A stretch of 64,000 nt of DNA from Muribaculaceae bacterium (lineage in GTDB: Bacteria; Bacteroidota; Bacteroidia; Bacteroidales; Muribaculaceae), in NCBI GenBank assembly GCA_029062005.1, contig JAIDQZ010000134.1:34793-98792 (forward strand), given 5' to 3'. A program made the translations under genes and the position numbers. Below are positions 1 through 64,000 of this stretch, piece after piece. Every line of letters starts with the position of its first letter. Position 1 is the first letter of the stretch. The notes beneath the pieces were generated by a model. It had not been told where the DNA came from and did not search any database. It saw only the letters and a list, made by a program, of their open reading frames with translations.

Positions 1-2
1 CG

Positions 3-1178
3 TTCTTCTTTGATGAAGACGGCAGGGCATATATTGTGAATAACGATGATGCTCCCGACGGCAAGGCAGAATATGACGGACATCGCACAGTGCGCGTAGT
101 GGAGTTTGATCCCGCCACCGACAAATGTGTCGGCGAGCGCCGGATAGTTGTCAATAAAGGATGCCGCCCTGAAGAAAAGCCGATATGGTGCGAAGGTCCG
201 CATATATATAAGGAAGGTGGCTGCTATTATCTGATGACAGCAGAAGGAGGCACCAGTGTCGGACACAGCGAGGTCATCTACAAGGGTCCTACTCCGTTTG
301 GCCCGTTCATTCCCTGGGATGCCAACCCTATTCTTACTCAGCGCACTCTTGACCCGAATCGTGAAAATCCTGTCACATGTGCCGGTCATGCCGACATGGT
401 CAAGACTCCGGAAGGCGACTGGTGGGGAGTGTTTCTCGCTTGCCGTCCTGTAGAGGGAGACAAGGAAAATCTTGGTAGGGAGACATTCCTCCTGCCTGTG
501 AAATGGACATCCGACGGATGGCCCCGCTTTGTGGAGAACGGCGAGACTGTTCCCTTGCTCGGTAGCAAGCCGGGTGTGATGAGAGGAGATAGGATCACCT
601 TCGGCAACTATAGCCGTAAGGATGAGTTTAATGACTCTACTCTTGATAATGAATGGATGACCCTTCGCGGTCCTGCCGCCGAATACTATTCGCTTACTCA
701 GAATCCGGGACACCTCACCGTGAAATGTGCGGATGTGAGATCGAGCGAGAAGGCTGTCCTCCCGTATGTATGCCGCAGGCTTAATCACCATAATTTCAAT
801 GCATGCACTCATATGACATTTATTCCTGAGAGTGATGCTCAGGTAGCGGGGATGCTTCTGCTGAAAGACGAGACCCATCAGTATCTTCTTGCTCGCACCA
901 AAAGCGGCGACACCCACAAGCTTGAGGTAAGGAAGATAGCTGAAGACGGAATTCATACATTAGCAGAAATTCCGGTTGATTCTGGATTGTCGACAGTTGA
1001 TTTCAAGATATCCGGCAATGGACTCAAATATGGATTCCATTATTCCACCGACGGGGGAAAGAACTGGCAGCTTCTTGCCGACGGTGTTGATGCCGGCTTC
1101 ACATCCACTGCTGAGGCAGGCGGTTTCACAGGCACCGTGGTCGGACTCTATGCTTCAAATGCAGAGACAATTGATTGA
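3..1178 (+). CDS. GH43 family glycosidase (beta-xylosidase/alpha-L-arabinofuranosidase-like) with C-terminal GH43_C2-like beta-sandwich; 5' truncated by window edge
   Basis: Frame is open to the window edge: bases 3-35 encode FFFDEDGRAYI, a GH43 blade motif, ahead of the listed GTG start at 36. Other motifs: KPIWCEGPHIYKEGGCYYLMTAEGGT, PVTCAGHADMVKTPEGDWWGVFLACRP. Confidence 0.85.
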   Translation, partial: FFFDEDGRAYIVNNDDAPDGKAEYDGHRTVRVVEFDPATDKCVGERRIVVNKGCRPEEKPIWCEGPHIYKEGGCYYLMTAEGGTSVGHSEVIYKGPTPFGPFIPWDANPILTQRTLDPNRENPVTCAGHADMVKTPEGDWWGVFLACRPVEGDKENLGRETFLLPVKWTSDGWPRFVENGETVPLLGSKPGVMRGDRITFGNYSRKDEFNDSTLDNEWMTLRGPAAEYYSLTQNPGHLTVKCADVRSSEKAVLPYVCRRLNHHNFNACTHMTFIPESDAQVAGMLLLKDETHQYLLARTKSGDTHKLEVRKIAEDGIHTLAEIPVDSGLSTVDFKISGNGLKYGFHYSTDGGKNWQLLADGVDAGFTSTAEAGGFTGTVVGLYASNAETID

Positions 1179-1215
1179 CGTGAAAATTTCCATTATACTT
1201 TAATATTTAATAGCG

Positions 1216-4200
1216 ATGAAAAATGTAAAAAATGCATTTCATTACATTGCGTTGCTTGCGATAATGTTGGTGACGGGCGCTTTGTCCGCCCATGCCGATA
1301 TCGTCAAGGGTAACGTGACTGATGAGTCGGGAGAGCCGCTCATCGGTGCGACTGTAATGGTTGTCGGGGTTCCGGGTGGTACTGCCACAGATATCGACGG
1401 CAACTATTCGATCAATGTACCTGACATCAAGAAAAATGAACTTAAATTCTCTTATGTCGGCATGGACCCACAGGTGGTCAAAGTCAATTCCCGAAAGGAG
1501 ATCAATGTGATCCTGAAATCGGGAGACACTTCTCTTGATGAGCTTGTAGTCGTAGGTTACGGTCAGCAGAAGAAGGCTTCTGTGGTCGGTGCGATAGCTC
1601 AGACCTCAGGTGCTACTCTTGCAAAGACCGGTGGTGTGTCGAGTATCGGTGCCGCCCTTACGGGTAACCTCCCCGGCGTGACCACGATGGCTTCATCAGG
1701 TATGCCCGGTGAGGAGGATCCTCAGATCGTGATCCGCGGACAGACTTCATGGAACGGTTCAGATCCTCTTATCCTTGTCGACGGTATCGAGCGTCCGATG
1801 AACTCGGTCGATATCAGCTCTGTCGAGTCTGTATCTGTGCTTAAGGATGCGTCCGCAACCGCTGTCTATGGTGTGAAGGGTGCGAATGGCGTCATCCTCA
1901 TCACTACCAAGCGTGGACAGGAGGGTCGTGCCGAGATAGGAGTTTCCGTCAACGCCGCTGTGAAAGTCGTATCAAAACTTCCCGGTGTGGAGGGTTCACC
2001 GGAAGCACTTTATATGCGCAACCGCATCATCGAGCGTGAGCTCGGTCTTCAGCCTGATTCATGGGTAGACATGACTCCGATGGACATTATAGAAAAGTAT
2101 AGAAATCCTGCCAATATAGAGGAATGGGATCGTTATCCCAACGTCGATTGGCAGAAGGAGCTTTTCAAGGATCATGCCATGGCTTACAACCCCAATATTA
2201 ATGTGCGTGGCGGTACGAAGTTTGTGAAATATTACGCTGCTCTTGACTATCTGCATGAAGGTGACCTTTATCGTGAATACAATGTAGGTCGCGGTTATAA
2301 GGGTGGTTTTGGCTACAACCGTATAAACTTCCGCTCGAATCTTGACTTTACCATCACTCCTACCACTACATTGAAGGTGAACCTCTCCGGTTCTCACGGT
2401 GAGAAGAAGGCTCCCTGGGGTCTTGGTGGAAACGATTGGCATACCACACAGCTTTGGTCGGCAGCATATAGTTCACCGCCGGATGCATTCCGTCCGATAT
2501 ATTCCGACGGCACCTGGGGTTATTATTCTCCCAACCAGCAGGCTGCCCAGAACTCAATGCAGGGTGTCGCTACCGGTGGTATCGGTTATACTACCACCAC
2601 CCGTATCAATACGGACTTCACTCTTGAGCAGGATCTTAAGTTCATCACCCCCGGTCTCCGTGCAAGTGCCATGATTTCCTGGGACAACAACATGCAGGAA
2701 GTCAACCGCGGTATTTGGGAAAACTGGTATAAGCCACAGAGAAAGTGGATAGATCCGGTCACCGGTGAAGTGACATGGGAACAGACTAAGGAGCCTAACG
2801 GGTTGGAATTCAGCGAGGACCTGAAATGGAGTACCCAGTCAGGTGAAATCAATCAGTATGCTACCAACCGTTATCTATTCTATCAGGCTCAGCTCTTCTA
2901 CGGACGTCAGTTCGGTAAGCATGACGTGACGGCGATGGGTGTGTTCAACCGTGCTGAGAATACATTCGGTACAGACTTTACAAGCTTCCGTGAGGACTGG
3001 GCTTTCCGTGCCACTTATAACTTTGACGACCGCTACTTTGCAGAATTCAACGGTGCTTACAACGGTTCTGAGAAGTTCGGACGCGGTTATCGTTTCGATT
3101 TCTTCCCCTCGGGTGCTATCGGATGGCGTATCAGCGAGGAAAAGTTCATGAACTGGAGCCGTGGATGGCTCGACAACCTGAAGGTGCGTTACTCTATAGG
3201 TGAGGTGGGCGATGACAATATCTCTGGCGTTCGTTTCCTATACCTGACTCAATGGGCTGCCGGCGGTAACGCCAACTTCTTCCCCAACGGAGCAAGTCCC
3301 TATATATATTATAAGGAAAAGTCGCAGGGTAATCCCGATATACATTGGGAAACAGCCATCAAGCAGAATCTCGGTATCGACTTCACTCTTGTAAAGGGTA
3401 TGTTCAACGGTACCATTGAATTGTTCAAGGAGCAGCGTAAGGATATTCTTGTATCAGGAGATGAACGCGCGATTCCGTCATACTTTGGTGGAAAGGCTCC
3501 TATGGCAAACCTCGGTAAGGTCAACAGTAAGGGCTATGAGCTTGAGCTTCGCTTCAACTATACTTTTGCTAACGACATGCACCTTTGGGCTAACCTCAAC
3601 ATGACTCATTCAGAAAATAAGGTTATGGAAAAGGATGACCCCGCTCTCATGGAGGCTTATCGTAAGAGCGCAGGATACATGATCGGTCAGGACCGTATCG
3701 TCTACGATGCCGGATATGCACAGACCTGGGATGATGTCATCGCTATGACTCCACATAACACCAACGACACACAGAAACTTCCGGGTCAGCCGATCATGGT
3801 CGACTATAATGGCGACGGTGTGATCGACAGCTCTGACTCCACTCCATACGGTTACAGCTCCATACCGCAGAATACCTACAATGCCACAATAGGTCTCGAT
3901 TGGAAAGGCTGGAGCATCTATCTTCAGATGTATGGTGTGACCAACGTGCAGCGTACCGTAGTGTTCGAATCATATCGCAACAACATGAGCACACTCTATG
4001 CAGGTGTCAATTTCTGGTCGCCGGGTGTTGCAGATGCAGATGTAGACCGTCCGCTTCCTGTATGGAACGCCACTCCGAGTTATTACAATGGTTGGGACAA
4101 CCGTTATAATCACTATGACGGATCTTACTTCCGTCTCAAGAATGTGGAAATCGCCTATACCTGGACGAGCGGCTGGATCAAGAAGATCGGTCTGAGCAAC

Positions 4201-4353
4201 CTCAAGGTCTATATCAACGGCAACAACCTCCTGCAGTGGAGCCATATGCCAGACGACCGTGAGAGCAACTTCGCTGCCGGCGGCGGCAATGCATCCTTGG
4301 GTGCTTATCCTACTGTACGTCGTTTCAACCTTGGTATCAAGTTCGACATCTAA
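1216..4353 (+). CDS. SusC/RagA-family TonB-dependent outer-membrane transporter (first of tandem pair, XusA-like)
   Basis: Signal peptide, carboxypeptidase-regulatory-like domain (VKGNVTDESGEPLIGATVMVVG), LDELVVVGYGQQKKASVVGAI, plug motif LILVDGIERPMNSVDISSVESVSVLKDASATAVYGVKGANGVILITTKRG. Confidence 0.95.
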   Translation: MKNVKNAFHYIALLAIMLVTGALSAHADIVKGNVTDESGEPLIGATVMVVGVPGGTATDIDGNYSINVPDIKKNELKFSYVGMDPQVVKVNSRKEINVILKSGDTSLDELVVVGYGQQKKASVVGAIAQTSGATLAKTGGVSSIGAALTGNLPGVTTMASSGMPGEEDPQIVIRGQTSWNGSDPLILVDGIERPMNSVDISSVESVSVLKDASATAVYGVKGANGVILITTKRGQEGRAEIGVSVNAAVKVVSKLPGVEGSPEALYMRNRIIERELGLQPDSWVDMTPMDIIEKYRNPANIEEWDRYPNVDWQKELFKDHAMAYNPNINVRGGTKFVKYYAALDYLHEGDLYREYNVGRGYKGGFGYNRINFRSNLDFTITPTTTLKVNLSGSHGEKKAPWGLGGNDWHTTQLWSAAYSSPPDAFRPIYSDGTWGYYSPNQQAAQNSMQGVATGGIGYTTTTRINTDFTLEQDLKFITPGLRASAMISWDNNMQEVNRGIWENWYKPQRKWIDPVTGEVTWEQTKEPNGLEFSEDLKWSTQSGEINQYATNRYLFYQAQLFYGRQFGKHDVTAMGVFNRAENTFGTDFTSFREDWAFRATYNFDDRYFAEFNGAYNGSEKFGRGYRFDFFPSGAIGWRISEEKFMNWSRGWLDNLKVRYSIGEVGDDNISGVRFLYLTQWAAGGNANFFPNGASPYIYYKEKSQGNPDIHWETAIKQNLGIDFTLVKGMFNGTIELFKEQRKDILVSGDERAIPSYFGGKAPMANLGKVNSKGYELELRFNYTFANDMHLWANLNMTHSENKVMEKDDPALMEAYRKSAGYMIGQDRIVYDAGYAQTWDDVIAMTPHNTNDTQKLPGQPIMVDYNGDGVIDSSDSTPYGYSSIPQNTYNATIGLDWKGWSIYLQMYGVTNVQRTVVFESYRNNMSTLYAGVNFWSPGVADADVDRPLPVWNATPSYYNGWDNRYNHYDGSYFRLKNVEIAYTWTSGWIKKIGLSNLKVYINGNNLLQWSHMPDDRESNFAAGGGNASLGAYPTVRRFNLGIKFDI

Positions 4354-4365
4354 CCTTTCAAAAAA

Positions 4366-6321
4366 ATGAAAAAGATTAAAATTAATATATTAGCAATTCT
4401 TGCAGCCCTGTTGGCATGCGGCTCTTTCACAAGCTGCACCGACTATCTCGACAAGGCGCCCGAGAGCGATATCTCGGAAGACGAGGCTTTCAAGAATTTC
4501 AAGAATTTCCAGGGATTCGTGGAGGAAATGTACTTCTGTCTCCCTAATTTCACTACTTGCTATTGGAACAACTCTTTCAACTGGGGAGAGGATGAATTCA
4601 CCGGAATCAACGAGACCTACATGATGTGTGACAAGGTCGATAAAGGTGACTTCTGGGGCTGGCAGGCTGAGCACGACGGCTGGGGTTGCGGTTTCCTGGA
4701 CATCAACGGTTTTGATCCGGTTGCTTATTGCGATCTCACAAAAGGCACTCAGGTGACACTCTGGCAGGGAGCATGGTATGCCATCCGCAAGGCAAACCTT
4801 GGTCTCGCCAATCTCGAACGCCTTACCGAGGCGAGCCGTGAGGAGCGCGATATGATCAAGGGTCAGCTTCTTTTCTTCCGTGGTTTCTATCATTTCATGC
4901 TCATGCAGTATTTCGGCGGCCTTCCTTATATCGACGAGGTGCTTGGAAGCAGCGCCCTCAGCAATCCACGTCTGACTTATGCGGAATGCGCTGAAAGGGC
5001 AGCGGAAGACCTTCGCGCCGCAGCGGATCTTCTTCCGATCAACTGGGATTCAACTCAGCCCGGTGCATATACAAAAGGAAAGAACGATCTCCGTATCAAC
5101 AAGATCATGGCTCTCGGATATCTTGGCAAGAATCTTCTCTGGGCAGGATCTCCGCTTATGACCAACGATCCTAACCTTGCTGCTCATGGCGGTACTCCTC
5201 GCCCCTCCAACGCTTTGGGTTATAACGAGGATTTCTGTAAGCGTGCCGCCGAGGCTTTTGGTGAATTGCTCACTCTCGTGGAGTCAGGTCAGACACAATA
5301 CAAGCTTGTGGCGTTCAAGAACTACAAGAGCCTCTTCCTCACTCATCAGCAGGGTGGTCTGATGCCGGGATCCACCGAGGCTATCTATCGTAATCCTTGC
5401 AGCGACTGGAACCGTTCAAACTGGGGTCAGACTTCCGACTATTGCTCCAAGAAGATCAATAAATCAAATATCTGCTATCATCCTACTGCCAACTACGTGA
5501 ATTATTATGGTATGGCAAACGGTCTTCCTCTTGATGATCCTGACTCAGGCTTCGATCCGACGCATCCGTGGAAAGGTCGTGATCCGCGATTCTACCATGA
5601 CATACGTTTCGACGGCTGCGACCTCGTGCCTTGCGGCGATGAGGATGCCAAGCCGGTGAGATATGCTCCTCTATATACCGACGGTGCATTGCGTAGCCCG
5701 ACAGAGGGTAGCCGTTCAGGATATCTCAATTATAAGTTCATACTTGAGACGTTCAACCAGTGGGATAAAATGGGAGGTCAGGACAACTATGGTGCCAACA
5801 ACCATATGCTGATTCCTTACATGCGTTTGGCTGACGTATACCTGATGTATGCTGAGGCTGCCTGCAACGCTAAGGGCTCGGCTTCCGGTAAATCCGACAA
5901 TTGCTCGCTCACAGCTGAGGATGCTATCAATGTCATCCGCGACCGTGCAGGAGTTTCCCCGGTCAACAGGAAGTTCACCGGTTCCCTTGACAAGTTCATG
6001 AGCGAGGTTCGTCGTGAACGTGCAGTGGAGCTTGCATTCGAGTCTCACCGTTTCACCGATCTACGCCGCTGGATGCTCATTGACAAGTATCCTTATAATA
6101 TCAAGACTTCCCAGGAATTCACACGTGCAGGTAGCACTTCCGGAATCGACAAGGATTCTTCTGTAGGTATCAATAAGAACGATCCCACTCAGAATGAGGT
6201 GTTGGGATGGTCGGAGAAAGTGGTTGTCGAGCGCAACCTCAGCTCGAAGCACTACTGGCTCCCTCTGAAGGTCAAAGACGTATCGATGTATCCTGAATTC
6301 TATCAGAATCCCGGCTGGTGA
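4366..6321 (+). CDS. SusD/RagB-family surface glycan-binding lipoprotein (XusB-like)
   Basis: Lipobox FTSC; TDYLDKAPESDISEDEAF; RNxR...FRGFYHF; C-terminal WLPLKVKDVSMYPEFYQNPGW. Starts 12 bp after the SusC stop. Confidence 0.95.
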   Translation: MKKIKINILAILAALLACGSFTSCTDYLDKAPESDISEDEAFKNFKNFQGFVEEMYFCLPNFTTCYWNNSFNWGEDEFTGINETYMMCDKVDKGDFWGWQAEHDGWGCGFLDINGFDPVAYCDLTKGTQVTLWQGAWYAIRKANLGLANLERLTEASREERDMIKGQLLFFRGFYHFMLMQYFGGLPYIDEVLGSSALSNPRLTYAECAERAAEDLRAAADLLPINWDSTQPGAYTKGKNDLRINKIMALGYLGKNLLWAGSPLMTNDPNLAAHGGTPRPSNALGYNEDFCKRAAEAFGELLTLVESGQTQYKLVAFKNYKSLFLTHQQGGLMPGSTEAIYRNPCSDWNRSNWGQTSDYCSKKINKSNICYHPTANYVNYYGMANGLPLDDPDSGFDPTHPWKGRDPRFYHDIRFDGCDLVPCGDEDAKPVRYAPLYTDGALRSPTEGSRSGYLNYKFILETFNQWDKMGGQDNYGANNHMLIPYMRLADVYLMYAEAACNAKGSASGKSDNCSLTAEDAINVIRDRAGVSPVNRKFTGSLDKFMSEVRRERAVELAFESHRFTDLRRWMLIDKYPYNIKTSQEFTRAGSTSGIDKDSSVGINKNDPTQNEVLGWSEKVVVERNLSSKHYWLPLKVKDVSMYPEFYQNPGW

Positions 6322-6348
6322 TAATAACCCCATAATTACATTTCTATA

Positions 6349-9216
6349 ATGAAACATCTAAATAACATCATATATCCATTTGCAGCTGCTGTGCTCATGA
6401 CTGCACCCGGAGCATTCGCACAGGATGCCGAGGATCACGTGATTCCGGCTGACTCCCTGCCACAGGGAATTCAGCTTGCCTTCCGCACTGCCGACGGCGG
6501 TGATATCCTCGGCGGCGTTTCGGCTGTGAATGTGGCTGAACTCGATAAGAAAAGCTTCACCGACTATAGCCTTTCCAACATGTCGGCGCTTACCACAGGC
6601 TACAACGGCCAGCTTTGGGGTATGGGCGATGCTCTGGTGCTTGTAGACGGTGTACCCCGTGATGCAAACAATATTCTTCCGCAGGAGATCGAAAGCATAT
6701 CATTCCTTAAAGGTGCCCAGGCTGTTGTGCTATACGGCTCGACTGCTGCAAAGGGTGTGATCCTGATCACCACCAAGAGAGGAAATACCAACGGTCTTCA
6801 GATCTCTGTGCGTGGCAACGCAAGCATGTACGTGCCCAAGAGATATCAGAAATATCTCGGGGCTGCCGAGTACATGACCCTCTTCAACGAGGCTCGTGCC
6901 AATGACGGGCTTGATCCGTCGTTCTCCGACATGGATATCTACAACTACGGTTCTCACAATAATCTTTCACGCTATCCCGACATCAACTTCTTCTCCGACG
7001 ACTACCTTAAGAAGAACTGGATGAAATATGAGGGACAGGCTGAATTCAAAGGGGGCGCCAAGTTTGCTCAGTTCTATTGCCTTGTCGACGTATATCATGT
7101 AGGAGACGTGATCAACTTCGGTGAAGGCAAGCACAACGGTCAGACCCGTCTTAGCCTTCGTGGCAATATCGACCTCCGTCTCAATGACTGGGTTACAGGC
7201 TGGGTCAATACGAGCGCGACTTTCTATGACAACCGCTACGACCGTGCCAATTACTGGAACAGCGCTTCCACCATGCGTCCTGCTGTTCAGGGTAATTCAC
7301 CGTTCGTGCCGTTTATTCCTATCGATGCTGTAGAACCCGACGATGAGGAAAGCTGGGCTCTTATCAACAACAGCAACTATCTTATCGACGGCAAGTATCT
7401 TCTCGGTGGCACTCAGCAGTATCAGACCAACGCATTCGCTGCCATGTATGCTGCCGGATACACAAAGTCCACCACCCGTCAGCTTCAGTTTGATGCCGGC
7501 ATCCGTGTCGATTTCCGTAAGGCAGTGCCCGGTCTTTCATTTACGGCGCACGGTGCAGTAGACTACAACACACAGTACAGCACTTCGCTTACCCCGGATT
7601 ATGCTGTCTATGAAGCTACATGGGCAAACTACGGAGGCAGGGATGTCATCACATCACTGAAGAAATATAATGATGACTTCACAAGCGGCAATATGGGTCT
7701 GTCAGGCTCTTCCGAGCGTCAGACTATGCTTTTCTCCGGTCAGTTTGACTATAAGCGCACATTCAATGACGTGCACACTGTAGATGCGACTCTGGTGGCT
7801 CACGCATATAAGAGGACTGTTTCAGGTCAGTATCACAGAAACACCAACGCTACATTCGCGCTTCGTGCTGCCTATGACTATGCCAACCGCTATTATGCTG
7901 AGTTCAACGGTGCAGTCAACCATTCAGTACGTTTCAAACCGGGACACCGCAACGGTTTCTCTCCGGTGGGAAGTATCGGATGGAGAATCAAGAACGAGGA
8001 GTTCCTGAAAGATAATGACGTGATCAGTGATCTCCGTGTAAATGCCACTTACGGTGTACTCCTTCAGGATATCGATGTGCTGAAGAATGAGGATCCGAAT
8101 CAGTTTGACAGCTCGTTCTATCTCTGGGACGGACGTTTCTCAGCCAACGGAGCATGGTGGGGCTGGAACGACGGTCACAACAGCATCACGACCTTCATCA
8201 GCACGCAGGGTGAGAATCCGGATCTGACTTTCGTTAAGCGCAAGGAGTTCAACGTGGGTCTTGACATGGGATTCCTGAATAATATGATTCGCCTTTCCGG
8301 TGCATACTATCGCACAAACGTTTCCGGTCTTCCCGTTCAGGCTACGACAATATTCCCGAGCTATATGCTCGGTGGCTGGAGCTCCGAAGGCAACAGCAAT
8401 TCATTCATCCCTTATGTCAACTACAATGCATACAGGGTGGAAGGTTTTGAACTTGGTGTCAACTTCAATAAGAACTTCGGTGACTTCAAGGTCGGTTTCG
8501 GTGCCAACGTGATGTATAACGACATCGTCAACACCCAGATATTCGAGAATTACGAATACGAATGGCAGAAGACAGAAGGCGCTCACCGCGATGCAATGCG
8601 CGGCTACAAGTGTCTCGGTTTCTTCCAGAGTGAGGAGGAGATCGCGGAGAGTGCTCTTATCAACAGCAATACCAAGCCCGGCGATCTTAAATATAAGGAT
8701 ATGAACGATGACGGTATCATCGATTCAAAAGATATGGTGGAGATCGGACGCTGGAATCAGCCGTGGAATTATGGTCTGAACCTTACTCTCGGATATAAGG
8801 GATTCACTCTCTTTGTTACCGCTACAGGTGCAGCAGGCGGCACAGGCATTAAGACTAATGATGCCGCCTGGGTATTCGGCGATCGCAAATATACCGAAAT
8901 CGTGCGTGGTCGCTGGACTCCCGAGACTGCATCTACCGCTACATATCCGCGTCTTACAACCCAGGGTGGGGAACTCAACTTCGTTTATTCCGATTTCTGG
9001 ACCTACGATGCAAGCTCTTTCGGTATTGACCAGATCCAGCTTACATATGACTTCCCTGCAAAATGGTTTGCCGGCAAGTTTGTAAAGGGTCTTCAGGCTT
9101 ATGTCAACGGCAACAGTATCTGGTGGACCGGCAAGGAGAAAGCATACCGCGAGACTAATATCGGTTCAGGTCCGCAGACCCGTAATTTCAACTTTGGTGT
9201 CAAAGTAAACTTCTAA
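6349..9216 (+). CDS. Second SusC-family TonB-dependent transporter (XusC-like), no recognisable N-terminal CarboxypepD_reg-like domain and reduced plug start
   Basis: ALVLVDGVPRDANNILPQEIESISFLKGAQAVVLYGSTAAKGVILITTKRG; RWTPETASTATYPRL; no DEVVVVGYG-like motif. Confidence 0.9.
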   Translation: MKHLNNIIYPFAAAVLMTAPGAFAQDAEDHVIPADSLPQGIQLAFRTADGGDILGGVSAVNVAELDKKSFTDYSLSNMSALTTGYNGQLWGMGDALVLVDGVPRDANNILPQEIESISFLKGAQAVVLYGSTAAKGVILITTKRGNTNGLQISVRGNASMYVPKRYQKYLGAAEYMTLFNEARANDGLDPSFSDMDIYNYGSHNNLSRYPDINFFSDDYLKKNWMKYEGQAEFKGGAKFAQFYCLVDVYHVGDVINFGEGKHNGQTRLSLRGNIDLRLNDWVTGWVNTSATFYDNRYDRANYWNSASTMRPAVQGNSPFVPFIPIDAVEPDDEESWALINNSNYLIDGKYLLGGTQQYQTNAFAAMYAAGYTKSTTRQLQFDAGIRVDFRKAVPGLSFTAHGAVDYNTQYSTSLTPDYAVYEATWANYGGRDVITSLKKYNDDFTSGNMGLSGSSERQTMLFSGQFDYKRTFNDVHTVDATLVAHAYKRTVSGQYHRNTNATFALRAAYDYANRYYAEFNGAVNHSVRFKPGHRNGFSPVGSIGWRIKNEEFLKDNDVISDLRVNATYGVLLQDIDVLKNEDPNQFDSSFYLWDGRFSANGAWWGWNDGHNSITTFISTQGENPDLTFVKRKEFNVGLDMGFLNNMIRLSGAYYRTNVSGLPVQATTIFPSYMLGGWSSEGNSNSFIPYVNYNAYRVEGFELGVNFNKNFGDFKVGFGANVMYNDIVNTQIFENYEYEWQKTEGAHRDAMRGYKCLGFFQSEEEIAESALINSNTKPGDLKYKDMNDDGIIDSKDMVEIGRWNQPWNYGLNLTLGYKGFTLFVTATGAAGGTGIKTNDAAWVFGDRKYTEIVRGRWTPETASTATYPRLTTQGGELNFVYSDFWTYDASSFGIDQIQLTYDFPAKWFAGKFVKGLQAYVNGNSIWWTGKEKAYRETNIGSGPQTRNFNFGVKVNF

Positions 9217-9230
9217 ACTAATTCTACAAC

Positions 9231-11012
9231 ATGAACAATATATTTAAAGCTGGAGTATTTTCATTGATCGCCTGCGCTTTTGTCGCTTGCGACGATGTGT
9301 TCGAGCCGCTTCCCGAAAACAATCTTCCGATTGATTTTATGGTGCAGAATTCAACATATGCTGAAAATACCCTGGGTAATGTTTACGCCTACATGCCGGC
9401 ATTCGATGTCAACAACCTGAGCGAGGTTGCGACTGATGATGCTGTGCACAATCAAGCAGACAACAGCTGGCGAAGGATAGCCTCCGGCTCCTGGACTTCT
9501 CAGTTCAACCCGACAAACCGCTGGGAAATGGCGCGTATGTGCATCCAGTATTGCAACCTTATCCTCTCTGTAGTCGATGAAGTGGCTTGGGTGAAGGATC
9601 CTGTTGCAAACGTTTGTTTCCGCGATCGTTTCTATGGTGAGGCTCACGCCTTGCGCGGCATCCTTATGTATAATCTCCTGCAGGCACATGCCGGAGTCGA
9701 TGCTTCCGGTCAGCTTCTCGGTATTCCTGTGGTGACGGCTTTTGAAGATGGCTCAAGCAACTTCAACGTGCCGCGTGACACATATGCCGATTGCTATCAG
9801 GCTATGATGGAGGATTTCAATACAGCTTTGGAATATCTTCCCGATGATTTCCATTCATATGATCTTTATACGAATCCCAATGCTCTCGATGAGCTCAAGA
9901 AGAGGTATCCCGAGATTACGGAAGGTATTGCCAACCGTGTTTTCGGCGAGACATTCGGAGGCAGAATGTGCGGACAGATCGTGAAGGCATTCAAGTCTCG
10001 TGCTGCCCTGATGGCGGCAAGTCCTGCTTTCGCGCAGTCCGGCGTTACCTGGCAGGATGCTGCTGATGCAGCTGCCGATGTCCTGAAAGGAATCAACGGC
10101 ATTGCCGGTCTTGATCCCGACGGTCTTACCTGGTATGCCGATCCTAACATGAAGGACCTCAATGCCGGAATCTGTCCTAAGGAGGTGATCTGGCGTACGT
10201 CTAAAGGTGAAAGCAATGATCTGGAGAAGACTTACTTCCCCCCGACGCTTTATGGCAGCGGAAGGGTAAATCCGAGTCATAACCTTGCCATGGCATTTCC
10301 TATGGCGAACGGATATCCGACTTCCGATCCCAAGTCAGGATATGATGATCAGAACCCATATGACAACCGCGATCCCCGTTTCTATCATTACATCATCCAC
10401 AATGGAGCACTCGAAGGATCCACAAATGCCGTGATCAATACCGCTGCTGATTCTCCTACAAACGACGGTCTTGAGAAGATTGCGACTTCAACCCGTACCG
10501 GATACTATATGAAGAAGCATCTTCGTATGGATGTGAATACCGGTGTCGGCGGCAGCGAGACCAAGCAGTTCCATTATACGGCACGTCTGCGCTACACTGA
10601 GTTCTTCCTCAACTATGCCGAGGCGATGAACGAGGCTCAGGGTCCGATGGCTTCGGGCTCTGCCGGATATTCAGCTTATGATGTGGTCAAGGCGCTTCGT
10701 CAGCGTGCAGGTGTAGGAGCCGACAATGGCGACGAATACCTTGAAAGCATAAAGGGCGACAAGGAAAAGATGCGTGAGCTGATCCGCAACGAGCGCCGCC
10801 TCGAACTTTGCTTTGAAGGCTTCCGCTTCTATGACCTGCGCCGCTGGAAAGCGAATCTTAACGAGACAGTTCAGGGTATCCGTATCGAGGGCGGTGTCTA
10901 TACTCCGTTTGATGTTGAGACCCGCAACTTCAAGGATTACATGATCTATGGTCCTATTCCTTATTCAGAGACACTGAAATTCAGTAATCTCCAGCAAAAT
11001 GCCGGATGGTAA
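9231..11012 (+). CDS. Second SusD-family lipoprotein (XusD-like)
   Basis: Lipobox FVAC; RNERRLELCFEGFRFYDLRRWK; C-terminal PIPYSETLKFSNLQQNAGW. Confidence 0.93.
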   Translation: MNNIFKAGVFSLIACAFVACDDVFEPLPENNLPIDFMVQNSTYAENTLGNVYAYMPAFDVNNLSEVATDDAVHNQADNSWRRIASGSWTSQFNPTNRWEMARMCIQYCNLILSVVDEVAWVKDPVANVCFRDRFYGEAHALRGILMYNLLQAHAGVDASGQLLGIPVVTAFEDGSSNFNVPRDTYADCYQAMMEDFNTALEYLPDDFHSYDLYTNPNALDELKKRYPEITEGIANRVFGETFGGRMCGQIVKAFKSRAALMAASPAFAQSGVTWQDAADAAADVLKGINGIAGLDPDGLTWYADPNMKDLNAGICPKEVIWRTSKGESNDLEKTYFPPTLYGSGRVNPSHNLAMAFPMANGYPTSDPKSGYDDQNPYDNRDPRFYHYIIHNGALEGSTNAVINTAADSPTNDGLEKIATSTRTGYYMKKHLRMDVNTGVGGSETKQFHYTARLRYTEFFLNYAEAMNEAQGPMASGSAGYSAYDVVKALRQRAGVGADNGDEYLESIKGDKEKMRELIRNERRLELCFEGFRFYDLRRWKANLNETVQGIRIEGGVYTPFDVETRNFKDYMIYGPIPYSETLKFSNLQQNAGW

Positions 11013-11035
11013 GTATCCCTCTCTTAACTTAATTC

Positions 11036-12148
11036 ATGATGACAAAAATGAAAAAATCGATTTTCTCAATATTCGCCTTGGGCGCTCTTCTCTGCAGCTG
11101 CCACAACGGCGATGTGGACTATCCTGATTTCGATTATCAGACCCTCTCCTTCTCATATCCGAACCCTGTGCGTACAATTACGCTCGGATATGAAGCAGAT
11201 GTCGATAATTCAGGAGATAATGAGCACAGGTTCAAACTTCAGGCTGTGCTCGGAGGTGTCAACGAAAACCGCAACGAGCACTCCGTGACATTCCGTATCG
11301 CTGATGAACTCTGCGACAACCTCTTCCTTGACAATGGCGAACCCCTATTGCCCATGCCTAAGGAATACTATTCCATCGCTACAGACCGTATGGTGATTCC
11401 TAAAGGAAGTGTTATCGGTGGTGTCGATGTTCAGCTTACTGACGCATTCTTTGCTGATCCAAAGAGTGTGGAGGTCAACTACGTTATCCCGGTGCTTCTC
11501 GTCAATTCAGAGGACAGTATCCTCAGCGGAAAAGCGAAAGACGGTGTTGTCAATCCTAACAGACTTGTTAAGGATGACTGGTCGATCGCTCCTAAGGATT
11601 TCACTCTTTACGCTGTGAAATATAAGAACAGGTATGACGGATGCTGGCTGAGCAAAGGCACTGACAGGCTTCTTAACGCTACCAATAAGGAAATTGAAGC
11701 AGGTACTGCAACTGACACTATTATTGACCGTCAGTATAAGTATTGGGAAAAAGCTGATCTTCGCTACTTCAAGACCGTGTCGCTCAATCGCTTCACTTAT
11801 ACTCAGGAATTTGATGTGCCTATCATTCAGAAGAATGGTAAGAAGGGCAGCCAGCATATCGTATGCAAGATGATTCTTGATGTAGACGACAATGGCAACG
11901 TGACCATTACTTCCGATTCAGAAGACTGCGTAGTGTCAGGTTCAGGCACATGGAAGGAAAATGGTGCGGAGAAGGCATTCGGCGACCGTGACCGTGATTA
12001 TATGCATCTGCAGTATGAATTCACGACACAATACATGTCGCATGTTCCCAAGAAGACTATGTCTACCTATAAGATGGTTTGCGATGAAGAACTGGTGCTC
12101 CGCGACCGTCAGAACAGTCAGGAGTGGTTTAATTATACATTTAAATAA
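11036..12148 (+). CDS. DUF1735/BT_3987-like surface lipoprotein (XusE-like position and fold)
   Basis: Signal and lipobox GALLCSCHNG; N-terminal repeated beta-sandwich text (LGYEADVDNSGDNEHRFKLQAVLGGV); located between the SusCDCD block and GH10, as in described xus loci. Confidence 0.65.
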   Translation: MMTKMKKSIFSIFALGALLCSCHNGDVDYPDFDYQTLSFSYPNPVRTITLGYEADVDNSGDNEHRFKLQAVLGGVNENRNEHSVTFRIADELCDNLFLDNGEPLLPMPKEYYSIATDRMVIPKGSVIGGVDVQLTDAFFADPKSVEVNYVIPVLLVNSEDSILSGKAKDGVVNPNRLVKDDWSIAPKDFTLYAVKYKNRYDGCWLSKGTDRLLNATNKEIEAGTATDTIIDRQYKYWEKADLRYFKTVSLNRFTYTQEFDVPIIQKNGKKGSQHIVCKMILDVDDNGNVTITSDSEDCVVSGSGTWKENGAEKAFGDRDRDYMHLQYEFTTQYMSHVPKKTMSTYKMVCDEELVLRDRQNSQEWFNYTFK

Positions 12149-12162
12149 TATTTCTTATGCTT

Positions 12163-12194
12163 CGGGATGTTCCTTATATGAAGGGACATTCCCG
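12163..12194 (+). promoter_or_regulatory. Intergenic stem-loop between XusE-like gene and GH10 (attenuator or RNA-stability element candidate)
   Basis: CGGGATGTTCCTT-ATATG-AAGGGACATTCCCG: ~13 pairs with one bulge; no strong U tract. Confidence 0.6.
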
Positions 12195-12220
12195 TAGCAA
12201 GGAATAATTGACGATTCGAA

Positions 12221-13495
12221 ATGAAAAATTTATTGAAATACGCTTCCATCGGTCTTGTCGGATTCCTGATGACGGGATGTGCTGATACTTCCATCGATGA
12301 TTTCGAGGTGTCGAAGCCACAGAGCCTTATTGATTATGAGTATCTTGATGCCTATGGTTCTGTCAAGGAGTACGTAAACCGTGAGAATACTCCCGGTTTC
12401 ACACTCGGCATCGCCGCTTCTGCCAATGATTACATAGCCAAAGGATTCATATATCGTCTTATCAATCATAATTTCGATATTGTGACAGCAGGCAATGAAA
12501 TGAAGTATGCATCAATAGTGCAGAACGACGGTACGATGGATTTTTCCACAGTAGAGGCTTTCGTGGATGCTGCCGAGGCTGCCGGAATGCAGATCTACGG
12601 TCATACTCTTCTATGGCATGCACAGCAGAACACAACATGGCTGAACAATTGCATCAAGGATCTCGCTGACGATGAGGAAGGAACTGTAGCTGATAAGCAA
12701 TATGCTATACTTGATGCCGAGCTCGAACGCTGGATCGAAGGTATGATGAATGCCACACGTGGCTACGTCAAGGCATGGGATCTCATGAACGAGGGACTGC
12801 AGGACACATGGGGCAACATCCCTTTGAAAACAGACCCGGAAAAGAAAGAAAAGAATGATTTCTACTGGCAGGATTATCTTGGTGAGAATTATGTGCGCAA
12901 TGCAGTGAAATATGCCCGCAAATATTATGCCCAGCAGGAAGGTGCCAAGCCTGAAGATCTCAAACTCTTTATCAACGACTATAATCTTGAGGCAGCCTAC
13001 AACAACAATGACAAGGCGAAAAGCCTCGTCAACTGGATAAAGAAATGGGAATCAGATGGAGTCACCAAGATTGACGGTATCGGAAGCCAGATGCACATTT
13101 CATATTCTTGTGATACAATAGAGCAGAAGAGACGTGAGAACGCTGTGGTGAACATGCTTGAGATCCTTGCAAATTCCGGTAAGCTCATCCGTATCACTGA
13201 ACTCGACATGGGTATTGATGATGAGTATGGTGATGCTATCAAAACAGATGATGTGACTTTAGAGCAGCATAAGGCTATGGGTAAATATTATGAGTTCATC
13301 ATCTCAAAGTATTTCCAGATTATCCCTAAAGCTCAGCAATTCGGTATATGCCATTGGTGCATCACAGACTCCCCCTCCAAGTCAGGTTGGAGAGCTGACA
13401 CTCCGGTAGGACTCTGGACACTCGACTATCGCCGCAAGCCTGCTTATGGCAGCTTCTGTGATGCCATGAAAGCAGCAACTGACAACAATAAATAA
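12221..13495 (+). CDS. GH10 endo-1,4-beta-xylanase lipoprotein, without internal CBM insertion
   Basis: Lipobox FLMTGC; YGHTLLWHAQQN; acid/base context AWDLMNEG; nucleophile context IRITELDMG; INDYNLE. Confidence 0.92.
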   Translation: MKNLLKYASIGLVGFLMTGCADTSIDDFEVSKPQSLIDYEYLDAYGSVKEYVNRENTPGFTLGIAASANDYIAKGFIYRLINHNFDIVTAGNEMKYASIVQNDGTMDFSTVEAFVDAAEAAGMQIYGHTLLWHAQQNTTWLNNCIKDLADDEEGTVADKQYAILDAELERWIEGMMNATRGYVKAWDLMNEGLQDTWGNIPLKTDPEKKEKNDFYWQDYLGENYVRNAVKYARKYYAQQEGAKPEDLKLFINDYNLEAAYNNNDKAKSLVNWIKKWESDGVTKIDGIGSQMHISYSCDTIEQKRRENAVVNMLEILANSGKLIRITELDMGIDDEYGDAIKTDDVTLEQHKAMGKYYEFIISKYFQIIPKAQQFGICHWCITDSPSKSGWRADTPVGLWTLDYRRKPAYGSFCDAMKAATDNNK

Positions 13496-13501
13496 ATCTT
13501 T

Positions 13502-13527
13502 GTAAGGGTGTGACCCCACACCCTTAC
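13502..13527 (+). promoter_or_regulatory. Intergenic stem-loop after GH10
   Basis: GTAAGGGTGTG-ACCC-CACACCCTTAC perfect 11-bp stem; no U tract immediately after. Confidence 0.6.
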
Positions 13528-13574
13528 CCCTATTGAAAATAATACTTTTTTATTAACCCAAATTTCTAAATTCT

Positions 13575-16438
<2,864 letters not shown>

Positions 16439-16497
16439 TTGAGAATAAAGAGTTGGAAATTGTGAATTTTTAATTTGAATAAACAACAATAACATAT

Positions 16498-18534
16498 ATG
16501 CATAGACTAATTACTTCTTTTATTTTAACATTGATTCTCGGTGTCATTCCGGCTATGGCATGGCCCGGAATGCCGATGCCTAAGCTTCACGTCGAGGGAC
16601 GATGGCTGATGGATGAAGACGGCAATCACGTCAATCTCCACGGATTCGGACAGACTTATAGTCCGTGGTTCAATGAACAGGGCAGTAAATGGACCAACTA
16701 CGACGTGAGAAAATGTCTTGAATACAATAAGGACATCATTGACGGTGTTTTGGATAGAGCCGGATGGAAGATGACCTATATCCGTATGCATATGGATCCT
16801 TACTGGTCTAACAAGCCGGGTGTGCAGACTACAGGTGAAAATGATATCTCAGCTTTTGATTTTCAGAGATTTGTCAAATATCTCGAAACTGTGTTTATCC
16901 CTATGGCTGAATACGCTGTTGGAAAGGGTCTTTATGTTGTGATGCGTCCACCCGGAGTATGTCCTGAAAAGATCGAGGTTGGAGGTTCTTACCATAGTTA
17001 TTTGAAAACTGTTTGGGGTTATATCTCTACTCAAAAGCGTCTTACCGACAATCCTCACATAATGTTCGAACTTGCCAACGAACCTGTCCAGATCAAAGGC
17101 ACGGACGGTCAGTATGGAGCCGGCTCAGATGCCTGCAATCAGGCTCTTACCAGATTCTTTCAGGAAATAGTCGACATCATGCGCGAAAACGGATGCCAAA
17201 ACATACTTTGGGTGCCCGGAACGGCCTACCAGTCGCAGTATGCCGGCTTTGCAAAATATCCGGTCAAAGGTGAAAACATCGGATACGCAGTGCATGTCTA
17301 TCCCGGATGGTATGGCAGTGATGCCATTGAGCCGAGCCACGAGCTTGGCGGCAGCTATGGCGGAGGCTACGATTCTTTTGCCGCCGGATGGAAGAATCAG
17401 ATCGAGCCTTGTGCTGAAAAAGCCCCGATGCTGGTGACGGAAATGGACTGGCTCCCCTCAAAATATCAGGCTTCCTGGGGAAAGAGCATAACGGGTAAGA
17501 TGCTCGGACAGGGTTTCGGTGCCAACTTCAAGCTGCTTGCCGACCGCACCGGAAATATCGGCTGGATGCTTTTCACCGGACCGGAACTTCTTGCAAGATT
17601 TGACGGAAAGGCAGGACGTCCCGGAGTCTATACCATGTATAATGACCCTGACGGATGTATGTGGTCCACATATCATTGGTTTAATGAATACGCTGGTTGC
17701 GAATTGCCGGAGGTGCAGAGTGTGGATCTTTATTTCTCACCGCGTGGTGTGGAGACATCTGACGAGACTGTAATTCTGACCGGCAGTTCCAAAGGGGCTG
17801 CGCTCATAGCCGATCGTGGTATTGGCGTGGATTTCAACGTCAACGGTGATATCGATGTTAAGATTGCCGATCCTAAAATCCTGAATTGGGACAACAGTTC
17901 GTTCAATGCACTAAAACCGGGTAAGACCACTTGCGAACTCAGTTATACTCTCGACGGAAAACGTGAGTCCAGGACCATGAAGTTTATCTCTACTCCCTTC
18001 CCCTTGCTCAACGGTTATTTTAATCCCAATATCTGGGAGACCGGAACATTCGATGAGGCGAATAAGGAGTTCAGCACTGGAACGTATGGATTCGCCGGAT
18101 GGAAGTATGGCTCCGGTCTTGACCTTTCCGACTATAACTATCTTATCTGCGAGATGGAGACAAACGGAAACAACGGATTGTCGTTGAGACTTTTTGATAA
18201 TGACAATTACTGGGGTGATCCTACCGAACATAACTTCAACGGAAGCAGGAGAATAGTAGTGGATCTGAAGAACATGGTTTCCAACAAGGGTAGGAAGCTT
18301 GACCCATCTCATCTCTATATAATCGGTTTCTGGACAGTAGGAGGCGAGAAGCATCGTATCAAGAATATTTTTGTCTCCAACGACAGAAATGACTCCTCAG
18401 TCGGATCGGTAGATGCTGAGCGTGGCAGCGATGGTCCTGTGTATAATCTTCAGGGCATCCGGGTGGCTTCCTCGATTTCAGAAGTCACTGCTCCGGGCAT
18501 CTATATAGTAAACGGCAAAAAAATAAAAAAATAA
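16498..18534 (+). CDS. GH5 family endoglycanase with C-terminal CBM-like module and sorting-like tail
   Basis: LHVEGRWLMDEDGNHVNLHGFGQTY; IRMHMDPYW; MFELANEP (acid/base); VHVYPGWYG; LVTEMDW (nucleophile); tail VYNLQGIRV...GIYIVNGKKIKK. Confidence 0.85.
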   Translation: MHRLITSFILTLILGVIPAMAWPGMPMPKLHVEGRWLMDEDGNHVNLHGFGQTYSPWFNEQGSKWTNYDVRKCLEYNKDIIDGVLDRAGWKMTYIRMHMDPYWSNKPGVQTTGENDISAFDFQRFVKYLETVFIPMAEYAVGKGLYVVMRPPGVCPEKIEVGGSYHSYLKTVWGYISTQKRLTDNPHIMFELANEPVQIKGTDGQYGAGSDACNQALTRFFQEIVDIMRENGCQNILWVPGTAYQSQYAGFAKYPVKGENIGYAVHVYPGWYGSDAIEPSHELGGSYGGGYDSFAAGWKNQIEPCAEKAPMLVTEMDWLPSKYQASWGKSITGKMLGQGFGANFKLLADRTGNIGWMLFTGPELLARFDGKAGRPGVYTMYNDPDGCMWSTYHWFNEYAGCELPEVQSVDLYFSPRGVETSDETVILTGSSKGAALIADRGIGVDFNVNGDIDVKIADPKILNWDNSSFNALKPGKTTCELSYTLDGKRESRTMKFISTPFPLLNGYFNPNIWETGTFDEANKEFSTGTYGFAGWKYGSGLDLSDYNYLICEMETNGNNGLSLRLFDNDNYWGDPTEHNFNGSRRIVVDLKNMVSNKGRKLDPSHLYIIGFWTVGGEKHRIKNIFVSNDRNDSSVGSVDAERGSDGPVYNLQGIRVASSISEVTAPGIYIVNGKKIKK

Positions 18535-18558
18535 AGCCTTGTAATATCACCGATAACC

Positions 18559-18589
18559 TTTTAGGACGCACGATCCGTGCGTCCTAAAA
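18559..18589. repeat. Dispersed palindromic repeat copy 1 (GGACGCACG family)
   Basis: TTTTAGGACGCACG-ATC-CGTGCGTCCTAAAA, perfect 14-bp arms. Confidence 0.8.
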
Positions 18590-18616
18590 CAAAGAATACA
18601 ATTACAGAATAAAATT

Positions 18617-20065
18617 ATGAACCGAATAAAGCAATTATTACTATCCATTGCCGCAGGCGCATTATCATTAACTATGAGTGCCCAAGATCCCAACTTCCAT
18701 ATCTATCTCTGCTACGGACAGTCGAATATGGAAGGAAACGCTCTTGTCGAGAACATTGACAAGCAGAATATACCCGAGCGCTTCAAGATGATGCCGGCTG
18801 TGGATTACAGCAATCCAAAAAGGGTGAAAGGTGAGTGGTATGAGGCTATGCCACCGCTCTGCAGGGAACATACCGGGCTTACGCCTGCCGATTGGTTTGG
18901 TCGCACAATGGTGGAAAATCTTCCTGAAGAAATAAAAATAGGCGTTATCAATGTCGCTGTCGGTGGAGCTCCAATCGAGGACCTTGACAAAGACCTTGAT
19001 CCCAAGACTCTTGAAAACAAGGATGGCTGGTATAAAAACTACATGAAGGAATATGACAATTCTCCCTACGGTCGTCTGCTCGAATGTGCCAGGAAAGCGC
19101 AGCAAGATGGTGTCATAAAGGGTATACTCCTTCATCAGGGGGAATCCAACAACTGTCAGGAGTCCTGGTGTGGGAAAGTGAAGAAAGTATATGACGACCT
19201 TCTTTCGGATCTTGGACTTGAACCAAACTCCGTTCCTCTTCTTGTAGGCGAGACTGTCAGGTCGGAGATGGGAGGATATTGCGGCGGACATAATTCTGTG
19301 ATCAGCAAGCTACCCAAGACCATTCCTTCTGCAAAGGTGGTATCTTCAGCAAATCTGGAGCAGAAAGGCGACGGTCTGCATTTCACGGCACACGGCTACC
19401 GCGTGCTCGGTTGCCGATATGCCACGGCGATGCTGGAGACAATGGGAATCACCGATCCAAAAGTGCCTTATTCAGAGGCAATCCCTGAAGTTCCTCATCC
19501 AGATCCTACAGAAGGAGACTTTGTTTTTGATCTGGATACGTTTAATCCTACTATATGGGAAAAAGGAACGTTTGACACCGGGACCGGTGTCTTCGTAGCG
19601 GGCTTGTACGGTTTCGGAGGTTGGGAATACAATCCCCCGATCGACCTTTCGGGATACAAATATCTCGTGGCAGAACTCAATGAGCCGGAACAAAACGGTC
19701 TTGAATTCCGGGTTTTTGACACTGCGAGCTATTGGGAAGAACCCTACAGTGCCAAGTTCGGCGGCGGACAGATTGTGATAAGTGAGCTTAACGGAATGAT
19801 GAAGAATCTCAAGACCGGCATAGTTCCGCTTAATACTTCAGAGGTGTATAGAGTCGGATTCTGGTGCTACGGTAACTCTCCGATCCACATCAAGCACGTA
19901 TTCGCCACAAATAACAATCCTTATGATAGTGTCGCATCAGTCGATTCTGACTCGACTGAGTGTGGAGTCTACAATCTTCAGGGTATAAAGGTCGGTGATT
20001 CCATTTCAGAAGTTTCCGTGCCCGGTATTTATATTGCAAACGGCATTAAATTCAAGAAACCCTGA
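18617..20065 (+). CDS. CE6/SASA (sialate O-acetylesterase-like) SGNH acetyl xylan esterase with C-terminal CBM-like module and tail
   Basis: IYLCYGQSNMEG, VAVGGAPIE, GILLHQGESN, GDGLHFTAHGYRVLG; C-terminal module homologous to that of the preceding GH5. Confidence 0.85.
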   Translation: MNRIKQLLLSIAAGALSLTMSAQDPNFHIYLCYGQSNMEGNALVENIDKQNIPERFKMMPAVDYSNPKRVKGEWYEAMPPLCREHTGLTPADWFGRTMVENLPEEIKIGVINVAVGGAPIEDLDKDLDPKTLENKDGWYKNYMKEYDNSPYGRLLECARKAQQDGVIKGILLHQGESNNCQESWCGKVKKVYDDLLSDLGLEPNSVPLLVGETVRSEMGGYCGGHNSVISKLPKTIPSAKVVSSANLEQKGDGLHFTAHGYRVLGCRYATAMLETMGITDPKVPYSEAIPEVPHPDPTEGDFVFDLDTFNPTIWEKGTFDTGTGVFVAGLYGFGGWEYNPPIDLSGYKYLVAELNEPEQNGLEFRVFDTASYWEEPYSAKFGGGQIVISELNGMMKNLKTGIVPLNTSEVYRVGFWCYGNSPIHIKHVFATNNNPYDSVASVDSDSTECGVYNLQGIKVGDSISEVSVPGIYIANGIKFKKP

Positions 20066-20198
20066 AATTTTTGAGATTGTATACACATTAAGAAATAAAA
20101 GATACATTTTAAGAAGTCCCATTGTCAAAGTTTTCGTAATTTTACACAAAAATCAAAGATATTTTAACAGCTTGAAGTTGTATTGTAAATAATAAATC

Positions 20199-22961
20199 AT
20201 GAAAAGGTTGAAATCTCTGATGCTCGGGGTGGTGCTGATGTCGATGGGTATTAATGCAAATGCCCAGGATCCCGACTTCCATATATATCTGTGTCTGGGA
20301 CAGTCCAACATGGAGGGCAGCGCTCCGATAGAACCCGTAGACCGCGAAAATATTCCGTCACGCTTCAAGGTGATGGCAACCAGCGACTACAGCAATACAA
20401 AACGCTCTACAGGCGAATGGTATGAGGCTGTGCCTCCATTGCTAAGGGAGAATACTGGTCTGACACTTATGGATTATTTCGGACGTACAATGGTAGACAA
20501 TCTCCCCGAAAATATCACAGTCGGAGTAGTTCCTGTGGCTGTCGGAGGATGCAAGATAGAGCATCTGAGCAAAGACTATGATCCGGCTACGGTCACTTCA
20601 GAGGCAGACTGGTTTCAGGGTTTCATGAAGGCATATGACAATAAACCCTACGACCGGCTTTTGGAATGTGCTAAAAAAGCGCAGAAAGATGGAGTGATCA
20701 AGGGAATACTGCTTCATCAGGGGGAATCCAACACCGGAGAAAAGGAGTGGCCCGAGAAGGTAAGGAAAGTCTACGACAACCTTCTTGCAGATCTCGGACT
20801 TGCACCTAATTCCGTTCCCCTTATTGCAGGCGAGGTGGTCTCTTCCGAAAAAGGCGGTGTATGTGGAAGCATGAACCCTATAATCAATACGCTGCCGGAT
20901 TATCTTCCGGTCGCTCATGTCGTGTCATCAGCCAACCTTCCCCAGCGTGGCGACGGACTTCATTTCACTTCTTATGGATATCGTGAGCTTGGAAGCCGCT
21001 ATGCAAAGGAGATGCTTTCATTAATGGGCATTGACGATCCTAAGCTCAACTATTCGGCTGAGGCTAATTTCATACCCTCTTCCTATGAAGTGAAGAGTCC
21101 TGACGGAAATACTGTGGTGACAGTGTCAGACAACGGAATGACTTTGACCTACAGTATCGCTTATGACGGCAATGTGTTCCTGCTTCCGTCTCCACTTGGG
21201 GTGAAAACCAATATCGGTGATTTTACATCCGGACTTGATATAACTTCGGTTTCAGGTGTGAAACAGGTGGCGGATTCATATTCACTTGCAAATATCAAGA
21301 AAAGCAAGGTGGACTATGTCGCCAACGAGGAGACTTTCACCGTGTCGCAGGGAGGCGTTCCGGTATTTGACCTTCAGATGCGTGTAAGTGACAATAATGT
21401 GGCGTTCCGCTATAGGTTGTTGCCCATGGGTGAAACTCTTTGCGCCGTAGTGGACAGTGAACTCACCGGATTTGTTTTTCCTGACGGCACCACTACTTTC
21501 CTATGTCCTCAGATGCAGCCAATGACAGGATTTGCAAGGACGGCTCCCAGCTATGAGACTAATTACGACCTTGACGATGTGATGGGTAAGAATGGATGGG
21601 GCAACGGCTACTCTTTCCCGTGCCTTTTCAGGAACGGCGACAACGGATGGACTTTGATTTCAGAGACCGGCATTGCGGGAGACTATTGCGCGTCTCACCT
21701 TGCCAATAAGTCGGGAGGGGAGTATTGCATAGCATATCCGAATAAGAACGAGAACAATGGTTTCGGTTCTACCGGTGCCCAGATTGCACTGCCGGGATTC
21801 ACTCCATGGCGTACTGTGACTGTCGGAGCCGATCTTGCCCCCATAGTTGAGACCACTGTGCCCTTTGACCTCGTGGAGCCACTTTATAATCCGTCGAAGG
21901 ATTACGATTACGGCAAGGGAAGCTGGAGCTGGATCATCAAGATGGATCCGAGCTGTAATTTCGAGGAACAGAAGAAATATATCGACTTCTCCGCCGCAAT
22001 GGGCTGGGATACCGTGCTTGTGGATGCCTTGTGGGATACACAGATAGGATATGAGGGCATAGAAAAACTCGCAGCATATGGAAAGGAAAAGGGTGTGGAC
22101 CTTTATCTGTGGTATAATTCCAATGGAGCTTGGAACGATGCCCCCCAGGGTCCGCGCGGCATCATGAACGATATTGTGAAGCGCCGCAAGGATATGGCAT
22201 GGATGCAGAAAAATGGTATTCGAGGCATAAAGGTTGACTTTTTCGGAGGTGACAAGCAGGAGACCATGAGACTCTACCATGATATTCTTGCCGATGCCAA
22301 CGATCACGGAATACTCGTGATTTTCCATGGTTGTACTCTTCCGAGAGGATGGGAAAGGATGTATCCAAACTTCGCAGCTGCAGAGGCGGTGCTTGCAAGC
22401 GAGAACCTTCACTTCTCGCAGGGGATGTGTGATGCGGAGGCAAAAAACGCCTGCATCCATCCTTTTGTGCGCAACACCGTAGGAAGTATGGATTTCGGAG
22501 GAAGCACACTGAATAAATACTATTCAACAGACAATGCCCGTGGTTCGAAGCGCATGACAAGCGATGTGTTCGCTCTTGCCACTGCGGTATTGTTCCAGAG
22601 TCCGGTGCAGCACTTCGCTATGGCACCCAATAATCTTGAGGATGCTCCGGCATGGGCGGTGGAGTTTATGAAGAATGTGCCGACTACATGGGATGAGGTA
22701 AGGTTTATCGACGGTTATCCCGGTAAGTATATCGTCATGGCTCGCCGTAGTGGCGATGACTGGTATGTGGCGGGTATAAATGCTCAGGATGATCCCGTCA
22801 CTGTAGATGTTGAACTTCCGTCACTGGCGGTAGGAAAACCGATTTCGATGTATAGCGATGACAAAAACCTTATAGGTTCTGTCCGTACTGTTAAGGCAGA
22901 CAAGAAAGGAAAAGTCAGAATGACGATTCCCAAAAACGGAGGTGCAGTCGTCAAATACTGA
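20199..22961 (+). CDS. Fusion protein: N-terminal CE6/SASA SGNH esterase plus C-terminal GH97 glycosidase
   Basis: N-terminus: IYLCLGQSNMEG, LLHQGESNTGEKEW, GDGLHFTSYGYRELG. From ~aa 290: SPDGNTVVTVSDNGMTLTYSIAYDG (GH97 N-domain), WDTVLVDALWDTQ, GIRGIKVDFFGGDKQETMRLYHDIL, FHGCTLPRGWERMYPNFAAAEAV. Confidence 0.88.
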   Translation: MKRLKSLMLGVVLMSMGINANAQDPDFHIYLCLGQSNMEGSAPIEPVDRENIPSRFKVMATSDYSNTKRSTGEWYEAVPPLLRENTGLTLMDYFGRTMVDNLPENITVGVVPVAVGGCKIEHLSKDYDPATVTSEADWFQGFMKAYDNKPYDRLLECAKKAQKDGVIKGILLHQGESNTGEKEWPEKVRKVYDNLLADLGLAPNSVPLIAGEVVSSEKGGVCGSMNPIINTLPDYLPVAHVVSSANLPQRGDGLHFTSYGYRELGSRYAKEMLSLMGIDDPKLNYSAEANFIPSSYEVKSPDGNTVVTVSDNGMTLTYSIAYDGNVFLLPSPLGVKTNIGDFTSGLDITSVSGVKQVADSYSLANIKKSKVDYVANEETFTVSQGGVPVFDLQMRVSDNNVAFRYRLLPMGETLCAVVDSELTGFVFPDGTTTFLCPQMQPMTGFARTAPSYETNYDLDDVMGKNGWGNGYSFPCLFRNGDNGWTLISETGIAGDYCASHLANKSGGEYCIAYPNKNENNGFGSTGAQIALPGFTPWRTVTVGADLAPIVETTVPFDLVEPLYNPSKDYDYGKGSWSWIIKMDPSCNFEEQKKYIDFSAAMGWDTVLVDALWDTQIGYEGIEKLAAYGKEKGVDLYLWYNSNGAWNDAPQGPRGIMNDIVKRRKDMAWMQKNGIRGIKVDFFGGDKQETMRLYHDILADANDHGILVIFHGCTLPRGWERMYPNFAAAEAVLASENLHFSQGMCDAEAKNACIHPFVRNTVGSMDFGGSTLNKYYSTDNARGSKRMTSDVFALATAVLFQSPVQHFAMAPNNLEDAPAWAVEFMKNVPTTWDEVRFIDGYPGKYIVMARRSGDDWYVAGINAQDDPVTVDVELPSLAVGKPISMYSDDKNLIGSVRTVKADKKGKVRMTIPKNGGAVVKY

Positions 22962-23082
22962 TGATTAAGGATCCACTGATGATTAAGGATCAATAGAAAT
23001 AACGCATGATCTTTCATGACGGATCTGTATGGATCATCACTGATCATGAATAAAAGACAACTAACTAACTCAAAATAACAAA

Positions 23083-24498
23083 ATGGAACCAGTCAATAAC
23101 GGAAATAACCTTGAATCAAAAGGATTCTATAAGGTGTCGATGCTGAAGTGCATTGGCTTTGGTTCGGGCGACCTTGCCCAGAATCTTATCTACCAGACAA
23201 TCAGCATGTATCTGCTCTTCTTTTATACCAATGTCTACGGGCTCGATCCTGCGGTTGCTGCGGTGATGTTTCTGATTGTCAGGATTATTGATGTGATTTG
23301 GGATCCATTGGTAGGAACTTTCGTCGACAAGCATGATCCTAAGTCGGGCAAATACCGCTCTTACCTTATATTAGGAGGTATTCCACTGACAGGTTTTGCC
23401 ATACTCTGTTTCTGGAATGGCTTTTCCGGCTCCCTGCTTTATGCATATATCACCTATGTGGGGCTTTCAATGTGCTATACTTTGGTCAATGTGCCTTATG
23501 GTGCCTTGAACGCCTCGCTGACACGTGACACTGCCGAGATCACCAAACTCACTTCCGTCCGTATGTTTATGGCGAATGTAGGAGGGCTTGCTGTCGGAAT
23601 GGGTATTCCTATTGTTCTCAAACTGTTTGATCCGTCCGAGACTGAAGACATGTCGACACATGACTCCGCATGGCTTGCCACTATGACCATATATGGACTT
23701 ATCGGACTGGCGTTGCTCTTCTTCTGCTTTTTCCAGTGTAAGGAGAAAGTGGTGATGGATAAGTCGGAGACTGAAAACGTTAAGGTGTCTGACCTCTGGA
23801 TGGAATTTGTCCACAACCGTCCTCTCCGTATCCTTGCGTTCTTCTTCATCACTGCATTTGCGATGATGGCTATCGGCAATGCCGCCGGTGCCTACTATAT
23901 CAACTATAATATGCACGGCAATGCCGGGGAACTTTCCATTTTCATGGGTCTTGGCTCAATTCCGGCGTTCATCTTCATGCCGTTGATTCCGTCTATCAAG
24001 AAGAAAGTGGGCAAGAGAGGGATGTTCAACATTTTTCTTGTCACTGCCATAGTGGGTATGACGCTTCTTTACATCGTGTCTGTTGTGCCGTTTCTCAAGC
24101 ATATGTGGCTTGTCTACATAGCACAGTTTGTCAAGTCGACAGGAGTGATCGTTGCTACCGGATATATGTGGGCGCTCGTCCCGGAGGTTATTTCTTATGG
24201 CGAGTACACTCACGGTAGGCGTATTTCAGGAATTGTGAACGCTCTTACCGGTATCTTTTACAAAGCGGGCATGGCTCTCGGCGGAGTCGTACCCGGTCTC
24301 GTGCTCGCTTTCGTGGGATTCAACAGCGAGGCTGCCGAACAGACTGTACTTGCACAGCAGGGCATCCTTTGGCTTGTGGCAATCATTCCGGCAATACTTC
24401 TGATTCTTGCAATGTTTATTATCTCCCGTTATGAACTTGATGATCAGCGTATTGATGAAATAAACCGTGAGATAGAGGCACGCCATAACAATGCATAA
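23083..24498 (+). CDS. GPH-family (MFS) sugar/glycoside:cation symporter, xyloside transporter candidate
   Basis: Polytopic; FGSGDLAQNLIYQTISMYLLFFYTNVYGL, WDPLVGTFVDKHDPKSGKYRSYLILGGIPL, MWALVPEVISYGEYTHGRRISGIVNALTGIFYKAGMALGG. Confidence 0.9.
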   Translation: MEPVNNGNNLESKGFYKVSMLKCIGFGSGDLAQNLIYQTISMYLLFFYTNVYGLDPAVAAVMFLIVRIIDVIWDPLVGTFVDKHDPKSGKYRSYLILGGIPLTGFAILCFWNGFSGSLLYAYITYVGLSMCYTLVNVPYGALNASLTRDTAEITKLTSVRMFMANVGGLAVGMGIPIVLKLFDPSETEDMSTHDSAWLATMTIYGLIGLALLFFCFFQCKEKVVMDKSETENVKVSDLWMEFVHNRPLRILAFFFITAFAMMAIGNAAGAYYINYNMHGNAGELSIFMGLGSIPAFIFMPLIPSIKKKVGKRGMFNIFLVTAIVGMTLLYIVSVVPFLKHMWLVYIAQFVKSTGVIVATGYMWALVPEVISYGEYTHGRRISGIVNALTGIFYKAGMALGGVVPGLVLAFVGFNSEAAEQTVLAQQGILWLVAIIPAILLILAMFIISRYELDDQRIDEINREIEARHNNA

Positions 24499-24552
24499 TC
24501 GACTTCTTTCAAGCTAAAGCAAGCCATAAATGCATAATAATTCCCCCGGTTT

Positions 24553-24573
24553 GGACGCACGCTTCGTGCATCC
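24553..24573. repeat. Dispersed palindromic repeat copy 2 (GGACGCACG family)
   Basis: GGACGCACG-CTT-CGTGCATCC, one mismatch in the stem. Confidence 0.7.
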
Positions 24574-24600
24574 ATCGGCTCCGGCAAATACAATCAATTC

Positions 24601-25737
24601 ATGAAAAAGCACTTATTACCATATTTCTGCATAACCGTTTTAGTCGCTTCGTGCTCATCCTCGAATGCAGAGCAGATACCAACCGTAAAGGACCATTTTA
24701 AAGATGATTTCCTGATAGGCGCGGCTTTACCTGTGCGTCATGTCGATGGTATGGATCCGAAGGCAGACTCGATCGTAACCCTGCATTTTAATTCGATTGT
24801 GGCTGAAAACTGCATGAAAAATGAAAAAATTCAGCCGGAAGAGGGAAAATTCTTCTGGGATGATGCCGATAAGTTTGTGAAGTACGGTGAAGACCGTGAT
24901 ATGGCGATAATCGGGCATGCTCTTGTATGGCATTCACAGCTCGCTCCATGGTTCACAAAGGATGCCGTTGGAAACGAAGTAAGTCCGGATGTCCTGAAGC
25001 AGCGTATGAAAGATCATATCTATGCCGTAGTTGGCAGATATAAAGGAAAGATAAAAGGCTGGGATGTTGTCAATGAGGCTATCGTAGATGACGGAAGCTA
25101 CCGTAACTCCCCCTTCTACCGCATACTCGGCGAGGATTACATCCCTCTCGCATTCCAATATGCACATGAGGCGGATCCGGATGCTGAACTCTACATCAAC
25201 GACTTCTCGATGTTCCTTCCTGAGAAAAGAGAGGCTTACGTGAAGATCGTCAACGATCTCAAGAAACGCGGAATACGTATCGACGGCATAGGTATGCAGA
25301 GCCATATAGGTATGGATTATCCTGAATTTGACGAGTATGAGAAGAGTATCGTCGCTTTCGGCAATACAGGCTGCGACGTTATGATAACGGAACTTGATAT
25401 GTCTGCTCTTCCCACAATAGAGAAGGGCGCCGACATAGGCGCAATCTTCCGCATGACTCCCGAAGAACGACGTGAGGCATTGAAGAAATTCAATGTATAT
25501 CCCGACGGTCTTCCCGAAGATGTCAGCAAAGAATGGAATGACCGTATGGCTCAGGTATTTGCCCTTTATAAAAAGCATTCCGACAAGATATCACGTGTCA
25601 CCTGGTGGGGCACTACTGACGGTATGTCATGGAAAAACGGTTTCCCTATCCCGGGACGTACGGATTATCCCCTGCTCTTCGACCGCGAATACAACATGAA
25701 GCCTTTCATGCAGAAAATAATTGAGAACTTAGAATAA
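24601..25737 (+). CDS. GH10 endo-1,4-beta-xylanase lipoprotein (second)
   Basis: Lipobox [82 protein letters not shown]. Confidence 0.95.
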
Positions 25738-25778
25738 TTGAGAATTGAGAATTGAGAATTTAGAATTTAGAATAATTG
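25738..25778 (+). repeat. A/T-rich short tandem repeat, ~7-bp unit GAGAATT/TAGAATT
   Basis: TTGAGAATTGAGAATTGAGAATTTAGAATTTAGAATAATTG directly after the GH10 stop codon. Confidence 0.75.
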
Positions 25779-25787
25779 TCTAATTTC

Positions 25788-25877
25788 CCTCCACAACCTC
25801 AAAACCTCAAGACTCCACAACCTCACAACCTCAAAACCCCACAACTCCACAACCAAAAAACTCAAAAACCAAAAAAA
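25788..25877 (+). repeat. C/A-rich degenerate tandem repeat leader (CTCCACAAC / CTCAAAAC units) upstream of GH43
   Basis: CCTCCACAACCTCAAAACCTCAAGACTCCACAACCTCACAACCTCAAAACCCCACAACTCCACAACC... ends at the GH43 ATG (25878); almost free of G. Confidence 0.8.
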
Positions 25878-26858
25878 ATGTTACATCCCGAAAAAAGATA
25901 CCTTTTCCCTGCCGACTTTATGGCAGATCCCAGTGTGCACGTATTCAATGGAAAAATCTATATATATCCTTCCCACGACTGGGAATGCGAGAATGTAGAG
26001 AATGACAACGGCGACCAGTATGTGATGAAAGACATGCATGTCCTCTCTATCGATGGCAATCCGATGTCAGGAACAGTGACCGATCATGGCAAGGCACTCG
26101 ACATTGCCGATATTCCTTGGGCGGGTCGTCAGCTTTGGGACTGCGACTGCGCTGAGAAAGACGGAAAGTATTATCTATACTTCCCTCTTAAAGACAAGAA
26201 CGACATATTCCGTATCGGTGTGGCGATAGCCGATAGTCCGGAAGGTCCGTTTATAGCTGAGCCGGATCCTATCCGCGGCAGTTACTCTATGGATATATGC
26301 GTGCTAAAGGACAACGGAGAATATTATCTGTATTTCGGTGGTCTATGGGGCGGTCAGTTGCAGCGCTACAAAGACAACAAGGCTCTCGAAAGCGCTTATC
26401 TGCCTGAAGGCGCCGAGCCGTCGTTGCCCAGCCGTTGTGCGCGTCTGAGCAAGGACATGCTTCAGTTTGCGGAGGAGCCACGTCCCATTCAGGTGGTGGA
26501 CGAAGACGGTAATCCCCTACGTGCGGATGATCCTCACAGATTTTTCGAAGCTTCCTGGGTGCATAAGTACAACGGAAAATACTATTTCTCTTATTCCACA
26601 GGCGACAGTCATCTGCTCTGCTATGCGGTTGGTGACAATCCTTACGGTCCCTTCGTGTACCAAGGCGAGATCCTTACTCCTGTAGTTGGCTGGACCACTC
26701 ACCACAGCATCATAGAATATGACGGCAAGTGGTATCTTTTCCATCACGACAGTGTCCCGTCGGGCGGAAAGTCATGGCTTCGCAGCCTCAAGGTATGTGA
26801 ACTTACCTATGATGACAACGGCAAGATACAGACAATCGCCGGCATAGATGAAGCTTAA
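25878..26858 (+). CDS. GH43 beta-xylosidase-like (GH43_1-type), no signal peptide, predicted cytosolic
   Basis: The listed start at 25776 translates the C/A-rich repeat; ATG at 25878 gives MLHPEKRYLFPADFMADPSVHVFNGKIYIYPSHD. SYSMDICVLKDNGEYYLYFGGLWGGQ; FFEASWVHKYNGKYYFSYSTGDSHLLCYA. Confidence 0.85.
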   Translation: MLHPEKRYLFPADFMADPSVHVFNGKIYIYPSHDWECENVENDNGDQYVMKDMHVLSIDGNPMSGTVTDHGKALDIADIPWAGRQLWDCDCAEKDGKYYLYFPLKDKNDIFRIGVAIADSPEGPFIAEPDPIRGSYSMDICVLKDNGEYYLYFGGLWGGQLQRYKDNKALESAYLPEGAEPSLPSRCARLSKDMLQFAEEPRPIQVVDEDGNPLRADDPHRFFEASWVHKYNGKYYFSYSTGDSHLLCYAVGDNPYGPFVYQGEILTPVVGWTTHHSIIEYDGKWYLFHHDSVPSGGKSWLRSLKVCELTYDDNGKIQTIAGIDEA

Positions 26859-26865
26859 CTTTTGG

Positions 26866-26888
26866 AGCCCTCCCAAGTCAGGAGGGCT
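26866..26888 (+). terminator. Stem-loop after GH43, before GH31
   Basis: AGCCCTCC-CAAGTCA-GGAGGGCT, 8-bp stem extendable by wobble pairs; weak U content downstream. Confidence 0.5.
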
Positions 26889-26911
26889 TCGACCTATCAT
26901 TTCAATGAAAT

Positions 26912-29320
26912 ATGAGACATATATTCTTGTCATTTATCTTTTTACTTGCATTTATGGCGTCTGCACAGATGCCAAAGGTCGACTTCATAACCCCTGACAT
27001 AGTGCGCGTCCGCTGGACTCCTGACGGTGCTGTCACTGATAATGCTACAGGCGTGTGCGTCTATCCGCATACTGATGTCAATGTCACGGAGTCGAAATCC
27101 GGATCACTGACAATCTATCGCTCGGATTCGCTTGAAGTGACAGTAGACGGTAAGGGTGGAGTGACGTTCTTTGATCCTGTTGCCAAGCGCATTCTACTCA
27201 AGGAGTCTGTAAACGTGCCACGCAAATTTGAAGAAGTGGTCAGGGAGAAGATTATTTACGATGATGCGTCCGCACGCATGGAAGAAACCGCTAACGGTAA
27301 GGTCACTGTAAAGGACATAATAAGCCGGGACACAATCGGCATGAACCGGCGTTTCGCAATAACGTTCGACATGTCTGCTTCTGAAGCTTTATATGGACTT
27401 GGTCAGCAGATGGAAGACTACATGAATCTCCTCGGCAAAACACTCTACCTGACCCAGCACAACCTGAAGGTATTCATACCTATGCTGGTATCCACAGCCG
27501 GTTATGGACTGCTCTTCGATGCCGGATGCTCCATGAAATTCGACAGCAAAGATAAAGGTCAGGGCACGAAAATAGGTCAGCGTTCCTCCGGATTTGAGAC
27601 AACGCTTGAGATGGAGGCTGCAAACACAGTTGACTATTATTTCATCAAGGGTGCGATGCCTGAAAATGTAGTGGAAGGCTACAGGTATCTTACAGGCAAC
27701 GTGGCGATGATGCCCCGGTATATGTTCGGCTATGTGCAGTCGAAAGAAAGATACGTATCATCTGACGATATAGTAAATACGCTAAAGGAATACCGCCGCC
27801 GTCACGTCCCGATTGACGTGATAGTGCAGGACTGGAATTACTGGCCTCAGGGATGGGGCTATATGAAGATGAACCGCAAGTATTATCCCGATCCAAAGGC
27901 GCTCGCCGACTCCGTTCATGCGCAGAATGCCAAACTTATGGTAAGCATATGGGCAAATCCGCAATACTGTCCGGAGGCTGATGATTTCAGAAGCAAGGGA
28001 CTGATGCTTGAACATTCCGTATATGATGCCTTCAGTCCTGAAGGAAGGGATCTTTATTGGAAGTATGCAGATGATGAATTTTTCTCCAATGGTTTCGACT
28101 GCTGGTGGTGTGACAGCAGCGAGCCTCTTGATGGAGACTGGAATCAACTTCCGGAACCTGAGAATGGCAAAACATATTCATGGGATGATCACGAACGGCG
28201 CTGGAGACTCAACGATGCTATTCTCTCAGAGGCATTGGGCGCTGAGAGGGCATGCCTCTATTCCCTCAATCATGCAAAGGGAATCTATGAGCATCAAAGA
28301 GCTGCTTCCGACAAAAAGCGTGTAGTCAATCTTACTCGTTCCTCATTCGCCGGTCAGCAGAGATATGCCACCGCTTCCTGGAACGGAGACACTTATGCAT
28401 CATGGGATTCATTCAAAAAACAGATACCGGGAGGAATCAACTATTTTGCTACAGGTAGCCCGTATTGGACCACTGACATAGGAGGCTTCTTTGTAAAGAC
28501 AAGTCCGCGATGGTTTCAGAAAGGTGAATTCCCTGAAGGAGTCAAAGACGATGCTTACAAGGAGTATTATACCCGCATGTTCCAGTGGGGCACTTTTCTC
28601 CCCATCCTGCGCAGCCACGGCACCGAGACTCCGCGAGAGATATGGCATTTCGGAGAGGAAGGCACCGAGTATTACGATGCAATACGCGACATGATCAATC
28701 TCAGATATTCGATGCTCCCGTATATATACAGTATGGCTGATGCCCAGACCCGTAGCGGATACAGCATGGCGCGTCCTCTTGCTTTTGATTTCCCGAAAGA
28801 CCGCAACGTATTCGATATAAAGGATCAGTACATGTTTGGTGACATCATGGCGTGTCCTGTCACCGATCCGGGTGTTGACTCAAGGGAGGTTTATCTTCCT
28901 GCAGGGTCCGGTTGGTATGATTTCTGGACCGGTAAAAGATTTGCCGGAGGTGAAACCGTCAATGCAGCCGCTCCTATCGATCGCCTCCCTCTGTTCGTTA
29001 AGGCAGGAAGCATCATCCCCACTACTGAAGTAGTGGAATACAGTGCCGCATCTGCCGGAAAACCTCTCACAATCGATATATATCCCGGAAAGGATGCTGA
29101 ATTTACCCTCTATGACGATTCAGGCGACGGATATGATTTTGAAAAGGGAGAGTTTACCCGTATAAAAATGATCTGGGACGATGCAAAAGGAATCCTTACA
29201 ATATCTGACCCTGCAGGTTCTTTCACCGGATCCCCCGATGTCCGCAAGATGACGATACGTAAAGGTGACAAATCCAAAACCATCAACTACAAAAACAAAA
29301 AAATTAAAATAAAACTGTAA
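26912..29320 (+). CDS. GH31 alpha-xylosidase/alpha-glucosidase-like
   Basis: Signal peptide; VIVQDWNYWPQGWGYMKMNRKYYPDPKAL; CWWCDSSEPLDGDW; SWNGDTYASWDSFKKQIPGGINYFATGSPYWTTDIGGF. Confidence 0.92.
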   Translation: MRHIFLSFIFLLAFMASAQMPKVDFITPDIVRVRWTPDGAVTDNATGVCVYPHTDVNVTESKSGSLTIYRSDSLEVTVDGKGGVTFFDPVAKRILLKESVNVPRKFEEVVREKIIYDDASARMEETANGKVTVKDIISRDTIGMNRRFAITFDMSASEALYGLGQQMEDYMNLLGKTLYLTQHNLKVFIPMLVSTAGYGLLFDAGCSMKFDSKDKGQGTKIGQRSSGFETTLEMEAANTVDYYFIKGAMPENVVEGYRYLTGNVAMMPRYMFGYVQSKERYVSSDDIVNTLKEYRRRHVPIDVIVQDWNYWPQGWGYMKMNRKYYPDPKALADSVHAQNAKLMVSIWANPQYCPEADDFRSKGLMLEHSVYDAFSPEGRDLYWKYADDEFFSNGFDCWWCDSSEPLDGDWNQLPEPENGKTYSWDDHERRWRLNDAILSEALGAERACLYSLNHAKGIYEHQRAASDKKRVVNLTRSSFAGQQRYATASWNGDTYASWDSFKKQIPGGINYFATGSPYWTTDIGGFFVKTSPRWFQKGEFPEGVKDDAYKEYYTRMFQWGTFLPILRSHGTETPREIWHFGEEGTEYYDAIRDMINLRYSMLPYIYSMADAQTRSGYSMARPLAFDFPKDRNVFDIKDQYMFGDIMACPVTDPGVDSREVYLPAGSGWYDFWTGKRFAGGETVNAAAPIDRLPLFVKAGSIIPTTEVVEYSAASAGKPLTIDIYPGKDAEFTLYDDSGDGYDFEKGEFTRIKMIWDDAKGILTISDPAGSFTGSPDVRKMTIRKGDKSKTINYKNKKIKIKL

Positions 29321-29322
29321 TC

Positions 29323-30693
29323 ATGAAGAAAATATTGTTCCCCATCTCTCTTTTGCTTGCATCGGCTTTTGCCGTGGCTGAAAATCCATGTGTTCAGACA
29401 TGCTACACCACAGATCCGGCGCCGATGGTGCATGGCGACCGTCTGTATGTATATACCGGACATGATGAAAACAATGCCGATTTCTTCTGGATGCAGGAAT
29501 GGCGTGTCTATTCTACCGATGATATGGCTAACTGGACCGATCATGGATCTCCTCTTGCTATTGAGGATTTCTCATGGGGCGACGACCGTGCATGGGCACC
29601 GCAGTGTGTGGAGCGTAACGGGAAATTCTATTTCTACGTGCCTCTGCATTCAAAGCTGACAGGTGCAATGGCTATCGGTGTTGCCGTCGGCGATTCTCCT
29701 ACAGGTCCTTTCAAAGACGCGATTGGCAAACCTCTTGCCGACGGAAGCTGGGACTTCATAGATCCCACATGCTTTATTGACGATGACGGTCAGGCTTATC
29801 TTTACTGGGGAAATCCAACAATATATTACGTCAAACTTAATGATGACATGATCTCTTATGAGGGGGAGGTGCAGAAACTATTGCCTGATGAGGCAGGCTT
29901 CGGTCCCGGCAAGGAAGTGCCGATGGAGCCAGGTAAGAAATACGGCAGTTCCTACACTGAGGGTCCTTGGTTTTTCAAGCGTGACGGCAAATACTACATG
30001 CTTTATGCCGCCGGTGGAATCCCCGAGTGCATATCTTATTCCATGAGTGACTCCCCCACAGGTCCTTGGAAATATATGGGGGTGATCATGCCGCAGATGA
30101 ATGAGACAAATTCTTTCACCAACCATTGCGGTGTAACTGACTACAAAGGCAAGTCTTATTTCTTCTATCATACAGGCAATCTGCCTGGTGGCGGAGGATT
30201 CGGACGAAGCTTCTGTGTTGAACCGTTCGAATATAATTCCGACGGTACATTCCCGACGATACTTCCTACGAAGGAAGGTGTGCCCGCTATCGGATATCTT
30301 GATCCTTACAAACGGGTTGAGGCTGAGACAATGGCTTGGTCGGAAGGCGTCACTTCACGTCAGAATGTTAAGGAGGGCGTATATGTGTCAGACATACATA
30401 ACGGCGACTACATCAAGGTGGCTAATGTAAACTTCATGAGCGGCGGTCCGAAGACGTTTTGCGCGTCGGCAGCCAGCGGTCTTCGCGGCGGTGCTATAGA
30501 GGTGCATATGGACTCGGTGGATGGTCCGCTGGTGGCTGAATTGAATGTGCCGGGCACCGGAAGCTGGGAAAACTTCGCCTATGTGGAGACTCCTGCCAAA
30601 ATAGAGGTGCCGGGAGTGCATGATATCTACTTTGTGTTCAAAGGAAGAAAAGGACCGGAGCTCTTTAACTTCGACTACTGGCAGTTCAAATAA
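29323..30693 (+). CDS. GH43 with C-terminal CBM6-like module
   Basis: Signal peptide; TDPAPMVHGDRLYVYTGHDE; FIDPTCFIDDDGQAYLYWGN; YTEGPWFFKRDGKYYMLYAA; C-terminus RVEAETMAWSEG...FVFKGRKGPELFNFDYWQFK. Confidence 0.9.
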   Translation: MKKILFPISLLLASAFAVAENPCVQTCYTTDPAPMVHGDRLYVYTGHDENNADFFWMQEWRVYSTDDMANWTDHGSPLAIEDFSWGDDRAWAPQCVERNGKFYFYVPLHSKLTGAMAIGVAVGDSPTGPFKDAIGKPLADGSWDFIDPTCFIDDDGQAYLYWGNPTIYYVKLNDDMISYEGEVQKLLPDEAGFGPGKEVPMEPGKKYGSSYTEGPWFFKRDGKYYMLYAAGGIPECISYSMSDSPTGPWKYMGVIMPQMNETNSFTNHCGVTDYKGKSYFFYHTGNLPGGGGFGRSFCVEPFEYNSDGTFPTILPTKEGVPAIGYLDPYKRVEAETMAWSEGVTSRQNVKEGVYVSDIHNGDYIKVANVNFMSGGPKTFCASAASGLRGGAIEVHMDSVDGPLVAELNVPGTGSWENFAYVETPAKIEVPGVHDIYFVFKGRKGPELFNFDYWQFK

Positions 30694-30696
30694 TCC

Positions 30697-30722
30697 GAGA
30701 TGGGGTCTAAATTTTATGAGAG
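30697..30722. repeat. TTTTATGAGATGGGGTCTT-family copy a (permuted), overlapping GH115 start codon
   Basis: GAGATGGGGTCTAAATTTTATGAGAG; the ATG in TTTTATGAG is the likely GH115 start (30716). Confidence 0.6.
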
Positions 30723-33337
30723 TAACGCACTTGTTCATTCTGTCTGCCTTTATCCTGTTGTCGCTGCACGAATCAGTGTGGGCAGCCGGGCTGTATACTC
30801 TGTTGCCTCCTGTTGTTTCGGCTACAAAGTCATCTGAAGGGGATTTTTCCATAGTCGACGAGTCAGGGATGGTAGCCTGTATCGTCTATTCCGAGGATGA
30901 ATATCCCGGAGTGAAGCGTGCTGCCTCCGACCTCGCCGATGATATCGAAAGGGTGTTTGGTAAAAAGCCGGATATAAAAGAAGTATATGAAACTTCTCAG
31001 CTGTATGACCTTTCGAATAGACAGCTCATCGTAATAGGCACGTTAGGGAAAAGCGCGATTGCTGACGAGCTGATCAAACAGATAGGGATAAAGAAAACAG
31101 ATCTCAAAGGCAAGTGGGAAAGATTTGCAATGTCGACACTTAAAGGTCGCGCAACCGAGAATAAACCGGTTCTTGCTATTGTCGGAAGCGATAAGCGAGG
31201 ATCGATCTACGGTATCTATGAGCTGTCGGAGCAGTTAGGCGTGTCTCCATGGTATTGGATGGCTGATGCTGTTCCGAAGAAGCGGGAAACTTCATACGTA
31301 AAAGATGGAACATATCTTTCAGAAGAACCCAAAGTCAAATACCGCGGTATATTCATCAATGATGAGTGGCCGTCGTTCGGAACATGGTGTAACAATCAGT
31401 TTGGAGGAGTCAACCATAAAGCTTATGAGAAGATTTTTGAACTGCTCCTTCGGTTACGGGCCAATTACTTCTGGCCCGCAATGTGGGATACAGCCTTCAA
31501 TGAAGACGATCCTCTTTCGCCGCAAACGGCAGATGAATATGGAATCGTGATGGGTACCTCGCATCATGAGCCTATGATGCGCGCCCATAAGGAATACACT
31601 CGCCGCCGAAACGAAGTGGGAGCATGGGACTATGCTAAAAATCCTGAGGGTATTGAGCATTTCTTCAGGGAGGGGCTCAAGCGTAACCGTAATTATGACA
31701 ACATAATCACCATCGGTATGCGGGGAGACGGTGATGTTGCCATGGGGACCGGCAACGATGCCGAGAATATGGCTACTTTGAAGAAAGTGATAGATGCTCA
31801 AAGACGCATCATAAAGGATGTGTATGGGAAGGATCCCAAGTATGTGCCGCAACTTTGGGCTATTTTTACGGAGGTGCAGCGGTATTACGATGCCGGTTTC
31901 ACAGTGCCTGACGATGTCACACTTTTGCTTTGCGATAACAATTGGGGTTATATCCGCAGAAAGGGCAGGGATGCGGAACGAAAGCGTAGCGGGGGTCTCG
32001 GACTATATTATCACATCGATATGAACGGTGGTCCGTGGAATGACCGGTGGGTTAACACAACTACCGTTCCTAAGCTCAGGGAGCAGCTTAACCTTGCTTA
32101 TCAAAGCGGTATAGACAGGATATGGATCATAAATGTGGGAGATCTCAAGCCAAAAGAGATGCCCATTGACTTCATAATGCGCTATGCCTGGAATCCGGAG
32201 CGCATTCAGGCAGGAGATGAAAAGGCATATCTCGAATCTTTCGCAGCTTCAGTATTCGGCGACGAATATGCCGAAGATATAGCCGATTTGATAGCTTCTT
32301 ACAGCAAGTACAATCTATGGCGTAAACCCGAGACTCAGTACCCCGGTATATTCAACTATGAGGAGATGCTGGCTACTAATAATCTCTGGACAAATCTTGA
32401 ACTCCGTGCCGAGGCGTTGAAAGAGAATATTCCGGCTGATTTGCAGGATGCTTTCTATCAGCTGGTCTACTATCCGGTAGTGGCAAGCGCGGGAGTTGCA
32501 AAGATCTACAACAGCGCGTCGATAGGAGATGAGGAAAACATTCGGTTGCTGATGGAGAAAGACCGGAAGCTTTCTGCATACTACAACGACTCAATCGCCG
32601 GAGGGAAATGGCGGGGCATGATGCTTGACAATCATATCGGATATACACAGTGGTCGATACCTGAATCAAATAGGAGTCCCCTTGAACTTGGCTTGACATT
32701 CAGTCACAGCTTGCTGCCGCCTGCAGAAAGTCCTGAGATATTTATTCCTGCATATGCTTATTCCAATAAGACGGGGGGAATGAGCAATGAATGGATTTTC
32801 TTGCCGGGGCTTGGAAGAGGCGAAGGATGCATGGGGGCTGCCGATGTGATGGCTGTAAGCCCGGAAAATGGAGGTGCGTCTCTTGAATATGATGTTACAG
32901 CGGTATCTGACACCTTGACGGTTGCTGTAGGAATACTTCCTACTCAGGATATTCTTCCCGAACGCGGACTACGTCTTGGCATACGCGTAGATGATGGACC
33001 CCTTACGATACTGGATGCGAGAAAAGGACTTGTTGACACTTTCGGTGAATACACCAAGGAGAATCTGGAAGTATCTAAGGTACTGTCACCACTCCCGGAG
33101 CGCAGTCGCTTGTCTCTGAGCGGTTATGTGGATGGTCATTATCTTCCGAGAAGAAATGAGGTGTTTGACAACCTTCGCTGGCTTGACTCGACATTCATTG
33201 TCACACCGGGAAAGCATACCCTGAAGATCGTGATGGTCGATCCGGAGGTTGTGGTGGAGCAGATAGTAGTCAATCCAGACAACGCCCGCTATGGCTACTT
33301 TCCCAAAGGCTTCTTCACTTCATATCCTCCACGTTAA
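30716..33337 (+). CDS. GH115 alpha-glucuronidase
   Basis: The listed start at 30620 overlaps the previous gene; ATG at 30716 gives signal peptide MRVTHLFILSAFILLSLHESVWAAG. SIYGIYELSEQLGVSPWYWMADAVP; YRGIFINDEWPSFGTWCNNQFGGVNHKAYEKIFELLLRLRANYFWPAMW; MGTSHHEPMMRAHKEY. Confidence 0.93.
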   Translation: MRVTHLFILSAFILLSLHESVWAAGLYTLLPPVVSATKSSEGDFSIVDESGMVACIVYSEDEYPGVKRAASDLADDIERVFGKKPDIKEVYETSQLYDLSNRQLIVIGTLGKSAIADELIKQIGIKKTDLKGKWERFAMSTLKGRATENKPVLAIVGSDKRGSIYGIYELSEQLGVSPWYWMADAVPKKRETSYVKDGTYLSEEPKVKYRGIFINDEWPSFGTWCNNQFGGVNHKAYEKIFELLLRLRANYFWPAMWDTAFNEDDPLSPQTADEYGIVMGTSHHEPMMRAHKEYTRRRNEVGAWDYAKNPEGIEHFFREGLKRNRNYDNIITIGMRGDGDVAMGTGNDAENMATLKKVIDAQRRIIKDVYGKDPKYVPQLWAIFTEVQRYYDAGFTVPDDVTLLLCDNNWGYIRRKGRDAERKRSGGLGLYYHIDMNGGPWNDRWVNTTTVPKLREQLNLAYQSGIDRIWIINVGDLKPKEMPIDFIMRYAWNPERIQAGDEKAYLESFAASVFGDEYAEDIADLIASYSKYNLWRKPETQYPGIFNYEEMLATNNLWTNLELRAEALKENIPADLQDAFYQLVYYPVVASAGVAKIYNSASIGDEENIRLLMEKDRKLSAYYNDSIAGGKWRGMMLDNHIGYTQWSIPESNRSPLELGLTFSHSLLPPAESPEIFIPAYAYSNKTGGMSNEWIFLPGLGRGEGCMGAADVMAVSPENGGASLEYDVTAVSDTLTVAVGILPTQDILPERGLRLGIRVDDGPLTILDARKGLVDTFGEYTKENLEVSKVLSPLPERSRLSLSGYVDGHYLPRRNEVFDNLRWLDSTFIVTPGKHTLKIVMVDPEVVVEQIVVNPDNARYGYFPKGFFTSYPPR

Positions 33338-33367
33338 GAATATATGAATTAGTATAATTTCAATAAC

Positions 33368-34930
33368 ATGAACCCCATATTTAAAGATATAGTGCTATTG
33401 ATCGTCTCCTTTTTGCCATTAATGGGCGCCTGGGCGGAAAGTATCGTTGATGGAAGTTGGCGTGATTTTGGGGTTGAAAATCAGGATACTGTGATTGTGC
33501 TCAATTGCAATGAACTTGTCAATAATGCCAATACACCGCTTTTTTACGCCGATTTCCGGGATTGGTTCACTGTTGAAGCTGATTTCAAACTCAATACGAG
33601 GGTCACGGAGCAGGCTTTTATCTGTAAGGAAGGACGTAACGGCGACATGGCTGGCGATCTCACAATCGGATTTGATCCGGAAGAGGAAAGGATATTTGCT
33701 GAAATAAAGGATGAAGACGGAAATCTTCACCGCATCAAGGCTGGAGACAAAGTGGATATGGGCAAGTGGTACAGTGTCAATATTGATGCGCGAAAAGATG
33801 CAAATGGAAATAAATCCAATATGAAACTCTCGGTAAAGCCTGAAGGCGGTCTGTCTTCGTCAGAAACAATGAGCTACAAAGGGAATGCACTTCCTTATCA
33901 CGTAGGGAGATGGGTGGTAGGACGTGGCTATCCAGGTGGTTTCCCGAATTCTTTGCAGGTTAGAGGAGGAGAAATAAAGAATCTTAGGATTTCCGGCGAA
34001 GGTCTTGATCGGGTTCCCGGTCAGAATCCTATTTTTACAGATAGATTCACTGCCGATCCGGCATGTACTGTGGTCGGCGACAGACTCTATGCATATGTCG
34101 GTGAGGACATGGCAGGACCCGGAGGATGGTTTTCGATGCCTCATTGGGTTGCCTATTCGACTTCCGATATGAAGACGTGGGAATGTCATGGTCCGGTGCT
34201 CGCGGCAAAGGATTTCCCGTATGCCAATCCTTATGGAGCATGGGCTGCTCAGGTGGTGGAGAAAGATGGAAAGTTTTATTTTTACGTCACTCTTGATGAT
34301 ATCCGAAACGGAAAACACATGATTGATGTTGCAGTCGGTGATACACCGCTCGGACCATTCCTTCCTGCGCACAAGGATGGAACTCCGCTTATCACGGATG
34401 ACATGACAACTGATTCCCACCGTCAGAACGCTGATATTGATCCGACTGTATTGATTGATGATGATGGCACAGCCTGGATTGCATGGGGTAATGGAGACTG
34501 CTATGTATCGCGTCTTAAATCGAATATGATTGAGCTTGAAGGAGATATTCGCCACATAGGTCTGCGCAATTATTCTGAAGGACCTTGGTTGTTCAAACAT
34601 AATGGTATATACTACAATGTATATGCTGCCGATGCTCCCGGTGTGCAACCTGAGCAGATCGCATACTCGACAGCGAAATCAATCGAAGGTCCTTGGACAT
34701 ACGGCGGATTGTTGACAGGTCCTGCCAGGCATGGATTCACTATTCATCCTTCAGTGAATGAGTTTAAAGGGAAATGGTATTTCTTCTATCACGATGGTTC
34801 ATATATGATCGATGGTCAGCCCGGTGGCGATTGCCGCCGTCGTGTATGCGTGGAAGAAATGAAGTTCAATCCAGATGGCTCCATTGTCCCGATCAACCTT
34901 ACAGAGGAAGGGATCTCTAAGATACAATGA
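33368..34930 (+). CDS. GH43 with N-terminal LamG/ConA-like jelly-roll domain
   Basis: N-terminal ~200 aa (DWFTVEADFKLNTRVTEQAFICKEGRNGDMAGDLTIGFD...GGEIKNLRISGEG) then GH43 blades NPIFTDRFTADPACTVVGDRLYAYVGED; DIDPTVLIDDDGTAWIAWGN; YSEGPWLFKHNGIYYNVYAA. Confidence 0.82.
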   Translation: MNPIFKDIVLLIVSFLPLMGAWAESIVDGSWRDFGVENQDTVIVLNCNELVNNANTPLFYADFRDWFTVEADFKLNTRVTEQAFICKEGRNGDMAGDLTIGFDPEEERIFAEIKDEDGNLHRIKAGDKVDMGKWYSVNIDARKDANGNKSNMKLSVKPEGGLSSSETMSYKGNALPYHVGRWVVGRGYPGGFPNSLQVRGGEIKNLRISGEGLDRVPGQNPIFTDRFTADPACTVVGDRLYAYVGEDMAGPGGWFSMPHWVAYSTSDMKTWECHGPVLAAKDFPYANPYGAWAAQVVEKDGKFYFYVTLDDIRNGKHMIDVAVGDTPLGPFLPAHKDGTPLITDDMTTDSHRQNADIDPTVLIDDDGTAWIAWGNGDCYVSRLKSNMIELEGDIRHIGLRNYSEGPWLFKHNGIYYNVYAADAPGVQPEQIAYSTAKSIEGPWTYGGLLTGPARHGFTIHPSVNEFKGKWYFFYHDGSYMIDGQPGGDCRRRVCVEEMKFNPDGSIVPINLTEEGISKIQ

Positions 34931-35072
34931 ATCCCATGAGGGATTCTGTTTTTCGGAAATATAACTTATAAGGCGCGCAAATGAAGATCTCCAGGGGTTT
35001 TCATATGCGCGTGTTTAGTTGCTCATAGGTCGTATATATGGATTTTGTGTTATGATTTATACTTGATCTTGC

Positions 35073-35102
35073 TTGTGTTTAAAAGAAAATTGCTTATATT
35101 TG
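35073..35102 (+). promoter_or_regulatory. Bacteroidetes-type promoter upstream of GH31 (internal promoter of the xylan locus)
   Basis: TTG-N19-TATATTTG matches the -33 TTTG / -7 TAnnTTTG architecture; within a 216-bp intergenic gap. Confidence 0.6.
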
Positions 35103-35146
35103 CAATCTCTTAGATCAATACCATAGTTATTAAATCAACTTTCATT

Positions 35147-37546
35147 ATGAAATTGAATTTTTATATCGGTTGTATGGCTCTTCTCACGTCGCTGTCGACA
35201 TATGCAGCTGAAAAAGTATCCGTGAAGTTCTATACTCCCGAAATCGTGAGAATCATAAAATACCCGGATGGCAAGCCTGACACTGACAGGGAATCTCTTG
35301 TAGTGACCGCAAAACCTGAAAATGTAAAGGTCGACGGGACCATTGACGACGACGTGACCTGTTACAGAACTTCGAGACTTATTGTCACCACAGATAATAA
35401 GACCGGAAAGGTAAGTTTCTACAAGCCTGACTGGGAACTGCTGGTGGCAGAGGGTTCTCATGGCTTCACTCCTATTACCGAGGGAATAGACAAAGGATCT
35501 TATAAGGTGATGCAGAGTTTTGTCCTTGAAGAGGATGAACCTATCTACGGTATCGGTATGCTTCAGAACGGCAAGATGTCGCAGCGTGGTGAGCACCGTC
35601 TCATGCAGCAGTCAAACCTTGAGGACTTCGCCCACTTCTTCCAGAGTATCAAGGGCTATGGAATCTACTGGGATAATTATTCTCCGACAACTCTCAATGA
35701 TAATGTGACTCTTGAGCTTGAAAGCCAGGTCGGAGACCTCGTGGACTATTACTTCATGTATGGCGGAGATGCCGACGGAGTGATTGCCGATATCCGTTGG
35801 CTTACGGGAAGTGTTCCTATGATGCCTCTTTGGACTTACGGATTCCACCAGAGCCGCGAACGCTACAAGACACAAGATGAACTGCTTGAAGTAGTAGAGA
35901 AATATCGCAAGCTCGGTATTCCGTTTGACGGTATAATCCAGGACTGGCAGTATTGGGGCAGCAACTATACATGGAACGCCATGGAGTTTATCAACCCTGA
36001 CTTCAACCGGGCTCAGGAAATGATCGACAAGGTTCATGACAATAACGCGCATATAAGCATCAGTATCTGGCAGAGTTTCGGACCTCAGACAAAACAATAT
36101 AAGGAGCTGAAGGAGAAGGGTCTGCTCTTTGACTTCGAGACATGGCCCGAATCCGGACTGACGGAATGGCCCCCTCGTCGCGACTATCTGTCAGGAGTCC
36201 GTGTCTACGATGCATACAGCGACACAGCCCGCGACATATACTGGAATCATTTGAAGCGCCTGCATTCAATGGGTATCGACGCATGGTGGATGGACTCGAC
36301 CGATCCGGATCACATGCAGTATAAGGATTCCGATCTTGACCAGCCCTGTGCCCTCGGCTCATACCGCTCGGTACGCAATCTATTCCCCTTTATGTGTGTG
36401 GGTGGTGTCGATACCCATCAGCGGGCTGAAGACCACAACAAGCGTCCCTTCATCCTTACTCGTTCCTACTTTACCGGTCAGCAGCGTTTTGGCTCACAAT
36501 CCTGGAGCGGGGACGTGGGTAGCTCCTGGGATTCATTTCGTAAGCAGGTTCCTCTCGTTCTCAATCATACTCTGACCGGTAATCCCAACGTAAATACCGA
36601 CATAGGTGGTTTCTTCTCCGGAAGCTACAACCGCAACTGGGATCCTGAATCAGGATCGAAGAATCCTCAATTCCAAGAATTATATACCCGCTGGATGCAG
36701 TTTGGTCTGTTCAATCCCATGATGCGTAGCCATGGCGCTGATACTTACAGGGAAATATATCATTTCGGGAAGGCAGGCGAACCTGTGTATGATGCCCTCG
36801 TAGATGCTATAAAGCTCCGCTACCGTCTTATGCCGTATATCTATAGTACCGCTCGTCGCGTCAGCGCAAACGACGACAGCTTCATGCGCGCCCTTTTCAT
36901 GGACTTCAAGGATGACAAAAATACATGGGATAACGGAAAGGAATTCATGTTCGGACGTAGCTTGCTCGTTTGTCCTGTAGTTGATCCTCTCTATACAGAA
37001 GAGAAGGTTGTAAAAACCAACGAAATGACCGGATGGGACAGGCAGGATGCAAACCTTAATGCCGATGGATGGAAAGTCGTTGATTGGACAGCCAATAAAG
37101 TTTACGATGTATATCTTCCGGCAGGAACCCAATGGTATGATTTCTGGACCAACAAGCTTTATGACGGCGGCCAGACAGTGAAAGCAGATGCACCTCTCGC
37201 ATATTCGCCCCTCTATGTAAAGGCCGGCAGTATAATTCCTCTTGCGGAAGACATGCAATACACATCTGAAAAACCATGGGACTATCTTACCATCAATGTA
37301 TATCCGGGCGCAAATGCAGAATTTGTCCTTTATGAAGACGAGGGTGACGGCTTCGGATATCAGGAAGGCAAGTTCACGAAGATTCCGATGACCTGGAACG
37401 ACAGAAAGAGTACCTTCACCATTGACGCGAGAAAAGGCTCCTTCGACGGAATGCTGAAGAGCCGCAGGTTCAATGTCGTGCTTCCAGACGGACAGACCAG
37501 GGAACTCCAATACTCAGGTAAGCGTATATCCGTTTCATTCCATTGA
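35147..37546 (+). CDS. GH31 family glycosidase (alpha-xylosidase-like), second paralog
   Basis: Signal peptide; GIIQDWQYWGSNYTWNAMEF; GIDAWWMDSTDPDH; RSYFTGQQRFGSQSWSGDVGSSWDSFRKQVPLVLNHTLTGNPNVNTDIGGFF. Confidence 0.92.
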   Translation: MKLNFYIGCMALLTSLSTYAAEKVSVKFYTPEIVRIIKYPDGKPDTDRESLVVTAKPENVKVDGTIDDDVTCYRTSRLIVTTDNKTGKVSFYKPDWELLVAEGSHGFTPITEGIDKGSYKVMQSFVLEEDEPIYGIGMLQNGKMSQRGEHRLMQQSNLEDFAHFFQSIKGYGIYWDNYSPTTLNDNVTLELESQVGDLVDYYFMYGGDADGVIADIRWLTGSVPMMPLWTYGFHQSRERYKTQDELLEVVEKYRKLGIPFDGIIQDWQYWGSNYTWNAMEFINPDFNRAQEMIDKVHDNNAHISISIWQSFGPQTKQYKELKEKGLLFDFETWPESGLTEWPPRRDYLSGVRVYDAYSDTARDIYWNHLKRLHSMGIDAWWMDSTDPDHMQYKDSDLDQPCALGSYRSVRNLFPFMCVGGVDTHQRAEDHNKRPFILTRSYFTGQQRFGSQSWSGDVGSSWDSFRKQVPLVLNHTLTGNPNVNTDIGGFFSGSYNRNWDPESGSKNPQFQELYTRWMQFGLFNPMMRSHGADTYREIYHFGKAGEPVYDALVDAIKLRYRLMPYIYSTARRVSANDDSFMRALFMDFKDDKNTWDNGKEFMFGRSLLVCPVVDPLYTEEKVVKTNEMTGWDRQDANLNADGWKVVDWTANKVYDVYLPAGTQWYDFWTNKLYDGGQTVKADAPLAYSPLYVKAGSIIPLAEDMQYTSEKPWDYLTINVYPGANAEFVLYEDEGDGFGYQEGKFTKIPMTWNDRKSTFTIDARKGSFDGMLKSRRFNVVLPDGQTRELQYSGKRISVSFH

Positions 37547-37564
37547 ATTATACTTTATCTGTAG

Positions 37565-37585
37565 GGACGCACGGTTCGTGCGTCC
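37565..37585. repeat. Dispersed palindromic repeat copy 3 (GGACGCACG family)
   Basis: GTAG-GGACGCACG-GTT-CGTGCGTCC, perfect 9-bp arms. Confidence 0.8.
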
Positions 37586-37606
37586 ACCAATTGTTTATAT
37601 AGCATA

Positions 37607-39370
37607 ATGAAATTCAAAGTAATTTTAGCCTCGGTCTGCCTGATCATTCCGGTTTTCCTCACAGCCGGAACCGCCCCGAAAGGAAGATGTCTTTCCGGGA
37701 GCACCAATGATGAGGATCTGACCTTCTATTACCAGCCCTCGGATGAAAAGGCTCCTGCGATTCCTCTGCTCAGACTCGAATGCGGCAAGATCCGGAGAAC
37801 CGGTAAGATGACAGAGGGCGAGACAGACTATGACATGTTGACAGGCAAAAGAAGCCATTGCCATAACAGTTATTCAGAATATCAGTATATTCCCGCTTCC
37901 GGCGATACGATTTATGTAAGGTTGTATGAAGACGGTGTGGCATGGAAGAAGAACGGCAGTTCCCTTATCGAGATAATCGATCCCGAACATACCTGGCTTC
38001 AGGACTGGACAGACTGCTACGAGGGCTTTTTCCCGAAAGATCAGGAGCTGACGGAAGGGAAGCGGATAGGCTATCCGGCTCTCGTTGAATATATGAATGG
38101 TGTTTTTGGCCTTTTGACGGAATCAGGCATAACTTCTCAGAATGCAGGCACGAGCATGTACGCGCTAGGAGGCAATAGTTTTGAACTAAGACCGGACGGT
38201 CTTGAAGATGGCGGATGGCAGACAATGATTGTCGGCAGTCTTGCCGATATTGTTGAGTCAACCCTTGTCTCCGACATAGCCGCTCCGTGTAAGCTCGATG
38301 ACACATCATGGATAGAGCCGGGCGTGGCGTCTTGGGTGTATTGGGCATACAATCATGGCTCCAACGACTTTAACATTATAAAGAAATACATTGATTTGGC
38401 GTATGAACTGAAACTTCCTTATGTCCTTATAGATGCTGAATGGGATCAGATGAAGGATGGCAAAACAGTAGAGGATGCCGTGGAATATGCCATATTGAGG
38501 GATGTCAGACCTATGATCTGGTACAATTCTTCCGTAGGCTGGGTCAACGGGGCTCCGACTCCGAAATATAGGTTGAACACTCCCGAAGATCTTGAAAAGG
38601 AATTTGCATGGTGTGAGGAAATCGGAGTAAAGGGTGTCAAGATTGACTTTTTCTCCGGTGACACTAATCTGAACTGGAAGTTTATGGAAGAACTTCTTGA
38701 CGCTGGCGCACGCCATCATCTCCTTGTCAATTTCCATGGATCACCTCTTCCCAGAGGCTGGCAGCGTACCTATCCAAATTTCATTACCACGGAATCCGTG
38801 TATGGTGCTGAATGGTATAATAACGTGCCTACCTTCACAGAGAAGGCTGCCTCCCATAACGCAACGCTGCCGTTCACCCGCAATGTGATTGGATCGATGG
38901 ATTATACCCCATGTGCGTTTACGGATTCCCAGCATCCCCATATCACTACAAATGCTCATGAACTTGCTCTGACAGCGATGTATGAGTCAGGCATACAGCA
39001 CCTTGCCGATCGTCCGGAAAGTTTCCTTGCGCAGCCGCAGGAGGTGAAGGACTATCTTTCGTCTCTTCCGGCGGCATGGGATGATACTCTTCTGCTTGGT
39101 GGCTATCCCGGAGAGTTCGCAATGATTGCGCGTAAGAAGGATGGAAAATGGTGGATATCTGCAATCAACGGTACTGACGCTCCTTTGAAACTGACTGATC
39201 TTGATTATTCACGTCTGAATCTTAACTCGGCTTCCCTTCAGGTAAGGATCTTTGAGGATACGCTTCCTGGTAATGACAATAAATGGAAGATCTCAGATTC
39301 TTCTTCTCTCCCTGCTTCATTCAGTCTTCTCCCACGCGGAGGTATCGTCATGACTGTTTCTCCTCGCTGA
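37607..39370 (+). CDS. GH97 family glycosidase (stand-alone paralog)
   Basis: LPYVLIDAEWDQMKDGK; GVKGVKIDFFSGDTNLNWKFMEELL; VNFHGSPLPRGWQRTYPNFITTESVYGAEW. Confidence 0.88.
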   Translation: MKFKVILASVCLIIPVFLTAGTAPKGRCLSGSTNDEDLTFYYQPSDEKAPAIPLLRLECGKIRRTGKMTEGETDYDMLTGKRSHCHNSYSEYQYIPASGDTIYVRLYEDGVAWKKNGSSLIEIIDPEHTWLQDWTDCYEGFFPKDQELTEGKRIGYPALVEYMNGVFGLLTESGITSQNAGTSMYALGGNSFELRPDGLEDGGWQTMIVGSLADIVESTLVSDIAAPCKLDDTSWIEPGVASWVYWAYNHGSNDFNIIKKYIDLAYELKLPYVLIDAEWDQMKDGKTVEDAVEYAILRDVRPMIWYNSSVGWVNGAPTPKYRLNTPEDLEKEFAWCEEIGVKGVKIDFFSGDTNLNWKFMEELLDAGARHHLLVNFHGSPLPRGWQRTYPNFITTESVYGAEWYNNVPTFTEKAASHNATLPFTRNVIGSMDYTPCAFTDSQHPHITTNAHELALTAMYESGIQHLADRPESFLAQPQEVKDYLSSLPAAWDDTLLLGGYPGEFAMIARKKDGKWWISAINGTDAPLKLTDLDYSRLNLNSASLQVRIFEDTLPGNDNKWKISDSSSLPASFSLLPRGGIVMTVSPR

Positions 39371-39374
39371 CATG

Positions 39375-39398
39375 GTAGGGACGCAAGGCTCGTGTGTC
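39375..39398. repeat. Dispersed palindromic repeat copy 4 (degenerate GGACGCACG family)
   Basis: GTAGGGACGCAAGGCTCGTGTGTC aligns to copy 3 (GTAGGGACGCACGGTTCGTGCGTC) with scattered substitutions. Confidence 0.6.
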
Positions 39399-39439
39399 AG
39401 CCTTACAATCAAAAAGAAACAAAAAATATTTTCTATAAT

Positions 39440-41887
39440 ATGAAATTAAAACTAACTTTATCTTTAGTTCTGACATTTCTGGTAATGAGCGTATATGCCG
39501 CCGAGGATCTTAGACTGTGGTATTCCGCTCCTGCCGAGGCTTGGGTGGAGGCTTTGCCTGTTGGTAATTCGCGAATGGGTGCGATGGTCTTCGGAGGTGT
39601 TGACCGTGAGCGTATCCAACTGAATGACGAGACTTTCTGGGCAGGCGGTCCTCACAATAATAATAATCCTGAAGGTCTGAAGCATCTGCAGGAGATTAGA
39701 TCCCTTATTTTTGAGGGGAAGGAAAAAGAAGCGGAAAAGCTGATTAATCAGTATTACATGACTCCGCATCATGGCATGCCATACCTTACCCTCGGATCTC
39801 TTTATATCAACTTCAAACATGAGGGTGAAGTGGCAGGCTATCGCAGGCAACTTGATATTTCAAATTCTGTTTCTGAAGTATGCTATAAGGCCGGTGATGT
39901 CACTTTCAAGCGTGAGACAATCGCATCGCTCCCTGACGGAGTGATAATGGTAAGCCTGACTGCTGATAAGAATAAGGCGCTCAACATGTCTCTTGAATAC
40001 GATACACCCGAGGGGGGAACTGTCAAGATGAACGGGAAGGGCATGGATATCACGGTTCCGGGACGTGAGCATGAGGGAATCCCTGCCGGACTGACTGCGA
40101 AATGTGGAATTCGTGTCAAGAGCAACGGAAAGGTATATGCAAAAGAAGGTATGCTTAACGTCGAGGATGCCGATTATGCTGTAATTTATATCGCTTCTGC
40201 TACTAATTATGTAAATTACAAAGATATAAGCGGCAATGCCGAGAAAATAGTAAGCGACTTGCTGCGAAATGCCATGAAGAAGGATTACGGCAATGCCTTG
40301 GCAGCGCATGTCTCGGCATATAAGGAACAGTTTGACAGGGTGTCACTCAGTCTTCCATCTCTTGGAGGTGCAGATAAGGAGACCCATTTGCGTGTGGCTG
40401 ATTTCAAGAACAATTATGATCCCTCGCTCCTTGCTTTGCTTTTTCAATATGGTCGTTATCTCCTGATATCCTCTTCCCAGCCGGGGGGACAGCCTGCCAA
40501 CCTTCAGGGTGTATGGAATGAATCCAATTATGCTCCTTGGGACAGCAAATATACGATCAACATCAACGCAGAGATGAACTATTGGCCTGCCGAAGCTACC
40601 AATCTTTCAGAATGTCACGAGCCTCTTTTCGATTTGATAGAGGATCTCAGCCACACTGGTGCCGAGACAGCAAAGACCCTTTATGATGCCGACGGCTGGG
40701 TAGCGCATCATAATACGGATGCCTGGAGGGTGTGCGGACCTGTGGATCAGGCACGTTACGGCATGTGGCCCAACGGAGGTGCCTGGCTCGCCACACATCT
40801 TTGGGATCATTATCTATATACCGGCGATCTGGAGTTTCTGAAGAAATATTATCCTGTCATCAAAGGCACAGCCGATTTTTATATGTCAGCCATGGTGGAG
40901 GATCCTGACAGCGGATATCTTGTGACGGCTCCTTCGATGTCGCCGGAACACGGCTATGGCAGTAGCTGGATCACTGCCGGATGCACTATGGACAATCAGA
41001 TAGCCTACGATGCACTGAAGAACACATTGAAATGTGCGGAGATTCTGGGTGAAGATGCAGGGTATCTTGCACGCCTTCAGAAAACCATGACAAGACTCCG
41101 CCCTATGAAGGTGGGACGTCACGGACAGCTTCAGGAATGGGCGGTGGATGCAGATGATCCGAAAGATCAGCATCGACATGTGTCACATCTGTATGGTCTT
41201 TATCCCTCAAGCCAGATAACTCCCAATTCCACCCCAAATGCTTTTGTGGGAGCGCGAAATTCACTAATTCAGCGAGGCGATATGGCTACCGGGTGGAGCA
41301 TCGGCTGGAAGCTGAATCTTTGGGCGAGGTTGCTTGATGGCAATCATGCAGACAGGATTATCAATAATTTCGTGACGCTGCTCCCCGGTTCAGCTGCTAT
41401 CGACTATTCCGGTGGAGGAGAAGGCCGGCTGTATCCTAATCTGTTTGATGCCCATCCTCCATTCCAGATTGACGGTAATTTCGGTTTCACCGCCGGAGTG
41501 GCGGAGATGCTTCTGCAAAGCCACGACGGCGCCGTTCAGCTGCTTCCGGCTCTACCGGACACCTGGAGCGAGGGTGAAGTCAAAGGTCTTAAAGCCCGTG
41601 GAAACTTCACAGTGGATATGAAATGGGATAATGGACAGTTGGCAGAGGCGGATATCCGGTCAAACATCGGCGGCAGATTGAGGCTCCGTTCCTATGTGCC
41701 TCTCGAAGGCGAGGGACTGACGGTAGCGGAAGGAGAAGTGACGAATCCGCTCCTTTCTCCTGTGAGAATGGCGGATGCGGAGATGAGCGACGAGACATCA
41801 AAGGCTTATCCACTTCTTCTTAAAGTCTACGAGTATGACCTCGACACCACTCCCGGCAACATATATAAAGTGGTGCGCGCGAAATAA
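39440..41887 (+). CDS. GH95 family (alpha-L-fucosidase / alpha-L-galactosidase type)
   Basis: The listed start at 39392 (GTG) lies inside a palindromic repeat copy; ATG at 39440 gives [103 protein letters not shown]. Confidence 0.92.
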
Positions 41888-41906
41888 CAGAACTTAAAAT
41901 AATATC

Positions 41907-43244
41907 ATGAATAAAAGCAGATTACTGAAATTTATCTGTGTGGCGGCTGCCTCTTCGGCATCATTGGCTATAGCTCAGAATCCGATATGTCAGACACGCT
42001 TCACTCCTGATCCTGCCCCTCTTGTGGTAGGCGATACTCTTTATCTATATACGGGTTGCGACGATATCAGTGCAGATCCCGACAATTTCGTGATGCGCGA
42101 ATATCTTTGCTTCACTACGACCGATATGGTCAACTGGACACATCATGCCCCCGTTTTCAATAATGAGGGATTCGGCACGAAAGACTGTGCCTATGCAGCC
42201 CAGATGGCATATCGCGATGGGAAATATTATTATTATACTTCCACTTTCGGGATTCCGGTGCTTGTCTCCGATTCTCCTTACGGCCCATTCACAAACCCTC
42301 TTGGGGGCAAGAAATTCCTTATCAATTCCGATGATACTAACTATAGCGGACATGGATGGGAAGACATAGATCCTACCGTGCTTATCGATGACGACGGGCA
42401 GGCTTATATGTATTGGGGCAACAATGCTCTGTATGCCGTGAAGCTTAACGATGATATGATAAGCTACGACGGCGATATCAAGGTGTTTGAGATTAAAGAC
42501 AAAGAAGCATTCGGTCCTGACTACGAGGAGGCTCCCTGGCTTGCCAAGCGTGGTGACAAATACTATCTTGCCTATGCATCGTTTTGTCCGGAAGCTACCG
42601 ATTGGGCATGGGCTGATTCCCCGATGGGACCATGGAAATACGGCGGACAGCTTATGCGCGCTTTTGAGCACGGGGGTATGGGAAACCACACCGGTATGTG
42701 TGAGTATAAAGGGCAATGGTATTTCTTTTACATGGACGAAGGACTCCCCACGGCACATAGCAAACGTCGCACGACGAGCGTGATTCCGTTTGAATTCAAT
42801 GAAGATGGCTCACTCCCTTATATGCATCATGACAAGCGTGGTGTGCTGAAGAGTGCGGATCCACTCAATCCGTATGTCTGGCAGCAAGGCGAGACAATCG
42901 CGTGGGAAGAAGGTATAGATGTCGGCTATGACGACATACATACAGTGTATGTGACCGATGTGGATGCAGGTGACTATATCAAGTTGCGTGAGGTGAATTT
43001 CGACAAGGGTGCAAAGAAATTTGCCGCCCGTGTACGCAACGGCAAACCCGGGGCAAAGATTGAGGTACGCCTTGACGCTCCCAACGGTGAACTTATCGCA
43101 GTGCTTGATGCATCATCCGGAGGTGACTGGACAGATAAGAAAGTGAAGACTCTGAAGAGGGAAGGCATACACGATCTTTATTTTGTGTTTGCTGGCGAAG
43201 GTAGCGACCTTCTTCAGTTTGATTCCTGGAAATTCGATAGGTAA
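41907..43244 (+). CDS. GH43 with C-terminal CBM6-like module (paralog of 29323-30693)
   Basis: FTPDPAPLVVGDTLYLYTGCDD; DIDPTVLIDDDGQAYMYWGN; EEAPWLAKRGDKYYLAYAS; C-terminus GDYIKLREVNFDKGAKKFAARVRNG...DLYFVFAGEGSDLLQFDSWKFDR. Confidence 0.9.
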   Translation: MNKSRLLKFICVAAASSASLAIAQNPICQTRFTPDPAPLVVGDTLYLYTGCDDISADPDNFVMREYLCFTTTDMVNWTHHAPVFNNEGFGTKDCAYAAQMAYRDGKYYYYTSTFGIPVLVSDSPYGPFTNPLGGKKFLINSDDTNYSGHGWEDIDPTVLIDDDGQAYMYWGNNALYAVKLNDDMISYDGDIKVFEIKDKEAFGPDYEEAPWLAKRGDKYYLAYASFCPEATDWAWADSPMGPWKYGGQLMRAFEHGGMGNHTGMCEYKGQWYFFYMDEGLPTAHSKRRTTSVIPFEFNEDGSLPYMHHDKRGVLKSADPLNPYVWQQGETIAWEEGIDVGYDDIHTVYVTDVDAGDYIKLREVNFDKGAKKFAARVRNGKPGAKIEVRLDAPNGELIAVLDASSGGDWTDKKVKTLKREGIHDLYFVFAGEGSDLLQFDSWKFDR

Positions 43245-43263
43245 ATGAAAAATATATCATGTT

Positions 43264-45633
43264 ATGAATAAAATAGCGAAATTATTTTTAGTCGTTGCTG
43301 CAGCTTCAGCGCCGTTCTGCGCTTCATCCCAGTCGGTGCTTTACAGCAATGAGTTTCCTCTGCAGGATGTAAAGTTGCTCGACAGCCGCTTCCGTGATGC
43401 AATGGAATTGAACGTCAATACGTTGCTCAGCTATGATACTGACCGGTTGCTTGCTCCCTACTTCAAGGAAGCCGGTCTTGAGCCGAAAGGGGAGGACTTC
43501 ACCAACTGGGCAGGTCTTGACGGCCATGTAGGAGGTCATTATATTACAGCTCTTGCAATCCATTACGCGGCGACGGGCGATGAGCGCCTTAAGGAGCGAC
43601 TTGATTATGTGCTCTCGCAGCTTGCCCTCTGTGCAGCTGCACGCAACGACGGTTATATTGGCGGTGTGCCCAACGGAGACGTTCTTTGGGAGGAGATACG
43701 CAAAGGAAATGGCGGAAAAGTGTGGGACTATTGGGTGCCTTGGTATAATGTACATAAAATGTTTGCAGGCTTGCGTGACGCATACGTGTACACTGGTTCT
43801 AAAGTTGGATTGAATCTTTTCCTTAATCTCTGTGACTGGGGTTCCGACCTTATATCCAATCTTTCAGACGAGCAGATGGAAGGAATGCTCGGCAATGAAT
43901 TTGGCGGAATGAACGAAGTGTTTGCCGATGCATACGCCATAACTGGCAATAAGAAATATCTTGATGCAGCTAAGCGTTTCACTCACCATGCGCTTTATGA
44001 CAATCTCCACAATGGCGTTGACAGACTCGACAACATGCATGCGAATACTCAGGTGCCCAAGGTGGTCGGATATCAGCGTGTGGCGGAAGTGTCCGGTGAT
44101 GAGGAATATCACAAAACAGCCGATTTCTTCTGGGACACCGTGGTTAACAACCGTTCGCTCTCTTTCGGAGGCAACAGCCGTCGTGAGCATTTCGCTTCTG
44201 CAGCAGATGCCAAGAGCTATGTAGATGACCGTGAAGGACCGGAATCGTGCAACACCAACAATATGATGAAACTCACCGAAGGTCTCTTCCGCATGAATCC
44301 CGATGCAAGATATGCTGATTTTTATGAGCGTGCGGTCTACAATCATATACTGTCGACCCAGCATCCGGAGCATGGCGGTTATGTCTATTTCACTCCTGCC
44401 CGACCGGGGCATTACAGAGTCTATTCCCAACCTAACAGCGCAATGTGGTGTTGCGTCGGTACCGGTATGGAGAATCATGGCAAATACGGTCAGTTTATAT
44501 ATACCCATTCAGGCGATTCCCTATGGGTCAATCTCTTTATTCCGTCCGAGTTGAACTGGAAGGATAAAGGCATAAAGCTTACACAGGTCAACAGCTTTCC
44601 AATGGAAGAGTCTACCAAGATAGTAGTCAATGTGGAGAATCCAAGTGCATTCACACTGAATCTGAGACATCCCGGATGGTGCATCGATCCGGTGGTCAAA
44701 GTCAATGGCAAGCCCGTGAAGGTGAAGTCTGCTCCTTCTTCCTATATAGCGCTCAACCGAGAGTGGAAAGACGGCGATGTGGTGGAAATGTCGCTCCCGA
44801 TGCACGTCGAGATAGAGGAACTGAATCATCTTCCGAGTTATGTTAGCGTTGTAAGGGGTCCCATTGTCCTTGGGGCACGTCTTCAGTCAGACGTGCCTAT
44901 GCCGGGTCTTGTCGCCGGTGACCATAGATGGGGACATATTGCTGGCGGTCCGCTCGTGTCGGTATTTGATACTCCGCTGCTTATAGGCGACCGTAAGGCA
45001 CTTCTCAAGAAACTTAATTCCCTTAAGCCCGACACTGCCGGTAGCTTTACTTATACGGCTGAAGGAATTTTCGAAAACAATGGAAAGAAAGTGGTTCTTG
45101 AGCCATTTAACGGTATTCATGACTCTCGTTATACTATCTATTTCCTTTCGATGTCGCCAAAAGAGTATGCTGCTTATCAGCAGGATGCGCGTAGGGATGA
45201 GGAGCTTCGCCTTGCTCTCGACGCTCGCACGGTTGATGCGGTGAACACCGGCGAGCAGCAGCCTGAGGCTGACCATCAGATGCAGCAGTCGAGATCTGCG
45301 AGCGGAAACTTCAACGGTGAGCCTTGGCGCGATGCATCCAACGGCGGTTTCTTCTCTTATGTGATGAATACGGGAGACCGCGACGATCTTACATTGCGTG
45401 TAAGATACTGGGGCAATGAGAATGGAATCGGAAAGATGACGATACTCGTAGATGACACTCCGCTTGCTTCGGTGGATAACATAGGAAAATGGAATAAGAA
45501 TGGATTTGTCGACGAGGAATATAACGTGCCGGCTGATCTTCTTAAAGGCAAGAAGACAGTAAATGTCAAGTTCCTGACAGATAAGGGTCAGGCCTCCGGA
45601 GGCATATATCACGTCAGACTTGTACACCCGTAA
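43264..45633 (+). CDS. GH127/GH146-like (DUF1680) beta-L-arabinofuranosidase
   Basis: DFTNWAGLDGHVGGHYITALAIHYAATGD; GPESCNTNNMMKLTEGLF; SAMWCCVGTGMENHGKYGQFIYTH. Confidence 0.88.
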   Translation: MNKIAKLFLVVAAASAPFCASSQSVLYSNEFPLQDVKLLDSRFRDAMELNVNTLLSYDTDRLLAPYFKEAGLEPKGEDFTNWAGLDGHVGGHYITALAIHYAATGDERLKERLDYVLSQLALCAAARNDGYIGGVPNGDVLWEEIRKGNGGKVWDYWVPWYNVHKMFAGLRDAYVYTGSKVGLNLFLNLCDWGSDLISNLSDEQMEGMLGNEFGGMNEVFADAYAITGNKKYLDAAKRFTHHALYDNLHNGVDRLDNMHANTQVPKVVGYQRVAEVSGDEEYHKTADFFWDTVVNNRSLSFGGNSRREHFASAADAKSYVDDREGPESCNTNNMMKLTEGLFRMNPDARYADFYERAVYNHILSTQHPEHGGYVYFTPARPGHYRVYSQPNSAMWCCVGTGMENHGKYGQFIYTHSGDSLWVNLFIPSELNWKDKGIKLTQVNSFPMEESTKIVVNVENPSAFTLNLRHPGWCIDPVVKVNGKPVKVKSAPSSYIALNREWKDGDVVEMSLPMHVEIEELNHLPSYVSVVRGPIVLGARLQSDVPMPGLVAGDHRWGHIAGGPLVSVFDTPLLIGDRKALLKKLNSLKPDTAGSFTYTAEGIFENNGKKVVLEPFNGIHDSRYTIYFLSMSPKEYAAYQQDARRDEELRLALDARTVDAVNTGEQQPEADHQMQQSRSASGNFNGEPWRDASNGGFFSYVMNTGDRDDLTLRVRYWGNENGIGKMTILVDDTPLASVDNIGKWNKNGFVDEEYNVPADLLKGKKTVNVKFLTDKGQASGGIYHVRLVHP

Positions 45634-45647
45634 GTAAAGTGCTTTTG

Positions 45648-45682
45648 ATTAAGGTCCCGTTTTTATGAGATGGGGTCTTAAT
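45648..45682. repeat. TTTTATGAGATGGGGTCTT-family hairpin copy b1
   Basis: ATTAAGGTCCC-GTTTTTATGAGAT-GGGGTCTTAAT; 11-bp stem including wobble pairs. Confidence 0.7.
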
Positions 45683-45704
45683 GAGACGTGGCATATAATA
45701 AGAT

Positions 45705-45739
45705 CCGGCGTAGCATTGAAGCTGCGCCGGAAAATTTTT
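45705..45739. terminator. Bidirectional terminator candidate between convergent GH127/146 (+) and TonB receptor (-) genes
   Basis: CCGGCGTAGC-ATTGAA-GCTGCGCCGG followed by AAAATTTTT. Confidence 0.75.
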
Positions 45740-45791
45740 AAGTAGCTGCACAATTTAATAAACATACATATTTATTTTGATTAGCAGCTAA

Positions 45792-45818
45792 GGGTCCATT
45801 TTTTATGAGATAGGACCT
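45792..45818. repeat. TTTTATGAGATGGGGTCTT-family hairpin copy b2
   Basis: GGGTCC-ATTTTTTATGAGATA-GGACCT. Confidence 0.65.
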
Positions 45819-45859
45819 AAATATAAAGTACTAATTCAATCCTCAATTAATAGTTATTC

Positions 45860-48298
45860 TCAATTCTTCCTGTTCTCCACATCATCGTTGCTGATAGATT
45901 TATTGGTCTTTTTCACTGAAGCATTCAGTGAGCCGAACCGATAACTTAACGATATGCTGAAAATATTGGCATTGTTGTAATTATAGGTTTTGTTATAGCC
46001 GGTATAGCCGGTATTTATCGGTTTGGATTCGTATATGCGTGTCGAGTGGCAGAATGGATTTGATATGCCGATGTTGACATTAAGACGCTTTTCTTTCAGG
46101 AATGACTTCTGAAGATCCAGTCCGTAATATATCTGATCAGATATCCTTGTCTTATTTATGTCGTAGAGATCCGGTGTGGATTGATAGAAACTCAGGTAAC
46201 CCGTCAGCGCGAGATCCCAGGGCAGCTGTTGCCTTACCCTGAAGAATGCGTTCCCTCCCCAGCCGTGTGAGGTGAGTTTAAGCGACGGGTTGGATTTGTG
46301 GGCATAGTTGACGTTGGCGTTGAGCATGATGGATGTCTTGTTCCAGGGAGTATAGTTCATCCACAACGCTACATTAAACCATTTGTTATGCCCTTCGTTT
46401 GCATATCCTGACTTTATGATATCGTCCTGAAGAAGTTCCTGCACTGAGATTACGGCATTGTTGATAAAACTGTATGATGTGCCCAGGTCAAGGCTGAATT
46501 TGCGTCCGATGAGATTATAATTCAGGTTGATTGACTGGTGGCGCGACGATCGCAGGTCGGGATTGCCTGATGAAATAGTGGTTGGTGTCTGCACTATCGC
46601 AGGATTCAGCTGGCTTATGCCGGGACGGTTGATACGTGTAGAGTAAGAAAGCTTGAGAGTGTTGGCATCGTTGATGTCGTAGGAAATAGCGGCGTTAGGC
46701 ACCCAGTCGTTAAGGTTGCTGCTGAATGGGTCGCCGTTGCCGTCTCGGTATTTGGCTGAAAGACGTGAATATTCATATCTTAGACCGGCTCTGGCTCCGA
46801 ATCTTTTTAATTTCAGTCGGTAGTCAAGGTATATAGCGAATACCTGGGTGTTGTGAGTGAAGTCGGAATGCTTCTGCTCGTAGTCGAAGTAATCCTGGTC
46901 GTTGATGGAATGGTTATTACGGTTGATATATTTTATTCCGGTGTCAAACTTGTTGATATCGTTGATCGGTCGCGACCAGTCAAACTGACCCGTGTGTTCG
47001 ATAAAGTCAAGTGTGAAATCGTTGGAAGTGCCGGTATATTCTACTGGCATATTATATTCTTCCTCATATTCCGAAATGTTATGTTGCCTTTGATTGGTCG
47101 ATGACACGCGGTAGGAAAGTGTCAGTGTTTCACCTTTCTTTTTTGTGGAATGTTGATAGTTGAGACTTCCGTCCATGTCGAAATATCGATTGGGATCAGA
47201 CCTGAAGTTATTGATATAGGAATATATAAGATCGCCGGCTCCATTTTTCATTGAGTTCAATCCGGTTGAATTGCTTTTAAGGGAGTAGGAATATCCGTTT
47301 AATTCCGCTGTGACAAGGTTGAGGGTGTCGATTTCAAGGCTCCCTTCCACGCCGAAATAGCCTAACTGACCATGACTGTCTCCTGTGCTTTCCGCAAACA
47401 TTTCATTTCCCGAATCCTCATATTTCATAAGTGATTCCGAACGGTGTAGGCTGCTCTTTCGGGAAAACCTGTTATAGCCACCGTAGACTGACAGGTTCAC
47501 CTTGTCTATTTGGGTCTGGATCCATGTGTTTGCACTCGGAAAGTCTTCGTTTTTGCGGTAGGATAGTCTTACATTGCCCATAACACCTTTGATGACCGTG
47601 TTTTCCAGGGTTACGATGTTGAGTATGGCGGTTGTCCCTTCTGCATCTTCGCGAGCACCCGGATCGGTGATGACCTCAATCTTCTTTATCATGGATGCCG
47701 GCAGAGCTTTGAAGATATCCTTGGCATTGCGCGAGAACGAATTGTTAGGTCGCCCGTTTTTATACACCTTGAAGTCAGTAGAACCTTTTATTTTTATCGT
47801 CCCGTCCGGATCAACGCTGACAAGAGGCACTTTTTTTAAGATTTCATCAAGCTGTGATGTCTTTGACTCTTCGTCTGCCTGCACATCATAGCCGATGCGG
47901 TCTATTTCTTTGGTGACAAGAGGACGCTGAGCCGTCACGGTCACTTCCTGCAGAAGATTGGTCTGCTCTTTCATAATGATGGAGCCGAGATCCATTGTAG
48001 GCTGCTCTTCTGTCAAGGTGACATCCATGATGTAGTCTTCTTTTCCGAATGAGAGTATGTTGACGCGGTAGTCTCCGGTCTGGGGAAGATTGACGGAGAA
48101 TGTTCCGTTCTCGTTTGCGGTTCCCGTAGCTTTTGGCTTTATGGTGTCAGGATGAAGATATATTCTGATAGTTGCGAAGCTTTCAGGTGCTCCTATCGAG
48201 TCGCTGACACATCCCTTCACCTTTAGGTCACCTGCAAAAGCCGGGGTGTTAAATGCAATGGCGAGCACTGATACGGCTATCTTGCTTAATGTTGTCAT
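45860..48298 (-). CDS. TonB-dependent receptor-like outer-membrane beta-barrel protein (OMP_b-brl_3-like, not SusC class)
   Basis: N-terminal CarboxypepD_reg-like domain; LLQEVTVTAQRPLVTKEIDRIGYDVQADEESKTSQLDEILKKVPLVSVDPDGTIKIKGSTDFKVYKNGRP; C-terminal barrel. Confidence 0.85.
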   Translation of the reverse strand: MTTLSKIAVSVLAIAFNTPAFAGDLKVKGCVSDSIGAPESFATIRIYLHPDTIKPKATGTANENGTFSVNLPQTGDYRVNILSFGKEDYIMDVTLTEEQPTMDLGSIIMKEQTNLLQEVTVTAQRPLVTKEIDRIGYDVQADEESKTSQLDEILKKVPLVSVDPDGTIKIKGSTDFKVYKNGRPNNSFSRNAKDIFKALPASMIKKIEVITDPGAREDAEGTTAILNIVTLENTVIKGVMGNVRLSYRKNEDFPSANTWIQTQIDKVNLSVYGGYNRFSRKSSLHRSESLMKYEDSGNEMFAESTGDSHGQLGYFGVEGSLEIDTLNLVTAELNGYSYSLKSNSTGLNSMKNGAGDLIYSYINNFRSDPNRYFDMDGSLNYQHSTKKKGETLTLSYRVSSTNQRQHNISEYEEEYNMPVEYTGTSNDFTLDFIEHTGQFDWSRPINDINKFDTGIKYINRNNHSINDQDYFDYEQKHSDFTHNTQVFAIYLDYRLKLKRFGARAGLRYEYSRLSAKYRDGNGDPFSSNLNDWVPNAAISYDINDANTLKLSYSTRINRPGISQLNPAIVQTPTTISSGNPDLRSSRHQSINLNYNLIGRKFSLDLGTSYSFINNAVISVQELLQDDIIKSGYANEGHNKWFNVALWMNYTPWNKTSIMLNANVNYAHKSNPSLKLTSHGWGGNAFFRVRQQLPWDLALTGYLSFYQSTPDLYDINKTRISDQIYYGLDLQKSFLKEKRLNVNIGISNPFCHSTRIYESKPINTGYTGYNKTYNYNNANIFSISLSYRFGSLNASVKKTNKSISNDDVENRKN

Positions 48299-48328
48299 TT
48301 AGTTTTGGGCGTTAGATACGTTATTGTA

Positions 48329-48367
48329 AAAGTTGCCTGAACTATTTGAAGGAGTTTAGGCAACTTT
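48329..48367. promoter_or_regulatory. Long intergenic stem-loop between porin and TonB receptor genes (- strand)
   Basis: AAAGTTGCCTGAACT-ATTTGAAGG-AGTTTAGGCAACTTT, 15-bp stem with one wobble. Confidence 0.65.
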
Positions 48368-48472
48368 ACTTTATAAGACGCACGTGATTCCGTATTATTA
48401 CCGCAATCTGTCTGTATTAATCTTTTTTAACGTTATCTAAGCTTATTTTACACTCATTAAGGATATTAATGA

Positions 48473-49645
48473 TCAGAAGATCACCTGCAGCCTGGCTTCT
48501 AAGGTGTTGACGTGGCGACTCGGAAGAAGTCCTTCCACCAGCCTGTCATTGACTGTCGTATATGAGTAGCGGAGTCGGGCAAGCATCCATGAGTTGATGT
48601 AATAGTTGAGTGTGCAGTTTACGTCATGCATTATTCCGCCGTGAATCCCGGCTTTACTGTCTGAGGCATTGGTGTAATTATATCCGATTGCGAGTTCAAG
48701 CGAGCCCTTGGCAGGTGTGGCTACTCCGGCATCAGCGTGGGAATAGCTATATTTAGATCCGATAAGCAGTGCTCTGGCTATTCCGTATGCTCCATGAGCC
48801 TGATAATTGTGATAACCATCTTTACGCGCCACATTCATATAGTAATATTGTGCTTCCAGGGCAAGCCTGTTTTTGATAAGAAGGAATTCCGGAGTCATTT
48901 TAAAGAGTCCTCTTGCATGGTCGATATTGGCTGCAAGGAGTGGAACTTTCGATACTCTGCTCGGAAAATTCGCTGAATAGTTGAATCCGGTATGGTCATC
49001 TGCTGTCGGTTTGGAATAATTGAAGGATGCTCCTATCTGCAATACGTCGCCATCATTATGACGTGGTCTCCACACCAGTCTTGTCTGGGCTCCCCATGCC
49101 TGTTTTCCCATCACGTTTGCATTCTGTGTCATTGCTCCGGCTTCCACAAATGCTGAAGTCCCTGCGAAATACTGATCTTTGTCATATACCCACATAGCTG
49201 CAAGCAATCGTGGATTTGCATAGAAGAATTCATTTGATGTCGGCTCTTCATAGGTCTGCTTCATCGAGGAACTTGTCTCTGAGTTCAATCCCCATTGCGG
49301 AACAAAATAGCCGATTCTGACGAGGTTCGCAGGGTTGAAGTCATATTCGAAATACGTGTCTTTAAGTCCGACTTTCCCGTATGAGAACCCGACATCTATT
49401 TTTGCTTTCCATTTCCCGTAGGAGAATTTGGCTCCAAGCCTTACGTCAGGGATTGCCACACCGTCTACAAATCTGGTGTCGTTCCCTTCTGATACTCCTT
49501 TGTTCCCTCCCATATAGAAAGCTCCGTCCATTAAGACTCTGCCTGTGGGCTTGAAAGAAAGTTTGGGTGCCGGAATAGAATCATCGGCTATCGCGCATAA
49601 TGCGCATAATGCAGTTGCAGCGAGCATGAGTAACGTGTTTTTCAT
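48473..49645 (-). CDS. OprO/OprP-like phosphate/polyphosphate-selective porin
   Basis: MKNTLLMLAATALCALCAIA signal (internal Met preferred over the listed 49663 start); FKPTGRVLMDGAFYMGG...GVAIPDVRLGAKFSYGKWKAKIDVGFSYGKVGLKDTYFEYDF...VRIGYFVPQWGL; terminal RLQVIF. Confidence 0.75.
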   Translation of the reverse strand: MKNTLLMLAATALCALCAIADDSIPAPKLSFKPTGRVLMDGAFYMGGNKGVSEGNDTRFVDGVAIPDVRLGAKFSYGKWKAKIDVGFSYGKVGLKDTYFEYDFNPANLVRIGYFVPQWGLNSETSSSMKQTYEEPTSNEFFYANPRLLAAMWVYDKDQYFAGTSAFVEAGAMTQNANVMGKQAWGAQTRLVWRPRHNDGDVLQIGASFNYSKPTADDHTGFNYSANFPSRVSKVPLLAANIDHARGLFKMTPEFLLIKNRLALEAQYYYMNVARKDGYHNYQAHGAYGIARALLIGSKYSYSHADAGVATPAKGSLELAIGYNYTNASDSKAGIHGGIMHDVNCTLNYYINSWMLARLRYSYTTVNDRLVEGLLPSRHVNTLEARLQVIF

Positions 49646-49753
49646 AGCAGCAGGATTTTGCATGTGACTTGTATGTTGCGAAAGTCTCGGTTGTTGACAA
49701 ATGAAATGAGGAGAGAGGAAGAGCTATGAAATTTTCAGTATACGTTGCCTGTG

Positions 49754-50581
49754 TTAATCTGTTGTGGTAGGAGTAGGTACAGGTGTGCCGCTTGCTACCT
49801 TGCCGGATTTTTTTAGTTTTCTGAATTCTTTCTTTGCCTTTTCCAGCTGAGCTTGAAAGGCGGGGTCTGCATGCAGACGCGCTACTGTCATGGCACCCGT
49901 GAGTCTGCCTGCATCAACGTCACTCTGGAAATGATAGCCGCATATGACCCGGCTTTCCCCCATGTCAAATCCTCTTTTCAATATTTCGTTTTGACGTTCG
50001 GGATTGATTTCTGCAAGTACGAGAGCTGTTGCCCATCCTATTGATGTGTGCCCGGATGGATATGAACCATTGGTCGACAGTTCCTCCTGCTGTTCGGGAT
50101 TGCATGTGTCTTCATCATAAAAGCAGAACGGACGAGTACGGTTATAGTAATTTTTGGCTTCGCGGGTGCCGAGGTCTCCGGCATCCTCGCGCATGCCAAC
50201 TATAAGTTTTCTGATCTCAGGTGTGTTTTCTTCATTTATTTCTATTCCGAATGCCTCTGAAAAAGCCTGGGGCACCCCGTCTCCCTCTATTCTTGCATCG
50301 CATACGGCTTGTTCTCCTCTGGGAGTATTGCGCATGGTCTTGCCCCATGTGTAGCGTGCCTGGTCGTTAAGAAATGTGATTGATGCACCGTCAGGAGGTG
50401 GAGGCAGGATAAGATAGCTGTTGGGGGCGTCACCTTCCTGAAGGAAGAATACTTCCGGATTTGTGCGGTGATCCTTGATCTTTTTTGCCGGTTCTTCCGT
50501 CTGTGCGAATGCGAATGAACTTGCAAGTGCCACAAGAAGTGTGCAGGCTGTGGCTCGTAGGGTAAATTTTGTGTCCTTCAT
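49754..50581 (-). CDS. Class A non-specific acid phosphatase (PAP2 superfamily, PhoC-like)
   Basis: PAP2 signature KNYYNRTRPF ... GSYPSGHTSIGWA ... GESRVICGYHFQSDVDAGR; signal peptide. Confidence 0.9.
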   Translation of the reverse strand: MKDTKFTLRATACTLLVALASSFAFAQTEEPAKKIKDHRTNPEVFFLQEGDAPNSYLILPPPPDGASITFLNDQARYTWGKTMRNTPRGEQAVCDARIEGDGVPQAFSEAFGIEINEENTPEIRKLIVGMREDAGDLGTREAKNYYNRTRPFCFYDEDTCNPEQQEELSTNGSYPSGHTSIGWATALVLAEINPERQNEILKRGFDMGESRVICGYHFQSDVDAGRLTGAMTVARLHADPAFQAQLEKAKKEFRKLKKSGKVASGTPVPTPTTTD

Positions 50582-50748
50582 AATGATATATTTTAAGAGG
50601 TTTGCTATCCAGATTTTGTACCGGACTGCTGAATGTAAGTGTTGTGATTGCCGGTATGTCTATGAAACGAATGGATCACCCTTTGGTTATCGAATTTTCA
50701 TATGTTGTTGAGCATAAATAAAAAATTTAACATTTCAATAAAATCTGA

Positions 50749-50768
50749 TTTTTTATGAGGTGTGGCAT
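50749..50768. repeat. Degenerate TTTTATGAG-family copy d
   Basis: TTTTTTATGAGGTGTGGCAT; shares ATGAGnnGTGGCAT with 45681-45694. Confidence 0.4.
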
Positions 50769-50770
50769 GA

Positions 50771-50805
50771 AAAAGAGACTGCGCCATCTCGTGATGACGC
50801 AGTCT
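50771..50805 (-). terminator. Rho-independent terminator of the CE8 pectinesterase gene
   Basis: On - strand: AGACTGCGTCATC-ACGA-GATGGCGCAGTCT followed by CTTTTT. Confidence 0.8.
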
Positions 50806-50828
50806 TCTGATTATAAGTGCCTGTAAGA

Positions 50829-53609
50829 TTATCTGACTGATTTCTTGGCAACTTTCTTGCCGTTTCCGAGAGTTTCAACTTTTACGACCACTCCGGTGTA
50901 TGAGTTGTCCACCTCTGTTCCTTGCAGATTGAATGTCTGCGAATTCATAGATTCGGCATCCTCAGCATCAATGGCGGTGACTCCTGAATAACTGATTTCC
51001 ACTTCAGGTCCGAAGCCGCCGCGTGAGTTTGCCTTGCGGACTTTTATATTGTTTCCTGCCGGAAGCTCACCTGCATATATTTTCCCGTTGACGAGATATA
51101 CGTTGCCGTCAAGCTCTTCATTTGCAGTATATTTTTCCTGAGAAGCTATTGCCTCTGGATCCCAGTCAGGGAATACCTTATCGATAGCATAATCTGCTGC
51201 CTGTGCATCCGTAAGAATGGTTTCATACTTCTTGTCGCCCGACGAGTGGGTGAAGGTCAGATTGTTGGAAGCCGGGGAGATGCGGTTGCCGTTAGTATCC
51301 ATGGAGTTGTATTCCACAAACTTATCTGCAGCGCAGTTCATTCCGGTAGTCTTGAAGCGTGTTGACTCTATCTTCGAAGGCTGGTTGATAGTGGTATTGA
51401 GCCATGCAAGACCTGAGTATGTTCCCCACGAACGTCCGAAATTAAACTGGGAGCAAAGTGTCTCGATGGTGCAGTTGTTCATTACATATCCATATTTCTT
51501 GCCGCCGTTGGGAGCCGCTATGGTAGAGTTCTTGGCAGCCTCGTTGACAAACTTGACGCGGTTGAAGTAGACATCGCCGCCGCCGCAGACGTAGTCTACT
51601 ACTCCGTGTATCTCGCCGTCTTCGAAATAGAAATATGCTGAATTGTTGTTGCTGTAATAAGTATCCTGATATGATTCCAGGTTTACGTTCTTGCAGATGG
51701 TGTTCTTGCCCTTGTCCTGCAGTGTCACTGCGCGGCCTGCCGCTGCCTTGCCGTCAAATGGCATCGCATTGCGGAGCGTGAGGTCTTGCATATACAGATT
51801 TTCGGAGCGGTTCAGGAGTGTTGCTGTCACGCCGATACCCTCCGCATCAAGCGGTGGATAGTTAAGTATGACTGTTCCTTCTGTTGATTCTCCGATGATG
51901 GAGATATTCTTGCCGTTTATGGGTGTCAGGGTGGTTGTCCCTAAGTCGTATGTTCCGTTGGGAAGGAAAATCTTTGCTCCTGATTTTGAGGAAGCAGCCT
52001 TGAGCGCAAGGAGGAAGCTTGTCACGTCGCCTGCCGGTATTTCATAATAGCCCGTAGCTTCATTGTATTCTACAAATTCTACGACATTGGATATTGTCAC
52101 GCTGTGCACATATGCGCCATTCGGGAAAGTGATTGTAAGCCATCCGGGTTCACCTTCATACTGGAAAGTATATTCTTCCCCGTCGCTGGCACCCTTCACC
52201 TGGAATTCATCGATTGTCTCGCCGGCTTCATTGGTGACAGTGGCGGTTGACTCTGCAGAATATTGACAGCATCCTACAGTCACATAGCTCTTGCCCGCTA
52301 CGTTGACCTTGATTGTGCCGCCATTGTTGACAAGCCATCCGTGATTGTTGTAGTATTTGCCGTCGATCTCGATTACCTCGTGGTCTTCAGCATAGAAATA
52401 TGTTTTTGTAAGATCGTATACAAAACGGGAAGTGGATGTGGGCTCTTCAATCTTTGTGGCGCGAGCAAAAAGATCAGTGTCCATCTCTATGGGTGTCCCT
52501 TCTTTCACTTTCTCTGCGGTTGATTTAGTGGAAGCAAACCATCCGCGGAATGCTTCGCCGGCAGGAACGGTTACATCATTTTCGCCGAATTTATATGTCA
52601 GTGTGTCGCCTCCGGGCACGAGATCTGTCCCGATAAGCTTTCCGTCGGTGTTATAGTAAGAAATCGTAACATCAGGAATAAAGTCGCACGCTTCCACTGA
52701 GAGCGATGGACAGTAAGAGGGAGTTATGATGGTGAGCACCGCGTCATCATCGCTGTTGTATGTCCATGTCGTTGTGCTGTCGCAGCTTCCGTTGCATGAA
52801 AGAGTGGCAAGCACCTTATCGCCGTTCTTGATTGTGGCGCCGGTTCCGTTGAAGGAACAATTGCCGAAAGTGACCTTTACAGCTCCGTCTACAGGCACTG
52901 TCACAGTCGATGAGTTGTATCCGTGATCTTTGTCATGCCAGGTGCCGGATACTGTCACTCCTTCCGGTAGGGTGCCGTCTGCAGGTTTCACTACAGTATA
53001 AGGATCTGTAGTGAAGTCAATCTGAAAGTCTGTGAAATGACGTTCTTTCTTGACATACGGATTTACACTTATTCCATAGAGACGGAATCCTTTGCCGCAG
53101 CTCATGTTGAGGATCACATCCCCGTCTTCCTTGACGCGGGCGGAGACTTTGGATTCGTCGCACTGCTTGCTGATGTTGGAAGGTACAGTGAGTTCCTTGT
53201 TCAGGTTGTCTGATTTTACAGTGGCATCGCCGCCTGCACCTGAAAAGTCTAATATGATCTCATCGTTGACACCGCAGTCAGGTATACGTACTGTCATGGA
53301 GCCGTTCTGGAAGCAATAGTTGGCGGTGATGCCGTACACAGCTCCTTTGGCAACTGTGAAGTAGACTCCTTCAAGTCCGGAGAGAGCTCCGCCGTTGTTG
53401 GCGGGCAGTTCCTGGTTTTCAAGAGCCAATGCCAGAGAGTAGCGGCCCTTGCTGCTGGCGGCCCAGTAGTCGCAGTTTGTCACTTGGTTGGCGTGATCGC
53501 CCCCTTTGGTGAAGTCCCATGATCGGACTTCTGTCACATGTTCGGCCCATGCTGCAGAGCTGATGAAAAGCATCATGATCAGCAGGAGCGCGCTGGAAAG
53601 TTTTCTCAT
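50829..53609 (-). CDS. CE8 pectinesterase with N-terminal beta-sandwich modules and InlB-B-like repeat, C-terminal tail
   Basis: ENLYMQDLTLRNAMP; ESYQDTYYSNN; GEIHGVVDYVCGGGDVYFNRVKF; FNFGRSWGTYSGLAWLNTTI. N-terminal ISYYNTDGKLIGTDLVPGGDTLTYKFGENDVTVPAGEAFRGWFAS resembles an InlB-B/Listeria-Bacteroides repeat. Confidence 0.88.
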   Translation of the reverse strand: MRKLSSALLLIMMLFISSAAWAEHVTEVRSWDFTKGGDHANQVTNCDYWAASSKGRYSLALALENQELPANNGGALSGLEGVYFTVAKGAVYGITANYCFQNGSMTVRIPDCGVNDEIILDFSGAGGDATVKSDNLNKELTVPSNISKQCDESKVSARVKEDGDVILNMSCGKGFRLYGISVNPYVKKERHFTDFQIDFTTDPYTVVKPADGTLPEGVTVSGTWHDKDHGYNSSTVTVPVDGAVKVTFGNCSFNGTGATIKNGDKVLATLSCNGSCDSTTTWTYNSDDDAVLTIITPSYCPSLSVEACDFIPDVTISYYNTDGKLIGTDLVPGGDTLTYKFGENDVTVPAGEAFRGWFASTKSTAEKVKEGTPIEMDTDLFARATKIEEPTSTSRFVYDLTKTYFYAEDHEVIEIDGKYYNNHGWLVNNGGTIKVNVAGKSYVTVGCCQYSAESTATVTNEAGETIDEFQVKGASDGEEYTFQYEGEPGWLTITFPNGAYVHSVTISNVVEFVEYNEATGYYEIPAGDVTSFLLALKAASSKSGAKIFLPNGTYDLGTTTLTPINGKNISIIGESTEGTVILNYPPLDAEGIGVTATLLNRSENLYMQDLTLRNAMPFDGKAAAGRAVTLQDKGKNTICKNVNLESYQDTYYSNNNSAYFYFEDGEIHGVVDYVCGGGDVYFNRVKFVNEAAKNSTIAAPNGGKKYGYVMNNCTIETLCSQFNFGRSWGTYSGLAWLNTTINQPSKIESTRFKTTGMNCAADKFVEYNSMDTNGNRISPASNNLTFTHSSGDKKYETILTDAQAADYAIDKVFPDWDPEAIASQEKYTANEELDGNVYLVNGKIYAGELPAGNNIKVRKANSRGGFGPEVEISYSGVTAIDAEDAESMNSQTFNLQGTEVDNSYTGVVVKVETLGNGKKVAKKSVR

Positions 53610-53669
53610 GATAAAGGTAGTTGTATATGGTTAATTTTTTTTGGTTTCGGTTATTGTCTTTAGCGTTCG

Positions 53670-53700
53670 CAAATTTACAAAAAAATCCTATTTTACGCAA
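53670..53700 (-). promoter_or_regulatory. Promoter candidate for CE8 pectinesterase
   Basis: - strand TTG-N20-TAAATTTG. Confidence 0.6.
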
Positions 53701-53794
53701 TGGTTAAGCAATATTCAGTAAAACTTCCTCCCGATAATTCTCTGGAAGTACGTTAAAGTGTGTTAATAAATGCAATAATTTTTATTTTTTATTG

Positions 53795-53802
53795 TAAATT
53801 TG
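53795..53802 (+). promoter_or_regulatory. -7 element (TAAATTTG) candidate for pectin-locus SusC
   Basis: TAAATTTG 56 bp upstream of the SusC ATG; the -33 element is not obvious. Confidence 0.45.
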
Positions 53803-53857
53803 TAAAAAAAACTAAAACGATCGTTTATTAACTTAACATCTAAATAAACCTGCGTGT

Positions 53858-56800
53858 ATGAAATTCAGTCAGAAAACACGGTACTGGCTTGCGTCCATGC
53901 TTGCCATGATCTTTTCAGTCTCGGTCTACGCCCAGAACATCACTGTCACCGGTACGGTGCTTGATGAAACGGGTGAACCTCTCATTGGAGCCACTATCGT
54001 GCAGAAAGGCACCAGCAACGGTGTTGCCGCGGATATCGACGGCAATTATTCAATCTCCGTCCCGGCAAAATCCACCCTCGTCATTTCATATGTCGGCTAC
54101 AACAGCAAGGATGTGCCGGTAAATGGCAGAACCAAAATCGACGTGAAACTCGATTCAAGCTCCACAATGCTCGACGAAGTAGTAGCAATCGGCTACGGCA
54201 CAGTAAAGAAAAAGGACCTTACCGGTGCCGTGTCTTCTGTCTCAGGTGCAGAACTCGCGAAGGCCCCTGTGGTCTCAGCGGCACAAGCACTCCAGGGCAA
54301 GGCAGCGGGTATCAACATCGTGCAGCAGAGCGGTGCTCCGGGCGCCGGTGTCAATGTCACCATCCGTGGCGGCACATCGCTCACCCAGTCCACCACCCCG
54401 CTATATATAGTGGACGGCTTCCCGATGGACAACGCTCTTTCAAACATCGACATCAATGACATCGAGACCATCGACGTGCTGAAAGACGCTTCTTCTACTG
54501 CAATCTACGGTGCTCGCGGCTCCAACGGTATCGTGGTGATCACCACCAAGTCCGCTGCTTCCGGCAAAACAAAAGTGGAATACAACGGTTTCGTTTCTTT
54601 CGATGTTCTTTCAAAGAAACTCGATGTGATGGACAATGCCCTTGAATACGTGCAGTATCAGTATGAGCTCGCAACTCTTGCCAATGCTCCTAACCGTTGG
54701 ACTCAAGTGTATGACAACGCTGCCGATGCCACATTAGGCAATTATATGGCCAATGTTTACAGCCGTATGCAGCAATTATACGGCGACTCTTACGCCCTTG
54801 ATATGCAGCAAGAGGGATTCGGCGGATCCTCACTGACACAGAACCACAGCGTGTCGCTCTCCGGCGGTTCCGAGAAAGTCAAATACCTCGTTTCTTATAA
54901 CTACACCGGCAACGATGGCCTTCTCGCCAACCACGATTACAAGCGCAGCACAGTACGCGCCAAGATCAACGCCGAACCATACAAAGGCGTGAAGTTTGAC
55001 TTTTCTACCTTCTTCTATAACGCTGAGACACACGGCGGCGGTAAGTTTGACGGTATGGACAACCTCCTCCAATATCCTATCAACGGCGGTACTTACTACA
55101 CCCGCGATCAGCTCCTCAATTCTCAGACTCTTATTGGCTTCCGTGATGTGACGACGGCATATGCCGCTCCCAACCAGTTGGTGCAGAACCTCGCAGCCAC
55201 TTCCGAGAAGCGCGATCGCCGTCTTGAATTAAATGCAGGAATCACCATCGATCTGCCTAAAAACTTCACATGGCGCACTTCAGGCAACTATGTGACGAAA
55301 TGGGGCAAATCCACTTCGTTTGCAGATGAGAACTCAACTGGCTACCTCAGCGATCCTACCGGCACCGGAGTCTCCGGATCGATCGGCAACTCCGAGAGCT
55401 ACAACTGGCACATCGCCAATACTCTTACCTATGCGAACACATTCAACGAGAAGCACGACCTCACCATCATGCTCGGACAGGAATACTCCTACAGCGAAAG
55501 CGAATCAAACTCCATGAGCATCGCCAAGCTTCCGGTCCCCAACCATGGTCTCGACGTGATCAACAATGCAGATGTGACAGCCCAGTCTGCCGGCCACTCC
55601 CACAATAATCTCCTCTCATTCTTCGGCCGCGCATCTTACACATATGATGGCCGATACATCCTTACCGCTACCATGCGTGCCGACGGTAGCTCCAAGTTTG
55701 CCAAAGGAAACAAGTGGGGCTTCTTCCCCTCTGTTTCAGGTGCATGGCGCATATCTCAGGAAAAATTCTTTGAAGAGAGCAATATCGTAAATGTAATCAG
55801 CAATCTTAAGCTTAGAGCCGGATATGGCGTGACCGGTAACAACAGCATCTCCGACAATCTTTACACTACCGCTGTCTTAATGTCTGTCTACCCGATGGGC
55901 AATGATCCTCAGAGTCCTGCAATGTCTCTTGGCAGTGAACTCGGCAACAAGGAACTCAAGTGGGAGACTCTGCATGCTACTAATATCGGTATCGACCTCG
56001 GTATGTTTAACGGCCGCATCAATCTCGGTGTGGACTGGTACAACAACCAGATTTCCGACATGCTCATGTCTTCTACCATACCTTCCACTACCGGCTACAC
56101 CAAGCAGATGCAGAATGTCGGCAAGATGCGCAACCGTGGATGGGAAATCGCCCTCAACACCGTCAACATCTCGACCCGCAACTTCCAATGGAGTTCAGTA
56201 CTAAATCTCTCGTTCAACCGCTCTAAGGTAATCGCACTTAATAATGGTCTGACCAAGAAGGAATTCTCAGCAGGCAGCAACCGTGGCGGTCAGGTTACAT
56301 ACTATGCATCAGTCGGCGACGGCCTCGGAGCTATGTACGGTTACAAGTATATCGGTATCTACACCACCGATGACTTCATCGACAATGGCGACGGAACATT
56401 CACACTCAAAGAGGGTGTAGTAGGCAAGGAAGGCGCGACTCCGCAACCCGGCGACATCAAGTTTGCCGCCAACAACGAGGATGGTACAATGTTTGTCGAC
56501 AAGGCTGAAAACCGCGTTAAGATCGGCGACGGAACTCCCAAGATGTATGGTGGTTTCGGAAACACATTCTCTTTCAAGGGCTTCGACCTCAACATCTTCA
56601 TGAAGTTCTCTGTCGGCAACGATGTGTATAACGCTACCCGCCAGTCGCTTTCTCCATTCGCATCCATCCAGAACACCCTCAATGAATTCGGTCAGAACTA
56701 TTATCGTCTGATCGATCCCCTCACAGGTGAACGCGCAACAACTCTTGCGCGCCTAAAGGAACTGAACCCGGATGAAAACTCACGCACATGGTCGCTCACT

Positions 56801-57103
56801 ACCGACAATGCCAATCTCATCACCAAGGGCTTCTCTTACTATGTGGAAGATGGATCTTACCTGCGTATCTCCCAGGTGACTCTCGGCTATACATTCCCGG
56901 ATAAGTGGATGCGAAAAGCTCATATCAGCAAGTGTCGCCTTTACTTCACTGCCAATAACCTGGCCAACTTCACCAAGTATAAGGGCTACGATCCGGATGC
57001 ATCAAGCAACAACCCTGACGCTGTAGCCACCACACCGGGTTTCGACTCTAAAGTCTATCCTCTTTCACGTAGCTTTGTAGTGGGTCTCAACCTTTCGTTC
57101 TAA
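53858..57103 (+). CDS. SusC/RagA-family TonB-dependent transporter (pectin locus)
   Basis: VTGTVLDETGEPLIGATIVQKGTSNGVAADIDGNYSISV; LDEVVAIGYGTVKKKDLTGAVSSVSGAELAKAPVVSAAQALQGKAAGINIVQQSGAPGAGVNVTIRGG. Confidence 0.96.
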   Translation: MKFSQKTRYWLASMLAMIFSVSVYAQNITVTGTVLDETGEPLIGATIVQKGTSNGVAADIDGNYSISVPAKSTLVISYVGYNSKDVPVNGRTKIDVKLDSSSTMLDEVVAIGYGTVKKKDLTGAVSSVSGAELAKAPVVSAAQALQGKAAGINIVQQSGAPGAGVNVTIRGGTSLTQSTTPLYIVDGFPMDNALSNIDINDIETIDVLKDASSTAIYGARGSNGIVVITTKSAASGKTKVEYNGFVSFDVLSKKLDVMDNALEYVQYQYELATLANAPNRWTQVYDNAADATLGNYMANVYSRMQQLYGDSYALDMQQEGFGGSSLTQNHSVSLSGGSEKVKYLVSYNYTGNDGLLANHDYKRSTVRAKINAEPYKGVKFDFSTFFYNAETHGGGKFDGMDNLLQYPINGGTYYTRDQLLNSQTLIGFRDVTTAYAAPNQLVQNLAATSEKRDRRLELNAGITIDLPKNFTWRTSGNYVTKWGKSTSFADENSTGYLSDPTGTGVSGSIGNSESYNWHIANTLTYANTFNEKHDLTIMLGQEYSYSESESNSMSIAKLPVPNHGLDVINNADVTAQSAGHSHNNLLSFFGRASYTYDGRYILTATMRADGSSKFAKGNKWGFFPSVSGAWRISQEKFFEESNIVNVISNLKLRAGYGVTGNNSISDNLYTTAVLMSVYPMGNDPQSPAMSLGSELGNKELKWETLHATNIGIDLGMFNGRINLGVDWYNNQISDMLMSSTIPSTTGYTKQMQNVGKMRNRGWEIALNTVNISTRNFQWSSVLNLSFNRSKVIALNNGLTKKEFSAGSNRGGQVTYYASVGDGLGAMYGYKYIGIYTTDDFIDNGDGTFTLKEGVVGKEGATPQPGDIKFAANNEDGTMFVDKAENRVKIGDGTPKMYGGFGNTFSFKGFDLNIFMKFSVGNDVYNATRQSLSPFASIQNTLNEFGQNYYRLIDPLTGERATTLARLKELNPDENSRTWSLTTDNANLITKGFSYYVEDGSYLRISQVTLGYTFPDKWMRKAHISKCRLYFTANNLANFTKYKGYDPDASSNNPDAVATTPGFDSKVYPLSRSFVVGLNLSF

Positions 57104-57127
57104 CGACTATTAAACGAGAATCTTATC

Positions 57128-59215
57128 ATGAACAAAAAATATTGTTATAAGGCCTTCCGCAGTGTTCTGACTGCCCTGGCTATTCTCGGTGCCGGTTCAA
57201 TGTTGCTTAGCTCCTGCAACGATACCCTCGAGCTCCCCTCCTACACTAAGGACGACACCGATTTCGCCTTCCGCGATGAAAATAATGCAGACCTTTTTGT
57301 GAAGGGGATCTACTCTTCGCTCATCCACGAAGAATATTACCGCTCAGGCAACTGCGCCGAGACCACCACTCAGGAAGCCCCCGACAATCTATCGTCGAGC
57401 GGTGGCAAATATGGCATGAGCAACTACAACTATCAGCCAAATACCCCTATCTGCTTTGACCGCATATATCTTGTGGGCTACAATTCAATCGAATCTTGCA
57501 ATGTAGCTCTCAGCCATCTGCGCGCTATGGAGCAGACACAGAAAGTGAAGGCCCTCATAGCAGAGGCTGTCACTCTCCGCGCCTGGGTATATTACAACCT
57601 TATCCGCTATTTCGGCGACGTGCCGTTTCTCACCCAAGACTTCGAAAGCACGGATACCAGCGACGAGTCACTCTTCTATCCTGCACGCACAAGCCGCGAT
57701 GAGATCTACGACTACGTCATCAATGAAATGGTAGAGACTATCGACGATCTTCCGTGGCAGAGCGAATGTGGATGGACCGAACGCCTCACCCGCAATTCAG
57801 CCAAGGGAATCCTCGCCCGCATCTGCCTCCACGCAGGCGGATGGTCGCTACGTTGGGAATTCAACAACCCTAACGCCGAGACACGCATGGCTCGCCGTCC
57901 GGATGAAAACCGCATCACCGAAATCTATCGCATAGCAGATCAAGCTCTCAGCGAGGTAATAGCAAAGGGAGAGAATCATCTGATTCAGGCTGACGCGGAG
58001 ATGAACGGTTTCTATAAACTTTTCTGGAACTTCACTCACCGCAATTTCGGAGAAACCGATCCGGAAATGATGTGGTCGATAGCCATGCTCGGACAGTCGG
58101 TCAACAGTAAATATGGTATCGATGTCGGCTCGACAGGCTCCACAGCCACTCCGGTATTCGGACAAAGAAAGGCAATGACACTGCGCCTGCCTCAGTATTA
58201 TCTATCGTTTGACCCGGCTGACAACCGTCGCGACGTCACTTGCGGTAATTACACCATCATCGGAAAGACCAACCGCACCGATACCGAAATCATCAATGTC
58301 GGCACCACCTACTCGTCAGTGACTCCCGGCAAGGTGCGCATGCAGTGGGCTACCGAGCCTGTCACCGGTCAGGTTGCGAAGCGCAACGTCAATATCCCTA
58401 TGCTGCGCTACTCCGACATCCTGCTCATGTATGCCGAGACTCAGAACTACCTCAATCACGGGCCTAACGAAGCCGCACGTTCAGCTCTCAAGCAGGTGCG
58501 TCAACGTGCCGGTGTCGATCACCTGCCAATTCCGGCAGGCGAGCAGGAGTTCCTCAAGGCCCTTCTTCAGGAACGTAAGTGGGAATTTGCCGACGAGTGC
58601 ATACTTCGCACCGACCTCGTGCGTATGAACCTTATTGCAGAAGAAATCGAAAAATCAAAGCAACAGCTCATCGACCTCTCCATGCGTCAGGGAGAATATG
58701 CAAACATCGCTGTCTACCGTCTGTACAAATACACTGAAGACGCGAATGAATACGGATCCAAATTCCTCACTGTAGACTATATTGACCTCACCGATCCTGA
58801 CGAGGCAGAACAGGTGAAGGCCGTCCCCACAAAGGCTGCCGACTACCCTGATTTCCAAGCTAAGCTTCAGGCCATCGCAGCCGCTCACGGTAAAGATGCG
58901 ACTGCCGAATGGTATCCTTGCAACATGTTCGAACCCTGGAGCAGCGCCTATAACAAGAATTCCCGTAAGGTAGTAGGCATCATCACTACAGCTATAGGTA
59001 TTGAGGCCGGTATAGCAGGTAAGTACACCGGGTATGCGGAAAATAAAAACAAGTTCCCCGACTGGATCTCAAGTACCATAAGCCTCTATGTATGGTTTAA
59101 ACCTAACCATTCGGAACTTTCACCTTTCGCCACAAATGCCCCGGGCAAACCCCTCGTGGATAATCCCAACCTTACCCAACTCCCGGGCTATCCGGGATAC
59201 TCTTCCGGTGAATAA
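57128..59215 (+). CDS. SusD/RagB-family surface glycan-binding lipoprotein (pectin locus)
   Basis: Lipobox LLSSCND; ALIAEAVTLRAWVYYNLIRYFGDVPFLTQDF; RSALKQVRQRAGVDHLPIPAGEQEFLKALLQERKWEFADE. Confidence 0.95.
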   Translation: MNKKYCYKAFRSVLTALAILGAGSMLLSSCNDTLELPSYTKDDTDFAFRDENNADLFVKGIYSSLIHEEYYRSGNCAETTTQEAPDNLSSSGGKYGMSNYNYQPNTPICFDRIYLVGYNSIESCNVALSHLRAMEQTQKVKALIAEAVTLRAWVYYNLIRYFGDVPFLTQDFESTDTSDESLFYPARTSRDEIYDYVINEMVETIDDLPWQSECGWTERLTRNSAKGILARICLHAGGWSLRWEFNNPNAETRMARRPDENRITEIYRIADQALSEVIAKGENHLIQADAEMNGFYKLFWNFTHRNFGETDPEMMWSIAMLGQSVNSKYGIDVGSTGSTATPVFGQRKAMTLRLPQYYLSFDPADNRRDVTCGNYTIIGKTNRTDTEIINVGTTYSSVTPGKVRMQWATEPVTGQVAKRNVNIPMLRYSDILLMYAETQNYLNHGPNEAARSALKQVRQRAGVDHLPIPAGEQEFLKALLQERKWEFADECILRTDLVRMNLIAEEIEKSKQQLIDLSMRQGEYANIAVYRLYKYTEDANEYGSKFLTVDYIDLTDPDEAEQVKAVPTKAADYPDFQAKLQAIAAAHGKDATAEWYPCNMFEPWSSAYNKNSRKVVGIITTAIGIEAGIAGKYTGYAENKNKFPDWISSTISLYVWFKPNHSELSPFATNAPGKPLVDNPNLTQLPGYPGYSSGE

Positions 59216-59233
59216 GACTATAATATGAATTTT

Positions 59234-59271
59234 AACGCCGGGCGGGGCAATATTCCGCTCCGCCTGACGTT
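59234..59271 (+). promoter_or_regulatory. Stem-loop between SusD and orphan secreted protein gene
   Basis: AACGCCGGGCGGGGC-AATATTCC-GCTCCGCCTGACGTT: ~14 pairs, one mismatch, two wobbles. Confidence 0.6.
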
Positions 59272-59316
59272 ATAATTTAATAGCTTAACTATTCATTTAT
59301 TAATAATTTTTATTAC

Positions 59317-60288
59317 ATGAAGAAATCTTTACTTTTTGCAGCTGCTATTGCTACGGCTTTTGCTGCTAACGCCGAGGTGTTCGAGTATGGCTTCAACTAC
59401 GACAGCCCGGCATTCCCGTTTCTTGGTTTACTCAACAATGAGGACTCCGAGTACTATTTCCCCGGAAATTACGAACTCGTTGATAAGTATGGTGTCGCCA
59501 TGCCGAATACTCTTGCTATTCCAGTACTGAACCGACCTGCCGAAGGAGAAAAGGGTCTGCCTGATCTTGGTGTGGGTATCTCAATGCTCGATGGTGGAAT
59601 CTACACTGTCTCGGCTGATCCATATATCGGCAATGAGGATTACGAGATCGAGGCTATGCCTGAGGAGAACTTCGGTTATCCATTCCTATCATGGGGCGAG
59701 AGCGGTATGACCCGTACTTTATTTATGACCGGCTGGGGTTCGGAAGAAGCATGGGAAGACAAAGATTACGATGCTGCTACAGAAGCTGACTGGGTATCGA
59801 CTAAGAATGGTGTCCAGTTTACACGTCTTGGTACTTTGGACATGGTGTCTCGTCAGGATACATATTTCCAATATCCCGCAGTGACAGGCGATGTGACTGT
59901 TACAGTATGGGCAGGCACTAATCTTGGTGGAACTGCTAATCCTAATGATATGCTCAACGTGATTGTAACACCCGTATTCGATGGGGTGGCAGATCCTGAA
60001 CAGGCTGTTGAAATTTCAAAGGAGAGTCCTGCCAACAAGCGTTATTACAAGCTTGATCCTGTTCAGTTTGATGCTAAAGGAAAGAAACTTGAGGTTCGCG
60101 TAGGATGTAATGGTGCTTTGCTCAATCTCATGCACGTCCGTATTGAAGGTGATGCCGTAGGTGCCGGTGTAAATGGCGTTGCTGTTGACTCGGCAAATGG
60201 CGTTGCTTACAATCTCCTCGGCGTTCAGGTTGACGAGAACTACAAGGGTCTCGTTATCAAGAACGGTAAGAAGTTCGTACAGAAGTAA
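59317..60288 (+). CDS. Secreted protein of unknown function with C-terminal sorting-like tail, in SusE/surface-binding-protein position
   Basis: Signal MKKSLLFAAAIATAFAANA with no lipobox Cys; no catalytic motif recognised; tail VAYNLLGVQVDENYKGLVIKNGKKFVQK. Confidence 0.6.
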   Translation: MKKSLLFAAAIATAFAANAEVFEYGFNYDSPAFPFLGLLNNEDSEYYFPGNYELVDKYGVAMPNTLAIPVLNRPAEGEKGLPDLGVGISMLDGGIYTVSADPYIGNEDYEIEAMPEENFGYPFLSWGESGMTRTLFMTGWGSEEAWEDKDYDAATEADWVSTKNGVQFTRLGTLDMVSRQDTYFQYPAVTGDVTVTVWAGTNLGGTANPNDMLNVIVTPVFDGVADPEQAVEISKESPANKRYYKLDPVQFDAKGKKLEVRVGCNGALLNLMHVRIEGDAVGAGVNGVAVDSANGVAYNLLGVQVDENYKGLVIKNGKKFVQK

Positions 60289-60308
60289 TAGTAATTAAGC
60301 CTATAAGT

Positions 60309-60362
60309 CGCGATATATCCTCCTTCCCCGGGTAAGGGGGGTGAGAATATATCGCGTTTTTT
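60309..60362 (+). terminator. Rho-independent terminator after orphan secreted protein
   Basis: CGCGATATAT...(TCCTTCCCC GGGTAA GGGGGGTGAGA)...ATATATCGCG followed by TTTTTTATT. Confidence 0.8.
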
Positions 60363-60396
60363 ATTATTTATCTAACCATAATATTTTCAACCAATC

Positions 60397-63300
60397 ATGA
60401 AATCATTAAAGAGACTCGCGTTGTGCCTCGGCTCTCTCGCTCTTGCAGCAGGAGTCTCGGCTGCCGATACGGATCTTCTTGCTTTTCCCGGAGCGGAAGG
60501 GTTCGGGCGTTTTACGAAGGGTGCACGCGCGGTTGCAAAACCTGAGGTGTACCATGTGACCAACCTCGATGATAGTGGACAGGGATCGTTCCGCGACGCT
60601 GTAAGCAAATCAGGTCGAATCATTGTATTCGATGTTGCCGGCACTATCAATATCAAAAGTGCTCTCGTAGTGAAGGGCAACAACACCATTCTTGGTCAGA
60701 CCGCTCCGGGCGAGGGCGTGCAGATTTACGGCGAACGTGTGTCGTTCTCCGGAGCTAACAACCTTATCGTACGTTATATCCGTTTCCGTATGGGGGATCC
60801 CGGCACGAGTGGCAAAGACGCTTGCGGTATTGCAAACGGAACAGATATGATATTCGACCATCTCTCTGTGCTTTGGGGTAAGGACGAGAACTTCTCAGTG
60901 AGCTGGGATAACAAACAAAGTCGTCCTGCCAATATAACGATCCAGAACTCAATTATCGGACAGGGACTGCAGTCGCACTCCTGCGGAGGCCTTATCCAGA
61001 CCATCGGAGGCGTGACGCTCTACCGTAACCTCTATATAGAAAACAAGACCCGTAATCCTAAGGTGAAGGGCCTTAACCAATATGTCAACAACGTTGTATA
61101 TAACTGGGGCAACGGAGGTTGCTACATAATGAGTGACTCCGAGGGTGACTCTTGGGCTGATATTGAGAATAACTATTTTATGCGTGGCCCGTGGAACAAT
61201 GCGACAGATCCATTTGTGCGTGGCATCAAAAGTTTCCGGTATTATGGTGCCGGCAATTATTATGACGAAAACATGGACGGAGTTGTCAACGGTCATGAGA
61301 TGACAGTCGACGAGATGAAGGGTGCGCAGGACGGAACATCGCCATATTCCACTTGGTTCGAATCTCTTGAGGCCCTCAATGCCAACATTACGGAATACAA
61401 TACCACCGCCTCAGAAAAGGTTCAGCTCATTCCGGAAATAGTGAATAAGATGACTGCAGCTGATGCTCTCGAATGGATGTCGAAGTATGTAGGACCGAGT
61501 CTTCCTGCCTACGATGAGGTTGACCAGTACCTCATCGATGAACTTCTTACGTATGGAAAAGGCGGAACTAAAAACGGCATCACCAGCGTAAAGCAGCTTC
61601 CTCATAAGGGTACAGGTGTCATTTCCGGCGGTGTCAAGCCGAAGGATACTGACGGTGACGGCATGCCCGACGAATGGGAGCTTGCAAACGGTTTGAATCC
61701 GAATGATGCTTCCGATGCGGTGGCTATAAATTCAGACGGCTACACAAATATCGAAGCCTACTCACACACGATCAATGCCCCATATCCATACATCAAGAAA
61801 CCAATTAAATTTGCGGTTACTGCCCAGAACAAGGAATCGCTTTCTTTCTCATGGGATCTTAACAAGAACACTGAGAATGGTTTTGAGATCGAGATATCTA
61901 CGAATGGCAAGAATTTCTCAAAGGCAGCGACTGTAGGCGCGGGCGAGACTTCCGCTACTCTCGAAGGTCTGACTCCTATGACGGCATACTGGGCTCGACT
62001 GCGTTCTGTGGGTGCTGATGGCATAGCATCCGACTATAGTGATGTCGTTACTGCCGAGACTATAGGAGACCCGTCTGCACCTAATCCCGTTTCAGATCCC
62101 TTCCCGGCTGTAGGGGCAAGAGAAGGTGTTGCAGCCGGTCTTACCTTTACTTGGGCTGCCGGAGCGAAGACATACGGAGGAAACGTGACTTATACACTTT
62201 ATCTTGGCACTGATGCAGATAAAATGGACAAGATGGCTGAGGGACTTTCCAAGACGGAATGGAACTGCAAGGATCTTGCCGCTGACAAGACATACTATTG
62301 GCGTGTGGATGCCACCAACAATATAGGCACTACAGAAGGTGATGTGTGGTATTTCACGACATCGGCTGGGGGCGTGTTGTTCTATGCTGACTTTAATACC
62401 CAGCCTGCAGAATTCGGAGCGAAATATGCCGGTATCGGCGACAATACCAATATAATAAATGCAGCCAACGCATCTGTTAAGTTCAATGGTATGACAATAG
62501 GCTCCGGTGCTGAATCTTTGAGAATCATAGCTATGAGCGGCGCCAACAATTCCGATGACCTGTCGAAAGACTACGGTCCCGCTTCTGAGGCTGACCGTGG
62601 AGCTTCGAATCGTTGCGTGCAGTTCTACACCACCAAGGCAGGCGGTTACATCGAGACCCCTGAAGTGACAGGTCCGTGCGTGGTGACACTGTATATCGGT
62701 AATCCGGACAAATCATCCAAGACAACAAAACTCTATACTATAGCAGGAGGCAAGGAGACTTCCATTGACCTTGTGGCTGGTGCTTCAAAGAGGATTTATA
62801 AATTCACTACTACCTACACCAATTCCGGACCGGTGAAATTCCGCTTTGATGCCAATGGTAAGAAGATCAATGTAAACGATATACTCATAGAACGTTACGT
62901 GGCTTCAAGCGGGGAAGAGCCCCTTGCTTTGACATCAGGGACTCTTGACAATAAGATCGACTATACCGACGGTTCAATATCACTTACCTTCAATCAGGAC
63001 GTGAAGTACAACGGAGGTGCTGTAATTTCAGGCACACACCAGTTTGAGGAGATCTCTGTTGCCGCATCCGGCAAAAAACTGAATATCGCATATGATGCAC
63101 TCGATGCCAATTCAGAGTACACCATCAGCTTTACAGAGGGTATGTTGACAGATCTTGCCGGAGAACGTAGCTTTATCGGCGACGTAAAGATTACGACAGG
63201 CGACTTCGGTGCAGCCAAGGCAAACGGAGAGACCCACTGGGGCAAGGCAGCTGCTTCCCTTCCTCTGAATTTTGCTCCGTTCAATGAGACTGCGCCTTTC

Positions 63301-63852
63301 GAGACTGTAGGCGGACTCGTGCAGACAGCTCAGAATGACTATCCTCACTGGTGTCAGGTAGGAGGCGGTGATAATGCAGGTGAGATCGCTGCGGATCATG
63401 TTGCATTCCGTACTTCCACAAGCAGTGACAAGGTGATGACTTATTTTGGATCCACAGCAAAGAAGATCTTTGTCAACCTTTCTGCTGAAAAAGGTACTAC
63501 TGCCAGTGTCAAGATTCAGGAGACTCGTAATCCCGACGTGAAGGATGCTCCCACATGGCGCACCATACGCGTTCTCACTGAGAAGGATCTTCCTTTCAGC
63601 GGGGAATTCGATCTGAATCCTGAGGCTCGTTTTGTGAAGATAGTACCAACTTCGATATCAGGCACAGTATATCTTAATGGGTTCCGTGTTTCCAATGCTG
63701 AAGGCTTCTTCGGTGATGATTATGAGAGCGGTGTACAGGGAGTCTTTGTAGATGATGATGATGCTCCTGTATATACTCCTATGGGAATTCCGGTAGACTC
63801 ATCGTATAAGGGTATTGTGATAAAGAACGGTCACAAATATATTCAGCGGTGA
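60397..63852 (+). CDS. Multi-modular PL1-family pectate lyase (catalytic domain, Ca-binding-type linker, FN3-like modules, CBM-like and Big_5-like modules, C-terminal tail)
   Basis: LLAFPGAEGFGRFTKGARA...VYHVTNLDDSGQGSFRDAVSKSGRIIVFDVAGTI; NLIVRYIRFRMGD; MIFDHLSVLWGKDENFSVSW; DTDGDGMPDEWELANGLNPNDASDA; two FN3-like stretches; tail PVYTPMGIPVDSSYKGIVIKNGHKYIQR. Confidence 0.9.
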   Translation: MKSLKRLALCLGSLALAAGVSAADTDLLAFPGAEGFGRFTKGARAVAKPEVYHVTNLDDSGQGSFRDAVSKSGRIIVFDVAGTINIKSALVVKGNNTILGQTAPGEGVQIYGERVSFSGANNLIVRYIRFRMGDPGTSGKDACGIANGTDMIFDHLSVLWGKDENFSVSWDNKQSRPANITIQNSIIGQGLQSHSCGGLIQTIGGVTLYRNLYIENKTRNPKVKGLNQYVNNVVYNWGNGGCYIMSDSEGDSWADIENNYFMRGPWNNATDPFVRGIKSFRYYGAGNYYDENMDGVVNGHEMTVDEMKGAQDGTSPYSTWFESLEALNANITEYNTTASEKVQLIPEIVNKMTAADALEWMSKYVGPSLPAYDEVDQYLIDELLTYGKGGTKNGITSVKQLPHKGTGVISGGVKPKDTDGDGMPDEWELANGLNPNDASDAVAINSDGYTNIEAYSHTINAPYPYIKKPIKFAVTAQNKESLSFSWDLNKNTENGFEIEISTNGKNFSKAATVGAGETSATLEGLTPMTAYWARLRSVGADGIASDYSDVVTAETIGDPSAPNPVSDPFPAVGAREGVAAGLTFTWAAGAKTYGGNVTYTLYLGTDADKMDKMAEGLSKTEWNCKDLAADKTYYWRVDATNNIGTTEGDVWYFTTSAGGVLFYADFNTQPAEFGAKYAGIGDNTNIINAANASVKFNGMTIGSGAESLRIIAMSGANNSDDLSKDYGPASEADRGASNRCVQFYTTKAGGYIETPEVTGPCVVTLYIGNPDKSSKTTKLYTIAGGKETSIDLVAGASKRIYKFTTTYTNSGPVKFRFDANGKKINVNDILIERYVASSGEEPLALTSGTLDNKIDYTDGSISLTFNQDVKYNGGAVISGTHQFEEISVAASGKKLNIAYDALDANSEYTISFTEGMLTDLAGERSFIGDVKITTGDFGAAKANGETHWGKAAASLPLNFAPFNETAPFETVGGLVQTAQNDYPHWCQVGGGDNAGEIAADHVAFRTSTSSDKVMTYFGSTAKKIFVNLSAEKGTTASVKIQETRNPDVKDAPTWRTIRVLTEKDLPFSGEFDLNPEARFVKIVPTSISGTVYLNGFRVSNAEGFFGDDYESGVQGVFVDDDDAPVYTPMGIPVDSSYKGIVIKNGHKYIQR

Positions 63853-63875
63853 TATAACTTTCATATAATAATAAT

Positions 63876-63906
63876 AAAAAACGCGTCCGGTCAGGACGCG
63901 TTTTTT
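63876..63906 (+). terminator. Rho-independent terminator of PL1 gene
   Basis: AAAAAACGCGTCC-GGTCA-GGACGCGTTTTTT. Confidence 0.9.
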
Positions 63907-63925
63907 ATTATATGTTTTTTGAGAT

Positions 63926-63959
63926 TTAAGACCCCATCTCATAAAATTTCAGAGTCCCT
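63926..63959. repeat. TTTTATGAGATGGGGTCTT-family copy e (inverted)
   Basis: TTAAGACCCCATCTCATAAAATTTCAGAGTCCCT; reverse complement AGGGACTCTGAAATTTTATGAGATGGGGTCTTAA. Confidence 0.7.
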
Positions 63960-64000
63960 GGGGCGGTTTAGGGCGAGTGATTTTTGCAAGTTGAAGAAGG

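Follow-up and report, generated by a model that had tools for sequence, protein, structure and literature searches.

In Bacteroides xylanisolvens, PUL 43 includes a GH10-CBM4 enzyme (BXY_29300) and an HTCS (BXY_29350), and growth on xylans is lost when the latter is disrupted (PMC4855328), while BXY_29320 is a GH5_21 endo-xylanase that cuts corn glucuronoarabinoxylan and wheat arabinoxylan (PMC4491172). In the portions of these two papers that are available, BXY_29320 is described as a GH5_21 enzyme only and the C-terminal module considered here is not singled out; likewise, BiXyn5A of B. intestinalis is given, in the available part of its report, as a GH5 enzyme with an Ig2-like module only (PMC5041131). 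A GH5_21 enzyme of P. copri is 473 aa long (PMC8631079), seemingly too short for GH5, Ig and module together, and the module would therefore not always be needed by the enzyme. CBM112 is a mannan-specific module of Bacteroides GH26 mannanases, mostly intercalated in the GH26 domain, and some of its members display a terminal 30–40 aa C-terminal domain of unknown function (PMC13357471).

The window, by which we mean the whole 64,000-nt stretch of Muribaculaceae bacterium DNA to which all positions refer, holds a xylan-type Bacteroidales locus with two SusC/SusD pairs, a GH10, a CE1-type esterase, a GH5, a CE6, a CE6-GH97, a transporter-like ORF, a GH43, a GH31 and a GH115. A previous sequence-only reading had pointed to two neighbouring genes, encoding a GH5 and an SGNH catalytic domain, and had proposed that both proteins end with a homologous stretch of ~170 aa. 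Both genes and both catalytic domains were correctly recognised (Table 1), and the esterase is assigned to CE6 at the domain level by its PF03629 (SASA) match. The homology is also borne out, since the two modules align with ~40% identity (39–41%) over 124 residues (E 8e-36), a sequence relation that is certain and far beyond chance. While the coordinates given for the ~170 aa were right, the stretch consists of two elements, a module of ~125 aa (124–133 aa) and a separate C-terminal tail of ~38 aa. Unlike in its homologues, the Ig-like linker of the window GH5 is below detection by Pfam at the equivalent position. The window GH5 is 48% identical over 614 aa, module included, to a protein of B. 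xylanisolvens XB1A (L129:8342–10360, with its module at 9980–10360), and the gene order around the latter reads GH10-CBM4, hypothetical, GH5-module, CE6-CE1, GH43-CBM6, HTCS and GH95; because this order matches PUL 43, we take the XB1A protein to be BXY_29320. By homology to it, the window GH5 falls into GH5_21 and is probably an endo-xylanase of this subfamily.

Table 1. Features of the two neighbouring enzymes and of a module-free tail-bearing protein (positions within the window)
Feature	Positions	Strand	Basis
GH5 protein, secreted, 678 aa; signal peptide - GH5 - linker/Ig-like region - module - tail	16498..18534	+	
GH5 catalytic core (Pfam-matched part), residues 86-287	16753..17358	+	PF00150 Cellulase, E 8e-15
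Position equivalent to the Ig-like linker of homologues (Big_2 / HL_N-beta)	17695..18009	+	homologues match PF02368/PF21461
Module copy 1, on GH5; core	18019..18381	+	profile/alignment; AlphaFold2 of 17998-18396
T9SS-like sorting tail on GH5 (VYNLQG..GIYIVNGKK)	18421..18531	+	
CE6/SASA esterase, predicted secreted, 482 aa; signal peptide - SGNH - module - tail	18617..20065	+	
CE6 (SASA) catalytic domain, residues 27-273	18695..19435	+	PF03629, E 4e-34
Module copy 2, on CE6; core	19541..19912	+	alignment; strand order in full-length model, residues 302-431
T9SS-like sorting tail on CE6	19949..20059	+	
Same tail on the module-free protein 13575-15224	15117..15221	+	

When the GH5 module was used as a query against the whole genome, exactly three places were retrieved, namely its own position, the esterase (E 4e-29) and, on another contig (C146), a GH43/GH43_C2 protein (E 3e-40), and an 85-row profile of the module returned the same three. 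The sharing between GH5 and esterase is thus real, but the pair are not the only carriers, as the module is also present in a GH43 protein encoded elsewhere in this genome. Searches of Pfam, NCBIfam and PDB with single modules and with 21-row and 85-row alignments yielded nothing significant, and the Pfam HMM check that had been suggested places the module in no known CBM family. CBM11 and CBM30 are absent from the Pfam results, and the PDB chains of CBM11, CBM30 and CBM86 do not match the 85-row profile at E <= 10. Weak matches to CIA30 (PF08547) were obtained for two of 21 members (best E 0.005) and two of 85 (best E 0.13), while the window copies have no Pfam match to PF08547. Membership in CBM112 was not supported, with a negative hmmsearch score against a Heminiphilus GH26 containing an intercalated domain, an indirect comparison with a representative picked by architecture. 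Judged against Pfam, NCBIfam and PDB, the module family is likely undescribed.

AlphaFold2, run on 17998–18396 with an 85-row alignment built from the window and the retrieved loci, predicts with confidence a discrete CBM-like beta-sandwich, an all-beta fold of ten strands in which a long helix is absent (pLDDT 95.7, pTM 0.89). In the full-length CE6 model, used for strand order only given its pLDDT of 75 and pTM of 0.54, copy 2 has the same strand order as copy 1. Foldseek searches of PDB with the module model returned nothing at E <= 1e-3; the best matches were NDUFAF1/CIA30 (E 2.4e-3), MtGlu5, CBM11 (1v0a) and CBM86 (6sgf, TM 0.55), with CBM30 lower and CBM8 also present. Because nothing passed this threshold and the top match is NDUFAF1/CIA30, the fold alone is no proof of sugar binding. 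Across 85 modules (residues numbered from the model start at 17998), I12, G16, G31, F32, G34, W35, Y71, G110, W112 and G115 are invariant and R64 and W72 are 98% conserved; W13, F32, W35, Y37, R64, D67, Y71, W72, Y107 and W112 are among the residues that are invariant or nearly so. In the model, sugar-contact residues would be found among the conserved W35, Y37, R64, Y71, W72 and W112. At one locus (L050), the Tyr-Trp and Arg signature is missing from the two adjacent modules together.

The module was found in 20 of 393 sampled genomes of the order Bacteroidales, the window genome included, and not outside Bacteroidales in a phylum-wide sample of 396 genomes. A GTDB scan of 84,980 species genomes gave 334 matching stretches, the best 80 loci of which were kept, and from these sequences the module looks limited to Bacteroidales. 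Two loci assigned elsewhere, L073 (titled Staphylococcus) and L091 (Fermentithermobacillaceae), were not accepted as transfers; their modules are Bacteroidales-type and they were handled as probable contamination. Of the 124 ORFs that contain the module, 119 also encode GH5, GH43 or CE6, either one of these domains or a fusion of two (GH5, 61; GH5-GH43, 26; CE6, 23; GH43, 6; CE6-GH5, 3). Partners were detected with GH5, CE6, GH43 and GH10 queries from the window genome only, and Pfam scans of 20 representatives are in concordance. No catalytic domain was matched in the remaining five frames, which are fragmentary or lie at contig edges. Both types of fusion, GH5-GH43 and CE6-GH5, keep a single module. 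Besides, two genomes of one genus encode a stand-alone protein of ~233 aa made of signal peptide, module and tail, and in the one case scanned (L162) the neighbours of its gene include a GH10, a GH43-GH43_C2 and an MFS transporter. In the CAZy sense, a CBM is contiguous with a carbohydrate-active enzyme, as is the module in these 119 ORFs and in the scanned representatives, and it is a discrete, independently folding domain, as predicted here by the pLDDT of 95.7 for the module alone and by the stand-alone proteins.

Tail and module are separate elements, because the tail is also carried by proteins that lack the module, such as the one encoded at 13575–15224; its profile matches 33 places in the window genome, about 30 of them module-free, versus three module copies. 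The window tails have no match to PF18962 at E <= 10 and none to TIGR04183 (Por_Secre_tail), which overlaps 11 of the 33 genomic tail places. Since the window tails fall short of these T9SS models, "T9SS-like" is a fair label. PorV is encoded in the window genome and in each of the 19 further module-bearing genomes examined. The tail looks like a T9SS sorting signal and would probably put the enzymes on the cell surface. Of the 124 module ORFs, 97 have the tail behind the module, while lipoprotein homologues, for example from Bacteroides and Fermentimonas, end at the module and have no tail. With lipoboxes called by a simple pattern, 86 proteins combine the tail with an ordinary signal peptide and 18 have a lipobox and no tail, often in a Cys-Ser-Asp-Asp/Glu context that is close to SDDDD, the surface-export signal of B. 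fragilis (PMC5080379). The four calls of tail plus lipobox show no acidic residues after the Cys and resemble ordinary signal peptides on inspection; the eight proteins with neither comprise three that are lipoprotein-like with variant boxes (L101, L103, L117), two fragments, two CE6 proteins minus the tail, and L116. Because most proteins have either the tail and a signal peptide or a lipobox and no tail, the enzyme family appears to use two alternative surface routes, tail or lipid anchor, with the module retained in both.

The module tree, built on 130 columns, rejects a single clade for all 23 CE6 modules (AU p 7.7e-5, for a group chosen with the tree already in view); esterases therefore acquired the module on more than one occasion, and no fewer than six changes of partner type have to be placed on the tree. 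The deep forks of this tree are weak because of the few columns. In two congeneric genomes, G137 and G023, the ~160 residues upstream of the module are 74–75% identical between orthologues and about 30% identical between GH5 and CE6 within one genome; their modules are 95% and 87% identical within a genome and 80.8–83% between genomes. At the sequence level, this pattern is that of module-limited gene conversion between adjacent genes. The two window copies, at 39–41% identity, reflect an old divergence, with orthology following enzyme type.

Taken as a candidate uncharacterised CBM in the sequence-only reading, the stretch retains this standing for the module, which is a predicted beta-sandwich with no family match and with xylan-type enzymes as identified partners, and loses it for the tail, a separate sorting-signal-like element. 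From sequence and model together, we consider it likely that the module is a carbohydrate-binding module. That it binds xylan is a little less likely than this CBM identity itself; because of its catalytic partners (GH5_21, GH43, CE6) and gene neighbourhoods (GH10), xylan would be the most likely ligand, rather than mannan, beta-glucan or cellulose. Our preferred explanation, which we hold to be probable, is that of a CBM-like beta-sandwich family outside Pfam, NCBIfam and PDB that anchors surface xylan-degrading enzymes on (glucurono)arabinoxylan. The module would hold the GH5_21 endo-xylanase, the CE6 acetyl-xylan esterase and the GH43 debranching enzyme on this polymer, such shared anchoring would bring backbone cutting and deacetylation to the same chain, and the separate ~38-residue T9SS-like tail would place the enzymes on the cell surface. 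A more tentative extension, which we rate as possible and somewhat doubtful, is that gene conversion keeps the copies on neighbouring enzymes alike, so that in this new CBM family one specificity for decorated acetylated (glucurono)arabinoxylan changes in concert; the shared specificity would cover the xylanase, esterase, debranching enzyme and stand-alone binding protein of one locus.

Several other explanations were weighed against anchoring on xylan. Newer CBM families may not yet have a Pfam model, and there is a small chance that the module is a CAZy CBM family already described that has no representative in Pfam, NCBIfam or PDB. The absence of any significant PDB hit for the 85-row profile argues against this, as do the lack of similarity to the GH26-intercalated domain of the CBM112 layout and the accounts of BiXyn5A as GH5 plus Ig2-like only and of BXY_29320 as GH5_21 only in the available parts of their reports. 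A non-binding beta-sandwich, with its conserved aromatics in the core, could instead act as a spacer or stabiliser, holding the catalytic domain in place or shielding the C terminus; Ig-like spacers do lie directly upstream in many homologues, and in CE1 esterases of D. mossii the CBM48 domains failed to bind any glycan that was tried (PMC8040265). We find this unlikely, as the module is on three unrelated catalytic folds, comes after the Ig spacer and not in its place, and also exists as a stand-alone protein that has a signal peptide but no catalytic domain to be spaced; moreover, the invariant Trp and Tyr and near-invariant Arg across several Bacteroidales families are more than a spacer needs.

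Protein-protein docking, by which xylanase, esterase and GH43 would be joined to each other or to SusC/SusD in one surface complex, could draw on the presence of the same module on side-by-side enzymes, on the homogenisation of copies by gene conversion and on a fold common to CIA30, an assembly factor. The folds of CBM11, CBM86 and CBM30 come almost as near, however, the GH5-GH43 and CE6-GH5 fusions retain one module though their enzymes are already joined, and a candidate partner domain was not identified, all of which makes docking improbable. Module and tail occur together in the window GH5 and CE6, as in most module ORFs, which could suggest one T9SS secretion cassette with the module serving export only; this is largely refuted and we regard it as very improbable, because module and tail as one unit are ruled out by the tail-less lipoproteins that end at the module and by the module-free tails.

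If the module binds xylan, as we prefer to think, it would establish a CBM family that numbers hundreds of proteins in Bacteroidales, account for a surface xylanase and an acetyl-xylan esterase being aimed at the same chain, and provide an example, open to testing, of binding domains that are homogenised between unrelated enzymes encoded side by side. BXY_29320, by inference, is an enzyme that has been purified and assayed with the module it carries not being singled out in the available text.

Compared with known systems, CBM86 of a Roseburia intestinalis xylanase (6sgf) is, like the module, a beta-sandwich of ~130 aa and a xylan-binding accessory module (TM 0.55), while it comes from a different phylum, is 11% identical and has no sequence-level match. 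CBM11 of C. thermocellum Lic26A-Cel5E (1v0a, 6r31, 6r3m), whose PDB entries are complexes with mixed-linkage glucan, and CBM30 (1wmx) are jelly-roll fold neighbours, with 14–17% identity and a greater length (170–175 aa). For CIA30/NDUFAF1 (PF08547), NDUFAF1 being a mitochondrial complex I assembly factor, the likeness is at the fold level only and below significance. The B. xylanisolvens GH5_21, BXY_29320 by gene order, shares with the window GH5 its GH5-Ig-module layout, whereas it is a lipoprotein that ends at the module without the T9SS-like tail. CBM112 resembles the module in that it belongs to Bacteroidota gut enzymes and can lie C-terminally on GH5 (PMC13357471), whereas CE6, GH43 and GH5_21 partners, which the module has, are not described for it. 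The 30–40 aa C-terminal domain of CBM112 proteins may, by analogy, be the same kind of tail as the one found here, and the split between module and tail may account for such domains on other gut CAZymes (PMC13357471).

Neighbouring GH5 and CE6 genes in another genome (L050:6868-11114) both bear a divergent version of the C-terminal CBM-like module common to the window's GH5 and CE6 esterase; both copies lack the Arg and Tyr-Trp signature, and a joint change of ligand is possible. At a further locus (L060:10458-13650) CE6-module genes stand in tandem, with the C-terminal tail lost from the second protein, as it is from the CE6 of locus L063. The module also occurs alone in secreted proteins; GH10 and GH43 genes lie near the L162 copy, and the protein encoded beside it has no match in Pfam; the N-terminal part of that protein, judged by eye, looks GH30-like. 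Bacteroidales-type module enzymes are present in public records titled Staphylococcus sp. (L073) and Candidatus Fermentithermobacillaceae (L091), assemblies that are probably mislabelled or contaminated.

The window also encodes an unusual esterase / alpha-galactosidase-type fusion, CE6-GH97, which carries neither the module nor the T9SS-like tail.

Coordinates of features in the window and at loci from other genomes
Location	Feature	Remarks
window 12221-13495	GH10 without insert	adjoins 13575-15224
window 13575-15224	549-aa protein, CBM-like first domain and T9SS-like tail	PDB matches 4mgs, 4qpw
window 20199-22961	CE6 (SASA) fused to complete GH97	Pfam domain matches
L162:5878-8514	878-aa protein	gene beside stand-alone module gene
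L162:9105-9806	secreted module protein, 233 aa, no catalytic domain	
L023:1411-2109	secreted module protein, 233 aa, no catalytic domain	

A Heminiphilus GH26 (L154, reverse strand, 600-aa frame) has its catalytic domain interrupted by a ~130-aa domain, the same layout as that of CBM112; no relationship was found between this inserted domain and the module of the window's GH5 and CE6.

The window's 549-aa protein has no match in Pfam. Its first domain matches GH10-borne CBMs of known structure, 4mgs at E 3e-4 and 4qpw, which is BiXyn10A CBM1, at E 1.3e-3; its C-terminal tail is the one found on the window's module enzymes. Whereas in Bacteroides GH10 the CBM4s are inserted in the enzyme, here an insert-free GH10 lies beside the gene of this protein, which may be their separate, secreted counterpart.
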